The notes beneath the pieces are model-generated. The model made no database searches. It worked only from the letters and a program-made list of their open reading frames with translations, and was not told the DNA's origin. Position numbers and translations under genes: made by a program. Positions 1 to 64,000 of a DNA stretch of 64,000 nt are shown here, in pieces. The DNA is taken from the NCBI GenBank assembly GCA_019359235.1, contig JAHHHT010000016.1, positions 62,001 through 126,000 on the forward strand, written 5' to 3'. Within the stretch, counting starts at the first letter, position 1, and every line of letters begins with the position of its first letter. The stretch comes from Oscillatoria princeps RMCB-10. GTDB taxonomy: Bacteria > Cyanobacteriota > Cyanobacteriia > Cyanobacteriales > Oscillatoriaceae.

Positions 1-3000
1 GCATTGCTGAATGGCGATCGCCAGCTGCATGGCCAGCTGTTTCAGCGACTCCACCTCAAATTCCTGCCACGACCTCGGACTCCCGCACTGGTGGGCAATC
101 AGCAGCCCCCACAAGCTTTCACTGTGCGAGATGGGAACCGCCACGCTAGCTTTTACCTCAAACTGACTCAGGAAATTAGCGCCGCACTCGTTTGGGCCCG
201 CCGCGTCAATATTCTCTATGGCGCGAACGCAACCTTCCCGGTAGGGTGGTGGGCAGCTTTCGACAAAGCAATTCTCTTGAATGTGAGTCCCCAGAGCGGA
301 TGTCCACCCCTCGCCAACTGACTCGACAGCAACAACCCCGCTCCAGTCAGAGTAAAATCGGTAAATGATGGCCCGATCCGCTGACAAAAACTGCCGGACT
401 TCTTCCACGGCTGTTTGCAAGACTTCTTTCAGGTTGAGCGACTCCCGAATGCGCTCCAGCATGGCGCTCACCAGCCGCTGGCGCAAAAATTGCTGCTGCA
501 AGGCAACTTCGGCCTCCTTGCGGTCGCTGATATCTGTAATTGTCCCGACGTAGCCTGTAATTCCTCCCGCACTCCCCATTTCTGCCACCGCCTGACCGAT
601 GACCCAGGCAATTGTGCCATCAGGACGCACGAAGCGATACTCGCACTTAAAGGGAACCCTTCCGCTAGCCGCTCGCTCCCATTCGCTAAACACTCGCTCT
701 CGGTCATCGGGATGGATGGGACTCGCCCACCCCGTTCCCGCAGCCTTTTCTAAAGACAGTCCGGTAATCTCGCTCCAGCACTGATTGACGTAGAGGCAAT
801 TCCCCTGAGCGTCGGTGTTGATTATACAAACGGGCGATGTTTCTGCTAAAATTTGATACCGGCGCTGACTTTCTCGCAACGCTTGCTCCACAGCCTTGAG
901 TTCGCTGATGTCTATCAAATAACCAACGTACTCGATGGGATTGCCAGAAGAGTCGCGCAGCAATTTAAGCTGGCTGTAGATCCAGCGATAAGTTCCGTCA
1001 GCGTTCAGGAAGCGGTATTCGTAAATAGCTAACTCCTGCTGGAAGACGGGCGGGTAGGTCAGGATGCCCTCCCTATCGTCTGGGTGGACGCAGCTCGCCC
1101 AGAAATTCGCATCTCCCACGAAGTCCCGCGCTTCGTAGCCGAGAATTTCCTTGACATTCTCACTCATAAAAGTGGCCGCACAATCGCCCCCTGTCTGGCA
1201 GCTAAATATGACGGCTGGGCTGGAAGTGAGCAGGTATTGCAGGCGTTCAGTAACGGATCGCAGTTGCGATTCCGCTCGCTTGCGCTTGGTGATTTCCACC
1301 ACAACAGCCCCCACGCTTTCAGGGCGGTTGCTCTCTCCGGGGATGGGAAAGTAAGACACCTCCCAGTCACGCACAGCGCCCGGTTGGCTGGGCACTTCTC
1401 CCGACACTTCCTGGCTGACAACCGGTTGGCCGGTGGCCAGCACTTGCAGGTATTGGGGTTCCAGAACCGGCGCGAGGGCGGGCAAAATTTCGCGGACAGT
1501 CTTGCCAATATGAGCGATCGCGGGCTGTCCATTCATTGCGGCCAGCGGTTCGTTAATTTGCGCGAACCGCAGTCGCTCGTCCAGGATGGCCATTCCGACG
1601 GGAGCGTTGCTGAAAAATGCATTGAGTCGCGCTTCCCGCAGGGCGATCTCTCCCTCTAAAACTTTGCGCTCGGTGATGTCGCGCCCTTCGGGAATCAGCA
1701 GTACCACTTGTCCTGTTTCGTCAAACACCGGCTTGATGGAGAAGTCAATGGTAATCACCATATCTCCCGCACCGATGACATCTACTTCGTAACGAACAAA
1801 TTCGCCGGCTGCGGCGCGGACGACTGCTTCTTTGAGCTGATTCTGGGCTGCTTTGGAAATTCTCCACCACGGCGTTTCCCAAAACGGAACCCCCACCACC
1901 TCCTCAGCACAGATCCCGGCGAAGTCGAGAGCCGTTTGGTTGGCTTCTAGCATCGTGCCGTCCGGCTGCATCAGCCCCATTAATTGGAACATTGAGTTGA
2001 AGATGGCGCGGAATCGCCTCTCACTCTCGCGCAGCGCTTCTTCTGCTTTTTTGCGTTCGGTTATGTCTCTGTGCGTCCCCGTCATCCGCACCGGCGCGCC
2101 GGCTGCATCCCGTTCCGTCACCTTACCGCGAGCCACAATCCACTTCCACTCCCCCGATTTACTCCGCATCCGGAATTCCACTTCGTAGATGGGGAGCTCC
2201 CCCGCGACACAGGCATTCAAAGCTTCCATGACTCCAGGCGCATCCTCTGGATGGAGCCGCCGCACCCAGGACTGGTAACTGTTCTCTATCTCGTCTACTT
2301 CATACCCCAGCATTTTCTTCCACTGCGGGTCTAAATAGGTTTCTTGTGTGGCAATATTCCAATCCCACAGCCCCTGAGCGCTGGCTTCCATTGCCAGGTG
2401 AAACCGCTCTTCGCTTTCGCGCAAGGCGGCTTCGGCTTGCTTGCGCCCGAGCAGAGCACCTAACTGAACCGCCACAACACTAACTAGCTCGATTATCCGC
2501 CGGTCTGGCTCGCTTTTGCCACGCTTAAAAAAAACTAAAACCGCCAAGACTCCGTCGCCGGTGAGAATAGGCACGCCAAACCCAGCTCTCAAGCCAACTT
2601 TGGCAGCAACTTGCCCGCGCTGAAAAAGTGACTCTCGGCTGTCGCAAATATCTTCTATCCACTCTGGCTGCTGCCCTTCCCACACCCGCCCTGCCAGCCC
2701 CACACCGGCAGCAAAGGTGAGTGTTTCGCTATAGCGCCGGAATTCTTCTAAACTTGGGTCGCGCCCGTACCAGCCCCAACTGCATTCTAACACCCTGCCG
2801 TCCTTTGAAGTCAGCCACGCTTCCCCCAAATCCCAGCCTATCGCCGCACAAATTAACTGCAAAATCACCGCTAGAGCGCTGTCTGTGTCTGGGCACTGAC
2901 TGATAGAGCGGGTTGTTTCCAGCAGCAGGCGGAGTTCATTTTCCGCTCGCACCCGGTGGGTGATGTCCGTAACTGTGCTGAGCGCGCACTCTTGTCCGTC

Positions 3001-3777
3001 CAGCTCGATGAGTTCTGCTGACAGCAAGACTGACTTCTCCTCCCCACTGGCAGTGCGGACGTTCGCCTGACAGTTGCGAATGGCTCTTTTCTCTGGCAAT
3101 TTCTTGACACATTCGGTGCCAGCTGCTATAATATTGTATATATCTAGAGCCAAGCCGGTGTTACCAATTACCTGAGAGCGAGGACACCCAAAAAACTCAC
3201 AGAAGCTGTCGTTCACTTCCAGGAAGCGCCCTTCTGGGAACGTAGTCAGCGCAATCGGGTCTGGACAAGCCCGAAACACGGACGCTAATTTGGCATCTGT
3301 TGAGCGCCGCGCCGCTTCCGCCTGTTCGCGCTCTGTTTTCTCTTGAGAAAGCCGCGCATTTTGCTCAATGAGTTGCTTTTGCAGCCGCCGGATCTTTAGC
3401 TGGTTCTCGATCCGCGCCAGTGCTTCTTCCACCTGAAACGGTTTGGTTAAATAGTCCGCACCTCCGACATAAAAGGCGGTCAGTTTATCGAATGTTTCAT
3501 GTTTGGAGCTGATAAAAATCACCGGGATGTCGCGAGTTCGTTCAGAGGCTTTTAGCTGGGAGCAGACTTCATAGCCATCCATTTGCGGCATCATAATATC
3601 CAGCAAAATCAGGTCGGGAGTTTCGGCTTGGGCGGCCTCTAAAGCCAAACGCCCTGACCGTAAAGGTCGGACAGCGTACCCGTGTTGAGTCAAGACCGAA
3701 CTTAACAGCCGCAAACTCTCAGGCTGGTCGTCAACTACTAAAATATTTTCTCTTTTCGCCGTTTGACAAGCGCTCAT
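1..3777 (-). CDS. REC-PAS-GAF multi-sensor protein, probably a hybrid histidine kinase (C-terminus outside window)
   Basis: The gene reads leftward from an ATG at 3777 preceded by AAAGGGAGA and stays open for 1259 codons to the window edge, so its output domain is not visible. Residues about 12-125 are a response-regulator receiver domain (ILVVDDQPESLRLL, phosphorylatable Asp in LILLDIMMPQMDGYE, Lys in YLTKPF). A short coiled coil follows, then a PAS domain near 160, a GAF domain about 285-420, and further PAS/PAC units starting near 459, 588, 717, 847 and 970, most ending in ITERK-type PAC linkers. A second GAF domain begins near 1107 (SADRAIIYRF). This GAF resembles the phytochrome/CBCR-like class, but I cannot tell whether it binds a chromophore. 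By analogy with related cyanobacterial proteins the missing end is probably a histidine kinase; a GGDEF or other output is possible. The role is signal integration in the cytoplasm, as no membrane segment is seen. Confidence 0.88.
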   Translation of the reverse strand, partial: MSACQTAKRENILVVDDQPESLRLLSSVLTQHGYAVRPLRSGRLALEAAQAETPDLILLDIMMPQMDGYEVCSQLKASERTRDIPVIFISSKHETFDKLTAFYVGGADYLTKPFQVEEALARIENQLKIRRLQKQLIEQNARLSQEKTEREQAEAARRSTDAKLASVFRACPDPIALTTFPEGRFLEVNDSFCEFFGCPRSQVIGNTGLALDIYNIIAAGTECVKKLPEKRAIRNCQANVRTASGEEKSVLLSAELIELDGQECALSTVTDITHRVRAENELRLLLETTRSISQCPDTDSALAVILQLICAAIGWDLGEAWLTSKDGRVLECSWGWYGRDPSLEEFRRYSETLTFAAGVGLAGRVWEGQQPEWIEDICDSRESLFQRGQVAAKVGLRAGFGVPILTGDGVLAVLVFFKRGKSEPDRRIIELVSVVAVQLGALLGRKQAEAALRESEERFHLAMEASAQGLWDWNIATQETYLDPQWKKMLGYEVDEIENSYQSWVRRLHPEDAPGVMEALNACVAGELPIYEVEFRMRSKSGEWKWIVARGKVTERDAAGAPVRMTGTHRDITERKKAEEALRESERRFRAIFNSMFQLMGLMQPDGTMLEANQTALDFAGICAEEVVGVPFWETPWWRISKAAQNQLKEAVVRAAAGEFVRYEVDVIGAGDMVITIDFSIKPVFDETGQVVLLIPEGRDITERKVLEGEIALREARLNAFFSNAPVGMAILDERLRFAQINEPLAAMNGQPAIAHIGKTVREILPALAPVLEPQYLQVLATGQPVVSQEVSGEVPSQPGAVRDWEVSYFPIPGESNRPESVGAVVVEITKRKRAESQLRSVTERLQYLLTSSPAVIFSCQTGGDCAATFMSENVKEILGYEARDFVGDANFWASCVHPDDREGILTYPPVFQQELAIYEYRFLNADGTYRWIYSQLKLLRDSSGNPIEYVGYLIDISELKAVEQALRESQRRYQILAETSPVCIINTDAQGNCLYVNQCWSEITGLSLEKAAGTGWASPIHPDDRERVFSEWERAASGRVPFKCEYRFVRPDGTIAWVIGQAVAEMGSAGGITGYVGTITDISDRKEAEVALQQQFLRQRLVSAMLERIRESLNLKEVLQTAVEEVRQFLSADRAIIYRFYSDWSGVVAVESVGEGWTSALGTHIQENCFVESCPPPYREGCVRAIENIDAAGPNECGANFLSQFEVKASVAVPISHSESLWGLLIAHQCGSPRSWQEFEVESLKQLAMQLAIAIQQC

Positions 3778-3981
3778 TTTTCTCCCTTTGCCTCTTGAAT
3801 CTAATTCCAAACAGCCCCGTAATTAAAGTCATGAACCAGCCGCTTCAGCGCCTCGCGCGCGGCAGCATTTGCCTGCGTCTTTAATCCAGTATATCAGAAA
3901 TAGCCTCCAAATTAATACAGATAGTGGCCTGTTCGGGGTCAGCCAGCAGCGCTTCCGGGAGGGCCGCCAGGACAGCCGGAG

Positions 3982-4380
3982 TCAGAGCCAATGGCGACGG
4001 TTCGCATCGCTCTTGACGTGCCGGTGGAGCTGGCTGGGCTGCCCGACCGCCTCTCCCCCCGAACAGTAGCTTTCCTCATAAATATAACCCACCCCCAAAT
4101 CTCTGCGTGTTTTGTCAAGTATATCAGACTCCCGGAAAGTTTTTTGCAAAACCCCGTCACAAACCGCCCCACCGATATCCCCCTGCGTTTCCTCCGGGTT
4201 GCTGGAGAGCCGAACAATAATAACAGCTGTGGCTTCACCTTTAATCGTCGCTTTAATCTGTTTTGCGGGACTCATCAAGCGCCAGAAGTGACGGATTTGA
4301 TGCTTGCGAAATCTCGATATAACAGAAAAAATGTCTGGCTGTTGCCAAAGTGATATGGCGGTCGGATTGGGAGCGCTCAC
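3982..4380 (-). CDS. Doubtful hypothetical ORF
   Basis: A 132-codon frame beginning MSAPNPTAIS. I recognise no family. The middle (residues about 40-75) is the only part with an ordinary amino-acid mix; the N- and C-terminal thirds are rich in His, Arg and Gln, as is usual for non-coding frames in this genome. No Shine-Dalgarno sequence is evident. It may be a degenerate gene fragment. Confidence 0.15.
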   Translation of the reverse strand: MSAPNPTAISLWQQPDIFSVISRFRKHQIRHFWRLMSPAKQIKATIKGEATAVIIVRLSSNPEETQGDIGGAVCDGVLQKTFRESDILDKTRRDLGVGYIYEESYCSGGEAVGQPSQLHRHVKSDANRRHWL

Positions 4381-4645
4381 CTGACGGACTGAATTTTACA
4401 ATTTAACATTGCTCGACATCTCCCCTCAATTCAAACACCCAGGTTTCAGGTTTCAGGTGTTAGAGGTCAGGTTTCTGGAGTAGCTGACACCTGTCAATAA
4501 CACAGGTGTTGAAGGGTTTGAGAAAATTGATAGAACGCCTAATTCATCCTGCCACAGGCTGATTTAGATTTCAGTTTCCGGTTTGATTTGGCCCCATCTG
4601 GGATAAAATGTGGGCAAGTATATGAGATCACAATTCTATGCAAAG

Positions 4646-4752
4646 TATAGCAGCAGCCACTTAGGTTAGGACGTAGGACAGGCGTTCCCTCCGAGCCGTA
4701 TCCCTACTAGCATGTGAGATACCTTGTCCTAAACTAACTGCCGATTGCTATA
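4646..4752. repeat. Imperfect inverted-repeat element, about 107 bp
   Basis: The left arm begins TATAGCAGCAGCCACTTAGG and the right arm, read in reverse, begins TATAGCAATCGGCAGTTAG. The arms match at roughly three quarters of positions over 26 bp. There is no coding capacity, so this is a probable miniature element. Confidence 0.5.
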
Positions 4753-4784
4753 ATACCATTTGTGCTTAATGACGAAACAGTTAA

Positions 4785-4858
4785 GATCCCCCCCTGCCCC
4801 CCCCTTAAAAAGGGGGGGAACTTTCAAGCCCCCCTTTTTAAGGGGGGGTGGGGGGATC
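4785..4858. repeat. GATCCCCCC hairpin repeat
   Basis: A palindromic element bounded by GATCCCCCC and its complement GGGGGGATC, with an inner CCCCTTAAAAAGGGG arm pair. The same design occurs near 21026-21055, 21387-21457 and 44744-44840, so it is a dispersed family in this genome. It could form a strong stem in RNA. Confidence 0.75.
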
Positions 4859-4904
4859 AGATCCTGAATACTTAGGAGAGCCTTTCCAGACATCTGTGCG
4901 CGTA

Positions 4905-5020
4905 TATAGCGTTTCTCTAATTATTGTGCTACGGAGAAACTCGGTAGGGGCGGTGCCCCCTGCCCGCCCCTACTAAATTGTGTTTATGGGCCACAGTATA
5001 TCAAACTGAGAACTGCTATA
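4905..5020. repeat. MITE-like element, TATAGC family, copy 1
   Basis: The element opens with TATAGCGTTTCTC and closes with the complement of TATAGCAGTTCTC. The same ends bound 37708-37846 with a different interior. It is flanked by TA and has no coding capacity. The interior carries a GTAGGGGCGG...CCGCCCCTAC hairpin, itself a common dispersed repeat. Confidence 0.6.
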
Positions 5021-5139
5021 GGTCAGTTCGGCAACGCCATCAAAGTTTATAAGACAGCCGTCTTGACCCCAAAACTCCGCTCTCTCTAATTCTTGTGAGT
5101 TTCTCACCAGCCCGCGCCCATCTTTAGAGAGCGGTCTGG

Positions 5140-5561
5140 TCAAACTGAATCTTTGATTCCGGATCGGAATTGAATGGAAGTTAGGTATTTTTTTCCCGCC
5201 TTATGGCTGGGGTTTTTCTGTTTTACCAGAACGATAAACTTCTCCCCACGCTTGTTTTTAGCCCGGGCCGAATACGCCTCAAATGAAGCCGTATCAAGCG
5301 CCGCAGCATCACCTAAGTCTTTGCACCACTGTGGGATTATTTCACCCCCCAAAGTCAGAAACTTCTAAATGCCTTCTTGCCAGTCGTTTTTTGTCCTTGG
5401 CTGCTGGTGGAATCAAAGCCTTGATGCTGATGTCGGTTGAAGTAAGCAATAGCGCTGTCACACACTTTGCGGTGTGCGTGAATCCACTGCACCCAAACCT
5501 TCTTTGTTTCCCCTTTGGGATATACCCTGTAAGTCAGGGTCTTCTTTGATATTTTTTTTGT
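5140..5561 (-). pseudogene. TnpB-type RNA-guided nuclease remnant of an IS607 element
   Basis: Only the N-terminal portion of a TnpB protein is left. Residues such as LTYRVYPKGETKKVWVQW and AHRKVCDSAIAYFNRHQ are characteristic of TnpB starts and read from 5561 downward. The frame breaks at about 5360 (one frame stops at 5355; a neighbouring frame continues from 5352 with GGEIIPQWCKDLGDAAALD and ends at 5140). The RuvC acidic residues and zinc ribbon, which lie in the C-terminal half of a 400-500 residue TnpB, are absent. It overlaps the end of the upstream tnpA, as normal in IS607 elements. Not functional. Confidence 0.75.
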
Positions 5562-6123
5562 ACTTGCGGAGTCCGGAGAGCCTGTAACTGAAGAGGTGGA
5601 TGATGGCCATAACATCTTCAAGCATCTCTCGCTCTGGGCTGTAGGGGCAGTCCCCCCGGGGCTGCCCCAAGTGGTTTTTTAGAACCATAATCTCACAGTT
5701 GGATCGCTTTGACAGCCAGGCGATAAGATCGTAACCGAAGCGGCATAATCTGTCTTTGTGGGTAACGACAACCATTCCGACATCGCCTGACAAAATTCGT
5801 TCCAATAAGGCAAGCAAACCTTTTCGTTTAAAGTTGAGTCCCGAACCGATGTCTCTGATGACTTCACAGTCAGGATAGTGAGAGACAAGAAACTCAACTT
5901 GTCTGTCAAGGTCAGTTTTTTGAGAATGCCTGGAAACTCTGGCGTACAGGATGGTTGGTTTACTGGCAGCCGGGGGATTTAGAATTGAGTCGATGTCGTA
6001 TCGGCGCTGTCCGTTTGGCGTTTTAATCGTTTGGATTTTTCCCGCTTCTTCCCACCGGAGGAGGGTTCTAAGTGAAACCCCAAGCTTAGCTGTTGCCACT
6101 CTTGCTGGCACATAGTTGGCCAT
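5458..6123 (-). CDS. tnpA: IS607-family serine recombinase (TnpA)
   Basis: This is the transposase of an IS607-like element, a small serine recombinase. A MerR-like helix-turn-helix occupies the first 50 residues (ARVATAKLGVSLRTLLRWEE), followed by the catalytic domain with YARVSRHSQKTDLDRQ, where Ser in ARVS is the nucleophile, and by VVVTHKDRLCRFG. The ATG at 6123 is preferred because it is the first ATG before the HTH; a TTG at 6168 would add 15 residues. The C-terminus reads on past the usual end (after GLRKYKKNI) into tnpB sequence, giving an odd tail of about 35 residues and suggesting a frameshift there. Its tnpB partner is truncated, so the element is probably dead or needs help in trans. 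Confidence 0.8.
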   Translation of the reverse strand: MANYVPARVATAKLGVSLRTLLRWEEAGKIQTIKTPNGQRRYDIDSILNPPAASKPTILYARVSRHSQKTDLDRQVEFLVSHYPDCEVIRDIGSGLNFKRKGLLALLERILSGDVGMVVVTHKDRLCRFGYDLIAWLSKRSNCEIMVLKNHLGQPRGDCPYSPEREMLEDVMAIIHLFSYRLSGLRKYKKNIKEDPDLQGISQRGNKEGLGAVDSRTPQSV

Positions 6124-6162
6124 CGGCGTCGTCTTACTAAATTTTCTCCAGCCTAGCAAAGA

Positions 6163-6190
6163 TTTCAAGCCTTGTCAAGCCTTGTCAAGC
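6163..6190. repeat. 10-bp tandem repeats at the IS607 end
   Basis: The unit AAGCCTTGTC occurs twice in tandem followed by a partial third copy, just upstream of tnpA. Short direct repeats at element ends are a plausible IS607 recombinase binding site; this role is inferred. Confidence 0.4.
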
Positions 6191-6226
6191 GATGTTTAGT
6201 AAATCGGTTACTGGGAGTTTGCTCTT

Positions 6227-6296
6227 TCCCGTTTTTGGGTCGGAGGGAACGCCTGTCCTACGTCGGGACTTCCCCGTTTTTGGGTCGGAGGGAACG
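6227..6296. repeat. Two copies of a 24-bp direct repeat
   Basis: CCCGTTTTTGGGTCGGAGGG plus AACG occurs at 6228-6251 and 6273-6296, separated by CCTGTCCTACG-type dispersed repeat sequence. No function assigned. Confidence 0.6.
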
Positions 6297-6359
6297 ACAG
6301 GGCGCACAGTTTTGTAAAGTTATGTTAAGGATTAAGTGGGATCTCTACCAAATAGCAGC

Positions 6360-7016
6360 ATGGACATCTACGAGATTGAAGCCGGTTTAAAGAGTTCTGA
6401 TTCGCAAGCTCGTCTGCGGGCGCTCACGGCATTGCGGAACTATGACCCGCCGGTGGCGGTTCCCCTGCTGAAAACCAAACTGCGCGACCCGGAATTTTTG
6501 GTGCGCTCGTTCGTAGCGATGGGACTGGGGCGAAAGCAAACCCCTGAAGCCTTTGACGCCCTGATCGAGCTGTTGAGCAGCGACAGCGATTATAACGTGC
6601 GAGCTGAAGCGGCTAACTCCGTGTCCTTGTATGGAGAATCGGCAGTCCCGCATTTGCTGCGAGCATTTCGCGAGAACAGCCACTGGCTGGTGCGCCGCAG
6701 CATTCTGGCGGCGCTCATGGAATTGCCACAGCCGGAAGCGCTGTTTGAGGTGTGCGCCGGCGCTCTTGCCGACCCTGACTTGACGGTGCGGGAAGCGGCG
6801 ATTGACGCATTTGGCATCTTTGCCGGCACGACTAAACAGGCGGAAGCGCTGCAGCATCTTCTGGCCCACGCCAGTTCTGACTCGTGGCGCATTCGCCTGC
6901 GAGTGGCGCTGGCGCTGAGAAAATTTGACGCCCCACCGGCATTTGAAGCCCTCAGCCGGCTCAGACAGGATCAGGATCATCGGGTTGTAGCCGCCGTCCT
7001 GGAAGGATTGCTTTAG
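6360..7016 (+). CDS. HEAT-repeat protein
   Basis: A 218-residue protein made almost entirely of HEAT/PBS-lyase-type repeats of about 30 residues. The recurring pattern is A..AL...D...V......L.D....VR..A..ALG, with clear units at SDSQARLRALTAL, DPEFLVRSFVAMGLG, SDYNVRAEAANSVSLYG, NSHWLVRRSILAAL, DLTVREAAIDAFG and DSWRIRLRVALAL. Such proteins act as scaffolds; in cyanobacteria relatives include CpcE/NblB-like phycobilisome factors, but nothing here identifies a specific partner. The ATG at 6360 is chosen over an in-frame GTG at 6336 because the family usually begins close to the first helix. It converges with the next gene and overlaps it by 4 bp. Confidence 0.85.
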   Translation: MDIYEIEAGLKSSDSQARLRALTALRNYDPPVAVPLLKTKLRDPEFLVRSFVAMGLGRKQTPEAFDALIELLSSDSDYNVRAEAANSVSLYGESAVPHLLRAFRENSHWLVRRSILAALMELPQPEALFEVCAGALADPDLTVREAAIDAFGIFAGTTKQAEALQHLLAHASSDSWRIRLRVALALRKFDAPPAFEALSRLRQDQDHRVVAAVLEGLL

Positions 7017-7552
7017 CCACTTGCCGATGACAGCCACAGCAAGCTGCCCAGTACCGCAACCGCCACGGCGAGGGCGATCCAAATGAATCGGTTGTCTTTT
7101 GTATTCACCTGGCTGATATCCACCGGCTCGGGTTCGGGTTGCTTTGGGCGCTGAGGGGAACGCTTCACCGAGGACGGATTGCTTACAAGCGCCTCCCGTT
7201 CCTCACCCTTATCCACAGCGGTCAAGTCGGGTATTTCAACTAGCCATTCCGGGCGGGTGCGCAGTTGAGGGGCTTCCAGAATGTAGAGCAACCGGCGTCC
7301 TTGCTTGCGGGTTTCCAGATCGGGGTGCTGCGTCAGCTGGTTGCACAGGGCAATCGCTTCCGAGCGCTGACCGGCAGCTTCGTAAGCCGTCACCAGCCAA
7401 AGAAGCACCTCTCCCCCCAAACTGGAATTGCGCTCAACCACAGCCCTGGCTTTTTCCAAATGCTGCACCGACTGGCGGTACTGGCCACGCTCAAAGGCTG
7501 CTTTGCCCGCCTGGTACTGGGTTTTGACTATTTCTAAGCTTTCCGAACTCAC
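7013..7552 (-). CDS. TPR protein with C-terminal membrane anchor
   Basis: A 179-residue protein. Residues about 8-95 form two to three tetratricopeptide-like helical pairs (YQAGKAAFERGQYRQSVQHLEKA; LLWLVTAYEAAGQRSEAIALC). A Pro/Glu-rich linker follows (QRPKQPEPEPVD), then one hydrophobic helix near the C-terminus (IWIALAVAVAVLGSLLWL, about 157-174). It is likely tail-anchored with the TPR part in the cytoplasm. It resembles a conserved cyanobacterial tetratricopeptide family without an assigned function. The 3' end overlaps the convergent HEAT gene by 4 bp, leaving no room for a separate terminator. Confidence 0.8.
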   Translation of the reverse strand: MSSESLEIVKTQYQAGKAAFERGQYRQSVQHLEKARAVVERNSSLGGEVLLWLVTAYEAAGQRSEAIALCNQLTQHPDLETRKQGRRLLYILEAPQLRTRPEWLVEIPDLTAVDKGEEREALVSNPSSVKRSPQRPKQPEPEPVDISQVNTKDNRFIWIALAVAVAVLGSLLWLSSASG

Positions 7553-8441
7553 GCTGTTTTTTTACCCCTGAGTGGTGGTCAGGATGGGCCGACATGCCGG
7601 CTGTGGCCGGGGAAGCCCGCACCTTATTTATTTTTACCACTTCCAGCAGCTAGGGACTTTCAGCTATCAAAACCTGCCGGTGCCCCTCACCCCGTCCCCC
7701 CTTTAGTTCCCAACCTTTTATAATAGCATCTATTTGCCAATGTGGCCAGAGATGAATTAGAATATCTCAGGGAGATTGTGCCGGGGAATTCAGCATTTGT
7801 ACCTCCCAGACATCCCGCTGACGGTAATGTGCTGCCGGTATGCGGTGTAAATCCACTGACAGGGATGCGTACCGACGCACGCCGCACGCCATTTCTCCTC
7901 CCCCTCACCCGCCCCCTTATCTCCAAAGAGGGTTGCGAAATTACCCGATTTCCCCATCTCCCATCCCCACAAGCGAGCATCGGGACACATCCATTTTTTA
8001 AGTTTTGAGAAGTTGCTCACCCGATTGGGTGTGGGCAGCTGTACTGAAATGTGCTAATATAGGTATTACAGCACATTTTTTGAGTTGAGAATGACCCAAT
8101 TTTTTGAGAGAGTTCGCTCAACTCCTGCCCAGTTAAATCCGTTTCTGAGCCAGAACTTTTTTGATGGGGATAAGCGTGCGTGGCTTTATATAAAAGCTTG
8201 CCATCCTCATCCTCCTGCCCCCATCTCCCCATCCCCCGGCGGGTTGCAGATTGCAGATTTTTTAAGATCGCTTGACATGCAGGCTATATTGGGCCTTTTC
8301 AGAGGGGAGTGTTAAGATGGTGTTATATTGGCAGACAGTTGCCAAGAGTGGCGAGCAATCAAGAGCAGGAACTCAGTTAAGAATTTTTCGTCAGCAATTT
8401 TTGCATCTTCCGCAGGAATAAAGTAGTTAAGGAGTGAAAGA
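7553..8441. other. Long leader/spacer upstream of the giant PPC protein gene
   Basis: About 890 bp without a supported gene. It contains pyrimidine-rich dispersed repeat sequence (7680-7710, 7900-7930) and a short CATCCTCATCCTCC stretch near 8202. A TTGACA hexamer at 8271-8276 is present but I see no well-spaced -10. The last bases before 8442 give a strong Shine-Dalgarno (AAGGAGTGA). Confidence 0.5.
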
Positions 8442-11400
8442 ATGTCCGCAAAGCTGTTTGATGCGCGTTACTATGCGGATCTTAATCCAGACTTAAAAGC
8501 CGCCGGTCTGACTACAGAGAAACAGTTACGCGACCACTTTGACCAATATGGGGTAGAAGAGGGCCGTCAGTGTTCGCCCTTGCCGGTCGATCTGGACTTC
8601 TATGCGGCCAGCAATCCCGACCTAAAAGCAGCCGGGTTGACCACTAAACAACAATTATGGGATCACCTGGAAAAGTTCGGGATGGGTGAGATGCGCAAGT
8701 TCTCGCCGCTGATCGACCTGAAGTTCTATCAGGAGAGCAACCCCGATTTGGCTTCCCTGAGTTCAGAGCAACTGGTCGAGCATCTGCAAACGTATGGCAT
8801 AGCTGAGGAGCGCCAGTTCTCGCCGTTTGTCGATCTGAAGTTCTATCAGGAGAGCAACGCCGATTTGGCCGGCCTCAGCAAGGGACAGCTGTTTGAGCAT
8901 CTCGTGACTTATGGGATGGCTGAGGAGCGCCAGTTCTCGCGGTCGATCGACCTGAAGTTCTACCAGCAGGGCAACGCCGATTTGGCCGGCCTCAGCGGCG
9001 CACAGCTGTTTGACCACCTGTTAAATTTTGGGTTCAAAGAAGGGCGCAAGTTTAGTGTGACTTTCACCATCAATGACTTGATGGTGCAGGTGCCAAACTT
9101 TGACTGGGCCCAAGTGTTAGGGGTGGCTGCTGGCTCAACTGTGCCGGCAGGCACAACGCCGGTGACGCCAGCAGAGACCTCAACCGCGCCGGCAGGCACA
9201 ACGCAGGTGTTGCCAGCTGACGGCTCAACTGTGCCGCCGGACACAACGCCGGTGACGCCAACTGACAGCTCAAACCCGCCGCTACCACTACCGCCGGTGA
9301 CACCGGCTGAAAGCACAACGGTGCCGGTGGACACAACCACCGGCACGCCAACCGGCAGCACAACGGTGCCGGCAGACACAACCACCGGCACGCCAGCCGG
9401 CAGCACAACGGTGCCGGCGGACACAACCACCGGCACGCCAACCGGCAGCGGGAATGTGCCGGGAGACATAGCCTCGACACCGCCAACCGGCAGCACAACG
9501 GTGCCGGCGGACACAACCACCGGCACGCCAACCGGCAGCGGGAATGTGCCGGGAGACATAGCCTCGACACCGCCAACCGGCAGCACAACGGTGCCGGCGG
9601 ACACAACCACCGGCACGCCAGCCGGCAGCGGTAATCTGCCACCGGCAGAGCCCGTCCCGCCAACCGGCAGCGGTAATCTGCCACCGGCACCGCCGGCACC
9701 GCCAGCAGACGGTGACATGCCGCCCTCAGCACCGCCGCAAGGGGGATTTCCAGGGCAGATGCCAGGGATGCCAGGGCAGATGCCACCAGGGATGTCAGGG
9801 CAGATGCCACCAGGGATGTCAGGGCCAATGCCAGGGCCAATGCCAGGGCCATCGTCAGGGCCATCGTCAGGGGCAATGCCGCCTTCAGGGGCGATATCAT
9901 CCTCACCAGCAGGAATGCCTCAACCTGGGGCTGTGCTCGATTCCCCACTGATGCCGCCGTACAATCCCGAACCCCCGGAAAACTATGAGGATATCGGCGT
10001 TTTGGGCGACACTCAAAACATAAACGACTCTGTGAGTGAAGCCGAGCCACAGGATAACTACCGGTTCACCGTGAGCGAGTTCGGAGAGGTCAACCTCACC
10101 ATCAGCGGACTGAGCAGCAGCGCCTACGTGTCTGTGCTCGACAGCCAGGGGTATCAAATCAATTCGGCTTATGGTGACAGCGCTCAACCGGCATCCCTAA
10201 CCAGCCTGTTAAAGCCAGGTGATTACTTCGTTCAAGTCAATTCCTCTGGCGGCGAGACGGACTACACTCTCAGCCTGGGAGCCGCAGCGCCAACAGCTAT
10301 TGGCAGCCTGAGTTCGCCGCAAACCGTGAGCGAGTCTGTGGGCCAGTCTGACCGGGCAGATTCCTACAGCTTCACTGTAGATTCATTCAGTGAAGTCAGC
10401 GTGCTGCTCGAGGGACTGACCAGCGGTGCGGACGTGCAAGTGTTCAACAGCGAAGGGAATTATGTCACTTCGGTATGGAGTGACGGCACTCAGCCAGGCT
10501 CGGCGAGCAGCCTCTTGAAGCCGGGCACCTACTACCTGCTGGTGAGCGGGTATGACAGCGACACCAACTACACTGTCAACCTGGAAGCAACAGCGCCAAC
10601 CGATATTGGCACCCTGAGCGGACAGACAGAACCGGTCAGCGACTCGCTGAGCGCAACCGACTCCACGGATTACTTTGCCTTCACCCTGGCGGAATCCAGC
10701 GAATTGAGCCTGACCCTCGACGGGTTGAGTGCCGGTGCGTATATCAATGTCCTCGACCCCGACGGGAATTATATCGGTTGGGCAAGCAGTGACGGCACTC
10801 AATCGGCATCACTGAGCAACCTCTTATTAAACGAGGGCACTTATTACGTCCAGGTCACTGGGTCTGGTGGCGAAACCAACTACACGCTCGACCTGTCGGC
10901 GACGCCCAAAGCTATCCCCGCCGATAATGCCGGCAACACAAAAGAAGCGGCTCTGGATCAGGGCGTCTTGAGCGATACCCCCGTTGACGCCAGTGACTGG
11001 GTGGGGAACCCTGTTGACCCGACAGATTACTACAAGTTCACCCTGGAAACATCCAGTGAATTGAGCTTGACCCTGGATGGGGTGAGCGGACAGGGCCCGT
11101 CTGTCAATCTCCTCGACAGCGAGGGGAATTATATCAATTGGGCTTGGGATGACGGTACGAATCCAGCGTCCCTGAGCAGCCTCCTAGAGGCGGACACTTA
11201 TTACATCCAGGTCGATGGGTATGCCAGCAACACCGACTACACGCTCGACCTGTCGGCGACGCCCAAAGCCATCCCGGACGATCCTGCCGGCGAGACTTTA
11301 GAAGAAGCTCAGCAGCTCGGCGCACTGGGCGCTACCCAAACCGTGAGCGCGTGGGTGGATTCCCGTCTTGACCCCAGCGATTACTTTGCCTTCAGCCTTG

Positions 11401-14400
11401 ACGCATCGAGCCGGCTGGACTTGAGCCTGGATGGCTTGACTGGGCAAGGCGCATCTGTGTCTCTCCTGGACAGCAGTGGGAACTGGATCGGCGGGATGTG
11501 GAGTGACAGCACTCAATCGGGTTCGCTGAGTAACCTCTTGGATGCGGGCACCTATTACGTCCAGGTTTATGGGTACTGGGGGAGCACGGAATACGATCTC
11601 AACCTGTCGGCGACGCCGGAAGCTATCCCCGCTGATAATGCCGGCAACACGCCAGAGGAGGCTCTAGACCTGGGCGCTTTGAGTGATATCCAACCCGTAA
11701 GTGACTGGGTGGGGACTCCTGTTGACGCCAATGATTACTACAAGTTCACCACTGACAGTGCCGGTGGGGTCAGCGTGACTCTAGATGGCTTGAGTGCCGG
11801 TGCGTCTGTGTATGTCCTCGACAGCAATCAGGGATATATCACAGGGGCTTATGGTGACGGCACCACACCGGCATCGGTGAGCGCAACTTTACCGGAGGAC
11901 GGCACCTATTTCGTTCAGGTGAGTACCTATCAAGGCGATACCGAATACACCCTGGAGGTCGTACCGGGTGAGGGCGACACCGCCGGCAATCCCATGCCAA
12001 TGCCAATGCCGGCAGACCAGGGGATAGCCGTTGGCGAACCGGCACCGGGGACATCGCCAGGCGGGTCAGCGCCGGTTAAGCCGCCCACAGATCAGCCACC
12101 CGCAGACCAGGGGATAGCCGTTGGCGAACCGGCACCGGGGACAAATCCCGACGGGTCAGCGCCGGTTCAGCCGCCCACAGGCAAGCCACCGGCAGACCAG
12201 GGGATAGCCGCTGGCGAACCGGCACCGGGGACATCGCCTGGCGGGTCAATGCCCGTTAAGCCGCCCACAGATGAGCCACCGGCAGAGCAGGGGATAGCTG
12301 TTGGCGAACCGGCACCGGGGACATCGCCCCCGCCCGCACCAATGCCGCCGGCAGGGATGGTGCCAGCAGGGCCAGGGGCAGATCCAATGCCCGGGGGGAT
12401 GCCACCGGCAGGGATGGTGCCAGCAGGGCCAGGGGCAGATCCAATGCCCGGGGGGATGCCACCGTCAGGGATGGTGCCAGCAGGGCCAGGGGCAGATCCA
12501 ATGTCCGGGGGGATGCCAGGGGGGATGCCACCGGCAGCGCCGACGCCAACCCCGACACCAACGCCAACGCCAGCGCCGGCAGCGATGTCTGTAGCAGGTG
12601 GGCCTGGAATGGCTGCAGGGGATCAAGCACCTGGAAAAATGATGTCTGGAGCTGCGAGTATTCCCATCGATCTCATGCCGCCGGTTGAGCCAGTTGATTT
12701 GCAATCGGCTCAGGATATCGGCACTTTGGGCGCAACTCAAACCCTGAGCGACTCGGTAACCGCCGCCGATTCTGACGATCTGTACCGCTTCACGGTGGAC
12801 AGCACGGGTGAGGCCAGCTTCAGCCTGACTGGACTGAGCAGCAGTGCGAATTTCAATCTGCTCGACAGCAACGGGAATAACATCAATGGGGCTTCCGGTG
12901 ACAGCACTTATCCGGGAGTCGTGAATACCCTCTTGCCGCCGGGTACTTACTACCTGCAAGTCAATGGGTATGGCAGCGAGACGAACTACCAGCTCAGCTG
13001 GGGAGGGACACCGCCAACAGATATTGGCAGCCTGAGCTCGCCGCAAACCGTCAGCGACTCGGTGGGCCAATCTGACCCCAACGATTACTACACCTTCACC
13101 CTCGACGCATCGAGTCAATTGAGCCTGAATCTCAATGGCTTGAGTGGGAGCGGGTACGTGAATCTGCTGGACAAAAGCGGGCAGTATATCAATGGGGCGT
13201 GGAATGACGGCACGACAGCCGGCTCGCTCAGCAACCTGTTAGATGCGGGCAAATATTACCTGCAAGTCAGCGGGTATGGGGCTGACAGCGACTACACGCT
13301 CGACCTGTCGGCGACTGCCAAAGCCATCCCGCTAGATGGTGCCGGCAGCAGCACCGCCGACGCTGCTGAGCTGGATATCTCCAGCGGCACTCAGTCCGTG
13401 AGTGACTGGCTGGGCAATCCTGTTGACCGCAGCGATTACTACAGCTTCACCCTGGACAGTTCCAGTTCAGTGAGCCTGAACCTCGACGGACTGAGCAGCG
13501 GTGTCAGTTTCAATCTGCTCGACAGCAGCGGGAATTACGTCAATTACGGGTGGGGTGACGCCACGACAGCGGCATCACTCAGCAGCCTCTTGCAGGCGGG
13601 CACCTATTACGTCGCGGTCGAAGGCTACTGGGGCGAGACGGACTACACTCTCAACCTGTCGGCGACTGCCAAAGAAATCCCCGCCGATAATGCCGGCAAC
13701 ACACTCGACTTGGCGAAAGACCTGGGTGTTTTGAGCTCGCCGCAAACCGCGAGCGACTGGGTGGATAACTATATTGACCCGACTGATTACTACAAGTTCA
13801 CCCTCGACACATCGAGTAAATTGAACTTGACCCTGGATGGTTTGAGCAAACAGGGCGCGTATGTCCACCTGCTCGACAGCAGCGGCAATTACATCAATTA
13901 CGCATGGAGTGACGGCACGACACCGGCATCGCTGAGCAGCCTGTTGGATACGGGAACTTACTATGTCCAAGTCAGCGGCGGGTATGGCGGTGACACCGAC
14001 TTCAGTCTCAACCTGTCGGCGACGCCGGAAGCTATCCCGCAAGATACTGCCGGCAGCACGCCAGCGGAAGCTATAGACCTGGGGGCTTTGAGCCAGCCGC
14101 AAACCGTGAGTGAGTGGGTGGACAGCCGTCTTGACCCCACGGACACCTATGAATTCACCCTGGCCGAATCCAGTGAGGTGAGCCTGGGTCTGGACAGCTT
14201 GACCGGCGCTGCCTCTGTGACGCTGCTCGACAGCAACGAGCAATATGTCACTGGGGCGTGGGGTGACGCCACGACTGCAGCATCCGCCACGAGGCTGTTA
14301 GCGGCGGGGACTTACTACGCTCAGGTCAGTGCGTCTGCCAGTGATGTGGACTACGCTCTCAACCTGTCGGCAACGGCCAAAGCCATCCCCGCTGACGGTG

Positions 14401-14729
14401 CTGGCAACACGCCAGAGGGGGCGAAAGCTCTGGGTGACTTGAGTGCTGCCCAAACCCTGAGTGACTGGGTGGGGAGCCCCATTGACCCGAATGATTACTA
14501 CAGCTTCACCCTCCCGGCTGCCGGTACTGTCAGCCTGACTGTGAGTGGCTTGAGTGCGGGTGCGGGTCTGACGCTCTACGACAGCAATCAGGTATATCTC
14601 AATGGGAGTTATGGTGATGGCGCTAATCCGGCATCCCTCAGCCAGCAATTAGCTGCCGGTAGCTACCTGGTTCAGGTCAGCAGTTGGGAACAGACCGACT
14701 ACAATCTGAGCCTGTCGCCGACCGTGTAG
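8442..14729 (+). CDS. Giant multi-PPC-domain protein, probably extracellular
   Basis: 2095 residues; ATG at 8442 with AAGGAGTGA seven bases upstream. Residues about 5-205 are five repeats of about 40 residues with the pattern D..FY...NPDL...GL....L..H...YG..E.R.FSP. Residues 215-505 are Thr/Pro/Gly-rich linkers, including seven 15-residue tandem repeats and a collagen-like G-X-M-P stretch. Residues about 510-1183 hold six PPC-type (bacterial pre-peptidase C-terminal) beta-sandwich domains, recognised by D..DYY.FTL, L.L.GLS, LLDS.G.YI and G.YYVQV. A second Pro-rich linker spans 1183-1415, and six more PPC domains run to the C-terminus. Adjacent domains are joined by SATPKAIPADNAGNT-type linkers. 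There is no catalytic domain, no Sec signal peptide and no obvious C-terminal anchor, so any export would be non-classical, for example type I. Role inferred: surface or matrix adhesin/structural protein. It is monocistronic and ends at a terminator. Confidence 0.85.
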   Translation: MSAKLFDARYYADLNPDLKAAGLTTEKQLRDHFDQYGVEEGRQCSPLPVDLDFYAASNPDLKAAGLTTKQQLWDHLEKFGMGEMRKFSPLIDLKFYQESNPDLASLSSEQLVEHLQTYGIAEERQFSPFVDLKFYQESNADLAGLSKGQLFEHLVTYGMAEERQFSRSIDLKFYQQGNADLAGLSGAQLFDHLLNFGFKEGRKFSVTFTINDLMVQVPNFDWAQVLGVAAGSTVPAGTTPVTPAETSTAPAGTTQVLPADGSTVPPDTTPVTPTDSSNPPLPLPPVTPAESTTVPVDTTTGTPTGSTTVPADTTTGTPAGSTTVPADTTTGTPTGSGNVPGDIASTPPTGSTTVPADTTTGTPTGSGNVPGDIASTPPTGSTTVPADTTTGTPAGSGNLPPAEPVPPTGSGNLPPAPPAPPADGDMPPSAPPQGGFPGQMPGMPGQMPPGMSGQMPPGMSGPMPGPMPGPSSGPSSGAMPPSGAISSSPAGMPQPGAVLDSPLMPPYNPEPPENYEDIGVLGDTQNINDSVSEAEPQDNYRFTVSEFGEVNLTISGLSSSAYVSVLDSQGYQINSAYGDSAQPASLTSLLKPGDYFVQVNSSGGETDYTLSLGAAAPTAIGSLSSPQTVSESVGQSDRADSYSFTVDSFSEVSVLLEGLTSGADVQVFNSEGNYVTSVWSDGTQPGSASSLLKPGTYYLLVSGYDSDTNYTVNLEATAPTDIGTLSGQTEPVSDSLSATDSTDYFAFTLAESSELSLTLDGLSAGAYINVLDPDGNYIGWASSDGTQSASLSNLLLNEGTYYVQVTGSGGETNYTLDLSATPKAIPADNAGNTKEAALDQGVLSDTPVDASDWVGNPVDPTDYYKFTLETSSELSLTLDGVSGQGPSVNLLDSEGNYINWAWDDGTNPASLSSLLEADTYYIQVDGYASNTDYTLDLSATPKAIPDDPAGETLEEAQQLGALGATQTVSAWVDSRLDPSDYFAFSLDASSRLDLSLDGLTGQGASVSLLDSSGNWIGGMWSDSTQSGSLSNLLDAGTYYVQVYGYWGSTEYDLNLSATPEAIPADNAGNTPEEALDLGALSDIQPVSDWVGTPVDANDYYKFTTDSAGGVSVTLDGLSAGASVYVLDSNQGYITGAYGDGTTPASVSATLPEDGTYFVQVSTYQGDTEYTLEVVPGEGDTAGNPMPMPMPADQGIAVGEPAPGTSPGGSAPVKPPTDQPPADQGIAVGEPAPGTNPDGSAPVQPPTGKPPADQGIAAGEPAPGTSPGGSMPVKPPTDEPPAEQGIAVGEPAPGTSPPPAPMPPAGMVPAGPGADPMPGGMPPAGMVPAGPGADPMPGGMPPSGMVPAGPGADPMSGGMPGGMPPAAPTPTPTPTPTPAPAAMSVAGGPGMAAGDQAPGKMMSGAASIPIDLMPPVEPVDLQSAQDIGTLGATQTLSDSVTAADSDDLYRFTVDSTGEASFSLTGLSSSANFNLLDSNGNNINGASGDSTYPGVVNTLLPPGTYYLQVNGYGSETNYQLSWGGTPPTDIGSLSSPQTVSDSVGQSDPNDYYTFTLDASSQLSLNLNGLSGSGYVNLLDKSGQYINGAWNDGTTAGSLSNLLDAGKYYLQVSGYGADSDYTLDLSATAKAIPLDGAGSSTADAAELDISSGTQSVSDWLGNPVDRSDYYSFTLDSSSSVSLNLDGLSSGVSFNLLDSSGNYVNYGWGDATTAASLSSLLQAGTYYVAVEGYWGETDYTLNLSATAKEIPADNAGNTLDLAKDLGVLSSPQTASDWVDNYIDPTDYYKFTLDTSSKLNLTLDGLSKQGAYVHLLDSSGNYINYAWSDGTTPASLSSLLDTGTYYVQVSGGYGGDTDFSLNLSATPEAIPQDTAGSTPAEAIDLGALSQPQTVSEWVDSRLDPTDTYEFTLAESSEVSLGLDSLTGAASVTLLDSNEQYVTGAWGDATTAASATRLLAAGTYYAQVSASASDVDYALNLSATAKAIPADGAGNTPEGAKALGDLSAAQTLSDWVGSPIDPNDYYSFTLPAAGTVSLTVSGLSAGAGLTLYDSNQVYLNGSYGDGANPASLSQQLAAGSYLVQVSSWEQTDYNLSLSPTV
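9312..9626 (+). repeat. 45-bp coding tandem repeats (seven units)
   Basis: Seven consecutive 45-bp units encode 15-residue repeats of two alternating types, STTVPADTTTGTPTG and SGNVPGDIASTPPTG. Nucleotide identity between units of one type is nearly complete, indicating recent slippage or unequal crossing-over. Confidence 0.9.
12017..12340 (+). repeat. 90-bp coding tandem repeats
   Basis: Almost four units of 90 bp encode repeats beginning DQGIAVGEPAPGTSPGGS and ending PPTDQPPA. They form the linker between the two PPC blocks. Confidence 0.85.
12353..12530 (+). repeat. 57-bp coding tandem repeats (three units)
   Basis: Three nearly identical units encode GMVPAGPGADPMPGGMPPA, directly after the 90-bp repeats. 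Confidence 0.85.
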
Positions 14730-14761
14730 TGACTGCTGGAGGATAATTTTTGCGCCACGCA

Positions 14762-14791
14762 GGGTGCGTTATTAACGCACCCTTTTTTTTT
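14762..14791 (+). terminator. Rho-independent terminator of the PPC protein gene
   Basis: A perfect stem GGGTGCGTT-ATT-AACGCACCC is followed by nine T residues, 32 bp after the stop codon. GGGTGCGTT/AACGCACCC stems recur at 19100, 31950-32080 and 34520, so this terminator is built from a dispersed repeat. Confidence 0.9.
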
Positions 14792-15116
14792 GCAGGGTGC
14801 TTTTGAGCCCTGCTGCCGGCTAATATCAACAAAGAGAGGCAGCGATTCGGATATTAAGTGGAAATAATTAACCGGATAATAGTAGCGGGCATAAACCGCA
14901 GTCCATAAAAAAGGGTTTTTTTGAAACCAGGTTTATTGATATTCCGTTTATTTAGGTCTACATAAGAGTGCTGCTGCAACGGCTGGGGAAAGCGGCAGGG
15001 GCGGGTCTTGTGAGCGGAAGGGGGCCAAGCGGTGCCAGTACAGGGAACTCCAAGAAGCGCCGGCGGCTTTCCCCTGAGGACGCCACCGGAAATGATATAG
15101 CGGAGAATCACAGGCA
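14792..15116. other. Spacer upstream of aroK
   Basis: About 325 bp with no convincing gene. A GGAG about 11 bases before the GTG start of aroK may be its ribosome binding site. No clear promoter was identified. Confidence 0.4.
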
Positions 15117-15677
15117 GTGGACAATTTGTTAAAAGGGGTCAATCTCTATTTAATAGGTATGATGGGTGCCGGCAAGAGTACCGTGGGGCGCATCCTGGCC
15201 AAGGAGCTGGGGTATCGCTTTGTGGACACGGACGCCCTGATTGAGCGAGTGGCGGGTCAGTCGGTAAGCGAAATTTTTGCCTCGGAGGGGGAAGAGGGGT
15301 TTCGGGAACTGGAAGCGAAGGTGCTCGGGGAAGTGGCGGCGTACAAGAATTTAGCGGTGTCCACCGGCGGGGGGATCGTGCTGCGCCGGCACAACTGGAG
15401 CTACCTGCAGCACGGGATTGTGGTGTGGCTGGATGTGCCTGCCGAGCAGCTGATCGCCCGCTTGCAAGAGGATACCACCCGCCCACTGTTAAGAAACCCT
15501 GACCCAAAGGGAAAATTGCAGCAGCTTCTGGAGGAACGGCAATCCCTGTACGCGCAAGCGGATGTCCGCGTCAGCGCTCAGGAGGGCGAAACGCCGGAAC
15601 AGGTTGCGGCGCGGGTGATTGAGGAGGTGCGCAAGGTGCTCAAACCCGAGGTGACGGGTGCTGTGGAGTCAAACTAG
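15117..15677 (+). CDS. aroK: Shikimate kinase
   Basis: Catalyses ATP-dependent 3-phosphorylation of shikimate in the cytoplasm, the fifth step of the shikimate pathway to aromatic amino acids, quinones and tocopherols. The 186-residue length is typical. The Walker A motif GMMGAGKST lies near residues 14-22; YRFVDTDALIE carries the two Asp residues that bind magnesium and shikimate; STGGGIVLR is the Walker B-like Gly-rich motif; DTTRPLL is the lid with its conserved Arg, and ERQSLYAQAD is the conserved C-terminal motif. The start is a GTG (15117), because the frame opens there close to the P-loop. argB follows 90 bp downstream on the same strand, so the two may be co-transcribed. Confidence 0.95.
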   Translation: MDNLLKGVNLYLIGMMGAGKSTVGRILAKELGYRFVDTDALIERVAGQSVSEIFASEGEEGFRELEAKVLGEVAAYKNLAVSTGGGIVLRRHNWSYLQHGIVVWLDVPAEQLIARLQEDTTRPLLRNPDPKGKLQQLLEERQSLYAQADVRVSAQEGETPEQVAARVIEEVRKVLKPEVTGAVESN

Positions 15678-15767
15678 CCCTTGGCAACCGGTGAAAATAA
15701 AGGTGGTTGAGAACCCCTGGGTGCCGGTAAACTGCAATTGACGCCCTTTTGTGTGATTGTACTTATC

Positions 15768-16646
15768 ATGCCTACCCAACAAGATTTGGTCCAGGAAGCT
15801 GAAGCTACGCGGGTGCGAGTCCTCAGTGAGGCGCTGCCCTACATCCAGCAGTTTGCCGGTCGCAGCGTTGTCGTCAAATACGGTGGCGCGGCGATGAAAG
15901 ACAGCTCGCTGAAAGATAAGGTTATCCGGGACATTGTGTTTCTGTCCTGTATCGGCATGCGACCGGTGGTGGTACACGGTGGCGGGCCCGAAATTAACAG
16001 CTGGCTGGATAAACTGGGCATTGAGCCGCAATTCAAGAATGGGCTGCGGGTGACAGATGCCCCCACGATGGATGTGGTGGAGATGGTTTTGGTCGGTCGG
16101 GTGAATAAGGAACTGGTTTCGCTGATTAATCAAGCCGGTGGCTCGGCAGTTGGGCTGTGCGGCAAAGATGGCAATTTGTTCAAAGCTCGTCCGGAAGGTC
16201 AAGAAGGTATGGGCTTTGTCGGCGAGGTGACTAAGGTGAATACAAAACTTTTGGAATCCTTGGCTAACAGCCGCTACATTCCCGTCGTCTCCAGCGTGGG
16301 GGAAGACGAAAACGGGCAAGCTTACAATATCAACGCGGACACGGTGGCGGGGGAACTCGCGGCTGCTTTGGGCGCGGAAAAGTTGATTTTGCTGACGGAT
16401 ACTGTCGGCATTTTGCGCGATCCGAAAGACCCGAAAACTCTGATTGCTAAGTTGAAGATTCAAGAAGCCCGCCATCTCATCGACACCGGCGTGGTGAGCG
16501 GCGGGATGATTCCCAAGGTGAAATGCTGCGTGCGCTCCCTGGCTCAAGGCGTCCACGCCGCTCACATTATTGACGGTCGCATTCCCCACGCCCTGCTGCT
16601 AGAAATATTTACTGATGAGGGTATTGGTTCTATGATTGTGGGGTAG
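15768..16646 (+). CDS. argB: Acetylglutamate kinase
   Basis: Phosphorylates N-acetylglutamate, the controlled step of arginine synthesis. In cyanobacteria it is regulated by arginine and by the PII protein, which links it to nitrogen status. The 292-residue product starting at the ATG at 15768 matches the family; an upstream TTG at 15738 would add ten hydrophobic residues and is unlikely. Seen motifs: [11 protein letters not shown] (lysine and glycine loop for phosphate binding), [18 protein letters not shown], the adenine-site segment [11 protein letters not shown], and SGGMIPKV near the C-terminus. The N-terminal helix ([16 protein letters not shown]) typical of hexameric, arginine-sensitive enzymes is present. 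Confidence 0.96.
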
Positions 16647-17047
16647 GAATATCAGTTGTAAGTGCCAGACAGGCGACTGGACAGGCTACGGGACAGGCGT
16701 CTCGCCTGTCCTACAGCGATTGAAGGCTGCGTGCGTTAAACCGGCACACCAACTCTGAAAACTGTCCCCTGGCAATCTCTCCCCATTTTGCCTTCTTGAA
16801 AACCCCTTTTCTGAACAATCTACTCCCGAAAGAAGCGAGATGGGTGTGCGGGCTTTTCGCACCTGTACCGGGATTTGATATAAAGTTAGCACCGGCGTCC
16901 GCAAACGCGCCGTCTCGTCAAGGAGCGCCCCGCAAAAAACAGGAGCGCTATCTATGCAATTTAAATGGAAAATAGCGGGCGGCCAAAATTCCGGAGGGGA
17001 CTGCTGAGGTGCTGTAGATGGATAAATCGATTTGAGCCTGGAGACAA
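16647..17047. other. Spacer with a dispersed palindrome
   Basis: About 400 bp without a gene. Positions 16679-16715 carry GGGACAGGCGTCTCGCCTGTCC, one of several copies of this palindrome in the window (others at 22797-22975 and 42320-42355). GGAG at 17039-17042 serves as ribosome binding site for the next gene. Confidence 0.6.
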
Positions 17048-18532
17048 ATGAACATCCCTCTGATTGTGGATATTGCCGTAGGCTTAATTTTTATTTACCT
17101 GATATTAAGCTTGCTGGCTTCGGAAATTCAAGAACTTATCACCACCCTGCTGCAGTGGAGAGCGGAACATTTAAAGAAATCGATTGAAGTGCTGATAGCC
17201 GGTGGGAGTGACGACAGTGCGAACGCTCGGAAAGCGCGAGAACTCGCTAATTCACTTTACGATCACCCTCTGCTGAGGAACCTGAATCAGGAAGCCAAAG
17301 GACTGTTAGCCCAGTCATTCCGCAGGCTGAGCGATGCAGCGGTGGGCTTGTATCGCCGGTTTGTGCCGAAAAGCGACAGTGTTTTTGACGGGAAATCTTC
17401 GGGTCCTTCTTACATTCCTGCGGAGGCATTTGCTCGGACGCTCGTTGACACGTTGAAACTTAAACCCTTGGCTCAGGCGCTGACTGTTTCGCGCGTGGAG
17501 CGGTTTAAGCAAGAGCGACTGTTGGGAGAGCTAGTAGAGATTTTAAATGAATCAAATCTGGGTGAGGAGGAGAGAGCTTTAATTGAGATAAATCTGAATA
17601 AGTTGGCTGAAAGCCTTGACGCTATTGTGGCAGATTTACAAGCCGGTCGAACGAGCTTGGAGGTTAGCGTTGAGCGGATGTCGGGCAAGCTGAACACCTA
17701 TGTTGAGAATTGCAAGATTGCCTTAGGCGCGGGCGATCCATCGGGCGAGATGTTTCTCAGACGGCTAGAATTGCTGAGGCAAGATGTTTTTGGGGAAGCT
17801 GAGAAAAAAGCCTTACTGCTCACCCTAAAGCCCTCTTTGACGGAAGTGGTGAAAGTCATTCTTAAAAATCCCGAACGCTATGCAGAGTTTGAAAGGGCGA
17901 TTCAAGATAAGGACAGCCCCACCTACAAAGGAATTGCTGAGTTAATCGATAACTTGCCGGCGTCTCTCAAGCAGAGTCTGGCTGAACTGGCAGACCGTGT
18001 GAAGAGTGGGGATTACAGCATTGATGATCAGATCAGCAACCTGCAAAAGCAAATTGAAACCTGGTTTGACCGCTCAATGGATCGAGCGTCTGGGGTCTAT
18101 AAGCGGAATGCCAAAGGGGTGGCGATTTTGATTGGTTTAGTTGTTGCTGTGACTGCCAATACCGATACGTTCTTCATTGTGAATAGCTTGTCAAAAAATT
18201 CTGTGCTGCGAGCCGCGATTGCGGAGAATGCAGAGCAGGTGGTCAGTAAAGGGGCTCAGACAGCAGAGCCTTTGGAAGAAATCAAGACAAGCCTTAGAAA
18301 ATCGCTAGAGGATGTTTCCATGCCGGTGGGCTGGAGCGCTGCTAACCAGCAACAGCAGGCCAAGGAAAGCTGGCCCATTCCCTATCTCAAGCAGTTTTTG
18401 GGCTGGCTCGTGAGTGGGCTAGCCATTTCGATGGGTTCATCTTTTTGGTTTGATTTACTGAGCAAGGTTATGAATGTCCGTAATACTGGGAAAGCTGACT
18501 TCGCTAGCAAAAAGAAGGGGACTTCTACCTAG
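17048..18532 (+). CDS. Membrane protein of unknown function with long helical cytoplasmic region
   Basis: 494 residues; ATG preceded by CTGGAGACAA. One transmembrane helix lies at the N-terminus (IVDIAVGLIFIYLILSLLAS, about 5-24), followed by EIQELITTLLQWRAEHL. A long, mostly helical, charged region fills residues 30-350. Two more hydrophobic segments lie near 360-378 (AKGVAILIGLVVAVTANTD) and 450-470 (FLGWLVSGLAISMGSSFWF). The motif WFDRSMDRASGVYKRNAK just before the second helix and FWFDLLSKVMNVRNTG near the end look like conserved family signatures. I recognise this as a conserved bacterial hypothetical type but can assign no function. It stands alone between two long spacers. Confidence 0.75.
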   Translation: MNIPLIVDIAVGLIFIYLILSLLASEIQELITTLLQWRAEHLKKSIEVLIAGGSDDSANARKARELANSLYDHPLLRNLNQEAKGLLAQSFRRLSDAAVGLYRRFVPKSDSVFDGKSSGPSYIPAEAFARTLVDTLKLKPLAQALTVSRVERFKQERLLGELVEILNESNLGEEERALIEINLNKLAESLDAIVADLQAGRTSLEVSVERMSGKLNTYVENCKIALGAGDPSGEMFLRRLELLRQDVFGEAEKKALLLTLKPSLTEVVKVILKNPERYAEFERAIQDKDSPTYKGIAELIDNLPASLKQSLAELADRVKSGDYSIDDQISNLQKQIETWFDRSMDRASGVYKRNAKGVAILIGLVVAVTANTDTFFIVNSLSKNSVLRAAIAENAEQVVSKGAQTAEPLEEIKTSLRKSLEDVSMPVGWSAANQQQQAKESWPIPYLKQFLGWLVSGLAISMGSSFWFDLLSKVMNVRNTGKADFASKKKGTST

Positions 18533-19903
18533 TGCGGCTAGCAGAAGGAAACCTTCTGGCGCGGAGTGAGGAGTGAGGAGTGAGGAGAATGGGAGAGTGG
18601 GGGAATTTTCCACTCTCCCCTTCTTTTTGGGGGTGAGCGGTGAGGGGAGCCGGTTGGAGCTGTTTCGTTTCGTTTCGTTTTTCTTTCTTTCTTTCCCGTT
18701 TTCGGGATTTATGTTCACACCGGTCTCGAAGCCTCACCGGCCTCGCCAACAGCCCTTGATTATATATATATCACCCTTGGGCGCTTGTAGGGTAGGTTCC
18801 TGGGGAAGGCACCCTACTTATCTCTCCGGGAGTATCCCATTTTTGCAATTTCCTCCACCCCTCACCCCCAACCCCTCTCCCACAAGGGGAGAGGGGAGAA
18901 TTCTGTTCTTTATTTTTCCCCCCTCTCCCTTCATGGCGAATGGTGCGGGGGGTGAGGGGGTGAAAATCTTTGCAAAAATGGGATGCTCCCTATCTCTCCT
19001 GCTAAAGGGCGATGAATTTCCTCGCCCGCTGTGTTAGGAGGGCGACTTTAACTGCCCCAGCGGCACTCGGTTACTGCGCAAGGCAGTGCAGAGCTTTTCG
19101 GGTGCGTTTCGGGGGAACGCACCCCAGTTATCTGCGCAAGGCCGTACAGAGGTGTGGGGGGCAGGAATTAGCCAGCGAGAAATTGACCTGAAGCATATTC
19201 TACCGTGATCTGGCTCACAGTAGACCTTTGGGATTTACAGGTAAAGTAAAGATAAGTCGGGCACTGATGGGTCAGTCTCTGCTGTTGCGCTGCCGGCAGC
19301 CCCTTTTAAGAAACCGGGCATGCCACCCAAACAGGTTTTTTGGCGCTCGGGTGACGCAACGCTCTGGGGAAAGTGATGGAATGGGCCAGTTGGATGCGCC
19401 AGTGCAGCTTCGGTTCCGTTTCCAGGATTCCTTCAATGGCCATTGCGTCGTGCTTGTGGCACACTTGTGGCACAGGTATCCGGGCTGCGCGATGGGTGCC
19501 GGCTTTTCGGAGCTGTAAATTTTTGTGTGCCGAGCTGCGCCAAAGCCTTCTGCTTGCCTGTATACTGACCGCAGCAGAGGGTTAAAGCGCGAAGGGCTGG
19601 CAAGGGTTGCGAGGGCTTCTCACCTGTGCTGAGTGTGCCAAATCGGGACGCACTCGACGCACTCAAAGATGCGCACACGGCCAGAGCGTGCCGAATCGAC
19701 CATTAGAGGGTGTTTATAAAGAAAACGTGAGGGAGCATGCTGTTCTTTAATATACATTTCTTATTGGGCGATAGGCCAGTCAAGAAAAGTTTAACACAGC
19801 CAACCGCACAAGAGTCTTAATCTTGAAGGAAGCTGGCAGAGCGCCCGAAGGTTCTCTGGACTGAATCCGGCAGGAAGTGAATGGAAAAGGGGGATTGGGT
19901 AAA
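18533..19903. other. 1.4-kb repeat-rich spacer without a supported gene
   Basis: Contains a GAGTGAGGA-type triple direct repeat (18565-18590), a CTTTCTTTCTTTC run (18680-18695), dispersed CCCCTCTCCC/GGGAGAGGGG hairpins (18860-18905), an AACGCACCC stem (19100-19125), and at 19705-19736 one end of the TGTTTATAAAG MITE family. Open frames here lack any domain and overlap the repeats. Confidence 0.5.
19705..19736 (+). repeat. Solo end of the TGTTTATAAAG MITE family
   Basis: AGAGGGTGTTTATAAAG followed by AAAACGTGAGGGAGC matches the left end of the 61779-61920 element. The rest of the element is missing, so this is a decayed copy. Confidence 0.55.
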
Positions 19904-20896
19904 ATGGATAATTTAGTGAAGGAACTGCTAGAACGGAATGCAAAACTGGAGCAAACGGTCGGCGAGCTGACCCGGGAACTGCAGGAAAAAGACCAGTCCC
20001 TCTTTGATGCGCTGGCAGAGATGCAGCGGATGAAGGAACATCTGGTACAGATGGAAAAAATGTCGATGCTGGGTCAGATGGTGTCCGGGATTTCCCACGA
20101 GATTAATAACCCGATTAACTTCATCTACGGCAATTTGCCCTATGTCGAGGAGCACGTAGAGGCTCTGCTGAAGGTTGTGGAGGCATACCAGTCCGCTTAC
20201 CCGAGCAACAGCTCTGCGGTGGAAGATGCGCTCTTAGAGGCGGAGCTGGATTTTGTCCTGGAAGATTTGCCGCGCATTGTTGAGTCTATGAAGATGGGGG
20301 CGGACCGGATTCGGGATCTGGTTCTCAATTTGCGGAATTTCTACCGGCTGGATGAAGCGCAGATGAAACCGGCGGATCTGAATGCCGGCATTGAAAGTAC
20401 GCTGGTGCTGCTGCACAACCGCTACAAGCAAAAGATTGACATTCTGCGGCAGTTTGGGGATCTGCCGCCGGTGGAGTGCCACATCAATCAGCTGAATCAG
20501 GTGTTTATGAATCTGATCTGTAACGCGATTGATGCGCTCCAGGCGAAGGAAGCGAGTAATGGCTGCTGCGTTCCGAAGCAGATTGGGATTGCGACTGAAG
20601 CGCTGAGCGCAGACCGAGTTTCGATCAGTATTTCCGACAACGGGCTCGGCATGCCTCCAGATGTCCTGGCGCGAGTGTTTGAGCCGTTCTTCACGACTAA
20701 ACCGATGGGCGTGGGCACCGGCTTGGGGCTGTCCATTTCCCACCAGATTGTCACGCAAACCCACGGAGGCGACATCTATTGCCTTTCGACGCCCGGGGAA
20801 GGCACGACCTTTGTTGTGGAACTGCCGGTGCGCCAGTCCAAGGCGTGCGGACAGGTTGGCAACCCACAGGAGGCAATCTTGGTAAATAAATCTTAA
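19904..20896 (+). CDS. Soluble histidine kinase without a sensor domain
   Basis: 330 residues from the ATG at 19904, which has AAGGGGGA upstream; a GTG at 19877 would add nine residues. A coiled coil (residues 1-50) leads straight into the kinase core. The H-box is SGISHEINNPINFIYGN, the N-box NQVFMNLICNAIDAL, the G1 box SDNGLGM, the F-box FEPFFTTKP and the G2 box GTGLGLSIS. There is no membrane segment or recognisable input module, so it probably takes signals from a partner protein or an unlinked receiver. No response regulator gene is adjacent. The core closely resembles those of the kinases at 27937 and 35160, including the loop between H- and N-boxes (IESTL, RLDE), which marks a paralogous subfamily in this genome. 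Confidence 0.9.
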   Translation: MDNLVKELLERNAKLEQTVGELTRELQEKDQSLFDALAEMQRMKEHLVQMEKMSMLGQMVSGISHEINNPINFIYGNLPYVEEHVEALLKVVEAYQSAYPSNSSAVEDALLEAELDFVLEDLPRIVESMKMGADRIRDLVLNLRNFYRLDEAQMKPADLNAGIESTLVLLHNRYKQKIDILRQFGDLPPVECHINQLNQVFMNLICNAIDALQAKEASNGCCVPKQIGIATEALSADRVSISISDNGLGMPPDVLARVFEPFFTTKPMGVGTGLGLSISHQIVTQTHGGDIYCLSTPGEGTTFVVELPVRQSKACGQVGNPQEAILVNKS

Positions 20897-20973
20897 TTGA
20901 GCGGGCCGGTTTAAAATCTATCCAGGGGAAGGTTCAGGCTAAACGCCTGGTCAATTAGATGTAGAGGGAGGTG

Positions 20974-21480
20974 AGAGATGATTTATAAAGTAAATATTAA
21001 AAGCCAGTCAACGCCAACGGCAAAAGATCCCCCCCTACCCCCCCCACAAGGGTAGGTTTTTTCATTGGTCAGCGAAGAGGGCGAAGCATTGGCGAAGGGA
21101 AATATCGGGCGCGGTCGTAAAGAGCCTCGCGCCAATGCTTCGCCCCTACACGCGAAGAGGGCGAAGCATTGGCGAAGGGAAATATCGGGCGCGGTCGTAA
21201 AGAGCCTCGCGCCAATGCTTCGCCCCTACACCGGCACTCCTGGGGGAGAGAGCATGAGCGTGAGGATATTTGCAATCGGCGAAAAGATAACATAGCTGCT
21301 GACGCAGCCGCTGCGCTAACGCTCATGCAACGCCGACACGCCGGCGCTCCCCACAGACAACCTCTAAAAAACCTACCCCGGAAAGCCCCTACCCCCCCCT
21401 TAAAAAGGGGGGTAACTCTTAGAGCCAACCCTTTTTAAGGGGGGTTGGGGGGATCTAGATTTTCTTTATAAATGACCTCT
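20974..21480. repeat. Composite non-coding element with inverted ends and an 80-bp tandem duplication
   Basis: The left end AGAGATGATTTATAAAG and the complement of the right end, AGAGGTCATTTATAAAG, match at most positions. Between them lie GATCCCCCC hairpin arms (about 21026 and 21457) and a perfect 80-bp direct duplication (21072-21151, 21152-21231). Each duplicated unit is itself a hairpin built on GGCGAAGCATTGGCG and its complement. No protein gene is convincing inside. Confidence 0.6.
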
Positions 21481-21495
21481 GAGAGATAAATTTTG

Positions 21496-22785
21496 CTAAA
21501 AACTGAAAAGTATTCGCAGCTGCCACCCTGTATCTTGGCGTAAAATTTCAATTTGGCGGATGAATTCTCGAAAGTAGAACCGGCGCTCTGATTCTGATAA
21601 GTCCAGCCAGAACTGCGGGATGGAAACGGCTTGAGCGTAGGTGCGCAAATTCACCGGCGGGAGCTGAGCCAGCTTGCTTTGCATTTCGGAAATTTCTGTG
21701 CGGATTTTGTAAGCTCGCAAGTCAGCAGTTTCGGTGTCGAGGATGCCAAGCTCGCACAGCGAGGGAAGCTTAGCGAGAATTTCTTCTCTGGCAGCAATCT
21801 CACCGGCAATCTCCTTCTTAATTGCATCCATATCCGGCGCATTCAAACCGGCAACCGCACGGGGCAAGTCGCGGCAAATTCCCTCTATGGTTTGCTCCAG
21901 CACTTTTTCGTAGGCAATGGCGCGGCATTTGGGCTGTTTCGGGCAGCCGGTGGGGCGCAGGTAGAGGTATTCCCGATCTTTGCGGTGGGCGGTGACGCGG
22001 GATACTGTCATGGGACACTGGCACGAACCGCAAACTGCCAAACCGGCAAGCGATCGGGGGGCGCTGGCGGCGCGGGGGGGAATGCGCCGGTTGCGGCGCA
22101 GAATTCGCTCGACTTGGGCGGCTTCTTCCCGCGATACAATGGGGGCGTGGGTGTTGGAAATTACTTCCCCATTTTGATATTCCAAATCGCCGCGATAGAC
22201 GGGATTGGTGAGCCACTGGCGAGCGGTGGAAACGGAGATTTTTTTGCCGTATTTTTGGGCGAGGTAGCGAACGGCACCGCGCACGGAACCGTAGAGGAGA
22301 AAGTGCTCGAAAAAATCTTTGACTGCCGGCGCTGCAGTCCGATCGATGACGTAGCGCTCTTTGCCCCGCCGGTATCCGTAGGGGGCTTTGCCGGGAGGGG
22401 GCAGGGCTTTCAGGCGATTGCGGGCGTGTCCCGATCTGATGCTGCGGCTGCGCTGGTTTTGCTGGATTTTTTTGAGCAGTTTCAGTAAATCGGCTCGCAC
22501 ACCGGCACCGGTGGGGGTGGCTGATTCGGTAGCAATCAGTTCGATGCCGAGGGCTTCCAATTCCGCCAGACGCTCGCACACTTCCCCCACTGTGTCGCCC
22601 AGTTCTTCCAGACGCCGAATTAAGAGATAATCTGCGGGCGCTGTTTTGCAGTCGCTCAGCAGCTGGATCAGCTGGAAGCGCTGACCTAAATCTTGGTATA
22701 CTTTGTCTATTTCCCAGCCCCAGATGGTTGGGTCGGGTGCCGGTTCGAGCAGCGGTTCGCTGTAGGAATATGCGATGATTTTCAT
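21496..22785 (-). CDS. XisF-like serine recombinase family protein
   Basis: 429 residues. Residues about 1-100 correspond to a shortened resolvase domain (IAYSYSEPLLEP with candidate catalytic Ser; YLLIRRLEELGDTVGEV). The recombinase domain follows (GKAPYGYRRGKERYVID and VRYLAQKYGKKISVSTAR, ending TNPVYRGDLEYQNG). A zinc ribbon lies near residues 255-292 (CGSCQCPM with a later CPKQPKC). The C-terminus is a coiled coil ending SESERRFYFREFIRQIEI. The family is related to large serine recombinases such as XisF. I recall very similar proteins as broadly conserved in cyanobacteria, which suggests a resident gene rather than a recent phage integrase. The N-terminal domain lacks the usual YARVS signature, so activity is uncertain. 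Spacing from neighbours indicates its own transcription unit. Confidence 0.8.
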   Translation of the reverse strand: MKIIAYSYSEPLLEPAPDPTIWGWEIDKVYQDLGQRFQLIQLLSDCKTAPADYLLIRRLEELGDTVGEVCERLAELEALGIELIATESATPTGAGVRADLLKLLKKIQQNQRSRSIRSGHARNRLKALPPPGKAPYGYRRGKERYVIDRTAAPAVKDFFEHFLLYGSVRGAVRYLAQKYGKKISVSTARQWLTNPVYRGDLEYQNGEVISNTHAPIVSREEAAQVERILRRNRRIPPRAASAPRSLAGLAVCGSCQCPMTVSRVTAHRKDREYLYLRPTGCPKQPKCRAIAYEKVLEQTIEGICRDLPRAVAGLNAPDMDAIKKEIAGEIAAREEILAKLPSLCELGILDTETADLRAYKIRTEISEMQSKLAQLPPVNLRTYAQAVSIPQFWLDLSESERRFYFREFIRQIEILRQDTGWQLRILFSF

Positions 22786-22796
22786 GGTTGCAGTTC

Positions 22797-22975
22797 TCCG
22801 TTAAAAAAGGCGTAGCGCAGGCGTCTCGCCTGCGCACACCAACCTCAAGAAAGGCGTAGCGCAGGCTGGACAGGCGGGACGCCTGTCCTACGTCAGGGGA
22901 GTGCAACAGGCTGGATAGGCGGGACGCCTGTCCTACGTCGGCGTAGCGCAGGCGTCTCGCCTGCGCCTCTCGCCC
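22797..22975. repeat. Cluster of GGCGTCTCGCC palindromes
   Basis: Four palindromic units in about 180 bp: two of the GCGCAGGCGTCTCGCCTGCGC type (about 22812 and 22945) and two of the GGACAGGCGGGACGCCTGTCC type (about 22868 and 22916). These are copies of a dispersed genome repeat filling the spacer between two minus-strand genes. Confidence 0.8.
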
Positions 22976-22977
22976 GC

Positions 22978-23340
22978 TCACATCTGGCTGAACTCTATAA
23001 TATTGCCGTCTGGATCGTGGGTGAAGAGGGCGGCTCGACCGGAGGCGCTCATCTGCACTTGGAACCCGTGAGCGAGTAGCTGCTCTTTGACTTCTTCTAG
23101 ATTGGCAACGCCGAAGGCGACGTGCCGGTTTCGCCCCCACTTTTCGGGATTCTGCAGTTCGGCTCGAAAGCCGGTGTCTTGAATCAGGTGTATCTGAGCG
23201 TCTCCGATTTGATACCAGGCTCCGGGGTATTTTAGGGTGCGGTCTACTTTGGAGAGTCCGAGGATTTGGCCGTAAAATTTTTCGGCTCGCTCCAGGTCGG
23301 AAACGAGTACGGCAGTGTGGAGGTATTGGGTGATTTGCAT
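22978..23340 (-). CDS. VOC-superfamily (glyoxalase/dioxygenase fold) protein
   Basis: 120 residues starting at the ATG at 23340 (MQITQYLHTAVLVSDL). The single VOC unit has the expected layout: H near residue 8 in the first strand (YLHTAVLVSDLERAEKFY), the central NRHVAFGV with a second His, and the final metal-ligand region THDPDGNIIEFSQ with Glu. This pattern is that of metal-binding VOC proteins acting as homodimers. The substrate cannot be deduced. The gene is divergent from the methyltransferase gene. Confidence 0.85.
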   Translation of the reverse strand: MQITQYLHTAVLVSDLERAEKFYGQILGLSKVDRTLKYPGAWYQIGDAQIHLIQDTGFRAELQNPEKWGRNRHVAFGVANLEEVKEQLLAHGFQVQMSASGRAALFTHDPDGNIIEFSQM

Positions 23341-23377
23341 GGTGTGGGTTGGGTTGGGTGTTCTTAACTTTAATTTA

Positions 23378-23440
23378 AACCGCCATAGACGCGAAGCGGC
23401 TTCCCGCAGGGTAGACGCCAAGACGCCAAGGAAGAAGAGA
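23378..23440 (+). repeat. Dispersed repeat, copy before the methyltransferase gene
   Basis: CATAGACGCGAAGCGGCTTC and the following CCGCAGGGTAGA also occur at 25448-25509, at the other end of the methyltransferase gene. This copy lies just upstream of the likely start. Confidence 0.85.
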
Positions 23441-23485
23441 TTTTGTGAGATAGTGAAAGAGCGACTGTTAGGTTTAGATGTTCCG

Positions 23486-25492
23486 ATGAAAGAAGTGTCG
23501 TTGGATTTAAATTTGCTCAGTCGGGAGCCGGCCAATGCTGTCTGGTTCCAGGAGATGCTGGCATCACTTGAGGTGAGTCGGGGCGCGGGTTGGCCCGATA
23601 GGTTTGGCCAATCTCTGCGCCGGTGGTTCGCGGAACATGGCCATTCTCCGATTAAGACTCTCAGCTTGTTTGCCGGCGGTGGCGGGCTGGATATTGGTTT
23701 CCATGATGCCGGTTTCGAGATTGTTCAGATGGTGGAGCTTGAAGCGAAGTATGTGCGAACGCTGGAGAGAAATTCGCAGCCGGGGAAATGGCTGTCGAAG
23801 GTTCACCCCACCTGCGTTGATATCAGGAAGTTTGTCCCTGATTCTCAGCTGAAAGTAGATTTTATCATTGGGGGACCGCCCTGTCAAACGTTTTCGGCTG
23901 CTGGGCGCAGGGCGGCTGGGGTGGCGGGAACGAGCGATGCGAGGGGAACGCTGTTTCAGGAGTATGTCCGCTTGCTGAAGGCGCTGCAGCCAAAAGGGTT
24001 TCTGTTTGAGAATGTTTATGGTATAATTGGCGCTCAGAAAGGGGAGGCTTGGCGGCAAATCCAGAAGGCTTTTCGGGATGCCGGTTACAGGATTTATTTT
24101 CGCATACTAGATGCGGCTGATTATGGTGTGCCGCAGCATCGGGAGCGTTTGTTTATTGTTGGGCTTAAGGAAGGGAATTATTTGTTTCCCTGTCCGACTC
24201 ACGGGCCAGATTCTCCGGGTAAGGTGCCTTTTTACACAGCTCTGGAGGCGGTTGCCGGTGCTGGTCCGTCTGGCGCTGAGGCGGGGATAGGCGGGCGCTA
24301 CGGGCATTTGCTGGAAAATATTCCTCCGGGTTTGAATTATAGCTTTTATACGGAGGAAATGGGGCACCCGCAGCCGGTGTTTAGCTGGCGGTCGAAGTTT
24401 TCGGACTTTCTTTATAAGGCTGACCCTGAGATGCCGGTGCGGACGATTAAGGCGAAGGGGGGACAGTACACCGGCCCTTTTAGTTGGGAAAACCGGCACT
24501 TCACAATTGCAGAACTGAAGCGGCTGCAAACGTTTCCTGATCAGTATGAGATTGTGGGGAATCGCTCCGTGTGTGTTGAGCAGATTGGGAATTCTGTGCC
24601 GCCGCAGCTGGGGAGGATTTTGGCGCTGAGTATTTTGGAGCAAGTGATGGGGGTTCAGTTACCATTTCCGATGCATTACTTGCCGCAGGCATTGGAGCTG
24701 GGATTTAGGCAGCGCAAGCGCCAGCTGACGGAAAGATACGCTGAAAAGGCTAGAGAGGCAATCGCACTTTTGGGTACTGAGGCGTCACCGGCAGGGGGTG
24801 TGTTCCGGGGGGAAGCGGTGCGTTTTTTGTCCTTGGCGGATTTTGGCTGGAGTGAGGGGGAAGTTCCTAACAGCGTGAGGGTGAATTTGAGGTACGATCT
24901 GAATAAGGATTGTTGGCAGATAGAAGCGGGTGCCGGTGAGACGGAGCGAGACGAGAATCAATATCTGATTGAGGTGTCCCCATCTTCGGGACGTGAGGAT
25001 TGGGGGTTGGGCACAAGAAAGGTCAAACTGTGCGCTAAGGATTTAGAGAAGCCGGTGTTTGCGGCACTGTGGAAGGCGTTTGAGGAAAAACTGGTTGAGG
25101 TGACTGGTAAGGCGGATTTGGTTCAGCTTGCCGGTTACTACCAGTACACTCCGCGCATCAGGGGGGTGATGAGTTTTCATCCGCAATTAAGGGTTGAGCC
25201 TTTCTGGCGTGTGGTTCAAGGGGTGGTGAGTGGGATAGGGGTGGCTACTCAACTGCCGGTTCAAGATTTGGCACTGCTGTGGGGAGTTAATGGGGAGGAT
25301 GTGTTTTCTTGCTTGCAAGTTTTGCGCGTTATGGGGTATGAGGTTAGGAATCACAATACAAATTCTCAGATTGCCAAGGGAGAGTATTTAATTCCTTATG
25401 GGTTTCCGACGCTGACGCCGAGAAGTGTGCAGCTGCGGAAGAATTTGAACCGCCACGACGCCATAGACGCGAAGCGGCTTCCCGCAGGGTAG
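23486..25492 (+). CDS. Orphan DNA (cytosine-5) methyltransferase
   Basis: A type II m5C methyltransferase. Residues numbered from the ATG at 23486: SAM-binding motif I TLSLFAGGGGLDIGFHDAGF near 55, catalytic motif IV GGPPCQTFSAAGRR near 130 with the nucleophilic Cys, motif VI FENVYGI, motif VIII VPQHRERLFIVG, and motifs IX-X with EQIGNSVPPQLGR near 370. A further 290 residues after motif X form an unrecognised C-terminal domain. The frame is open back to 23315, but the upstream part is encoded by a dispersed repeat, so the start is probably 23486 (or a GTG at 23453). The last 15 residues and the stop codon also come from a copy of that repeat. No restriction endonuclease gene lies beside it. 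The recognition sequence is unknown; CCGG-containing sites are very abundant locally, but a link would be speculation. Confidence 0.9.
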   Translation: MKEVSLDLNLLSREPANAVWFQEMLASLEVSRGAGWPDRFGQSLRRWFAEHGHSPIKTLSLFAGGGGLDIGFHDAGFEIVQMVELEAKYVRTLERNSQPGKWLSKVHPTCVDIRKFVPDSQLKVDFIIGGPPCQTFSAAGRRAAGVAGTSDARGTLFQEYVRLLKALQPKGFLFENVYGIIGAQKGEAWRQIQKAFRDAGYRIYFRILDAADYGVPQHRERLFIVGLKEGNYLFPCPTHGPDSPGKVPFYTALEAVAGAGPSGAEAGIGGRYGHLLENIPPGLNYSFYTEEMGHPQPVFSWRSKFSDFLYKADPEMPVRTIKAKGGQYTGPFSWENRHFTIAELKRLQTFPDQYEIVGNRSVCVEQIGNSVPPQLGRILALSILEQVMGVQLPFPMHYLPQALELGFRQRKRQLTERYAEKAREAIALLGTEASPAGGVFRGEAVRFLSLADFGWSEGEVPNSVRVNLRYDLNKDCWQIEAGAGETERDENQYLIEVSPSSGREDWGLGTRKVKLCAKDLEKPVFAALWKAFEEKLVEVTGKADLVQLAGYYQYTPRIRGVMSFHPQLRVEPFWRVVQGVVSGIGVATQLPVQDLALLWGVNGEDVFSCLQVLRVMGYEVRNHNTNSQIAKGEYLIPYGFPTLTPRSVQLRKNLNRHDAIDAKRLPAG

Positions 25493-25509
25493 ATCGCCAA
25501 GGAAGAGGG
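25448..25509 (+). repeat. Dispersed repeat forming the 3' end of the methyltransferase frame
   Basis: Second copy of the repeat at 23378-23440. It is translated here as NRHDAIDAKRLPAG followed by the stop. Confidence 0.85.
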
Positions 25510-25632
25510 GAGAGGTGTTGGCGCTTTGTAGCGGTACTGCTGTGCTACGGTCGGATGCTGTGGGAGTTTTTGGGAAAGGGTGGGGGTGCCGGTGGGATGG
25601 CTTTGCACCGGCACGCCACTTCTCGATCTGTC

Positions 25633-26454
25633 TCAAGCCAACCGCTCTGGATCGATGCCCAATTCCCGCAGTTTCGCCGCGAGTCTTTCGGCTCGTTGCT
25701 GTGCTTCGGCTGTTTGCTGTTCGGCTAAAGTAGCTCGCTGTTCGGCTGCAGTGGCTCGCTGTTCGGCAACGGATGCTCGCTCGCTGGGAGTTGGAATCAA
25801 TTCTCCTTCGAGAGTAAACCACCGCAACCACAGCCGGTTCATATTTTTATAACTTCCTTGCCACAAGCCTAAACTTAGCGCTATTTCGGGAATCGGCAAA
25901 CGTCCATCAGTTAATTCTACAGGTTCGTAGTGTCCGCCGGTGAGGCGAAAAGCCTGCACGCGATCGGTATAGCGGCTGAAAACTATGTAGTAGGGTACGC
26001 CCAGAATCTGTTCGTAAACTTGCCACTTTGTGGGCGGCTCCCCCGGTTGCTGAGCAGTCCGACCCAAATCTTCATCTTCTGTCCCAGGAGACAGTAACTC
26101 CACCACTACAAACGGCCTGATTTGCTCATACCATATCACATAGCTCAAACGCATATCGCGCCCTTCATACAGCCTCGGCACACCGGCGACGGCAAACCAA
26201 TCTGGGCGTTTGTACCAGTTGGGATGGCGGGCGTCGTAGTAGAGATTTAGATCCATAGCAGAGAAGATTTGATCCAAATCCCAGTTCCGAGGCTGAAAGG
26301 TTGAGTCCAGCAGTTGCGGCTGGTCAGCGTGAAAGGTGTCGGGCAATCCAGGTTCCTCCGGGTTTTCGCTAGGTAAGTCGTACATTGTCGGCAAGGTTTG
26401 CTCGGGCGGAAGCGGAGGCGCGGATTGGGGAGGCAGACGAGTTGGGATATTCAC
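25633..26454 (-). CDS. Uma2-family (DUF820) protein, PD-(D/E)XK-like fold
   Basis: 273 residues from the GTG at 26454, chosen because GGAGA lies six bases upstream; the TTG at 26460 is the alternative. The core matches the Uma2 family, highly amplified in cyanobacteria: NWYKRPDWFAVAGVPR, RPFVVVELLSPGTEDEDLG with Glu and Asp of the nuclease-like core, KWQVYEQILGVPYYIVF and FRLTGGHYEPVE. A C-terminal coiled coil of heptad-like ERAS/EQRAT repeats ends in LRELGIDPERLA, also typical. The family is related to restriction-endonuclease folds but its biological role is not established. It is not an obvious partner of the methyltransferase, as it is on the opposite strand and of a very common type. Confidence 0.85.
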   Translation of the reverse strand: MNIPTRLPPQSAPPLPPEQTLPTMYDLPSENPEEPGLPDTFHADQPQLLDSTFQPRNWDLDQIFSAMDLNLYYDARHPNWYKRPDWFAVAGVPRLYEGRDMRLSYVIWYEQIRPFVVVELLSPGTEDEDLGRTAQQPGEPPTKWQVYEQILGVPYYIVFSRYTDRVQAFRLTGGHYEPVELTDGRLPIPEIALSLGLWQGSYKNMNRLWLRWFTLEGELIPTPSERASVAEQRATAAEQRATLAEQQTAEAQQRAERLAAKLRELGIDPERLA

Positions 26455-26602
26455 GGTCAATCTCCGGCTCTATGTGGCGTTTCTATAATGATACAATATT
26501 TCTCTTGTGAGCAGCACCGGCTTTAAGATAGTTTGGCAGGTCGTCACACCGGCACCTCTCTTTTGCGCTAAAACTTATTAAAGGACTCTCGCAACATATC
26601 CC

Positions 26603-26854
26603 ATGAAACAAATCTCTGACCAAAAGCCTTTTAGCCCTTGGGATTACAAACCTTGGTGGTGCCAGCCCTGGTCAATTTTCCTGACAGGTGTCACCCTGAT
26701 TAGCGGCAGCTGGTTTCTGTTGAAAACCGTCTGGATAACCGCTATTGTCGCCGTGCCGGTGCTGGTGTGGATGGGCTTCTTCTTATTAATCTGGCCAAAA
26801 CTCATGCAGGAATATTACCGGCAATCCCCGCAGGATTCCCCGCCAGCAGACTAG
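26603..26854 (+). CDS. DUF6737 small membrane protein
   Basis: 83 residues. The N-terminal signature WDYKPWWCQPWSI is typical of this cyanobacterial family. Two hydrophobic helices follow (FLTGVTLISGSWFLL and ITAIVAVPVLVWMGFFLLIW), then a short polar tail. Probably a thylakoid or plasma membrane protein of unknown function. A hairpin just downstream may terminate transcription. Confidence 0.85.
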   Translation: MKQISDQKPFSPWDYKPWWCQPWSIFLTGVTLISGSWFLLKTVWITAIVAVPVLVWMGFFLLIWPKLMQEYYRQSPQDSPPAD

Positions 26855-26869
26855 GACTTCTTAGCTCAC

Positions 26870-26940
26870 TAGAAACCGGGTTTCTTAAAGAAACCCGGTT
26901 TCTGGCCCCCTTGCAGGCTTAACAATTGCTTTATAAATCA
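26870..26940 (+). repeat. Partial MITE (TGTTTATAAA family) forming a terminator-like hairpin
   Basis: AGAAACCGGGTTTCTT and AAGAAACCCGGTTTCT form a near-perfect stem 16 bp after the DUF6737 stop. The continuation through AACAATTGCTTTATAAA matches the right half of the element at 61779-61920. Confidence 0.6.
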
Positions 26941-27153
26941 GCGCTTAGCGCGAACTCCGCACCTCAGCAGAGGTCATTACCATAAAATTATCATTTCGTC
27001 AACTCTTTCCCAGCTCTATCTAAAGCCCGCGCAGGTGGGCTTTGCTTGTATAGCCCCAGACTTTAGTCTGGGGGTCTTGAATATCTGGAAGTCTTGAACA
27101 ATCGCGCTCATATTGCGGTATTATAAACATAATATTTCAGGGAGTCAAAATCA

Positions 27154-27849
27154 ATGAAAGGCAAGCGCGTATTGCTCACCGGCGGCACCGGCGGACTGGG
27201 TTTGGGCGTCACACCGGCAGTTCTCGCCCGAGGTGCGGAAGTCACCATTCCCTATGTCAGCGCCCGAGATGTGGAACGCCTCAAAGGCAGACTCTCACCG
27301 GCAGATATTGCCCGGATTCGGTTTGTCTCAGCTAACCTCGCCGATGAAGCTGCAGTTGAAAAGCTAGTCAGCGACATGGAACGGGTGGACGTGCTGATTC
27401 ACTTAGCCGGCGGCTTTGCGATGGGGAAAACCCACGAATACAGCTACGAATCTTGGAAAAAAGACATTGACCTCAACCTCAACACCACCTTTTTAACCTG
27501 TAAACACAGCCTCGCCAAAATGCTGCAAACCGGCTACGGACGCATTGTTACCGTAGCGTCGCGGGGTGCCGTGCAGCCGGCGGGACAGATGGCGGCTTAC
27601 TGCGCCTCAAAAGCGGGAGTTGTCGCCCTGACACAAGCGATCGCAGACGAAACCAAAGGCACCAATATCACCGCCAATTGCGTCCTAGCCAGCACCATTG
27701 ACACCCCCAGCAACCGGCAAGCGATGGGCGAAGAAAATGCCGGCAAGTGGGTGAAACCGGAATCCCTCGCAGAAGTCATCTGTTTCTTAGCCTCCGAAGC
27801 CGCCAAAGACGTGCGCGGCGCTGCTGTTCCTGTTTATGGCAGCATCTAG
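27154..27849 (+). CDS. Short-chain dehydrogenase/reductase
   Basis: 231 residues; GGGAG lies 9-10 bases before the ATG. NAD(P)-binding Rossmann motif TGGTGGLGLG at residues 8-17, structural motif HLAGGFAMGK (in place of NNAG), conserved Asn in NLNTTFL, catalytic Ser in VASRGAV and the catalytic YxxxK as YCASK. This is a classical SDR. Substrate unknown; the loop at 66-80 and the short C-terminus resemble 3-oxoacyl-ACP-reductase-like members. It is monocistronic, followed by a hairpin. Confidence 0.88.
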   Translation: MKGKRVLLTGGTGGLGLGVTPAVLARGAEVTIPYVSARDVERLKGRLSPADIARIRFVSANLADEAAVEKLVSDMERVDVLIHLAGGFAMGKTHEYSYESWKKDIDLNLNTTFLTCKHSLAKMLQTGYGRIVTVASRGAVQPAGQMAAYCASKAGVVALTQAIADETKGTNITANCVLASTIDTPSNRQAMGEENAGKWVKPESLAEVICFLASEAAKDVRGAAVPVYGSI

Positions 27850-27854
27850 TTATA

Positions 27855-27930
27855 ACCGCAGATACACGCAGATAAACGCAGATGTTTTAGCAGAAAAATG
27901 ATCAGCGTTCATCTGCGTTCATCTGTGGTT
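27855..27930. repeat. Inverted CGCAGAT repeat between convergent genes
   Basis: CCGCAGATACACGCAGATAA on the left pairs with TCATCTGCGTTCATCTGTGG on the right around an A/T-rich loop. It lies between the stop codons of two convergent genes, a suitable place for a bidirectional terminator. The CGTTCATCTG unit is a tandem duplicate. Confidence 0.6.
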
Positions 27931-27936
27931 ATAAAA

Positions 27937-30900
27937 TCAAACTTGACGGATGGGAATCTCGATGGTAAACTCTGTTCCCTGACCGGGGGCGGAACTGCAT
28001 TTCAGGTGCCCCCGGTGTTTTTCCACGATAATAGAGTGGGAAATGGCTAACCCCAAGCCGGTGCCGGCACCCACCGGCTTGGTCGTGAAAAAGGGGTCAA
28101 ATATGCGCCGGCGCACCTCCTCGCTCATGCCCGATCCATTGTCAGAAATTAGGATGGCCACGCGCTCGCCTTCGATAACTTTTGTGCGAATCCGAATCGC
28201 CGACAATTGGTTCGCAGGCGCTGGGTATCCGGCATTTTTACCATTCTCCTCGCTCGGTGCCCGATTCCCCATTTCCAAAGCATCAATTGCATTAGTCAGG
28301 ATATTCATAAAAACTTGGTTAAGCTGGCCGGCATAGCACTCCACCTCGGGCAGATTCCCGAATTGTTTGATGACCTGAATGCCGGAATGCCCCGGTTTTT
28401 CTTTGAGGCGATTTTGCAAAATCAGCAGCGTGCTTTCAATCCCCGCGTGAATGTCAACCGGCTTCATGTCCGATTCGTCCAGCCGCGAGAAAGTGCGCAG
28501 GGAAAGAACAATCTCGCGGATGCGCTCAGCCCCCACCTTCATGGAAGATAGCAGTTTCGGCAAATCTTCAAGCAAGAAATCGAGGTCGATTTCTTCTGCC
28601 GCCTCGGCAATAGCCGGCACCGGCACAGGATAGTGCCGCTCATAAAGGCGCACCAGCTTAAGCAAGTCTTCGATATATTGAGTCGCGTAGGTGAGATTGC
28701 CGTAGATGAAATTAACCGGGTTGTTGATTTCGTGGGCGACACCGGCAACCAGCTGTCCGAGAGAGGACATCTTTTCAGTATGAATCAGCTGGGTTTGGGT
28801 TTCTTGCAGTTCCCGCAGGGTTGCTTCTAGCTGAGAGGCTTGCTCTCTCAATTGAGCTTCCGATTGCCGCAATGCCTCTTCCGCCCGCTTGCGCTCCGTA
28901 ACGTCCATGCCAATTCCCCAGGTTCCCCAACCGGGAATCGGGAAGCGCTGGGAAATGTTTGACCAGGCAATCGTCTTAACACTGCCATCCTTACAAGTTA
29001 TTTCCCACTCCCAGTCCCGATAGTGATTGCCGCGCCTTTGCCATTCGGCTGTCATGCGATCGCGATAAGCCGCATCCGGATACAGCAGTGCCATCGCCTG
29101 GGGATTAAAAATAATATCCTGAGCGCGGTAGCCGGTGACTCGCTCTGATTCCCGGTTCCAAACAATCACCTGAAACTGATCGTCAAAAACGCTCAGCATC
29201 ACCGGCATATTTTTCAGCACCGTGCGCAGGCGCTCCTCACTCTGCCGCAATGCCTCTTCTGCCCGCTTGCGCTCGGTGATTTCCACACCTACCAAGCCGA
29301 CAGCTCCGGGTTTTCCATCCGCCTTGAGGATGGGAAAATAAGAAGCCAGCCAGTGACGCAATACCCCCGGCTGTCTGGGGGTTTCACCGGCTATCTCGAT
29401 GTTGAGAATCGGTTTGCCCCCAGTCAAAATGCTGCGGTAAATGGGTTCGAGTGCCGGCGCGAGTTCCGGCAAAATTTCCCCCACGGTTTTGCCGATATGC
29501 TCCGCCACAGACACGCCATTGAGTTCGGCGAGAGCTTCGTTGATTTGAACAAACTGCAGCCGGTCGTCAATGATGCTGATGCCGGCGGGCGCTGAGGTGA
29601 TAAACGAGTTCAACAGTTGCTCGCGCCAAGCTAATTCTCGCTCCAGCGCTTTGCGCTCGCTGATGTCAGTAATTGTCCCGACATAGCCGGTAACGTCTCC
29701 CCCCACCCCAATTTCTGCCACCGCCTGACCGACGACCCAGGTTTCTTTCCCGTCCGGACGCAAAAAGCGGTACTCTAATTTAAAAGGTGTGTTGCCAGAT
29801 GCAGCCCGAGCCCATTGAGTCAGAACGCGCTCTTTGTCATCGGGATGTAGCGCTATTACCCAACCGTTTCCCAAAGCTTGTTCGGGAGTGGCTCCGGCAA
29901 TTTCGCACCACCGGTCGTTGACATACAAGCAGTCCCCACCGGCATTGGTGCGGAATATCCCCACCGGCGATATTTTTGCCAAAGTTTTATACCGGTGTTC
30001 GCTCTCCCGCCGTGCGGCTTCAGCTTGTACGCGGTGCGTGACATCCTCTACTATACCGATAGCATATTTCGGAGCGCCCGCTGCTTCGCGCACCACCGAC
30101 ACGGTAAGATTTCCCCAGACACAGGAGCCATCTTTGCTGATGTAGCGCTTTTCCATCGAGTAAGTGGAAATTTCACCGGCAAAACAGGCGCGACGGTATT
30201 GCTGATCCGTTTCCAAGTCATCCGGGTGAGTGACAGTGTGCAGCGAGAGCGCCAGCAATTCCTCCTCGCTGTAGCCCAGCATCTCGCAAAACCGCTGGTT
30301 GACCCGGATAAAATGCCCGTCCTGCGCCACCACGGCAATGCCGGCAGCCGCCCGCTCAAATATGGCGCGGAATCGCTCCTCACTCTCGCGCACAGCCTCC
30401 TGCGCCCGCACGCGACTGCTGATGTCTTGGGAGAAGATATAAAGTCGATCCCCTGAGGGAAAGACCCGCTGCTCGAACCAGCTGTCTGCCTGTGCGTCAT
30501 ACTCTTCAATCGTGACAGGGATTTGTTGAGTTTTGGCTCGGTGATACTCGCGGTAAAAAGTGGAGCCTGCAGCTTCTGGAAACTGCTCCCACAGACTCTT
30601 GCCGAGCAGTTCTTGCCTGCCTTTGCGCATCTTTTGCTCGGCTCTGCGATTAATATAGGTAAACCGCCAGCGATTGTCTAACGCTATAAATGAATCCGTG
30701 ATGCTTTCCAGAATATTGACAATTTGCCGGCTGGATTCTCGCAGCGCCTCCTCTTTGCTCTGACGCTCTGCCATTTCGCGCCGCAATAGCTCGTTGGCTT
30801 GTCTGAGCTGGCTCGTCCGCAGCTCGACTCGGCTTTCCAACTCTTCTTTTGCCTGTTTCACTGCGGCCAAAGCCCGCTCGCGCTCCGCAACCACCGCCGC

Positions 30901-31800
30901 CAAAACCAGCGCCGTCAGGGTAATAACGCCAAGAAAAGCTTGCAGTGACAAGAGGGATTCGCTCTGCGACTCCCGGATAAATGGGCCATGCCCGCTTAGC
31001 GTGCTCCAGATGGCAATTCCTGAGACAATGGCGCTCAACAGCGTTGCGCTGCGCAGACTGAAACGAAACGCCGCCCACAGGAAGAAGGGAATCAGCACAG
31101 ACGACGGATAGATTCCAAAAAATACGATTTTGCTAGCACTCAGCAGCAGCACCAGCAACAATAACGCCTCGGCAAATGTTTTTAATTTCTCCCGAAAAGC
31201 TGAAAAAGTAGAAAGGAAAACTTCCCTATTTGTAAGTTTTAAATTGGCATTTTTAATGGCTCCGCTCCAAGTCAGCAGCACCGGCGTCACCACGAGAACG
31301 CCAATGGCGCTCTCTGCCCACCCGCTAAACCAAACTGTTCTGTAAGCTTCCCACGGAACGCGCCGGCTCAGACAGTCAGTGAGTGCGCCGGCAGCCGCGC
31401 CCGCAACCGGGCTGAGCAGCGCCCCGAAGACTGCAAATTTGAAAACATCCCCAGCCCTGTCCAGCGGCATGCCGGTGCCGGCAAACCGGCGCACCAGGAA
31501 GCCACCCAGCAGGGGCGTCAAGGTGTCGGCTGCGGCGGAGGCGATCGCAACCGCAATGCCCGTCACAGACAATTCAGGCGCGACGGCTAGCAACGCCCCC
31601 AGGGCGATACCGGGCCAAACCCCATATCCCAGCAGCAGGACAGCCGCCAAGCCGAAACCTGCCGGTGGCCACACCGGCATCTGATTTCCCGGCAGAATGG
31701 CCATTGACTGCCCCAGTCTAGCCGCCCCAAAATAGAGGCCGGCAAGCGCCACCACCACTGCCGAACGTAGCAACCAGTTGGGCAACGAGCGAGATTTCAT
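27937..31800 (-). CDS. MASE1-PAS(5) histidine kinase
   Basis: 1287 residues; ATG at 31800 with AAAGGA upstream. Residues about 10-310 are a MASE1 membrane sensor domain: several hydrophobic helices and the signature PVWPPAGFGLAAVLLLGYGV near 42-61. A coiled coil leads to five PAS/PAC units starting near 358, 475, 602, 730 and 857. The kinase core begins near 1005 with H-box [17 protein letters not shown]-box [16 protein letters not shown]1 SDNGSGM, F-box FDPFFTTKP and G2 GTGLGLAIS. A short variable insertion follows the N-box. The protein is in the inner membrane with its kinase part in the cytoplasm. No cognate regulator is adjacent. PAS units 2-4 resemble those of the sensor at 1-3777, suggesting module duplication. 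Confidence 0.92.
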   Translation of the reverse strand: MKSRSLPNWLLRSAVVVALAGLYFGAARLGQSMAILPGNQMPVWPPAGFGLAAVLLLGYGVWPGIALGALLAVAPELSVTGIAVAIASAAADTLTPLLGGFLVRRFAGTGMPLDRAGDVFKFAVFGALLSPVAGAAAGALTDCLSRRVPWEAYRTVWFSGWAESAIGVLVVTPVLLTWSGAIKNANLKLTNREVFLSTFSAFREKLKTFAEALLLLVLLLSASKIVFFGIYPSSVLIPFFLWAAFRFSLRSATLLSAIVSGIAIWSTLSGHGPFIRESQSESLLSLQAFLGVITLTALVLAAVVAERERALAAVKQAKEELESRVELRTSQLRQANELLRREMAERQSKEEALRESSRQIVNILESITDSFIALDNRWRFTYINRRAEQKMRKGRQELLGKSLWEQFPEAAGSTFYREYHRAKTQQIPVTIEEYDAQADSWFEQRVFPSGDRLYIFSQDISSRVRAQEAVRESEERFRAIFERAAAGIAVVAQDGHFIRVNQRFCEMLGYSEEELLALSLHTVTHPDDLETDQQYRRACFAGEISTYSMEKRYISKDGSCVWGNLTVSVVREAAGAPKYAIGIVEDVTHRVQAEAARRESEHRYKTLAKISPVGIFRTNAGGDCLYVNDRWCEIAGATPEQALGNGWVIALHPDDKERVLTQWARAASGNTPFKLEYRFLRPDGKETWVVGQAVAEIGVGGDVTGYVGTITDISERKALERELAWREQLLNSFITSAPAGISIIDDRLQFVQINEALAELNGVSVAEHIGKTVGEILPELAPALEPIYRSILTGGKPILNIEIAGETPRQPGVLRHWLASYFPILKADGKPGAVGLVGVEITERKRAEEALRQSEERLRTVLKNMPVMLSVFDDQFQVIVWNRESERVTGYRAQDIIFNPQAMALLYPDAAYRDRMTAEWQRRGNHYRDWEWEITCKDGSVKTIAWSNISQRFPIPGWGTWGIGMDVTERKRAEEALRQSEAQLREQASQLEATLRELQETQTQLIHTEKMSSLGQLVAGVAHEINNPVNFIYGNLTYATQYIEDLLKLVRLYERHYPVPVPAIAEAAEEIDLDFLLEDLPKLLSSMKVGAERIREIVLSLRTFSRLDESDMKPVDIHAGIESTLLILQNRLKEKPGHSGIQVIKQFGNLPEVECYAGQLNQVFMNILTNAIDALEMGNRAPSEENGKNAGYPAPANQLSAIRIRTKVIEGERVAILISDNGSGMSEEVRRRIFDPFFTTKPVGAGTGLGLAISHSIIVEKHRGHLKCSSAPGQGTEFTIEIPIRQV

Positions 31801-32289
31801 CTTTCCTTTATGATGTTTGAGATATTCTAAGCTTTTTTATATCAACTCAAGCCGGTGAAAGCTGTCTTATAGCATAAAAATGACAATTTTAAAAGCCTTA
31901 CGCACCTGCCCGCCGCAGGAGAGACTCCCTCGGTTTTCACGGACGCTTTCAGAAGTAGGGTGCGTTCCCCCCACGAACGCACCCCAAGAAGTAGGGTGCG
32001 TTCCCCCCAGGAACGCACCCCAATACAAGCGGCGTAAAAGTAGGGTGCGTTCTCCCCAGTAACGCACCCTACTACAAGAGTTTAAGACGCGATAAATCGC
32101 ATTTCTACAAGAGTTTTTCACTCGTTCCCAGGCAGAGCCTGGGAACGCAGTTGTGTCGGCTCTGCCGACTTTGTATAATAGACATCTCCATAAATTAAGC
32201 TTTAATCTAGACGCCATAAGGGTTATGGGTTATTTTATGGATATGTCTAATAAGCAGATTAAAAGCGTAACACCTTATTCCCACACCGG
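31801..32289. other. Spacer dominated by hairpin repeats
   Basis: 490 bp without a supported gene. It contains three consecutive GTAGGGTGCGTTC / GAACGCACCC hairpins (about 31951-32075) and one CGTTCCCAGGC / GCCTGGGAACG hairpin (about 32121-32146). Confidence 0.6.
31951..32075. repeat. Three tandem GGGTGCGTT hairpins
   Basis: Each unit reads AGTAGGGTGCGTTCYCCCC plus a complementary arm ACGCACCC. The units are spaced about 30-45 bp apart. The same stem serves as a terminator at 14762 and 34516. Confidence 0.8.
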
Positions 32290-32982
32290 CTACGAGCCAA
32301 ACAGTCTCGTTTGCCCCTGCGGCTCAGCAGTTCCCAGACGAATTTGTCGCGTTCCGTTGGGAATGTGAATCCAGCCCAAATCTTTGAGGCGGTGTTTCAG
32401 ATTCGAGATGGTGACGCCTAGCTCCTCTGCAATCTTATACAAATGCGACCACTTGGTTAAATCCCGCCCCTGTCGTTTTTGCTCTAAAATATAGCGCGGC
32501 ATCAGCAAGCAGCTGGCAAAATACTGCGCTTGCCACTCAATCGATTCTACCTTATAATTATTGCTCGTCCCCCGGCACACAAACGGCTGTGAGGGCAATG
32601 CCGGCGGTGCCCCCAAATTGCCAAAATCCAGCTCCAGCTGCTTGGCAACACCGTCCACTTCTTCCTGGTTGATGTGCAGCACCCAGTGCCCTATTTCATG
32701 GGCGAGCGTCGATTCTTGAAACCCCTGCGGCAACTTGAGAATCTCTTCGTTAATCTCTATTTGCCGCAACTCGGGCAGAATCCGCGCTGCGATCGGCCCT
32801 TCCGTATCCGGCGGTATGCAGTCCCAAACCACGCCCAAATCCAGAAAGTCCGCCACCAGACTCGCCTCAAATGGCCATCTGGGAGCGAAATTCGCTTGTC
32901 GCTGCATCCGCATCAGCAACTCAGAAGCCCGGCGCTCAATGGATTCCTTGGAATAGAAGCGATACGGCTTGAACACGCTCAA
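32290..32982 (-). CDS. ImmA/IrrE-family zinc metallopeptidase
   Basis: 230 residues, initiating at a TTG (32982) two bases after the stop of the XRE gene; a GTG at 32976 is possible. The zinc-binding motif is STLAHEIGHWVLH (HEIGH, near residues 94-98), and the downstream Glu is in ESIEWQAQYFASCLLMP, the family signature. The C-terminal third forms a small winged-helix-like segment (LYKIAEELGVTISNLKHRL). Members such as ImmA of ICEBs1 and IrrE/PprI of Deinococcus cleave a partner XRE repressor after stress. Tight coupling with the XRE gene strongly suggests that relationship here. Confidence 0.9.
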   Translation of the reverse strand: MSVFKPYRFYSKESIERRASELLMRMQRQANFAPRWPFEASLVADFLDLGVVWDCIPPDTEGPIAARILPELRQIEINEEILKLPQGFQESTLAHEIGHWVLHINQEEVDGVAKQLELDFGNLGAPPALPSQPFVCRGTSNNYKVESIEWQAQYFASCLLMPRYILEQKRQGRDLTKWSHLYKIAEELGVTISNLKHRLKDLGWIHIPNGTRQIRLGTAEPQGQTRLFGS

Positions 32983-32984
32983 GG

Positions 32985-33323
32985 TTACTCGCCCTCACTC
33001 GCCGCTTGAAACACCTTTTGGGCAAAATCCGGATTTTCCCGCATCCTCCGCAGCAGTGCCGGCATCTCTTTGTAGTGCAGCTTGAGAAAATCCTCCGATC
33101 CTTGCGGCAGCCTGCCGGCAAGGCAAATTAACTCCTCCGCGTCCAGCTCCAGACTCCGCGCCAGCGAGCGAATCACATCCTCCTTGGGGGGATAGTCAGC
33201 CCGATCGTTCTCCAGTTTGGACAAGTATGTGAAGTCCAGCCCAACAAGCTTGGCCAGCTCTCGCTGGCTGTATCCTTTGGCCTTACGCGCTGTAAGGATC
33301 TCCTTTCCAAATGTCTCGCTCAC
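32985..33323 (-). CDS. XRE-family repressor, likely substrate of the adjacent ImmA/IrrE protease
   Basis: 112 residues from a GTG at 33323. An HTH_3 domain spans residues 8-62 (ARKAKGYSQRELAKLVGLDFTYLSKLENDRADYPP). A short C-terminal helical region (about 65-110) would provide dimerisation and the cleavage site, as in DdrO/ImmR proteins. It is the first gene of a two-gene operon with the protease. Three copies of a TTGA-N8-TCAA palindrome lie immediately upstream, in the divergent intergenic region, and are the obvious candidate operators. Confidence 0.9.
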   Translation of the reverse strand: MSETFGKEILTARKAKGYSQRELAKLVGLDFTYLSKLENDRADYPPKEDVIRSLARSLELDAEELICLAGRLPQGSEDFLKLHYKEMPALLRRMRENPDFAQKVFQAASEGE

Positions 33324-33363
33324 ATCTTCTGTTTTCCTGACTACACCTGCATCATAGGCGATT

Positions 33364-33441
33364 TTGAATAAAAAATCAATCCCCCCTTGACTAAAAAATC
33401 AACGCCGCGCTAGTATAGGAGTGTTGAGTAAAAAATCAACG
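33364..33441. promoter_or_regulatory. Triple palindromic operator between divergent genes
   Basis: Three copies of TTGANTAAAAAATCAAYS occur at 33364-33381, 33387-33404 and 33424-33441. The core TTGA-N8-TCAA is a dyad. Centre spacings are 23 and 37 bp, close to but not exact multiples of the helical repeat. They lie between the XRE/ImmA operon and the divergent gene at 33626, so the XRE protein is the likely ligand. Confidence 0.75.
33387..33416 (+). promoter_or_regulatory. Putative rightward sigma70-type promoter inside the operator array
   Basis: TTGACT (33387-33392) and TAGTAT (33411-33416) are separated by 18 bp. The -35 box is part of the second operator copy and the third copy covers the likely start, so repressor binding would block it. 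Confidence 0.5.
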
Positions 33442-33625
33442 CAAAGACAGCGGCACGGGTGGTGCTGGCGGCAGAGTCAGCGCAATCGGTACGCTATATG
33501 TGGTGTATCTGCTGCAGCGGCCCGGTGGTGTGGGGTGCGGCGAGAGGCACCTGCTTCCAGGCGTTGTGCCAATCCGCAGCGCTCAAACACACGAGTCCAT
33601 TCAGGCACTATCACGGAGAATCACA

Positions 33626-33937
33626 ATGCTCAAAAGTTGGACAGACACTCACTACAAGCTTGCAGGCGAGGACTGGCTGTATATCGCCAAGCACGAAGAA
33701 GAAGGTTCAGTCTCCCTCGTCTGTCCGGGCTACGCGCGGGATGGGCAAGGCTTCAGCATCCATTTTACCACCGCTCAGATTGAAATACTGGAGCATTTGG
33801 TTGAGGCGCTGCGTGCCGTGAAGGCGGTGCCGGTTGCCGCACCCGTTCCCTGTGCGGATAAGCAGGAGCCATATCCCAACCGCCCGCCGGCACCCACCAA
33901 CCTGCAGCTCTTATACCCTGTCGGGCGGGAAAAGTAG
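33626..33937 (+). CDS. Small protein of unknown function divergent from XRE/ImmA
   Basis: 103 residues; ATG with CGGAGAATCACA upstream. The first 65 residues (starting MLKSWTDTHYKLAGEDWLYI) look like a compact mixed alpha/beta domain, followed by a Pro/Ala-rich tail ending LQLLYPVGREK. I recognise no family. Its position downstream of the operator array makes it a candidate member of the XRE regulon. The 180 bp between the operators and the ATG hold no certain gene. Confidence 0.55.
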   Translation: MLKSWTDTHYKLAGEDWLYIAKHEEEGSVSLVCPGYARDGQGFSIHFTTAQIEILEHLVEALRAVKAVPVAAPVPCADKQEPYPNRPPAPTNLQLLYPVGREK

Positions 33938-34195
33938 CCAGCCGGTAAATTGTTAATTGTTAATTGTTAATTTTCGGCATCTAATGGAGATGAAACTTAA
34001 CCGTAAACTCTTAACGATTAACCCTTACTCGATCAGAAATCACAGCTAGCACGAGGAGTTTAACTCGCGAGCTACTCGCCAAATTTTGAACTGACAAGCT
34101 GTAGCGCTAATAGCGCAACCTGCAAACTAACTTCCTAACCCCTACCCCCTAACCCCCACCCCCCTAACCCTTATCCCCTAAGCCCTGACAAAGCC
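33938..34195. other. Spacer with simple repeats
   Basis: Contains a TTAATTGTTAATTGTTAATT tract at about 33954-33973 and a C-rich CCCCTAACCC tract at 34135-34185. No gene is visible. Confidence 0.5.
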
Positions 34196-34489
34196 ATGAA
34201 CAGCAATCCCGCCAACAAACCGAGTGAAATTGTCCTCCACGCGCAGCTGGAAATTTCTGACGCTCTCAGCCAAGACACCCAAGAGCATCTCGAAGAACTG
34301 CAAGAGGATTTAGCTTATCTGTCGCAATCTCTAGAACAGGCGCAGACTCGCTTTGCCAAAGTGCTGGCAGAAAACCGGCGGCTGAAAGGGTTTCTGCTGG
34401 AGATGGTGAAAGATTGCTCCTGTCAGGAAGGCAGCCGGTGCCCTCAGTGCCAGCGGATTCTGGGCACCTTGAATCATTTTGGCATTTAG
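34196..34489 (+). CDS. Coiled-coil protein with C-terminal Cys cluster
   Basis: 97 residues. Residues 15-75 are a predicted coiled coil (heptads in HLEELQEDLAYLSQSLEQAQ). The C-terminus carries DCSCQEGSRCPQCQR, a four-Cys cluster that could bind zinc. I do not recognise the family. A strong terminator follows 27 bp downstream, which supports a real transcription unit, although no Shine-Dalgarno sequence is apparent. Confidence 0.6.
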   Translation: MNSNPANKPSEIVLHAQLEISDALSQDTQEHLEELQEDLAYLSQSLEQAQTRFAKVLAENRRLKGFLLEMVKDCSCQEGSRCPQCQRILGTLNHFGI

Positions 34490-34515
34490 ACTGCCTCCTT
34501 TGCCGCCTATTTCCC

Positions 34516-34556
34516 AGCAGTGGGGTGCGTTATGACCGCACCCCACTGCTGTTTTA
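34516..34556 (+). terminator. Terminator after the coiled-coil gene
   Basis: AGCAGTGGGGTGCG and CGCACCCCACTGCT form a perfect 14-bp stem with a 7-base loop, followed by GTTTTATT. Confidence 0.85.
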
Positions 34557-35159
34557 TTATGTAAATTAGGTGCAAAAAATCTTGGAGCTAGGGCTTCACC
34601 CACAACCCGCAATCCCACCCTCACCTCAAATTGCGCCGGCTTTCCGTGCTGGCGGGCTCGGGCACCGGCTCCCTCACCCTCTGATATCAAGTCCGGTTAA
34701 TTGATTATAATATTTTTCTCCCCCGCATAGCCCCACCCCCGCATAGCCCCACCCCCGCACCCCGGCACCCCCGCTCCTGTTGGGAGCGCGAGCGCATTAC
34801 AATAAATTCAACGGACTCGATCGCATTGGCGAGCTGCCTAAACCGCTGCCGCGCTACTCCCGCACGCACGCCTCCTATCACCTCCGCTTGATTCCCAGGC
34901 GTTTGGGCGCTAAGGGATAGGGGGGGGGAGAGGGTGAGGGGCAGAGAAATCAATTGCGGTCAAGTGACCGGCCACGACCTGACAGCAATTTTAACAATTT
35001 TTAAGAAAAGGTTTAAAAATTTTAACAACTGCTTGGCACTCACCGGCAGGTAAGGCAGGATCTAAGCAGGTATTTTTTCACAAAGATTTCAGGTTAAAAG
35101 GCTTACAGGCCGATAAACGCTAGCATTCTTAACATCCTGTTATATTAGCCACACCTGCC
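34557..35159. other. Spacer upstream of the CBS kinase gene
   Basis: 600 bp with no supported gene. It has a tandem CATAGCCCCACCCCCG repeat (34725-34757), a G-run of nine near 34920, and an A/T-rich stretch at 34988-35030 that may contain the promoter. Confidence 0.45.
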
Positions 35160-37451
35160 ATGTCACTAAACGACTCGCCCATCTATTCATCCGCTCTAGA
35201 AGACGCAATTGACCCCTTACCCCTGATTGTTTCACCGGAAACTCCCGTAGCAGAAGTCTTGGCACTGATGAGCCAGGTAAGGAGCAACTGTCGCCTGCCG
35301 GCTGCCAGTCCCTCGTCTGGCGCAAGTGTACCGCCGGAAATCCGGGCCACATGCGTGCTGGTGATGGCAGGTGCCGAGGCGGGGATGTATTGCCCGCTGC
35401 CCGGAAATGAGGCAAACGGCGAGCGACCTATACTGGGGATATTCACAGAGCGGGATATTGTCCGGCTGACTGCTTCCCGCAAAGACTTCAAAAGCTTCAG
35501 GGTGGCTGAGGTGATGACCAAGCAGGTGATTACCCTCGCCCAATCTGACTCTCAGGGGATTTTCACAGCGCTTTCCCTGTTTCGCCAGCACCGGATTCGC
35601 CACCTGCCAATCGTGGACAGAGAGGGAAAGCTGTTGGGGATGGTGACGCCGGAGACGATTCGCAAAGCCCTCCCACCGGCCAACATCCTGACGCGGTTGC
35701 GCTCCGTCAAAGACGTGATGAGCACGCGAGTGATTCAAGCACCGAAAGACGCATCCGTGTTTGAGTTGGCCCAGCTGATGGCTTACCATCACGTCAGCTG
35801 CGTGGTGATTGCGGAACAGCAGGGAAGCAAAGGCGCAGGCTCGCCGGCGAGTGGGGGGCGGAGTGGCGAGCCATCTTCTTCCTCTGTCTGCGTGCCTGCC
35901 GGCATTGTCACCGAGCGGGATATCGTGCAGTTTCAGGCGCTAGAGCTGGATTTGGCCAAAATGCGGGCAAAAGACGTGATGAGTTCCCCCCTCTTCTGTC
36001 TGACTCCAGAGGATTCCTTGTGGTTCGCCCATCAAGAGATGCAGCGGCTGCACGTGCGGCGGATCGTCGTCACCGGCACTCAGGGGGAATTGGTGGGAAT
36101 TGTCTCCCAGACGAGTTTGCTGCAAGCCCTCGATCCCAAGGAAATGTACGGCATCATCGAAGCCCTGCAGCACGCCGTCGAAGAGCGCACCAGCGAGTTG
36201 AAGCAGACCAACGAGCAATTGCAAACAGAGATTTTGGAGCGCCGGCGGGCCGAAGTTGCCCTGCAAGAAGCTCACGACGAGTTGCAAAGACAGGTTGAAG
36301 AGCGCACAGCTGAGCTACAAGCCGCCAATGCCAGACTGTTGCAGGATATCACGGAGCGCCAGCGTGCCGAAGTCGCCCTGCGGCAATCCGAATCTCAAAT
36401 GCGACTGCAAACCCAGCACCTGGCGCAGACCTTGCGCGAATTGCAGCAAACCCAAACCCAGCTGGTGCAAGCGGAAAAAATGTCTTCCCTCGGGCAATTG
36501 GTCGCCGGCATCGCCCACGAAATCAACAATCCCGTGAATTTTATCTACGGCAACCTGTCCTATGCCGGTGAGTATATCCAAGACCTGCTGCGCCTGCTCA
36601 ACCTCTACCGAAAGACCTACCCCGACCCCACCCCTGAAATTAAGGAGGAAACAGAGGCTGTGGAGCTCGATTTCCTGACGGTAGACCTGCCGAAATTGCT
36701 GGATTCCATGAAGCTGGGGGCGGAGCGCATCCGCCAGATTGTCCTGTCTTTGCGCAACTTCTCGCGCCTGGATGAGGCGGATAAAAAGCGGGTTGACATT
36801 CACTCTGGGATTGACAGCACCCTGCTGATCCTGCATCACCGGCTCAAAGCCAAATCGGGACATCCTGCGATTGAGATTGTTAAGGACTACGGCGTTTTGC
36901 CGCCGGTGGACTGCTACGCCGGCACCCTCAACCAGGTGTTTATGAATATCCTCAGCAATGCCATTGACGCCTTGGAGACGACATGCCTCAGGTGTCTGGC
37001 GTCAGACGATGAAACCCTGTGCGCTGAAAGGTGCCCGATGCCAGGAAATGAAGCCGTCAGTAATCACCTGTCTGATGCTTTGGCAAAATCTAGAACCTGC
37101 AACCTGACCTCCCACACACACGCTGAACGCTGTTGCTTGAAACCGGCTATCAGCATTCGCACTGAAATCATAGATAGCAACTGGGTGGCTGTCCGGATTG
37201 CCGACAATGGCCCGGGCATGCCGGAAGAGGTTCGCAAGCGCCTGTTTGAACCGTTCTTTACCACCAAGCCGGTGGGCAAAGGCACCGGTCTGGGGCTGTC
37301 TATTAGCTACCAGATTGTCGTGGACAAACACCGGGGCCGGTTGGAATGCGTCTCTGAACCGGGCGTGGGTACGGAGTTTATTATTCAGATTCCCATCCGC
37401 CAGCAAAAAGTCCCAACCCCTTTGATGTCAAAGGTGAAACTCATCAGCTAG
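35160..37451 (+). CDS. Four-CBS-domain histidine kinase
   Basis: 763 residues. Four CBS domains occupy about 20-110, 115-175, 180-265 and 268-325, with signatures [42 protein letters not shown] and [13 protein letters not shown] pairs bind adenine nucleotides, so the kinase may sense energy state. A long coiled coil (about 335-430) follows, then the kinase core: H-box [18 protein letters not shown]-box [17 protein letters not shown]1 ADNGPGM, F-box [10 protein letters not shown]2 [12 protein letters not shown]1 contains an insertion with [11 protein letters not shown]3 has a Gly/Ser insertion, and the ATP domain has a Cys-rich insertion of about 55 residues containing CPMPGNEA. No membrane segment; no adjacent regulator. 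The core is paralogous to the kinases at 19904 and 27937. Confidence 0.92.
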
Positions 37452-38184
37452 ACAGCAGCTTTTTCCGCGCTGCTTGACGGACATCAATTGTCCCATACAT
37501 AGCAATCTTTTAAGACATCTACATTTTTAAACGAGTTAACAGATACCCAGACAAGGATGTGATATAATCCCAGATTTATTTGATAGAGTTTTAGGGGCCG
37601 GTTTCTCCTGCACAGGAGCAGGTGGGGCCGGTTTCTTGACGATATCTGCCGGTGGCTTGTAGGGGCGGGTTCATCCGAAATATTGGCAGCACAACTGAGA
37701 ATATTAATATAGCAGTTCTCAAATAAGTGTGCCCCAGCGTTTCTCAATTGAATGAGTCTCTTGTAGAGACGCGATAAATCGCGTCTCCCATCCCCAAGAG
37801 CGTGCGGAAACGAAAAACGTACCGCACTGATATGAGAAACGCTATAAACCCGCCCCCCCATAGCCACAATGATGATTAATGCCCGAACCCCCACCCCCCA
37901 GCCTTTCGGAAGTAGGTTTTTAGAGGTTGTCTGTGGCTAGCGCTAGGGGAAGGGCGAAGCATGAGCGAATCTCATCTTTGCACTGATTGCACCAATAGTC
38001 GCGCTCATGCTTCGCCCCTACATCTAATCTGTGTGGGGGCGTTAGCGTAAGCGTTGCGGCGCAAGCACTCTTGAACAAGTGTCCGCCTGCGGAGTGGCAG
38101 CACTCACCGGCAACAATAACCGCAGGCACAACTTGCGATCCTATATGATAGAATCTTAAAAGCAGCTCTCAAAAGAGGTCAACC
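37452..38184. other. Spacer with two miniature elements
   Basis: 730 bp without a gene. It includes the TATAGC-family element at 37708-37846 and a hairpin at 37950-38021 (GGGCGAAGCATGAGCG and its complement) that resembles the duplicated units at 21072-21231. GAGG at 38175-38178 is the likely ribosome binding site of the next gene. Confidence 0.55.
37708..37846. repeat. MITE-like element, TATAGC family, copy 2
   Basis: Begins TATAGCAGTTCTCA and ends with the complement of TATAGCGTTTCTCA, as does 4905-5020. The interior contains a GAGACGCGATAAATCGCGTCTC hairpin. Confidence 0.6.
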
Positions 38185-38520
38185 GTGAAGCCCTTAATTC
38201 AATTTTCCCTGGACGGCGAAGACTCAATCCTGGTGGAAGTGGAGGAACTGCCAGAAAGCGACGGTGACGCCGGATTGGTGGCTATCAGTGGGAACCAAGT
38301 CATCAAAACAGCCCAACAATCCTTTGACGCGGCGCTGGAAAAAATCAAGCCGATGGCTGCGAGCATTATTAGCAAAGTGCGCAGTCTCAGCGATCCGCCG
38401 GATGAAGTGGAAGTCAAATTTGGGGTAAAAATGTCGTCCGAAGCCGGTGCGGTGATTGCCAAAGCCAGCTTAGAAGGCAATTATGAAATTACTCTCAAGT
38501 GGAAGCGGGAGAAACCGTAA
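38185..38520 (+). CDS. Trypsin-co-occurring domain 1 (Trypco1) protein
   Basis: 111 residues from a GTG at 38185 with GAGGTCAACC upstream. The fold signature is a beta-strand pair (IQFSLDGEDSILVEVEEL), a central helix with FDAALEKIKPMAASIISKVR, then DEVEVKFGVKMSSEAGAVIA and a final strand ending ITLKWKR. This matches the Trypco1 (CU044_2847-like) family, small proteins encoded next to trypsin-like conflict-system proteases. Its stop TAA (38518-38520) is immediately followed by the ATG of the protease-NTPase gene, so the two are translated as a unit and probably interact. The biochemical role of the family is not known; a regulator or inhibitor of the partner protease is an inference. Confidence 0.85.
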   Translation: MKPLIQFSLDGEDSILVEVEELPESDGDAGLVAISGNQVIKTAQQSFDAALEKIKPMAASIISKVRSLSDPPDEVEVKFGVKMSSEAGAVIAKASLEGNYEITLKWKREKP

Positions 38521-41500
38521 ATGAGCCAAAGACTCCACCCGGCAATCGTGCGGATTTACCAAGCCACCGGCAAAGTTATCGGCGCTGGTTTCCTGGTTTC
38601 GGAAAAGCACGTCCTCACTTGCGCTCATGTCGTGAATGCCGCACTGGGCAAACAGATGACGGCTTCAGAACAGCCAGCCGGCACAGTTAGCTTGGATTTC
38701 CCCCAAGTTGCGCCGGGGGAAAAGCTGACAGCGCGGGTGGTTCACTGGATACCCGCTTCTTCGCAAAACGCCGCCGCACCGGCAGACGGGGGCACAGATA
38801 TTGCGGTGCTGGAACTGGAAAGCCCGCTTCCCGCTTCCGCCTTCCCCGTGCGACTCGTCACCGACGCTTCCTTGCAGGGGCATCAATTTCGGGTTCTCGG
38901 CTTTCCAGAGGGGCAGCCTGCCGGCGTGTGGACTGACGGTATGATACAGGGCGAGCAAGCCAACGGTCGAGTCCAGATAGAAGTTGTGCGCCAGACGGCG
39001 TATAAAATAGAGCCTGGATTCAGCGGTTCGCCGGTGTGGGATGAGCAGCTGGATGGGGCGATCGGCATGACAGTGGCGATAGACAGCCTGACTGTAGCAG
39101 CAAGCACCAACCCCCCTAAGCGCCCTGAAATCAGGGCGGCTTTTATCATCCCCACCGGCTTGCTGGCCAAAGCTTGGCCGCAACTGGGCCAGCGAGCCAT
39201 TCCCCCCTGCCCGTATCGGGGCTTGTTTGCCTTCCGGGAGGAGGATGCGCGGTTCTTTTTCGGGCGGGAGACGTTCGCACCCCAACTGGTAGAAGCTGTG
39301 CGAACCAAGCCCCTAATGGCCGTAATTGGCCCTTCTGGCAGCGGCAAGTCTTCCGTGGTGTTTGCTGGGTTAATTCCCCAGTTGCGTTCCCAAAACACTT
39401 GGCTGATTGAGGATTTCCGCCCCAGAGATCGCCCCTTCCACCATTTGGCAGCTAAGCTGGTTACCCTGCTGGAACCCCAGATGAGCGAAACTGACCGGCT
39501 GGTGGAAGTTAACAAGCTGACTGTTTCGCTGAAAGGGGGAGACTTAGCGCTGCGGGATGTGGTGAGGCGCATTCTGGAAAAGAATGCCGGCACCCGCCTG
39601 TTGCTGGTGGCGGATCAGTTTGAAGAGCTCTACACCCTCTGCAAGGAGGAGTCAGAACGCCAGCGATTTCTAGACCGGCTGCTGGAAGCCCTAAACGGCG
39701 AGGCGAATTTCCGCCTCGCCCTCACCCTGCGGGCGGATTTTCTCGGATACGCCCTGTCGTACCGCCCCTTTGCCGATGCCTTGCAGAATGCCGACGTGAA
39801 ACTTGGCCCAATGAATCGGCAGGAATTGCGAGATGCCATAGAAAAGCCGGCGCAACTGCTGAAAGTGCGGATAGAGGAGGGGCTGACTGAGCGAATTCTC
39901 GATGACGTACAAAAGTCGCCGGGGAATTTGCCGCTGCTGGAGTTTGCCCTGACGCAGCTGTGGGCCAAACAGCGAGACGGGACACTCACCCATGACGCTT
40001 ACGACGAGATTGGCGGTGTCGAGAAGGCGCTGGCTGGTTACGCCGAGGAGGAATATGGCAACCTGAGTGAGGCTGACAAGCAGCGGGCGCAGCGGGTGTT
40101 TATCCAGCTGGTGCGCCCCGGGGAAGGCACCGAAGACACCCGCCGCACAGCCACCAGGGCTGAGGTGGGGGAAGATAACTGGGATTTGGTGACGCGCTTG
40201 GCAACTTCGCGCCTGGTGGTGACGGCGCGGGATGAGAGTGCCGGTGAGGAGACGGTGGAGGTTGTCCACGAGGCGCTAATCCGGGAGTGGGGAACCCTGC
40301 GCCGGTGGGTGAACGATAACCGCGAGTTCCGCACTTGGCAAGAACGGCTGAAGGCGAGGATGCGGGAGTGGAAGGATGCCGGTGCGGATGATGGGGCGCT
40401 GCTGCGAGGCGCACCGCTGGCACAGGCGGAAAATTGGCACCGGCAGCGTCTAAATGAACTCAGCCCGGAGGAACAAGTCTTCATCCAGAAGAGTTTGGCG
40501 CTGCGGGATAGGGAGATAAAAAGGCGACAGCGCACTGTTATAGGACTTGCCGGTTTTTCGGCGTTCGCTTTTCTGGCAGGATTCGCTGGGTGGGGGTGGC
40601 AGCAAGCCGAAATTAATCAGCTCAACGCTCTTATTCAATCTTCAAAAGCGCTCTCTGCCCCGAATAAAGAACAGGCGCTCACAGACAGTTTAAAAGCCAG
40701 GAAACTTCTCAAACAGGTGTTTTGGGCAGATGCCAGCACCCGAAGTGAGCTTGCAGATGCGCTAACGCAGGCAGTTTACGGGGTGCAACCGCCAAATCCC
40801 TTGGGGGGAGGGCACACAGGTAAAGTCTATAGCGCAGTTTTCAGCCCCGACGGCAAGCAGATTGCTTCCGCCAGTGAAGACAAAACCGTGAAAATCTGGG
40901 ACGCCGACACCGGCAAGGTACTCGTCACCCTCCCCGGGCACAGCAATTATGTCAGAAGCGCAGTTTTCAGCCCCGACGGCAAGCGGATCGCTTCCGCCAG
41001 TAAAGACAAAACCGTGAAAATCTGGGACGCTTTTACCGGCGAGGAAATCCGCACCCTCCGCGGGCACAGCGGTTCTGTGATTAGCGCAGTTTTCAGCCCC
41101 GACGGCAAGCAGATTGCTTCCGCCAGTTCTGACAATACCGTGAAAATCTGGGACGCTTTTACCGGCGAGGAAATCCGCACCCTCCGCGGGCACAGCGATT
41201 CTGCGATTAGCGCAGTTTTCAGCCCTGACGGCAAGCGGATTGCTTCCGCCAGCTATGACAATACCGTGAAAATCTGGGACGCTTTTACCGGCGAGGAAAT
41301 CCGCACTCTCAGTCGGCACAGCAAATATGTCAATAGCGCCGTTTTCAGCCCCGACGGCAAGCAGATTGTTTCCACAAGTGATGACAGGACCGTGAAAATC
41401 TGGGACGCTGGCACCGGCAAGGAAATCCGCACCCTCAACGGGCACAGGCTTTCTGTGAGGAGCGCCGTCTTCAGCCCCGACGGCAAGTGGATTGCTTCCG

Positions 41501-42285
41501 CCAGTGAGGACAGTACCGTGAAAATCTGGGACGCTTTTACCGGCGAGGAAATCCGCACCCTCAGCGAGCACAGCGCTCTTGTCAGAAGCGCAGTTTTCAG
41601 CCCCGACGGCAAGCAGATTGCTTCCGCCAGTGAAGACAAAACCGTGAAAATCTGGGACGCCGACACCGGCAAGGTACTCGTCACCCTCCCCGGGCACAGC
41701 GATGCTGTCAGAAGCGCAGTTTTCAGCCCCGACGGCAAGCAAATTGCTTCCGCCAGCTGGGACAATACCGTGAAAATCTGGGACGCTTTTACCGGCGAGG
41801 AAATCCGCACTCTCAGTCGGCACAGCGCTGATGTCAGAAGCGCAGTTTTCAGCCCCGACGGCAAGCAGATTGCTTCCGCCAGTGGTGACAGAACCGTGAA
41901 AATCTGGGACGCAGACACCTTCAAGGAACTCGCCACCCTCACCGGGCACAGCGATGCTGTCACAAGCGCAGTTTTCAGCCCCAACGGCAAGCGGATTGCT
42001 TCCGCCGGTGATCACAGTACCGTGAAAATCTGGGACGCAGACACCGGCGAGGTTCTCGTCACCCTCAGCGGGCACAGAGGTAAAGTCTATAGCGCAGTTT
42101 TCAGCCCCAACGGCAAGCGGATTGCTTCCGCCGGTGATGACAATACCGTGAGGGTGTGGGATTTGGATTGGGATTTGGACAAGCTAACGAAGCGCGGTTG
42201 CGATTTGCTGCGCGAGTCTTTGAAGAATACTCCCAATGCGAATATCGACCGGCACCTCTGCGATGATGTCCCCGCGTCGCCTTAA
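38521..42285 (+). CDS. Trypsin-nSTAND1 NTPase-TM-WD40 fusion protein
   Basis: 1254 residues. Residues 1-215 are a trypsin-like protease with an intact triad: His36 (VLTCAHVV), Asp93 (GTDIAVLELE) and Ser168 (EPGFSGSPVW). Residues about 230-660 are a STAND NTPase of the nSTAND1 type: entry motif CPYRGLFAFREEDARFFFGR, Walker A VIGPSGSGKSS (270-277), Walker B LLLVADQFEELY, then the helical region with NLPLLEFALTQLW and VEVVHEALIREW. A single transmembrane helix lies at about 673-693 (VIGLAGFSAFAFLAGFAGWGW). From residue 765 to about 1217 there are eleven WD40 blades of 42 residues, almost identical apart from a few positions. Known principle: STAND proteins are kept inactive by their repeat sensor and oligomerise on ligand binding. 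Inference: ligand recognition by the propeller activates the attached protease. Translationally coupled to Trypco1. Confidence 0.92.
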   Translation: MSQRLHPAIVRIYQATGKVIGAGFLVSEKHVLTCAHVVNAALGKQMTASEQPAGTVSLDFPQVAPGEKLTARVVHWIPASSQNAAAPADGGTDIAVLELESPLPASAFPVRLVTDASLQGHQFRVLGFPEGQPAGVWTDGMIQGEQANGRVQIEVVRQTAYKIEPGFSGSPVWDEQLDGAIGMTVAIDSLTVAASTNPPKRPEIRAAFIIPTGLLAKAWPQLGQRAIPPCPYRGLFAFREEDARFFFGRETFAPQLVEAVRTKPLMAVIGPSGSGKSSVVFAGLIPQLRSQNTWLIEDFRPRDRPFHHLAAKLVTLLEPQMSETDRLVEVNKLTVSLKGGDLALRDVVRRILEKNAGTRLLLVADQFEELYTLCKEESERQRFLDRLLEALNGEANFRLALTLRADFLGYALSYRPFADALQNADVKLGPMNRQELRDAIEKPAQLLKVRIEEGLTERILDDVQKSPGNLPLLEFALTQLWAKQRDGTLTHDAYDEIGGVEKALAGYAEEEYGNLSEADKQRAQRVFIQLVRPGEGTEDTRRTATRAEVGEDNWDLVTRLATSRLVVTARDESAGEETVEVVHEALIREWGTLRRWVNDNREFRTWQERLKARMREWKDAGADDGALLRGAPLAQAENWHRQRLNELSPEEQVFIQKSLALRDREIKRRQRTVIGLAGFSAFAFLAGFAGWGWQQAEINQLNALIQSSKALSAPNKEQALTDSLKARKLLKQVFWADASTRSELADALTQAVYGVQPPNPLGGGHTGKVYSAVFSPDGKQIASASEDKTVKIWDADTGKVLVTLPGHSNYVRSAVFSPDGKRIASASKDKTVKIWDAFTGEEIRTLRGHSGSVISAVFSPDGKQIASASSDNTVKIWDAFTGEEIRTLRGHSDSAISAVFSPDGKRIASASYDNTVKIWDAFTGEEIRTLSRHSKYVNSAVFSPDGKQIVSTSDDRTVKIWDAGTGKEIRTLNGHRLSVRSAVFSPDGKWIASASEDSTVKIWDAFTGEEIRTLSEHSALVRSAVFSPDGKQIASASEDKTVKIWDADTGKVLVTLPGHSDAVRSAVFSPDGKQIASASWDNTVKIWDAFTGEEIRTLSRHSADVRSAVFSPDGKQIASASGDRTVKIWDADTFKELATLTGHSDAVTSAVFSPNGKRIASAGDHSTVKIWDADTGEVLVTLSGHRGKVYSAVFSPNGKRIASAGDDNTVRVWDLDWDLDKLTKRGCDLLRESLKNTPNANIDRHLCDDVPASP
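40813..42170 (+). repeat. Eleven 126-bp coding repeats (WD40 blades)
   Basis: Units are 126 bp with long stretches identical between copies, such as the DNA for SAVFSPDGK and TVKIWDA. Differences cluster at the residues after the leading His (TGK, SNY, SGS, SDS, SKY, RLS, SAL, SDA, SAD, SDA, RGK) and in the pair before the Asp of the SxD turn (E, K, S, Y, D, E, E, W, G and variants). Blades 1 and 7 share the same core and tail. Confidence 0.95.
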
Positions 42286-42310
42286 TACCGTGTCGTTGAA
42301 CTGCCGCAAT

Positions 42311-42763
42311 TCAGTTACCCGACGTAGGACAGGCGTCTCGCCTGTCCTGTGGGGGCTTCCCTTGCAGCCAAACCTTCGCCTCTTCCAAATCCTTGAAATA
42401 TACCATTTCCAAGTCCAGCTTTTCCGTCCTTTTTTCTAGATCCTTAGCCGACAGCGCATTAAAACTGTTCCGCGAGACAACAAAAGCCGTGTATCGCAAA
42501 CCGGCATCTACTGCCCGGGGGATAAAATCCTTTTCCTGCCACTCATTCGTTTGCGCCCAAGGCCCTTTCGCCAAGAAAGTGTCCACCAGCAACTTGTTAC
42601 AATTATACTCTTTTATCATCTCCAATATAGCTTCGCACCCTTGCTTTACTATATCGTAAGTAACAAAGTTATTCCAGCTTGCCAGCAGCCAGCCATTGGC
42701 GGCGTCATATTCTATCCGGCAAAAAAGTTCGCCGAGTTCGTTTTTCAATTCCCACTTGTCCAT
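42311..42763 (-). CDS. STAS/SpoIIAA-like small protein (tentative)
   Basis: 150 residues. The layout is a strand pair with WLLASWNNFVTYD, a helix (VKQGCEAILEMIKEYNCNKLLVD), a second strand-helix unit (AGLRYTAFVVSRNSFNALS) and ELDLEMVYFKDLEEAKVWL at the end. This order resembles STAS/SpoIIAA-type proteins of 120-130 residues, but I cannot confirm it. The last 15 residues (from KPPQDRRDACPTSGN) are encoded by a copy of the dispersed GACAGGCGTCTCGCCTGTC palindrome, so the original C-terminus was probably replaced or extended. It is convergent with the STAND gene, with 25 bp between the stops. Confidence 0.6.
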   Translation of the reverse strand: MDKWELKNELGELFCRIEYDAANGWLLASWNNFVTYDIVKQGCEAILEMIKEYNCNKLLVDTFLAKGPWAQTNEWQEKDFIPRAVDAGLRYTAFVVSRNSFNALSAKDLEKRTEKLDLEMVYFKDLEEAKVWLQGKPPQDRRDACPTSGN

Positions 42764-43043
42764 AAGTTAAAATTTAATTAGGCTGAATTGACTCGCTTTG
42801 CTCGCTCCCGTATAGGGGATAAGAGAATCAGAATGCTTCGCCAGCGTACCCTTGTTTGCATATACACCCTGGCGATTGAAATCGCGGCTATACAAACAAA
42901 GCCCGCCTGCGCGGGCTAAATAAACCCGTATCCCCTCTCACAACCCTGAACCTAAAAGGCGGATAACCTCTCTCTTGCCGGCACCCTTTGCGCCAGAAAA
43001 ACGGGACGCTCCCGAATGCCCCTCTGCGCATTCTCCCACTATT
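42764..43043. other. Spacer with a GCCCGCGCAGGCGGGC-type hairpin
   Basis: AAAGCCCGCCTGCGCGGGCT near 42899-42918 is a hairpin, and GTATATACACCCTGGCG sequence lies beside it. A related sequence occurs near 27027-27050. No gene is seen. Confidence 0.45.
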
Positions 43044-44054
43044 TTACCACTCACTCACCCGACTGTCAACCACTGCTTTGCAGAATTGCAGCAGCGCATC
43101 TTCCGGGAAATCGCATTTGGCGAAGTTGGCTATCACGGAGACAAACTGCACATTTCCCGGCACATATCCGAGGGACGAATCTATCCTGTCCAGACTCGCC
43201 CGTCTGGGGTGGAGTTGGCGATTTTCCCAATCGTTGGTTGTTTCGGGATTGTCCAATTCCCAGCCGGTGTAAGGGCATCGCCCGCCCTGTTTTTCCCACA
43301 GTTCCTTCAAATATTGCACGGTGATAGTGCACTGCCGGTCTTTGCCTTTGACGCGCCGTCTCGCCAATTTGAGATGCTGGCGAAAGGGAGAGTATTCATC
43401 GCGCCGGTTCTCCTGTCTAGCCGGTTCGGCCATCAGTTGGGGTAAAGTGTTAATATTGCACTCACCGGCATCCGCTAAAGGGCAGTAGCTGTTGTGCTCC
43501 TGTCCCCAGAAGCCGGTGACTGCATAGCAAAATTCAAGGAATAGCTCTTCCGGGAAAGCGTGTTTTGCAAAATTAGCGATAGCGGCGACAAATTGGATAT
43601 TGTCGGGCGTGTATCCTTTCGACGAATCCCGCCGGTCAACACTAGCGCGGTTGGGTGTTAAAGGCATCCCTAAATAGCTTGTTGTGCAAGGTAAAAGCAC
43701 TAACTCCCATCCCGTATAAGGACAAATCCCTTGCTGCCGCTCCCACACCTGCTTGATATCGAGCAGGGTGACAGAAGACTCTTTGTTCCTGTGCTTAACG
43801 GATTTTTTTATAAATTTCCAACAATATCTAAAAGGAGAATACTCATCTTGCCTGATTATGTCTCTCAAGTAAGAAGTATCAGTATTTAGCTTGCCTTTAA
43901 AGTTTTTTATGCCATAGACTTGTGCGGAACACTTGAGAGAGCAAAAATGCTGCCGGCCTAGCCTTTCACTGCGATTAAACTCAGCTCGCTGCTTGGTAAA
44001 CTGCTTCCCACAAGCTGGATTTGCACAAGTTAGAGTTACTGCCGGTTGTCTCAT
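43044..44054 (-). CDS. Tandem HNH-like endonuclease-type protein with N-terminal zinc finger
   Basis: 336 residues from the ATG at 44054. The N-terminus has a four-Cys finger (TCANPACGKQF then FCSLKC). Two copies of a domain of about 130 residues follow, at about 65-185 and 215-332. Each contains EYSPFR, a helical stretch ending Q-x-G-x-CPYTGWEL, then P-x-RAS-x-DR-x-DSS-x-GY-x-P-x-N-x-QFV, IANFAK, FPE and FC-x-AV. The DR-x-D-x-S-x-GY-x-P-x-N pattern is that of the HNH/GIY-associated phage nucleases in which His is replaced; a classical HNH His is not obvious at the DR position, so catalysis is uncertain. It lies directly downstream of tmRNA, a common integration site, and may be mobile cargo. 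Confidence 0.65.
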   Translation of the reverse strand: MRQPAVTLTCANPACGKQFTKQRAEFNRSERLGRQHFCSLKCSAQVYGIKNFKGKLNTDTSYLRDIIRQDEYSPFRYCWKFIKKSVKHRNKESSVTLLDIKQVWERQQGICPYTGWELVLLPCTTSYLGMPLTPNRASVDRRDSSKGYTPDNIQFVAAIANFAKHAFPEELFLEFCYAVTGFWGQEHNSYCPLADAGECNINTLPQLMAEPARQENRRDEYSPFRQHLKLARRRVKGKDRQCTITVQYLKELWEKQGGRCPYTGWELDNPETTNDWENRQLHPRRASLDRIDSSLGYVPGNVQFVSVIANFAKCDFPEDALLQFCKAVVDSRVSEW

Positions 44055-44073
44055 ATAGTGTCCCCAATAAGCT

Positions 44074-44103
44074 AAAAACCGCCCTAGTGAAATAGGGCGG
44101 TTT
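44074..44103 (-). terminator. tmRNA terminator
   Basis: AAACCGCCCTA and TAGGGCGGTTT form an 11-bp stem around a TTTCAC loop; read on the minus strand it ends GGTTTTTAGC. Confidence 0.8.
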
Positions 44104-44123
44104 CTATTAGCAAAACTGATCCA

Positions 44124-44513
44124 TGGAGATGAGCGGAGTTGAACCGCTTTCCGCGATAGGTATTAACCCCCCACTCGTTCACAGGCATAGCCCTTCTAAC
44201 CCTCAGGGCGGGAACCATCCATTATCCCGGATGACAGGATGCTCTGATTAAATCTTTTCTAGCAAGCCAACCAGAGAACACTTGCTAGAGCATCCGTTGG
44301 GGTTTTGTCTGCAGCCTTTAACGGAGTCGGACTACAGACGCTCGAACCTGATTAGAGGTTAGTTAGGCAACCACAAGGGCTTCCTTACGAGCAAATTTTA
44401 CGATGTTATTCGCATTTACTTTTTTTTTGAACCCGGTATTTACGAGAGAAGGCTCACTCTCGGCCTGCATCACAGGGTAGTGTTCGCCACCACGTCGAAA
44501 CCGTGACATCCCC
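44124..44513 (-). ncRNA. ssrA: Transfer-messenger RNA
   Basis: Rescues stalled ribosomes by trans-translation. On the minus strand the 5' end GGGGATGTCACGGTTTCGAC is diagnostic, and the 3' end GCGGTTCAACTCCGCTCATC plus TCCA forms the T-arm and acceptor stem; GGGGATG pairs with CATCTCC with one G-U. CCA is not encoded. The tag reading frame encodes ANNIVKFARKEALVVA followed by TAA, inside a region containing GCGAATAACATCGTAAAATT. Pseudoknot-forming stems follow. A TATAAT lies at 44529-44534 upstream. The length, 390 nt, is typical of a one-piece cyanobacterial tmRNA. Confidence 0.97.
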
Positions 44514-44581
44514 GTGCTTTCTTTTTTGATTATAGTCCAATATTTTCACCGGCAGGAGAATGCCAGCCGTTTTCAGGTCGT

Positions 44582-44626
44582 GATAACCGATTCTTCTTAT
44601 TCGGTTAACCGAACCTCAGGGAAAAA
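44582..44626 (+). repeat. 45-bp direct repeat with a perfect palindrome, copy 1
   Basis: TTCGGTTAACCGAA at 44600-44613 is a perfect 14-bp palindrome flanked by AACCGATT upstream and CCTCAGGGAAAAA downstream. The same arrangement recurs at 44884. Confidence 0.75.
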
Positions 44627-44883
44627 GACCAACCGCAGGACCGGAGGGAGCGCCTGCCGGCTCGCCCCATCGCCCAAATCGGCAACAGCAGCGCTGCTGT
44701 GCCGGTTTATAGCGGGCAAGTATCTGGGTGGAGTACAGTCTGGAGATCCCCCCTTGCCCCCCCTTAAAAAGGGGGGCTTTGAAATGTCCCCCCCCCTTTG
44801 TAGGGGCGGGTCCCCGTGCCCGCCCCGGCTAGGGGGGATCTAATATCTGTACCTCACTCGGTTGAAATCTGCTATTAGATAGT

Positions 44884-44928
44884 GAGAACCGATTGTTTTT
44901 ATTCGGTTAACCGAACCTCAGAGAAAAA
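44884..44928 (+). repeat. 45-bp direct repeat with a perfect palindrome, copy 2
   Basis: TTCGGTTAACCGAA at 44902-44915 with the same flanks as copy 1. It lies about 100 bp before the start of the LpxB-related gene. Confidence 0.75.
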
Positions 44929-45011
44929 AGGTAGGACAGCCGACCAGGTGTCCGCAACAAGCCACCGGCAGCTATCCTGGATAAAAAGGGCATCTTGGGG
45001 AGGTTCAGGGA

Positions 45012-46340
45012 TTGAAGCTACTTTGCCTGAGCAATGGACATGGGGAGGACGCCATTGCCGTCCGCATTTTGCGGCAACTTCAGCTTTTGCCAAAACCCCC
45101 AGAATTGGCAGCCCTCCCCCTGGTGGGTGAGGGGCGAGCCTACACCGGCCTTCAGGGCGTCCCCATCATTGGCCCCGTCAAGGCAATGCCCTCGGGCGGC
45201 TTTATCTATATGGATGGGCGTCAGCTGTGGCGGGACTTGCAAGGCGGCTTGCTGCAGCTGACTTTCAGCCAGATCGGAGCCGTGCGGGCTTGGGCCAAAG
45301 AAGGCGGAGCCATCTTAGCCGTGGGGGATATTGTGCCGCTGCTGCTCGCCTGGATGAGCGGGGCACCCTATGCTTTTGTGGGGACGGCAAAATCGGAATA
45401 CTATCTGCGAGATGAAACCGGCCCGCTGAAACGCTTTTCGGCGGATGGGCGTCGCGAGAGCCAGTTGGAATGCGTTTACCTCCCCTGGGAGCGATGGCTG
45501 ATGCGGCAGCGCCGGTGTAAAGCCGTCTTTCCCAGAGACTCGCTGACCTCAGACAACTTGCGCCGGTTGTCCATTCCAGCCTTCGATCTGGGCAACCCGA
45601 TGATGGACGACCTCCACTCGGAAAACCCGCCGGCGCTTTTCTACGATCCAAATGCTGAAATCAACGAAATCAAGCGCTCCCTAATTGTCGCCCTCCTCCC
45701 CGGTTCCAGAGCGCCAGAAGCTTACGCCAACTGGCAGCAAATCATGAAAGCTGTCACCGGCATGTGCGAAACCTTCTACGAGCGCGATCCGGTGTTTCTG
45801 GCGGCGATCTCGCCCGGGTTAAGTCTAGAAAGCTTCTGCGAAAAGCTGGAAGTGGATGGCTGGCGACAGAAGGAGCGCAAAAGCGCCGCGCCGGCGTCCC
45901 GTCTGTCGGCGCTCGAACTCAAGGAGAAAACTCTGCCGCCGATCGGCGACAGTTCCGCTGTGACCTTCAGCCGGGGAAATGCCACCCTAATCCTCAGCCA
46001 GCACGCTTTTGTGGACTGCCTGCAGCTAGCAGACCTGGCCATTGCAATGGCCGGCACCGCCACAGAACAGTTTGTGGGTTTGGGAAAGCCGGCAATCGCC
46101 ATTCCCGGCGCGGGTCCCCAGTTCACCCCCGCCTTTGCCGAGGCGCAAAGCCGCCTGCTGGGGTCATCCTTAATTTTGGTGCAGCAACCGGCAGAGGTTG
46201 CCGGTGTTGTGCGGCGGCTGCTGCGCGATCCAGACTGGCTGCAGCTAATTGCTGAAAATGGCCAGAGGCGGATGGGCGAACCCGGAGCCGCACGCCGCAT
46301 TGCCGCCTGTTTGAAGGAGCGATTGCTAATTGCTAAGTGA
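45012..46340 (+). CDS. Lipid-A-disaccharide synthase-related glycosyltransferase-like protein
   Basis: 442 residues from a TTG at 45012 with GGGGAGG eight bases upstream. The N-terminus LLCLSNGHGEDAIAVRIL is characteristic of the cyanobacterial/plant LpxB-related family rather than of true LpxB. Other landmarks are VGDIVPLLLAW, VFPRDSLTSDNL, LGNPMMDDL, the GT-B second-domain motif VALLPGSRAPEAY, and DLAIAMAGTATEQFVGLGKPAIAIPG near the C-terminus, which is the donor-nucleotide region. The acceptor is unknown; a membrane-associated cytoplasmic sugar transfer is likely. Its promoter region carries the duplicated palindromes. Confidence 0.85.
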   Translation: MKLLCLSNGHGEDAIAVRILRQLQLLPKPPELAALPLVGEGRAYTGLQGVPIIGPVKAMPSGGFIYMDGRQLWRDLQGGLLQLTFSQIGAVRAWAKEGGAILAVGDIVPLLLAWMSGAPYAFVGTAKSEYYLRDETGPLKRFSADGRRESQLECVYLPWERWLMRQRRCKAVFPRDSLTSDNLRRLSIPAFDLGNPMMDDLHSENPPALFYDPNAEINEIKRSLIVALLPGSRAPEAYANWQQIMKAVTGMCETFYERDPVFLAAISPGLSLESFCEKLEVDGWRQKERKSAAPASRLSALELKEKTLPPIGDSSAVTFSRGNATLILSQHAFVDCLQLADLAIAMAGTATEQFVGLGKPAIAIPGAGPQFTPAFAEAQSRLLGSSLILVQQPAEVAGVVRRLLRDPDWLQLIAENGQRRMGEPGAARRIAACLKERLLIAK

Positions 46341-46412
46341 TAATTTTCCTCGTTCCCAGGGCAGGCACGGGGGCCTGCCCCTACAGCCTGGGAATGCCCC
46401 ATGCCCTATGCC

Positions 46413-47153
46413 CTATGCGCCAAACTTGACCAGCACTCCCGGTTCTCGCTGCACCGGCACGATATCGAGAATATCGGTTTGAACGCAATATTTCAGGTCT
46501 TCCAGGCAGTCGAGGCGCAGCAGGCGCTGACCGTGACTGGCGTGGTGCATCAGTTCCAGCAGCCGGTCTTGCCACTGGCGGTAAAGCGCCAGCGCAGCGA
46601 TCACTTCATCATTGCCGGCCAGTTGTTCCAAACCGGCACCGCTAGCGCTCAGGAGGCTGTCCGCGATCGCACCGGCACAGGCGGTATCTTCCAGAGAGAA
46701 GCTGCCTTCCCAACCGGAACCGACAATCCAAACCGTTTCTGGCTGCTGAGCCAGCACATACTCCACCACCGCCTGCCGGTTGATGAAGGCAGCCGCCAGA
46801 ACTGATGCAGAGTCTTGCACCCGCTGGAGGGAACGAGTGCCGTTGGTGGTGCTGATGAACAGCCGGCGTCCTCCCATCAGTTCCGGGGTGCAGTCCAGGG
46901 GGGAATTGCCCAGATCGCAGCCAGCCACCTTAGAACCTCCCCGTTCGCCGGCGCGAAGGCGCTTCTCAGCTGGCCACTCTTCGCTGACTTTGATTAATTT
47001 ATCCATGTCGCTGAAGACTTGCACCGCCTCAGCACCGACATGCAGTGCCGTTGCCATTGTTGTCGTGGCGCGGAGGACATCGACCGCGATCGCGCAGTCC
47101 GGCACGCTGCCGGTGGGTGTGGATTCCGGGGTGTGGTAAATAAAGAGCTTCAC
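46413..47153 (-). CDS. comB: 2-phosphosulfolactate phosphatase family protein (ComB-like)
   Basis: 246 residues, normal for the family. The characteristic segments are [18 protein letters not shown] near the N-terminus, [14 protein letters not shown] in the middle and [21 protein letters not shown], with acidic residues for magnesium binding. The archetype hydrolyses 2-phosphosulfolactate in coenzyme M synthesis. Cyanobacteria do not make coenzyme M, so the physiological substrate here is unclear, though a sulfolactate-related role is possible. Monocistronic. Confidence 0.9.
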
Positions 47154-48466
47154 TGCTGGGGGGTATTTGGTATTGAAACTGCCAATCTATCATTTTATGC
47201 GGTTGCGGGCACTAAATAAAAGGCCGGTGGGCATGGCCCCAGGCGCATGGCCCCAGGCGCATTGAGCAAAACATTCAATCCCCAATCCCCAATCCACAAC
47301 CCAAAATCCGGGCATCCCAAATCCCCAATGCCCAATGCCCAATGCCCAAGTCTGGCTTCTTTCCCAATCCGCCGGTCATTCTTCCCGGGAGAATTGTCTG
47401 GCAAAGCGTCGCAAGTCAAGCGTTTTTCAGCCATTGCAATCGCGGGCGCGTGCCAGTTCTGCTCTGCCCGTTTTCTGCCGGCAAAACGCCTTAGTGATTG
47501 TAGCGCAGCTAGCCCTCAATACCTGCGGCTTGGAGCTCCGACTGTTTCACTTTCTACTCCGCCGCAGATAGAGCGGCGCTCCCGTCTCGAACAAACAAAC
47601 CAGGCGGTGAATAACCGCTGGGATTTGAAGTGGCTGGCGAGTCTCAACCACGCCACCTGCAAACCTCTCACCCCGATTGCCGGCTCAAGTTTTCTCATCC
47701 GCTTTCGACCAACTTGCTTTATGCTTGCTTACTGTTGCGTTAAGATTCGCCTCCCAATCGGGACTGTCACACCGGCAACTATCCGGCGCTAAATACGTCT
47801 TTGTTTCAGCGGCAATCTCCGCTCAAAGAATCTGTTCTTCATTTGCCGAGACAAGGGCATGTTGCGTCTGTACCTTTCGCCGCTCTTCACAAAAAGACTG
47901 TCGCGAGGCAATAGGGAAAGATAATTCTCCCCAGGAACCGAGCGCAACTTCATCAATGATAAGCCTGTTCTGCCTAATAAAAGGTTTCCGTGCCGGCACT
48001 CAACCGCCGCAAAATGCGACGCCGCACTGCAGGATTTTCGCTGCCGGTGCCCCATTCAAAAATTGCATGTCAGTCAGCCGGTGACAGGCGTTGCCTTCTG
48101 GCAACTTTTTGTGCGATCGTCCGCCGGCTTGCCTTGTGGGGGTGGCTGCCGGTGGCAACACCCCAAAAAGTATTGGGTTTCTGGTGAGGTTCTGCATCTA
48201 TCTAGAGGTAGATTTATTATCGTCGGAGGTAATAAACCGGCCCCAATACCGGCCTGCCGCACGTCCCTTAGCCGCGCCAAAACTAAACCTGTTGGTGGGT
48301 TTGATTCGCTCGCCGGCTCTCGAAAGCCGGACTCTGGGAGGGAATGCCTGTCCGCCGGCACCGGACGTTCTGGTTGTGGCCAATTAACACACTGTAGGGG
48401 CGGCCCCCCGTGGCGGCCCTGACACCAATGGCCCCCCATGCCGGCCCCTGTGCCGGCCCTATGTAA
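47154..48466. other. 1.3-kb spacer without a supported gene
   Basis: Contains short tandem repeats such as GGCCCCAGGCGCAT (47235-47262) and CCCAATGCCCAATGCC (47330-47349) and a GTAGGGGCGG-type dispersed repeat (48395-48420). Both strands were read for protein signatures and none was found. The base composition between 47400 and 48350 is not simple, so decayed coding sequence cannot be excluded. Confidence 0.4.
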
Positions 48467-48554
48467 CGGAGAGGGAGGGATTCGAACCCCCGGAACCCTT
48501 ACGGGCTCATCTGATTTCAAGTCAGACGCAATCGACCAACTCTGCCACCTCTCC
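48467..48554 (-). tRNA. tRNA-Ser (UGA)
   Basis: 88 nt on the minus strand. Acceptor stem GGAGAGG pairs with CCTCTCC with discriminator G; the anticodon arm is CTGACTTGAAATCAG with anticodon TGA; there is a long variable arm (GAGCCCGTAAGGGTTC region) as expected for serine, and the T-arm is GGGGGTTCGAATCCCTC. CCA is not encoded. Confidence 0.96.
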
Positions 48555-48598
48555 AGTGGAGACTCGATTATTATCATAACCGGCTCCCGCACCAATGG

Positions 48599-49528
48599 CT
48601 ACCTCATTGCCGGCCCGGCGACAACACTGGTGCGGCAATAAAGAATTTGCTCGGACGCCACCCGGAAATCTTGGTTGACCCAAACCAGCGATATCTGCTC
48701 GACGGCACCGGCACAGAGGGAGACAATAGAGAAATTCCGCAGCCGGTCAGTGGGGGTTTGCACAATGCGGGGCACGCTGGCGGCATTCAAGTATACCGTC
48801 CCCTCGGAACTGACATGCACGCACCGGCGCAGGCGCTTCTGGGTGTGGCGCAGCCGGTGGTGCATGTGGCCAAACGCCACCAGGGGAATCTGTTTTCCCA
48901 GCGCTCGTGTTTGGGCAATCGCCTCCTCGAAATCCGGATCGCCAAAGTCGCCGCCAATCGGATTCCAGTCTTTGCCGCAGGGATCTTCCGGCAGATCGCC
49001 CAGGCCGGTCGGGCCGTTGTGGCCCAGAAAAATCACTGTCTCAGTGCCGGCTTGGCGGACAGCTGCCATAATCCGAGCCGCAGACGCCTCAAAACTGCCC
49101 ACCCCAAACCGGTCGCGATAGAAATCGCTACATTTCCACTCTGGGCCACCCCAAGTAAACGGACGGCTGCCCACCACCGTTAAACCCAGTTCTGGGAAGT
49201 CCAGCTTTCCGTAACCCACATGGGCGTCACCGAGCACATCCAGCTGCTCGCGCACCCGATCTTCTTGGTGCCGGTTGTAGGGGCACTTGCTGCGACCCCA
49301 GTCTGTAGCAGTGTACCAGGCGTCGTGATTGCCCAAAATAGCTGCTTTGGGAATGTCTAGACCGGCAATCGCCCGCACCACCGGCAGCGACTCGTTGCCA
49401 AAGTCCCCCACAAACAGCACCAGTGAGACGCCCAAGTGCTTGAGAGATTGCCGGTCCGCCTCTTCCCACTGGTCGTGAACGTCTCCAATCACAGCGATTT
49501 TGATGGGTTTATCTTTACTGATGACCAT
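48599..49528 (-). CDS. Metallophosphoesterase (TIGR04168-like family)
   Basis: 309 residues. Calcineurin-like metal-binding motifs are complete: GDVHDQW near residue 15, VGDFGNE, GNHDAW near 65, GHNGP near 168 and GHMHHR near 221. The WDWG/WGGPEW insertions and C-terminal EQISLVWV are consistent with a cyanobacterial/plant family of predicted phosphohydrolases. Substrate unknown. The gene reads toward tRNA-Ser with no space for a separate terminator. Confidence 0.88.
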   Translation of the reverse strand: MVISKDKPIKIAVIGDVHDQWEEADRQSLKHLGVSLVLFVGDFGNESLPVVRAIAGLDIPKAAILGNHDAWYTATDWGRSKCPYNRHQEDRVREQLDVLGDAHVGYGKLDFPELGLTVVGSRPFTWGGPEWKCSDFYRDRFGVGSFEASAARIMAAVRQAGTETVIFLGHNGPTGLGDLPEDPCGKDWNPIGGDFGDPDFEEAIAQTRALGKQIPLVAFGHMHHRLRHTQKRLRRCVHVSSEGTVYLNAASVPRIVQTPTDRLRNFSIVSLCAGAVEQISLVWVNQDFRVASEQILYCRTSVVAGPAMR

Positions 49529-49702
49529 GCCAACTCCCTTGCCGCTCCTTATCCAGGATAAAGAAGCTTGGCCATTTTTGCACTTCCGGCGAGCGGAATT
49601 CTCGTTCTGTACCCCCAGTTACACATTGCCCCCTGAGTTTTGGTTAAAATTACTATAATTGATAATCGAGAACACTTTGGGTACACCCAAGGCAACTGAA
49701 CT

Positions 49703-50674
49703 GTGTTTACTACTGCATTTTTGCGGCGCGACCAAACCCCGGCTCTGCCCCACGACCTGTTTGAGGGCATCCAAGTTCTGAAAAAAGAGCTAAACGCGGT
49801 TATTCTGGCTCACTACTACCAAGATTCCGACATTCAGGACGTTGCCGACTGTATTGGCGATTCTCTGGAACTGTCGCGCAAAGCAGCCAGCACCAGCGCT
49901 GACGCCATCGTCTTTGCCGGCGTCCACTTCATGGCAGAAACAGCCAAAATCCTCAATCCTGACAAACTGGTACTGCTGCCAGACTTGAATGCCGGTTGCT
50001 CCTTGGCAGACAGCTGTCCGCCGGAAGCCTTTGCGGCGTTTAAGGCGGCTCACCCGGGCCATATCGTTGTGTCGTACATCAACTGCTCAGCAGCAATCAA
50101 GGCGATGAGCGACATCATCTGCACGAGTTCCAACGCCGTCAAGATTGTCCGCCAGATTCCCGAAGACCAGCCGGTGATTTTTGCCCCAGACCGGAATCTG
50201 GGCCGGTATGTGATCGAGCAAACCGGCAGAGACATGGTGCTGTGGGATGGGAGCTGCATGGTACACGAAAACTTCTCAGAAAAAAAGATAGTGCAGCTTC
50301 TGATTGAGCACCCAGAGGCAGTTGCGATCGCCCACCCGGAATGCGAGCCGCCGGTGTTGCGCCACGCCAGCTACATCGGCTCCACCTCCGCCCTGCTGAA
50401 ATACGTTCAAGCCAGCCCCAGCAAAGCGTTTATCGTGGCCACCGAACCGGGTATCATTCACCAAATGCAAAAGCTCGCGCCCGACAAACGCTTCATACCA
50501 GCGCCGCCGGTGAGCAACTGCGCCTGCAACGAGTGCCCCCACATGCGGCTGAACACCCTGGAAAAGCTCTATCTGGCCATGAAAAATCGGGAGCCAGAAA
50601 TAACTGTCCCAGAACAGACGCGCTTAGCCGCGCTGCGACCGATTCAGCGGATGCTGGAGATGAGTATGGCGTAA
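49703..50674 (+). CDS. nadA: Quinolinate synthase
   Basis: Condenses iminoaspartate with dihydroxyacetone phosphate to quinolinate, the first committed step to NAD. 323 residues from a GTG at 49703. The three cysteines for the 4Fe-4S cluster are found in [11 protein letters not shown], in [10 protein letters not shown] and in [10 protein letters not shown]. Substrate-binding motifs include [22 protein letters not shown] and EPGIIHQM. Length and order are normal. Divergent from the metallophosphoesterase. Confidence 0.97.
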
Positions 50675-50750
50675 AGGGGAGTGGGGCGCAGGGCGCAGGG
50701 CGCGGGAGAATCCCCTGCGCCCAGTGACCGATCGCCAATTAGCCAGCCGG

Positions 50751-51239
50751 TCAGCCTTGGATGAATTTCTCAAGCTTGTCCGCCAGTTGACCGACAAGTC
50801 CCTCGTGGCTGTATGCAGCCTGCTGGCATTCCGCCTCTATGCGCTTAACCGCATCTTCCGGAAGGGAAAGCAGCCCCACCAGTAGCTTATAAGCTTCAGC
50901 CTCTTCGGTATTAATGGCCGGTTCTTCGGCTGTGCGGGCGCTAGAGGCAATTACTTCATACCCCAGTCGCAGCACCAGTTCCCGCTCCTCCTGGCTGGGG
51001 AGTAAGGGAATTAATTCCTCTAGGGGAATGTTTTGCATCAGATAGTCCCGCAGCTCTTGTTTCAGGGTTTCCAGCTGCTGGGTGCCGGTGCTGCCAAACA
51101 GCTGGCTGAACCGGTCGAGCATTAAATCCACTTCTTCTGTCGCCAGTTGCCCATCAGACCAAGCCATAGAAGCGACAGCCCGCAGCAGGTTCATCTGGCG
51201 GGGGGTGATGGAGGGGGGTGGGGGCGGTTGCAGCGGCAT
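50751..51239 (-). CDS. TerB-like protein
   Basis: 162 residues from the ATG at 51239, with GGGAGGA eight bases upstream; an upstream in-frame start adding 14 residues is less likely. After a poly-Pro start (PLQPPPPPSITP), residues 15-155 form an all-helical domain like TerB/DjlA N-terminal domains (LLRAVASMAWSDGQLATEEVDLMLDRF; acidic residues that may bind metal). TerB-family proteins in cyanobacteria have no firm function; tellurite resistance is a historical name only. Confidence 0.8.
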   Translation of the reverse strand: MPLQPPPPPSITPRQMNLLRAVASMAWSDGQLATEEVDLMLDRFSQLFGSTGTQQLETLKQELRDYLMQNIPLEELIPLLPSQEERELVLRLGYEVIASSARTAEEPAINTEEAEAYKLLVGLLSLPEDAVKRIEAECQQAAYSHEGLVGQLADKLEKFIQG

Positions 51240-51379
51240 AAGTATTTCCTCCCAATAAAGGTGCGTTTGAGACCAAAGCAATCATTGAAATCTCAAATTG
51301 TGTGATAATATTTTAGACGAGGTGGGGCTTAGCCTGACTCAAAGCAACAGAACTCCAGCACCCCCATTAGCTTATAACG

Positions 51380-54300
51380 ATGGACATTCAACGATTTATC
51401 GAACAGCTGCCCAGTTTTTACGAAAACTGGGGTTTACCGTCTGTGCTACCCAAGTCCCAGCGATTTCAGCAGGTGCTTGACCGAGTGGAAGGCATGACAG
51501 CGGCTAACATCATGCAGTTACTCAATTTTGCAGTGGGCTGCATGGAACCCGGGGAAGTATATTGCGAAATAGGCTGCTTGCGGGGAGCTAGCCTAATCGG
51601 GGCTCTCCTTGACCATCCGGAGCCGATGGCCTGTGCGGTGGATGATTTTTCTGAATTCGACGACTCGGGCGAAAATTTGCAAAAACTTACGGAAAACCTA
51701 GCCGAATTCAATCTTGAGGATCGAGTCTTTTTCTGCCAGGAAAACTTTGAAAACTTTTTCTCAGACCTGCGAGAGATTGGTTCGGAAGAAAAGATTGGGG
51801 TGTATTATTATGATGGCCGGCATGACTACAGGTCGCAACTTTTAAGTCTCCTGCTGGTCAGACCTTTTCTGGCGGACAAAGCTCTGATTATTGTAAGTGA
51901 GGCTAATTCCGAGTCAGTTCAGCAAGCAACCCGCGACTTCCTGGCTGCTAGCGAGCAAAGCAGTTTGCTGTTTAATTGGAATTCCGACCGGCATTTTAGC
52001 GAGACCTTCTGGAATGGAATTATTGTCCTGGCTTGGGAAGCCGATACAATTCTAGAACGGGGCGAAATGAATGCAGACAGCCAGCTAGAGCGCCAGCAAT
52101 CTGTAATAGAAGCAATCTCCAATTTGCAAACAGAGCGGAAACGGGAGGAGCTTAAGAAGCTTTACAAAGAGGCGACGAATACACTGTACTTGGAGCGCCG
52201 CTATGATGAAGCCGAGCGCATGTTGAAAACAGTGCTGCTGCATGAGAGTGCCAATATCGACGCTTGGATGACTCTAGGAATACTGTACTCTCTGAGCCAA
52301 AGATATACTGAAGCGATTGAAGCGCTCCTGAAATGCCTGCAAATTGATGCCTCGAACGCGGTAATCCATTACAATTTAGGCACATTTTTTGAGAAGGCTG
52401 GGGACGTATATCAAGCGATTGAGGCTTACAGGCACGCAATAGATTTGCAGCCTAACTTAACTGATGCTTGCAATAATTTGGGCAATATTTTGTGCAAATT
52501 AGGACGGTTTGAAGAAGCTGAGTCAGTGATTCAGAAAGCGATTTCACACAGGCCGTCTGAGTTCGGATACTATATAAGTTTGGGCAATCTTATGATGGCT
52601 CAGTCTAAATACGACGAAGCCATAGAAGCTTATCAAAAAGCGAGAAGCTTAAAGCCTGATGAGGCTGATATCCTCTACAACTTGGGACGCGCCTTAGAAG
52701 AAAAAGAAGACAGCACGGCTTACTATTACTTGGGCCAGGCACACTTTCTCCAAGAAGAACTTGAAGACGCTGTTACTTGCTTTGGCCGGTTTTTAGAGAC
52801 TCATCAATTCAGTGATGAGAATGACTGCTTGATTTACGCTTACTGTTTAAACGAGTATGGCCACACTCAAGAAGCGCTCGCTTGTCTTACAGATCCACCT
52901 CTCTCGCAACCGGATAATTTATCTATCTCGATCGCCAGACAGTTAATTCTTCCACCTTTTTATGAGACTGAAGAGGAAATCGCTCTCTGGCGTCAGCGAT
53001 TTATTGGGGGACTGGAAGAAGTAATAGAGACAACTAATTTAGAAAAGGATGAAACTCTAAAACAAGCTGTAAGGGCTGCCGGGGTATTAAACATTTTTTA
53101 CCTGCCTTATCAAGGGTATAATGACAGAGAGTTACAGCGAAAATATGGCCATTTTATCCATGAAATCATGGCCGCTAACTCTCCTGACTGGACAAGGCCA
53201 CTGCCAGTGCCAGGTCTGGATAAAAATAGCAAAATTCGCATCGGTTATATATCCGAGCAGTTGGGGAATACTAGCGGTTCAAAATGGGCATTAGGTTGGC
53301 TCAAGAATCGTGACCGGGATAAATTTGAAGTTTACTGCTACAGTACGGGGTCGAGATTCATCGACTATAAAACAGCCAACTTTAAAGAGCTGAGCGATTA
53401 TTTCTATCACATCCCTAACAGTGTGGAAGCTGTCTGCCAACAAATTCGTTCAGATAACTTGCACGTCCTGGTTTTCTTAGCGATTGGCATGTGGGCACCG
53501 ACCGCCCAAATAGCCGGTTTGCGCCTCGCCCCCATTCAGTGCACGGCGTGGGGGCATCCCGTGACTTCTGGGTTGTCAACAGTTGACTACTTCTTGTCTG
53601 GAGATTTGCTGGAACCAGAGAACGCACAAGACCACTATACTGAACAGCTAGTTCGCCTCCCTAATTTGGGCATTTCTTACCCCAAGCCCCTGATTCCGAA
53701 CCCTACCAAAAATCGCTCGGATTTTCAGCTGCGTGACGAAGCGGTTGTCTATTTATGCTGTCAGTCTACTTTCAAATACCTGCCGCAGTACGACTTCCTC
53801 TATGCGGAGATCGCTCGACGAGTTCCTCGGGCTCAGTTTGTGTTTGTCTTTGGCTCAACCGACTTCTATAAATCAAATTCCAGTCTGCAAGGACGATTTC
53901 GCCAGCGCCTCCAGAGCGCTTTTGCAAAAGTAGGGCTGAACAGTGAGGATTATTGCGTATTTTTGACCCGTCAAGATTGGAAGGGCTACACGAGCTTGCT
54001 GCTGTGTTCAGATGTGTTTCTCGATACCCTGAGCTTTTCAGGGGGGCACACGACTTTCGATGCGGTTGCCTGCAACTTGCCGATTGTGACTTGTCCGGGT
54101 GAGTTCATGCGGGGGCGTCAGTCCTTTGGCATTTTGAGAATGCTGGGGGTGACTGATACCGTTGCCCAAAATGAAGCTGAATATATTGAGATTGCGGTGC
54201 GACTGGGATTAGACCGGCAGTGGCGGCGGGACATCTCGCAGCGCATGAGCCAGCGTCACGACTGCCTCTATGAAGATAAAATCTGTGTGGGAGGGCTCGA

Positions 54301-54913
54301 GCAGTTCTACGAGCGGGTTGTGCTCGAAAGGCTGGCGCAACAAGAAACCGCACCCCCCCAAACCGGCTCACCTCAGAAGACCGTCCTGCATGTGGGCTGT
54401 GGCCCTTACCGGCGCGACAGCCTGCACAAAACTTTCCGCACGGAGGAATGGCTTGAAGTGCGGCTAGATATCGATCCGAGCGTTAAACCAGATATAATTG
54501 GAACGATAACAGATATGAGCGGTGTGGCGAGCGAGTTCGCTGACGCACTCTACTCATCCCACAATATCGAGCATGTCTTCAATCATGAAGTGCCGGTGGC
54601 TCTGGCAGAGTTTTACCGCGTCTTGAAACCGGGTGGCTTTGCCCTGATTACTCTGCCAGATATCCAGAAAGTCGCGGAGTATGTGGCTGAGGGGAATTTA
54701 GAAGATACCCTCTATGTTTCCCCTGCGGGACCCATCGCAGCTATTGATATTCTCTACGGGTTGGGAGAGGCAATCGCTCGCGGCAACCACTACATGGCCC
54801 ACCGCACCGGCTTCACAGCCCAAAGCCTAGCTAAAAAAATGCAGGAAGCCGGTTTCCGTGACATTGAAGTGCGCCGAGAAAACCTGGATCTCTGGGCGAC
54901 AGGGTACAAATAG
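51380..54913 (+). CDS. Methyltransferase-TPR-OGT-methyltransferase fusion protein
   Basis: 1177 residues. Residues about 35-230 are a class I SAM methyltransferase domain (PGEVYCEIGCLRGASLIGAL; YYYDGRHDYRSQ), Methyltransf_24-like. Residues about 255-500 contain six or seven TPRs (e.g. YNLGTFFEKAGDVYQAIEAY, YDEAIEAYQKARSLKPDEA). Residues about 610-1000 are a GT41/OGT catalytic region: KIRIGYISEQLG, IQCTAWGHPVTSG, DVFLDTLSFSGGHTTFDA and NLPIVTCPGEFMRGRQS for UDP-sugar binding. Residues about 1010-1177 form a second methyltransferase (VLHVGCGPYRRDSL; YSSHNIEHVF; RVLKPGGFALITLPD). The probable role is modifying surface glycans or glycoproteins, with sugar transfer and methylation in one polypeptide. 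A broken TylF methyltransferase gene lies downstream. Confidence 0.9.
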   Translation: MDIQRFIEQLPSFYENWGLPSVLPKSQRFQQVLDRVEGMTAANIMQLLNFAVGCMEPGEVYCEIGCLRGASLIGALLDHPEPMACAVDDFSEFDDSGENLQKLTENLAEFNLEDRVFFCQENFENFFSDLREIGSEEKIGVYYYDGRHDYRSQLLSLLLVRPFLADKALIIVSEANSESVQQATRDFLAASEQSSLLFNWNSDRHFSETFWNGIIVLAWEADTILERGEMNADSQLERQQSVIEAISNLQTERKREELKKLYKEATNTLYLERRYDEAERMLKTVLLHESANIDAWMTLGILYSLSQRYTEAIEALLKCLQIDASNAVIHYNLGTFFEKAGDVYQAIEAYRHAIDLQPNLTDACNNLGNILCKLGRFEEAESVIQKAISHRPSEFGYYISLGNLMMAQSKYDEAIEAYQKARSLKPDEADILYNLGRALEEKEDSTAYYYLGQAHFLQEELEDAVTCFGRFLETHQFSDENDCLIYAYCLNEYGHTQEALACLTDPPLSQPDNLSISIARQLILPPFYETEEEIALWRQRFIGGLEEVIETTNLEKDETLKQAVRAAGVLNIFYLPYQGYNDRELQRKYGHFIHEIMAANSPDWTRPLPVPGLDKNSKIRIGYISEQLGNTSGSKWALGWLKNRDRDKFEVYCYSTGSRFIDYKTANFKELSDYFYHIPNSVEAVCQQIRSDNLHVLVFLAIGMWAPTAQIAGLRLAPIQCTAWGHPVTSGLSTVDYFLSGDLLEPENAQDHYTEQLVRLPNLGISYPKPLIPNPTKNRSDFQLRDEAVVYLCCQSTFKYLPQYDFLYAEIARRVPRAQFVFVFGSTDFYKSNSSLQGRFRQRLQSAFAKVGLNSEDYCVFLTRQDWKGYTSLLLCSDVFLDTLSFSGGHTTFDAVACNLPIVTCPGEFMRGRQSFGILRMLGVTDTVAQNEAEYIEIAVRLGLDRQWRRDISQRMSQRHDCLYEDKICVGGLEQFYERVVLERLAQQETAPPQTGSPQKTVLHVGCGPYRRDSLHKTFRTEEWLEVRLDIDPSVKPDIIGTITDMSGVASEFADALYSSHNIEHVFNHEVPVALAEFYRVLKPGGFALITLPDIQKVAEYVAEGNLEDTLYVSPAGPIAAIDILYGLGEAIARGNHYMAHRTGFTAQSLAKKMQEAGFRDIEVRRENLDLWATGYK

Positions 54914-55057
54914 CAGCGTGCGCACAGGGCATGGGGCATAGGGCATGGGGCATTGGCAATTTCCCCCGCTCCAGAGCTCCCCTGCTCCCCTGCTCCCCTC
55001 CCCTGCTGAATGCCCAATCCTTGCATCCAAAATCCTTGCATCCAAAATCCAAAACGG

Positions 55058-55558
55058 TCATCGGGTGCGCTGCCAGTAAACTGCGCTCCTGTCAATCGGC
55101 ACTATCTCGTCAGTGATGCCGTTTTGGTTGCGGAAATCATCAATTGCTTGACGGCAGCTGTCAAGAGTCCAGTCATCTACAATCGCGTACCCACCGATAG
55201 AAAGCTTCGGGTAAAGGTTCACTAGCGCATCCATCGTTGACTCGTACAAATCTCCGTCCAGCCGCAAAACCGCCAGCTTTTCTATCGGTGCGTGGGGCAG
55301 GGTATCCCGGAACCATCCCTTCAAGAAACGCACCCGCTCGTCGAGCAGTCCGTACCGCTCGAAGTTAGACATCACCTCGTCGAGAGATACTGCCAGAACG
55401 TCAACCAAGTGCAGATTCCATTTGGCGTCTTCTGGATACTTGGTCGGGTTTGGCGCTGGCAGTCCCTCGAACGAGTCCGCAACCCAAACTAACCGGTCGG
55501 TCACTCCGTATGCTTTTAAAATTGCCCGCATAAAGATTGTTGCCCCACCTCGCCACAC
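55058..55558 (-). pseudogene. TylF/MycF-type O-methyltransferase, 5' end removed by an insertion element
   Basis: The C-terminal 167 residues of a macrocin-O-methyltransferase-like protein are intact: VWRGGATIFMRAILKAYGV, VWVADSFEGLP, VRFLKGWFRDTLP, VLRLDGDLYESTMDAL and YAIVDDWTLDSCRQAI, including the metal-binding Asp residues. About 80 N-terminal residues normally preceding ETGVWRGG are gone: homology ends at 55558, where sequence of an IS605-type element starts. The missing part is not found on the far side of the element, so a deletion accompanied or followed the insertion. Confidence 0.85.
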
Positions 55559-55647
55559 CGAAAGAAGACCGGGAGTCTGGTAGCCCCGCATTTTCAAATC
55601 GGGGCGGAAAGACGACTCGCCTGATTTATCAGGCGTCACTTATGCCG

Positions 55648-56055
55648 TCACTTATAATGATGCGGATCGTTAATGTACGCTTCTATAATGGCTGAACTTA
55701 CCTTCCCGGTTGTGTCGTAGAAATATGCGTGAGTCCACAAATTAGGGAGTTTAAGCAGGTGCGGGAATTCCTGCCGCAAATATCTTGAAGAGCGCCCCTT
55801 AAATGCTTTAACTATTGAGTTGATAGAGGTGCTTGGAGCGTGTTCAACCAATAAGTGAACGTGGTCTGGAGCTATCTCCATGCACTTTATTATTCACTTT
55901 TTCTCTGCTGCCACCTCTGTTAATATCTGACTCAGCCTAAACTTTACGTCTCCTATTAAAACTGGTTTCCGGCGTTTAGGTATCCAGACTAGATGTACCG
56001 TCGCCGAACCGACAGAGTGGTTGTTGTGCCTATATTGCCTGCTTGTCGTCTTCAT
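55648..56055 (-). pseudogene. tnpA: IS200-type Y1 transposase with an internal stop
   Basis: The frame from ATG 56055 has the normal length of 135 residues: VHLVWIPKRRKPVL, the HUH motif DHVHLLVEH and the helix with the catalytic Tyr (IIEAYINDP). One TGA at 55894-55896 sits where the family has Trp (EKK-stop-IIKC), a single G-to-A type change. The protein would be cut before the HUH motif, so the element is not autonomous unless the stop is read through. Confidence 0.85.
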
Positions 56056-56146
56056 AATTCTTCACATATACCCCTTGACAGTCCTAAGCGCTTGTTGCTA
56101 CTGTTGATAGTGTAGCGCGATAGACAAAAGCTGGAGGTTATTAATA

Positions 56147-57682
56147 TTGGCTAGGAGTAAGACAACATCGTTCATCACGGAACTACCGTTGGTTGTAGAC
56201 AGCAAGCAAGATGCCGAATTGCTGTCCCGGTTTCAAGCGGCGCGGCAACTGTACAACGCCTGCTTGAATGAAGCGATGGTGCGGATGGAACTATTGCGCA
56301 ACTCTGATGCCTACAAAGCAGCCAAGAAAATACTTAGAGAACAAAAGTCGGAAAGAAATTTAGCTTTTGGTGATGCTCGTAAACAATATCGCTATTCAGA
56401 CTGCGACATTCAGGCGTATGCTACCATTGTCGCTAACAAATCTAAGTGGATAGGTAAAAAAGTAGATTCCAATACTCAACAGACGTTAGCCACCCGTGCG
56501 TTTAAAGCTAGCGAGAAAGTAATATTCGGACTTGCCAAAAAGGTACGCTATAAAGTCCCCACTAGGTTTAAGTCAGTAGAGGGTAAGACTAACAAACAGG
56601 GTATCCGCTGGAAGGATAACCAGTTTGTCTGGGGTAAGTTAGAGCTAACGCCAATAATTGACTGGGATAATCCGGTAATCTTGCACGGTCTTACCTCTAA
56701 GGTTAAGTATGTCCGTGTATTGTGGCGTGAACTTAATGGTAAGCGTCGTTGGTATGTTCAGTTAATTAATGAAGGAGTACCGTACCAGAAAGAGAAAAAC
56801 TTTGTCTCTGATGGAGTAGTTGGGCTAGACCTCAACATATCCAATATTGCCTTTGTGGGAGATAACGGTGCGGGATTATTACCATTTGCAGAGGGAGTGC
56901 CAACCTATGAGCGTGAGATAAAAGCCTTACAACGTCAGATGGAGAGGTCTAGACGTGCCAATAACCCCGATAACTACAATTCTGACTTTGAAGGAAAACG
57001 AGGGCGCAAGACTGTCGTCAAGAAGGGGAAGTGTAAAAAGGGGAAATCCAAATGGAATAATTCCAAGAGATCCCAGTGTGTTTCCCGTAAGAAACGTGAG
57101 TTAGAACGTAGAAAAGCTGCTTATGCAAAGTCCCAAAACCGTAAGGTGGTTAACGAGATACTTAGGCATGGCAAGAATATCAAAACCGAGAAGGTATCGA
57201 TAAAAGGCTGGCAGAAGCGTTATGGTAAAGCCATAGCTGCTAAGTCCCCAGGTTGGGTCCAATCTGAATTGAAACGCAAAGCTGAGAACGCTGGCGGTTC
57301 ATTCTATAAGTTTTCTACTCAGAAGACAGCGCTATCACAAACTCATATGAATGGTGAGCGGATTAAGAAGAAATTATCCGAGAGAGTTCATCGTGATGTA
57401 ACAGGAGTTGTGATGCACCGGGATTTATTTAGCGCTTACCTGAGTAGATACGTTGATGAGGATGACAAGCTTTCATTGCAGGATGCTAGTAATAGTTATC
57501 CAGGGACGGAGCCGTTCCTTGTGGAGGCATGGAAGCAATATCAAGAAGCCGCGAAACGAGTAGGCGAGTCCGAAAGTAGGAAGTCTCATTCTCCCTCGGA
57601 GCGGTTCTCCCGAAAGCATAGAAAGTGCCGCCAGATAGCCAACCGTAAAAAGTTAGGGCGAAAAGCTGCGCCCAATTCTTAG
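56147..57682 (+). CDS. tnpB: TnpB-family RNA-guided nuclease with degenerate zinc ribbon
   Basis: 511 residues from a TTG at 56147 with GGAGG nine bases upstream. The RuvC-like residues are Asp in VVGLDLNISNIAFVGD (near 230), Glu in IKTEKVSIKGW (near 350) and Asp in MHRDLFSAYL (near 428). Between the second and third, where TnpB normally carries two CxxC pairs, this protein reads SQTHMNGERIKKKLSERVHR with no Cys at all. A long basic region (KKGKCKKGKSKWNN) precedes the Glu motif. The guide (omega) RNA is expected to overlap the 3' end of the gene and the right-end hairpin. Intact open frame while tnpA is broken. Confidence 0.85.
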   Translation: MARSKTTSFITELPLVVDSKQDAELLSRFQAARQLYNACLNEAMVRMELLRNSDAYKAAKKILREQKSERNLAFGDARKQYRYSDCDIQAYATIVANKSKWIGKKVDSNTQQTLATRAFKASEKVIFGLAKKVRYKVPTRFKSVEGKTNKQGIRWKDNQFVWGKLELTPIIDWDNPVILHGLTSKVKYVRVLWRELNGKRRWYVQLINEGVPYQKEKNFVSDGVVGLDLNISNIAFVGDNGAGLLPFAEGVPTYEREIKALQRQMERSRRANNPDNYNSDFEGKRGRKTVVKKGKCKKGKSKWNNSKRSQCVSRKKRELERRKAAYAKSQNRKVVNEILRHGKNIKTEKVSIKGWQKRYGKAIAAKSPGWVQSELKRKAENAGGSFYKFSTQKTALSQTHMNGERIKKKLSERVHRDVTGVVMHRDLFSAYLSRYVDEDDKLSLQDASNSYPGTEPFLVEAWKQYQEAAKRVGESESRKSHSPSERFSRKHRKCRQIANRKKLGRKAAPNS

Positions 57683-57689
57683 CCTGAAT

Positions 57690-57710
57690 CCCCGTCTCTT
57701 TAGAGCGGGG
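57690..57710 (+). other. Right-end hairpin of the IS605-type element / possible omegaRNA 3' region
   Basis: CCCCG(TCTCTTTAGAG)CGGGG hairpin seven bases after the tnpB stop. In IS605 elements such hairpins mark the right end recognised by TnpA, and the adjoining transcript becomes the guide RNA. Confidence 0.5.
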
Positions 57711-57754
57711 AGTGGCTCAAGCTCCCCTCATTTTCCGACAGTCGTAAAAGAGGG

Positions 57755-59545
57755 CTACCCGATCGTCGAGAGCGGCACCCCCAGCCAGCCGGCAAAGTTT
57801 TTCTCGTGCACCGGCTTCCGGCGCTCCACCGGCACCACCTGGAAGCGAGTGGGGCGCGGCTGATCCAGAGTCACTCGCAGGGTGCGCAATTCGTCTTGGT
57901 GGAACACCGCCACCTCAATCGTGTCGCCGGCTTTGCAGTCCCTGAGGCGCTCATTGAGCTGCTCCGCCGTCACCCGGATGCCGTCAATGGCCAGCAACTC
58001 GTCACCGGCATCAATTCCCGCCAGCTGAGCCGGTGAGTTTATCTCCACAAATTTGATTAACTGCTTACCATTTTCTGCTTTAACTGTCAAGCCGGTGAAG
58101 GGCACCGGCTCGCCTTCGTGACCTGGTTGCAGCCGCAGACCAAAAGGCTCCAAGTATTCATCGAAGGGCAACTCGTCAGTCCCGTCAACGTAGCGCCCGA
58201 AGAAATCCCCCAAATCCGCACCGGCTACCGACTCGATAACCTGCTGCAGCTGTGCCGGTGTGAAGCCTATTTCGGATTTGCCAAACCGCTCCCACATGGC
58301 TCGCATCACGTCATCGAGCGAGCGCTGATTGCCGTGACGCTCTCGAATCAGCAAATCCAGCAGTAGCGATACTATTTCGCCTTTCAAATAATAGGAAATT
58401 TGGGAATTGTTGCTGTTGGCGTCCGGGCGGTAGAGCTTAATCCAGGCATCGAAACTCGACTCGCTCGCCGGCTGCACCTTCCGCCCCGGTGTGGTCTGCA
58501 CGCGGGTAATTTCCTTGCCCAAGTGTTCCAGGAAACATTTGGCATCGTAGATGCCGGCGCGTAAGGGAATCAGCAAATCGTAGTAGCTCGTGGTGCCCTC
58601 GCAAAACCACAGGGAAGGCGTGCAGTTTTCTCGTTCGTAGTCAAAGACTTCCAGCTCTTTGGGACGGATGCGCTTGACGTTCCACAGGTGGAAAAATTCG
58701 TGCGCCACCAGCTGCATGAAGCGCTCGTATTTGTCTTTGGCGCGAAAGCCCAGGCGGTTATAATTTAAGGTGCAGCTGTCTTTGTGTTCTAAACCGCCAA
58801 ATCCCTGAGAGGACAGGTGCAGCAGAAACAGGTAGCGGTTGTAGGGCAGCCCTCCAAACATTTCGGCTTCCACTTGAATGATTTTGTCGATATCGGAAAT
58901 CATCCGCTCGGGTTGGGCGTTGCCCTGCCCCCAGATAGCCAGTTCGTGGGGAATGCCGAGGACTTCAAAGTGATAGAGCCGGTGGCTGCCAATCTCGAAG
59001 GGGCTGTCCACCAAGGTGTCAAAGTCCGGGGCGCAGAAGGTGTTCCGCTGTCCCGGCACAGGGCTCAAGGCTGTGGTGACGCGCCATTCGGGGTGCGGCG
59101 GCGAGACGGTGACGCGGATCGGTTGCTTTTCAAATCCGGGCAGATAAAAGAACAGGGCGGCTCCGTTAAAATAGCCGTGGGTGGCGTCCAGGTGATTCGT
59201 CCGCACGGTCAGCTCGCTGGCAAACACCCGGTAGCGGACAGCCAGTTCAGAGACGCCGGCGGTTTGGATTTGCCAGTGATTTTTGCCAAGCTTATAGCAT
59301 ATTAATGATTTTTTGTCAAGGGTTTCTGCGGAGAAATCTTGCAGGTGTTTGACGTACTCCCGCACCAGGTAGGAGCCGGGGGTCCAAACCGGCATTTTTA
59401 AATCCAGTACGGGCGCGTGCCAGTCGCTGAGGAGCAGGGTGACTTCAAATAAGTGGGTTTCTGGCTGGGGCATGGCCACCTGGTAGTGAATGGCCGGTGC
59501 TTGGGTGGGGAGTCGGGTGGGGGGAGCTTGGGTTGCTTCTGTCAT
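57755..59545 (-). CDS. M61-family metallopeptidase with PDZ domain
   Basis: 596 residues. An N-terminal beta domain (1-170, with MPVWTPGSYLVREY) precedes the gluzincin catalytic domain with zinc motif VAHEFFHLWNVKRIRP (HEFFH) near residues 280-295 and downstream Glu in LWFCEGTTSYYDLL. A PDZ domain lies at about 490-560 (LTVKAENGKQLIKFVEINSPAQLAGIDAGDELLAIDG). Relatives are glycyl aminopeptidases. No signal peptide is seen, so a cytoplasmic role is likely. Its ATG follows directly on the TAA of the Crp/Fnr gene, so the two form an operon. Confidence 0.93.
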   Translation of the reverse strand: MTEATQAPPTRLPTQAPAIHYQVAMPQPETHLFEVTLLLSDWHAPVLDLKMPVWTPGSYLVREYVKHLQDFSAETLDKKSLICYKLGKNHWQIQTAGVSELAVRYRVFASELTVRTNHLDATHGYFNGAALFFYLPGFEKQPIRVTVSPPHPEWRVTTALSPVPGQRNTFCAPDFDTLVDSPFEIGSHRLYHFEVLGIPHELAIWGQGNAQPERMISDIDKIIQVEAEMFGGLPYNRYLFLLHLSSQGFGGLEHKDSCTLNYNRLGFRAKDKYERFMQLVAHEFFHLWNVKRIRPKELEVFDYERENCTPSLWFCEGTTSYYDLLIPLRAGIYDAKCFLEHLGKEITRVQTTPGRKVQPASESSFDAWIKLYRPDANSNNSQISYYLKGEIVSLLLDLLIRERHGNQRSLDDVMRAMWERFGKSEIGFTPAQLQQVIESVAGADLGDFFGRYVDGTDELPFDEYLEPFGLRLQPGHEGEPVPFTGLTVKAENGKQLIKFVEINSPAQLAGIDAGDELLAIDGIRVTAEQLNERLRDCKAGDTIEVAVFHQDELRTLRVTLDQPRPTRFQVVPVERRKPVHEKNFAGWLGVPLSTIG

Positions 59546-60229
59546 TTACAGGTGTCCAGCTAACTGGGTCAAAGGTTTGATATTAATTAAATGCATGGTC
59601 TGACGCTCGGCATCAATCTTGAGCCAGCCTTTTTCTTTGAGTTTTTGCATAATTTTGGTCGCTTCTTCGGCGGTGATGTCGGCGACGTCGGCTAAATCTT
59701 GGAAGGAGATGCTGTAGATTTCTATTCCCTTGTCGGTTCGCTGACCGTAGTTTTGTGCCAGGGAGATCAGGGTATTGGCTAGCTTGACTGCCGGTGGGCG
59801 GTTGCGCAGCTGGAAGCGAAAGTTGGTCTGTCGCAGACGCCGCACCATCAGCTGCAGCATGCGGTGGTGCAGCTGGGCGTCTTTGAAAAGGGTTTGGATA
59901 AATCGCTTAGCGGAGACGCTGAGCAGCCGCACCGGCGAGAGGGCAATCACGTCTGTGGAGCGGGGAGACTCGTCGAGAATGGCCATTTCGCCAAAGAAAT
60001 CGCCGCGACCCAGGATTGCCAGCGTCACGGTGCTGTCTCCGGAGAGCCGCCGGACTTTCACCCAGCCGGAGACTAAGAAGTAAAGTGCATTTCCCCAGGC
60101 ATCCTCCATCAAGACGGCTCTGTTGGCTGGGTATTCGCGCTGGTCGGCAGTGGAGAGCAGCCATTCCAATGTTTCTGGGTTGGCGGCACTGAAAAGGGGG
60201 AAAAGCTCGCTAAAAGCTTCGGTTTGCAT
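59546..60229 (-). CDS. Crp/Fnr-family transcriptional regulator
   Basis: 227 residues. An N-terminal cyclic-nucleotide-binding-type domain (20-125) contains YFLVSGWVKVRRL, LGRGDFFGEMAILDESPRSTDVIAL, the phosphate-binding cassette region with Glu and Arg-Ser, consistent with a ligand-binding CRP fold. A long dimer helix is followed by the winged-helix region (165-215, SFQDLADVADITAEEATKIMQKLKEKGWL). The FNR cysteines are absent, so it is not an Fe-S oxygen sensor. It is the first gene of an operon with the M61 peptidase. Confidence 0.92.
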   Translation of the reverse strand: MQTEAFSELFPLFSAANPETLEWLLSTADQREYPANRAVLMEDAWGNALYFLVSGWVKVRRLSGDSTVTLAILGRGDFFGEMAILDESPRSTDVIALSPVRLLSVSAKRFIQTLFKDAQLHHRMLQLMVRRLRQTNFRFQLRNRPPAVKLANTLISLAQNYGQRTDKGIEIYSISFQDLADVADITAEEATKIMQKLKEKGWLKIDAERQTMHLINIKPLTQLAGHL

Positions 60230-60620
60230 GAGAGCACGTCACGATAAGAGATTTGGTAGAGGGTGCAGTTAACAGCATTCGGCAGCTTGGCTGGCGTTGC
60301 GACACTAGAAGGATGATTGAAACTTTTTCCACGAGAAGGACGCTGTCGCGTCCCGCTGCGCTATCGAAAACCCCCTCAAGCTCCCCCTCCCCGTGTACGG
60401 GGAGGGGGTTGGGGGGTGGGGTTCTTCATCCCACGCTCTGTGCAACGCCGCTTGGGTTGGGTTGGGGAACAACGAATGGTTGCTCTTTCTTGATGATAAA
60501 GTTCCGCTCACCTGGCGTCAGGGAAAACCGGCACAATTCTTTAAAGGCTGTCTGGCGCGGGCGCTAGCCGCCCAAAGCCGCAAGGGGAAGGGCTTTGGGC
60601 GGGTCAGTTTCTGGAAATCG
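60230..60620. other. Spacer with a CCCCCTCCCCG/CGGGGAGGGGG hairpin
   Basis: 390 bp with no gene. The dispersed hairpin lies at about 60383-60410. The Crp/Fnr promoter must lie near 60240-60300 on the minus strand but is not obvious. Confidence 0.45.
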
Positions 60621-61478
60621 CTATGCGGAGACGCCGGCTACCGCCTTCTGTATCCTTGGCAGCAGGGACTCGACGAAGTGTGGCCAACCGATAACAATGG
60701 GCTGCTTGTGGGTCAAGGTGTCTGGGTGAATGGCATCGGGGCAAAAGCTGAGAGGCTTGCCCTCCAAGTCGCAGCAGGTTAAGCCAGCAGCTTTAGCTAA
60801 AGCTACAGGGCCGGTGGTGTCCCACAGTTTGACCCGGCGGTTGAGATAAATATAGATACCTGCTCGCCCCTGGATGACTTCCATGACTTTGAGGCCAAAA
60901 CTGCCCAGGGAATAAAATTGCGCTTCTGGGATGATTCGCGCGATCGCATCTCCAAAGTTCAGCTGGTCTTTGGTGCCAATCACCAGCGGAAACAATGATT
61001 TGCCTGGTAAGGGGGGCGAAGAAGCTGCCATCGGCACCGGCTGCGCTTCCCCAGAGGCTTGGAACAGCCCCCAGTCTGGCCCGCCACAGTACAGCCGGTC
61101 AAAAGCCGGCGCGTAGATCCAGCCGGCCACTGGCTGCCAGTCTGAGAGTAACCCGATCATGATCGCGTAATGCGGCTGTCTCTGGATGAAATCTTCGGTG
61201 CCATCCAGCGGATCGATGCACCACAGCCGGCGGTAGCCCGCATGAAATGCCGGTCGGGACTGGTCGTTTTCTTCGGTGATCGCGCCATCGTCAGGGCACA
61301 GCTGTGCGAAGGCACTAGAGAGCTGCCGGTCTAGCCAGCGGTCAACGCTTGTGACATAATCAGCTGGGCCTTTTTGGGTCACTTGAAACTGCTGGGTGGC
61401 CATTTGTGCGGCTTGTTGACCGCACTCGCGCATCAACCGCCGGATTTGTCCATCTAACTCGGGAGTAAAAGACTTCAT
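60621..61478 (-). CDS. Inositol monophosphatase superfamily phosphatase
   Basis: 285 residues from the ATG at 61478 (MKSFTPELDG). Lithium-sensitive phosphatase motifs: Glu pair in GAITEEND, DPLDGTEDF (first metal-binding motif) and WDTTGPVALAKAAG (second motif). The order and size fit 3'(2'),5'-bisphosphate nucleotidase (CysQ-like) or inositol phosphatase; the sequence alone does not decide. An in-frame extension upstream to 61580 is Arg-rich and unlikely to be translated. Confidence 0.88.
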   Translation of the reverse strand: MKSFTPELDGQIRRLMRECGQQAAQMATQQFQVTQKGPADYVTSVDRWLDRQLSSAFAQLCPDDGAITEENDQSRPAFHAGYRRLWCIDPLDGTEDFIQRQPHYAIMIGLLSDWQPVAGWIYAPAFDRLYCGGPDWGLFQASGEAQPVPMAASSPPLPGKSLFPLVIGTKDQLNFGDAIARIIPEAQFYSLGSFGLKVMEVIQGRAGIYIYLNRRVKLWDTTGPVALAKAAGLTCCDLEGKPLSFCPDAIHPDTLTHKQPIVIGWPHFVESLLPRIQKAVAGVSA

Positions 61479-62327
61479 AGGACAAAAGATACTAAATTTT
61501 TTAGAGAATCGCCCGCACGCCGGTCGGGCAACCGTGCGCGTGATGCTAAAAGCACGCGACAGCGCTGTCAAAGCACCCATCCCTATTATGCGATTAAGAG
61601 GCGGTGCCGACTTTGTTTGAGGAACTTCGACCGGGCTTTCTAGCTACTAATCGACAAGAACGCGCTGTAATTTTATTGTGCCGGCGCGGCGGTTAAGGTA
61701 GAATTGTTTTTCTAATAAAAAATCGGTTAAGTCTTCTAAAAAGAGCGGGAGATCGACTCCATAATAGAAGTTTGAATAAGAGACTGTTTATAAAGAAAAG
61801 TGAAGGAGCCAGAAACCGGGTTTCTTATGGCTGTGGGCCATTACATATCTCTTGACCCAGCAAAAGAAACCCGGTTTCTCACACCCTGGCGGCCTTAACA
61901 ATTATTTATAAACAGTCTCTAAGGCAGAAGGCAGAAGGCAGAAAAGTTCTCCCTCTTTTCCCCTGTTCTCCCTTGCAAGTGTCCCGCAATCGCGGAGCCG
62001 CTGCCGCTCCGCAGGAGCAGCAACGCTTACGATTCTAGCAATCAGAAAAAGAGATAGTTAATCAGCTCGCACGTCCGCGCTCGCATGCGCGATTGTCCCT
62101 CTCGGCTATGCCTCCGGCAGAGCGTTCCCAGGGTGCAGACGCGCGCAGGGGCTTGACCGCCAGGGAGCCCCTATTTGCCATTGCGTGACTGGGAACTGCG
62201 ACAGTGCGATGATGCCTTTCCGTGCGGGCTCCTGCTGAGCGGCGCGCCCAACGCCCAGTGCGATGATGCCCAATGCCCCATTCCCAATGCCCCATTCAGA
62301 GATATTATGGGTATTCGACCGGACATA
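61479..62327. other. Spacer with a MITE and simple repeats
   Basis: 850 bp without a gene. It holds the element at 61779-61920, a GGCAGAAGGCAGAAGGCAGA tract just after it, and CCCAATGCCCCATTCCC-type repeats at 62267-62297. Confidence 0.5.
61779..61920. repeat. MITE, TGTTTATAAA family, complete copy A (142 bp)
   Basis: 16-bp perfect terminal inverted repeats AGAGACTGTTTATAAA. Inside, AGCCAGAAACCGGGTTTCTT near the left pairs with AAGAAACCCGGTTTCTC near the right. There is no coding capacity. A second complete copy is at 63157-63299 in opposite orientation; partial copies are at 19705 and 26870. Confidence 0.9.
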
Positions 62328-62428
62328 ATATAGCGCGTCTAAATCATTTGGACAATTCCTGTAGGGGCAGTCCCCCCGTGGCGGCCCCTACCGGCGGAGG
62401 TTCTACGAATCATTTAGACGCGCTATAT
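62328..62428. repeat. 101-bp inverted-repeat element abutting the IS607 tnpA stop
   Basis: 17-bp perfect terminal inverted repeats ATATAGCGCGTCTAAAT (62328-62344 and 62412-62428). The interior is a GTAGGGGC...GCCCCTAC hairpin. The last base of the right repeat is the last base of the tnpA stop codon. Confidence 0.85.
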
Positions 62429-63018
62429 CACTCAAGTGTTTCTCTGAGCGTGACGCGGTCTTTTGTAAGTTCCTGGATTAAGCGCTCTGTTTTGCGCTTA
62501 GTAATCTTAAGTCCGTAAAGGTGACTGCAAAAAGATGCGACCGTCTCTACGAAGTCATCCATCAAGTCAGTTTTGTCGTCATAAGCTGCATTGACCACCT
62601 CGATTCTCTTCCCCAATTCCTTGAACAAAAGGTTGATGTAGTTGGCCCCAAAGCGAGTCAGGCTAGCGGGGTGTTCAACTACGAGAACCGTGTAGTTGGG
62701 ATCTGTTAAAATCTCTACAAGTTTCTGGCGATTATCATCCACTCCACTCCCAATTTCTTTGACGACTTTGTAAACTTGATAGCCCTTGGCGATAGCGTAG
62801 TCGGTCAGTTTCTGGGCTTGCCTGTCCAGGCTGTCTTTGTTTTGCGTATGAGATACCCTGGCATAGATGCAGGCTACATCTGACTTCTTGGGTTTGTCGG
62901 AAGTGATGATGATGGTTCCAGTCGGTAACTGATAACCATCTAATGCTCCACTTTTCCACCACCGCCAAGCCGTTCTGTAGCTGACGCCAGCTTGCTTGGC
63001 ATACTCAGAAAGTTTCAC
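62428..63018 (-). CDS. tnpA: IS607-family serine recombinase (TnpA), solo
   Basis: 196 residues. MerR-like HTH (SEYAKQAGVSYRTAWRWWKSG, 4-24), then the catalytic domain with CIYARVSHTQNKDSLDRQ (nucleophilic Ser in ARVS), VVEHPASLTRFG and a C-terminal helix ending KRKTERLIQELTKDR. It appears full length. No tnpB follows; instead the 101-bp inverted-repeat element starts at its stop codon. It is distantly related to the copy at 5458. Confidence 0.92.
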   Translation of the reverse strand: MKLSEYAKQAGVSYRTAWRWWKSGALDGYQLPTGTIIITSDKPKKSDVACIYARVSHTQNKDSLDRQAQKLTDYAIAKGYQVYKVVKEIGSGVDDNRQKLVEILTDPNYTVLVVEHPASLTRFGANYINLLFKELGKRIEVVNAAYDDKTDLMDDFVETVASFCSHLYGLKITKRKTERLIQELTKDRVTLRETLE

Positions 63019-63156
63019 ATCAAATACCGCTGGACGCCCCTGCTAAACCTTGCGAATTAGCGGGGGAGGAAAGCGGGGCGGGTGTACCGCTTCCCAAGTA
63101 ACACATAAATAAGTGCCCGTTTTTAAGTGCCGGGAACGGAACGTAACAAAAACCTT

Positions 63157-63299
63157 AGAGCGTGTTTATAAAGTAATTGTTAAGGCCGGCAGGGGTGAGA
63201 AACTGGGTTTCTTTTGGTGGGGAAACTCATATTTAAGGGCCCACAGCCACAAGAAACCAGGTGTCTGGCTCCTTCACTTTTTCTTTATAAACACTCTCT
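63157..63299. repeat. MITE, TGTTTATAAA family, complete copy B (143 bp)
   Basis: Ends AGAGCGTGTTTATAAAG and the complement AGAGAGTGTTTATAAAG. Its order of internal motifs (TTGTTAAGGCCGGCAGGGG first, GGCTCCTTCACTTT last) is inverted relative to copy A. Confidence 0.9.
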
Positions 63300-63562
63300 T
63301 ATGCGCAAGCCAGAGCCTTTCAGACTCGGGCAGGTGGTCAGCTGCGGACGATTTCAGCACCTCCACTCTACCTTTTGGGTCAGGGGTGGGTTGCTGGGGG
63401 GAAAATCCACTCAGACTTATAAATATTTTACCACAGCTGTCTATTTTTGAGGAAATTTAAATTTTAGGGTGTCCTATTATCCGTCAGTACCTGCGAGAAT
63501 CCAGGCGGTGCGAGCGCAAAAATCCCATCCCCGCAAGGGAATGGGAAGTGTCAAAAATAAAC

Positions 63563-63597
63563 AAAAAAAAAGGGTTAACCCCTTATTCGGTTAACCC
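63563..63597 (-). terminator. ycf35 terminator
   Basis: On the minus strand GGGTTAACC-GAATAAG-GGGTTAACCC is followed by a run of ten T. It lies 28 bp after the ycf35 stop. Confidence 0.85.
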
Positions 63598-63624
63598 GCG
63601 AGCTTGGGAACGCGCTCGGTTAAA

Positions 63625-63978
63625 TTACTTTTGCACAACCAGCTTGACATTGGCGTTTTGCAGACCGGGACGGCGGACTTCTGCCAAGGTCTTGTTAACG
63701 GCGTACTTTTGATTGATGGAGTTGATCAGTTCGGTTTGATTGTGCTTCTTGGCAACGCCCCACAGGTCAGCAATCAGGTCGAAAGAACCGTCGCTGTTGC
63801 GAGACCAGCCCAGGTCATATTCGCCTTCCAAAACTGCCACGATGTCGGAACGAACCCGTTGGCCATTGTAGCCGCGAACATCAGCTTCGGTCTTGACGCT
63901 GATGCCAAGGTCACGCAGAGAAGCCTTCAGGATTTCGGCATCGGTGATTTTGGTGCGCAGGGTGCTAAAGTGAGACAT
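63625..63978 (-). CDS. ycf35: Ycf35 (DUF1257) protein
   Basis: 117 residues; start ATG with TAGGAGGAAACC upstream, an excellent ribosome binding site. The N-terminal MSHFSTLRTKITDAEILKAS and the segment GWSRNSDGSFDLIADLWGV are signatures of the DUF1257/Ycf35 family, conserved in cyanobacteria and in algal plastids. Function is not established. Its promoter lies outside the window. Confidence 0.93.
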   Translation of the reverse strand: MSHFSTLRTKITDAEILKASLRDLGISVKTEADVRGYNGQRVRSDIVAVLEGEYDLGWSRNSDGSFDLIADLWGVAKKHNQTELINSINQKYAVNKTLAEVRRPGLQNANVKLVVQK

Positions 63979-64000
63979 TTTGGTTTCCTCCTAATAGGAC

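What the first reader, a model, noticed from the sequence alone, without database searches (positions are those of the whole stretch)
38185..42285. Candidate immune/conflict switch: Trypco1 + trypsin-nSTAND1-TM-WD40
Seen: a Trypco1-type protein whose stop codon abuts the start of a protein with an intact trypsin triad (H36, D93, S168), an nSTAND1 NTPase (Walker A 270-277), one membrane helix and an 11-blade WD40 array. Known: STAND NTPases with repeat sensors and protease effectors, together with trypsin-co-occurring domains, have been proposed by Aravind and colleagues as NTP-dependent conflict systems enriched in multicellular bacteria. Inference: this locus is a self-contained, membrane-tethered sensor-protease that may act in phage defence or programmed death, with Trypco1 as its regulator.
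Basis: partly seen in the sequence, partly recalled or inferred. Interest (0 to 1): 0.85.

Follow-up and report, generated by a model that had tools for sequence, protein, structure and literature searches.

The report
Hypervariable bacterial immune-type receptor with protease
A cyanobacterium carries a two-gene, NLR-like sensor-protease whose repeated recognition blades vary at nearly the same positions as fungal self/non-self receptors, which makes a role in defence or strain recognition likely and testable, although no function has yet been shown.

Summary
38185-38520 is Trypco1 (PF19493, 9.8e-27). 38521-42285 is trypsin-like (H36/D93/S168), nSTAND1 (4e-123), one hydrophobic helix, then 11 WD40 units of exactly 42 aa. 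The conflict reading is strengthened, not proven.

New evidence: (1) the units vary most at a few positions, where pN exceeds pS. Five of the seven positions used to type fungal HET-D/HET-E repeats are among the six most variable columns here, and the same offset fits best in 17 of 17 highly repetitive WD40 arrays examined. (2) The locus lies between a histidine kinase and tmRNA. It is intact here and array-broken in one congener; in the other, Trypco1-trypsin is replaced and the rest broken; one related genus lacks it. (3) G000 and G001 arrays share 1 of 11 barcodes although the fronts are 90% identical. (4) Trypco1-trypsin-nSTAND1 fronts carry other sensors elsewhere; nSTAND1 paralogues here carry caspase or CHAT fronts.

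Best reading: an NLR-like receptor with a diversifying propeller sensor and protease effector. Components, repetitive WD40 and variable hotspots are published; the combination and positional match were not seen in my searches. New variant of a known kind.

The parts
38185..38520 (+). Trypco1 gene (111 aa, GTG start, AGAGG-like ribosome site upstream); stop codon abuts the next start
   Evidence: PF19493 9.8e-27
38521..42285 (+). trypsin-nSTAND1-TM-WD40 gene (1254 aa)
38533..39081 (+). trypsin-like peptidase domain (residues 5-187); triad codons H36 38626-38628, D93 38797-38799, S168 39022-39024
39211..40392 (+). nSTAND1 NTPase (residues 231-624); Walker A 39328-39351, Walker B-like LLLVADQFE 39598-39624
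40534..40590 (+). hydrophobic segment, candidate single membrane helix (residues 672-690)
   Evidence: hydropathy only
40810..42195 (+). 11 WD40 units of 126 nt; most variable unit positions 23, 5, 4, 42, 7, 25
42196..42282 (+). C-terminal tail, 29 aa after the last unit
37452..44123 (.). stretch of 6.7 kb between the histidine-kinase gene and the tmRNA 3' end; holds the pair plus two small genes; 214 nt at the matching place in G004
42311..42763 (-). 150-aa protein of unknown family, found in 3 of 60 genomes (own included), all of this genus; probably neighbour cargo, not part of the system
43044..44054 (-). 336-aa HNH-like protein (weak Cas9 HNH matches); neighbour, split into several ORFs in both congeners
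44124..44513 (-). tmRNA gene, flank of the stretch
35160..37451 (+). CBS-domain histidine kinase, flank of the stretch

Best explanation
The locus encodes an NLR-like receptor in which one chain carries effector, switch and sensor. The WD40 propeller(s) bind a ligand through a surface made mainly of unit positions 4, 5, 7, 23 and 25, and that surface is renewed by repeat shuffling and diversifying selection. Ligand binding lets the nSTAND1 NTPase oligomerise at the membrane and brings the trypsin domains together. The activated protease cleaves itself, a partner or host proteins, leading to growth arrest or death of the invaded (or mismatched) cell. Trypco1, encoded just before it with no gap, is a close partner, most simply a brake or assembly factor. 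Shown by computation: families, catalytic and Walker residues, unit structure, where variation lies and pN>pS there, array differences between congeners, front-end replacement, gene decay, a site without the locus. Inferred: ligand binding, oligomerisation, membrane insertion, protease activation, death outcome, role of Trypco1.
For: Domains. Aligned trypsin domains keep H and D in 26 of 26 and S in 25 of 26. Front end under purifying selection between G000 and G001: dN/dS 0.37, Trypco1 0.13. The seven positions that PMC12222747 uses to type fungal HET-D/E repeats hold 13.0 of 30.1 bits of the array's column entropy, reached by 7 of 200000 random 7-column sets. The same offset is best of 42 in 17 of 17 arrays examined; pN at positions 4, 5, 7, 23, 25 exceeds array-wide pS in 16 of 17. 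Orthologous arrays share 1 of 11 barcodes and have 11 versus 14 units. Front replaced and gene broken in G002, array broken in G001. A trypsin-like ORF starts within 345 nt downstream of Trypco1 in 29 of 34 Trypco1 genes surveyed. Other sensors on the same front: regulator-type propeller and FGE. Other fronts among the nine strongest nSTAND1 genes of this genome: caspase in 3, CHAT in 3. Experimental precedent for trypsin-like peptidases plus an NLR ATPase causing lysis: LypABC, and the Lysobacter CARD-NLR system it resembles (PMC13236601, passages read).
Against: No functional data: no ligand, no cleavage target. PADLOC gave only partial matches: HEAT-ARM_XIII 2.1e-42 through the WD40 part, and RT-Protease_XI 1.2e-7, LmuA 1.2e-6 and Avs1b 8.7e-5 through the trypsin part. 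Propeller closure with 11 units is unexplained. The match to the fungal set is not complete: column 42 is the fourth most variable here and not in the set; position 3 varies modestly and position 32 hardly. Variable hotspots in highly repetitive WD40 proteins are published (PMC5587647), so this feature alone does not prove immunity. Array L178 shows pN below pS and L161 an interval including zero. The G001 comparison uses a 66%-complete genome whose source is a MAG, and repeat arrays are hard to assemble. A Trypco1 lies beside a caspase-nSTAND1-WD40 gene with no trypsin ORF seen next to it, so Trypco1 is not strictly a trypsin partner.
Confidence: 0.6

Rival explanations
1. A phage-defence (abortive infection) receptor of the Avs/CARD-NLR kind that binds phage proteins. 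This is a narrower form of the best explanation, not an addition to its odds.
For: STAND plus protease architecture; CARD-NLR precedent; locus easily broken or lost.
Against: Avs1b profile match only 16-18 bits; no CARD or gasdermin seen in the scans made. No Trypco1 relative among 20 candidate stretches in viral contigs, which says nothing about ligands.
Confidence: 0.4
2. An ordinary regulatory protease-scaffold: repetitive WD40 as a young, stable docking platform for host proteins, diversified for different partners without immunity.
For: Hu et al. 2017 give this reading for highly repetitive WD40 (section 11); [quoted passage not shown]
Against: Presence and integrity vary within one genus; front and sensor modules differ between relatives; pN>pS at the variable positions in 16 of 17 arrays is not expected of constant partners.
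Confidence: 0.25
3. The array is diversified by a diversity-generating retroelement (template-directed mutagenesis).
For: At positions 4, 5, 7, 23 and 25 of the window array no codon ends in C (0 of 55), while 226 of 385 codons outside the seven-position set do; in several arrays the third base is nearly fixed per column; DGR-diversified nSTAND1 targets are published (PMC10907252).
Against: No template seen: with the first 4 units as query, the best-scoring match outside the gene is 69% over about 450 nt; shorter matches reach 91% over 33 nt and 87% over 58 nt (40 of 68 candidates were scored). None of 4 reverse-transcriptase matches is on this contig. Simulation shows that selection alone gives as much third-base fixation: observed ratio 0.72, null 0.83-0.84 at omega 1, 0.59 at omega 3, 0.29-0.36 at the limit.
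Confidence: 0.04
4. A decaying remnant without present function.
For: Broken in 2 of 3 genus members held.
Against: Both window ORFs intact with the catalytic residues; dN/dS 0.37 and 0.13 against G001, although part of that signal predates decay in G001.
Confidence: 0.07

Closest known systems
Trypco1/trypsin-VMAP-MoxR-vWA ternary conflict systems (Kaur et al. 2020, PMC7159879)
   Same: Trypco1 gene beside a trypsin-like peptidase fused to a signalling core.
   Different: Core is nSTAND1-WD40, not VMAP; no MoxR or vWA among the five neighbours scanned. Relatives L081 and L090 carry trypsin-VMAP.
nSTAND1 conflict proteins with exchangeable fronts (PMC8195603) and DGR-targeted nSTAND1 sensors (PMC10907252)
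   Same: Same NTPase clade; EAD or effector fronts including caspase and trypsin; FGE sensors in relatives L072 and L083.
   Different: Sensor is a repetitive WD40 array with no retroelement template found; Trypco1 pairing with nSTAND1 not in the passages I read.
WRAP, STAND with highly repetitive WD40 (PMC9218822, passages; that 2ymu is WRAP, from Nostoc, is recalled)
   Same: 2ymu is the best PDB sequence and fold match to the array; STAND fusion; rapid turnover and frameshifts reported.
   Different: 14 blades in two propellers there, 11 units here; trypsin front plus Trypco1 here, versus coupling with a TIR-STAND gene there.
Fungal HNWD receptors HET-D/HET-E (PMC12222747)
   Same: 42-aa units, usually 11 highly conserved repeats, largely the same variable positions, NTPase plus N-terminal effector.
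   Different: HET effector and NACHT there; three extra cryptic blades there, none recognised here; fungal, so similarity is probably convergent or reflects blade geometry.
CARD-NLR systems (Lysobacter; Caulobacter LypABC, PMC13236601)
   Same: Trypsin-like peptidase activity plus NLR-like ATPase.
   Different: Several proteins with CARD, TPR-like sensor and other effectors; here one chain plus Trypco1.
Apaf-1 / apoptosome
   Same: STAND NTPase with WD40 propellers controlling a protease; PDB matches 3sfz, 3j2t.
   Different: Separate caspase; 15 unlike WD40 blades in two propellers (recalled).

Membership tests
Trypco1 (PF19493) | Score above curated cut-off | tested here: met
   93.9 bits versus 24.6
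Trypco1 (PF19493) | Neighbouring trypsin-like peptidase | tested here: met
   0-nt gap; a trypsin-like ORF starts within 345 nt in 29 of 34 surveyed (window included), 26 by phmmer and 3 by motif only
S1 trypsin-like peptidase | Family score and His-Asp-Ser triad | tested here: met
   PF13365 1.3e-19; triad
nSTAND1 (PF20703) | Score above cut-off, Walker A and B | tested here: met
   412 bits versus 27.1; motifs
VMAP/MoxR/vWA ternary system | VMAP-C in the peptidase protein; MoxR and vWA neighbours | tested here: not met
   No MoxR, vWA or VMAP match in five neighbouring proteins; in P0002, 25 of 71 Pfam matches were shown and none is VMAP, nor in its pieces 1-235 and 626-765
Avs (AVAST) | Full-length match to an Avs profile | tested here: not met
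   Avs1b 16-18 bits over the trypsin part only, cut-off 1500
CARD-NLR | CARD-like domain before the peptidase | tested here: not met
   Trypsin domain starts at residue 5, leaving no room in the chain; no CARD in Pfam scans. A diverged CARD on another gene would escape this test
Highly repetitive WD40-STAND (WRAP type) | Unit identity over about 60% and STAND fusion | tested here: met
   Median unit identity 0.71; nSTAND1 in the same chain
Highly repetitive WD40-STAND (WRAP type) | Two complete 7-bladed propellers | tested here: inconclusive
   11 units; AF2 pTM 0.69, one of five models confident; lowest rmsd 5.8 A among 50 PDB rows shown. The broken G001 array has 14 units
HNWD-type diversifying sensor | Variation concentrated at repeat positions 10, 11, 12, 14, 30, 32, 39 | tested here: met
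   As a set: 7 of 200000 random sets reach it, about 0.0015 if all 42 offsets are allowed for. Individually positions 11, 12, 14, 30, 32 (4, 5, 7, 23, 25 here) are highly variable, 10 (3) modestly, 39 (32) hardly. Offset found by best shift; strand d starts one residue after position 1 in the AF2 model
HNWD-type diversifying sensor | Excess of non-synonymous change at these sites | tested here: met
   pN 0.57 at positions 4, 5, 7, 23, 25 versus array pS 0.17; bootstrap lower bound of the difference 0.30
HNWD-type diversifying sensor | Repeat-number polymorphism among strains | not testable with these tools
   Only between species: 11 versus 14 units
HNWD (fungal family itself) | HET effector domain | tested here: not met
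   Trypsin instead
DGR target | Template repeat and nearby reverse transcriptase | tested here: not met

The most novel reading that the evidence does not exclude
Filamentous cyanobacteria run a bacterial counterpart of fungal heterokaryon incompatibility: families of STAND receptors with repetitive WD40 sensors, diversified at the same blade positions as HET-D/HET-E, which recognise non-self (a kin-variable host protein or an invader) and kill by protease, caspase or CHAT fronts exchanged between receptors. The Trypco1-trypsin receptor is one allele class of such a system.
Probability: 0.15. Interest if true: 0.88.

Novelty: new variant of a known kind. Interest (0 to 1): 0.55.

Why it matters
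It turns a general proposal (STAND plus protease equals conflict system) into a testable one: the residues that should set specificity are named, and natural alleles in congeners give the material. If the shared variable positions mean shared use, then fungi and cyanobacteria reached the same recognition surface on the same blade, and a bacterial model for NLR self/non-self recognition becomes available.

Tried and rejected
Diversity-generating retroelement: the codon pattern at hypervariable positions looked like template-directed mutagenesis, but no template was seen in the genome (40 of 68 candidates scored), reverse-transcriptase matches lie on other contigs, and a simulation of selection alone explains the third-base pattern.

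Island attachment repeats: the tmRNA 3' end faces the locus, but no copy of its last 60 bases (15-30 nt stretches, 85% or more) was found across 37301-44100. Insertion near tmRNA therefore rests on one genome without the locus (G004), which could also be a loss.

Viral carriage: 0 of 20 candidate stretches in IMG/VR encoded a Trypco1 relative.

Trypco1 fold: AF2 with 4 sequences gave mean pLDDT 59 and pTM 0.43, too poor for a fold search, so none was run. No PDB relative by sequence (one match at E 0.94).

The 167-aa ORF that replaces the front in G002 has no Pfam match at E 0.01 and no relative in G000, G001, G003 or G007; whether it is an adaptor is unknown.

Dropped rows: 3 of 20 arrays with median unit identity below 0.65 were left out of the 17. 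The 20 come from loci already fetched and from the 30 loci returned by a 292-genome search with window repeats, and only contiguous 42-aa units are seen, so they are not a random sample; some are relatives (two arrays each in L162 and L164, genomes of one genus; three arrays from the window's own genome). L082 duplicates L062 and was left out when I counted the Trypco1 survey; two weak or divergent Trypco1 genes (L068, L108) are outside its 34. The trypsin alignment leaves out ORFs under 140 aa (L078), the three motif-only ORFs and L082, and holds two ORFs of L095. Five nSTAND1 genes of this genome with E 1e-34 to 1e-38, and weaker ones, were not examined for fronts.
Full report
What is there. 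The two ORFs are exactly as described. The first is Trypco1 (PF19493, 9.8e-27; NF041216). Its stop codon TAA is followed directly by the ATG of the second gene, and both starts have purine-rich sequence upstream, so translational coupling is likely (inference). The second is 1254 aa: trypsin-like domain (PF13365 1.3e-19) with H36, D93 and S168, nSTAND1 231-624 (4e-123), a hydrophobic helix at 672-690 and 11 WD40 units of 42 aa at 764-1225. Among 26 aligned trypsin domains, window included, H and D are present in 26 and S in 25, the exception being a truncated ORF.

Host. The window is part of an 8.49-Mb genome in 60 contigs. The nearest named relative found is Oscillatoria sp. Prado101, whose contig has the same length and gene coordinates as that of the same-genus genome G001. 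So this is a cyanobacterium close to Oscillatoria, filamentous by recalled knowledge of that genus; the species is not known.

The sensor is a highly repetitive, hypervariable array. Blocks of 300 nt stepped by one unit are 83-92% identical to the first block, the last one 65%; median protein identity between units is 71%. Most columns are nearly frozen, while positions 4, 5, 7, 23 and 25 (numbered from the G of GH) carry 6, 6, 5, 7 and 4 different residues. The six most variable columns are 23, 5, 4, 42, 7 and 25. In Podospora anserina, PMC12222747 (abstract and passages read) reports 42-aa repeats, usually 11 highly conserved repeats in functional alleles, and seven positions (10, 11, 12, 14, 30, 32, 39) used for typing because of high dN/dS; its introduction and PMC4986451 (passages) speak of four positions under diversifying selection. 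With an offset of 7 the seven are 3, 4, 5, 7, 23, 25 and 32 here. They hold 13.0 of 30.1 bits of column entropy, a value reached by 7 of 200000 random 7-column sets; the next best of 42 circular shifts gives 7.7. Allowing for all 42 offsets the chance is still about 0.0015. The match is not perfect: position 3 varies modestly, position 32 hardly, and column 42 is variable but not in the set. The offset was found from the data; it agrees with that paper's statement that a repeat starts with strand d, because the residue at position 1 directly precedes a strand in the AF2 model.

This is not peculiar to one gene. I collected 20 arrays of five or more contiguous 42-aa units from the loci held and kept the 17 with median unit identity of at least 0.65. 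In 17 of 17 the same shift is the best of 42; the random-set test is weakest for L178 (684 of 20000) and L161 (266 of 20000). Mean within-array variability is highest at 5, 7, 23, 4 and 25, with or without the window array. pN at those five positions exceeds array-wide pS in 16 of 17 (not in L178); the bootstrap lower bound is above zero in 15 of 17 (not in L161 or L178). For the window array pN is 0.57 against pS 0.17, while pN at the other positions scored is 0.045. These arrays are not independent or randomly sampled. Hu et al. 2017 (PMC5587647, section 11 read, other passages) already noted that highly repetitive WD40 proteins, half of them bacterial and a third fungal, vary at interaction hotspots. 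What I add is the positional match to the fungal receptors, the pN/pS result and the receptor context.

The array differs strongly between congeners. Between the window and G001 the trypsin-nSTAND1-linker part is 90% identical in protein with dN/dS 0.37, and Trypco1 has 0.13. Over all unit pairs constant array columns are 83% identical and the six barcode columns 24%. Taking for each window unit its best partner in G001, one of 11 barcodes is identical, one is at 0.83 and the other nine at 0.33-0.67; G001 has 14 units against 11. The G001 array is broken: four one-base-longer junctions of the same kind lie between different unit pairs, plus one stop codon. The same lesion in four places is what unit-to-unit copying would give. 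G001 is 66% complete, its source is a MAG, and PMC12222747 warns that short reads misassemble such arrays, so this needs long reads.

The locus itself is variable. In the 3 genus members held the order is small gene, histidine kinase, this locus, 150-aa gene, HNH-like gene, tmRNA, LpxB-like gene. In G002, window positions 37605-39207, that is Trypco1 and the trypsin domain up to residue 229, have no blastn match; about 1.15 kb of other DNA with a 167-aa ORF lies there, the nSTAND1 part is broken and the array is reduced to about two units. Since the remainder is broken I cannot tell whether the replacement was ever a working exchange. In G004, another genus of the family, the histidine kinase and tmRNA genes are 214 nt apart, against 6.7 kb here. 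In the other four family genomes examined (G003, G005, G006, G007) tmRNA is near the LpxB-like gene, but the histidine kinase was not seen on the stretch fetched. So absence rests on one genome, and a loss in G004 is possible. The 150-aa neighbour was found in 3 of 60 genomes, own included, all of this genus.

Modularity on both sides. Of 34 Trypco1 genes surveyed, window included, 29 have a trypsin-like ORF on the same strand starting within 345 nt downstream (26 by phmmer, 3 by motif only), and in 8 of 34 it is fused to nSTAND1 (nSTAND1 by the search). The survey started from similarity to the window's Trypco1. C-terminal parts after nSTAND1 include WD40 (L074, L076), regulator-type propeller (L071, and L085 whose front is off the contig) and FGE-sulfatase (L072, L083). 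Two others carry trypsin-VMAP (L081, L090), the setting in which Trypco1 was defined (PMC7159879, passages read). In this genome the nine strongest of 29 nSTAND1 matches have fronts of trypsin (the window), caspase (3), CHAT (3), EAD8-like (1, slightly below cut-off) and none recognised (1). Trypco1 is common in the class: 102 of 194 genomes.

How it probably works. By analogy with characterised STAND receptors, the array senses, nSTAND1 switches and the trypsin domain acts. Closest experimental support: in Caulobacter LypABC the catalytic serines of both peptidases are needed for lysis, and its NLR-like ATPase falls with the Lysobacter CARD-NLR defence proteins (PMC13236601, passages read). 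Whether the trigger here is a phage product or a variable host protein, as HET-C is for HET-E (PMC12222747; PMC12881547, passages), cannot be told. Trypco1 as brake or assembly factor is a guess from conservation and coupling; a second Trypco1 in this genome lies divergently beside a caspase-nSTAND1-WD40 gene, which argues against strict trypsin specificity.

Is it known? Eight searches of the held library: 'Trypco1' gave two papers; nSTAND1+trypsin+WD40 gave two; four joined WD40 with STAND or NLR and with hypervariability, internal conservation or selection; one asked for highly repetitive prokaryotic WD40 and one for anti-phage bNACHT/STAND with WD40. In the passages I read the Trypco1 plus trypsin-nSTAND1-WD40 pair was not described, nor in the passages the positional match between cyanobacterial arrays and fungal receptors. 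Most subscription journals and preprints are outside that library, and I read passages, not whole texts; other listed papers were seen as listings only. Published and therefore not new: each domain, exchangeable fronts on nSTAND1 (PMC8195603, passages), repetitive WD40-STAND proteins with turnover and frameshifts in cyanobacteria (PMC9218822, passages), and variable hotspots in such repeats (PMC5587647).

Verdict. Observation confirmed; interpretation partly supported and sharpened. New variant of a known kind, interest 0.55. It would rise sharply if strain-level data showed allelic recognition arrays.

Noticed in passing
L068:7545-7928 and 3879-7403 (G000:C38): A second Trypco1 of this genome lies divergently, 141 nt away, from a caspase-nSTAND1-WD40 gene; no trypsin ORF was seen beside it.
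   Followed up: partly
window 44124-44513: ARAGORN's tag peptide for the window tmRNA looks misassigned; ANNIVKFARKEALVVA, the tag it reports for G001, can be read on the minus strand near 44362-44412; G002 differs from it by one residue.
   Followed up: partly
window 43044-44054: HNH-like protein with weak Cas9 HNH matches, its two halves look alike by eye, directly beside tmRNA; split into several ORFs in both congeners.
   Followed up: no
G002, locus L151:9078-9581: 167-aa ORF of unknown family sits where Trypco1 and trypsin are in the window; no relative in four other genomes searched.
   Followed up: partly
window 44575-44626 and 44877-44928: 52-nt direct repeat, 88% identical, each copy containing the palindrome TTCGGTTAACCGAA, between tmRNA and the LpxB-like gene; blastn pieces suggest both copies also in the two congeners.
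   Followed up: no
L161:1498 onwards (G250:C3): WD40 array with seven almost identical consecutive units (median identity 0.98), apparently a very recent amplification.
   Followed up: no
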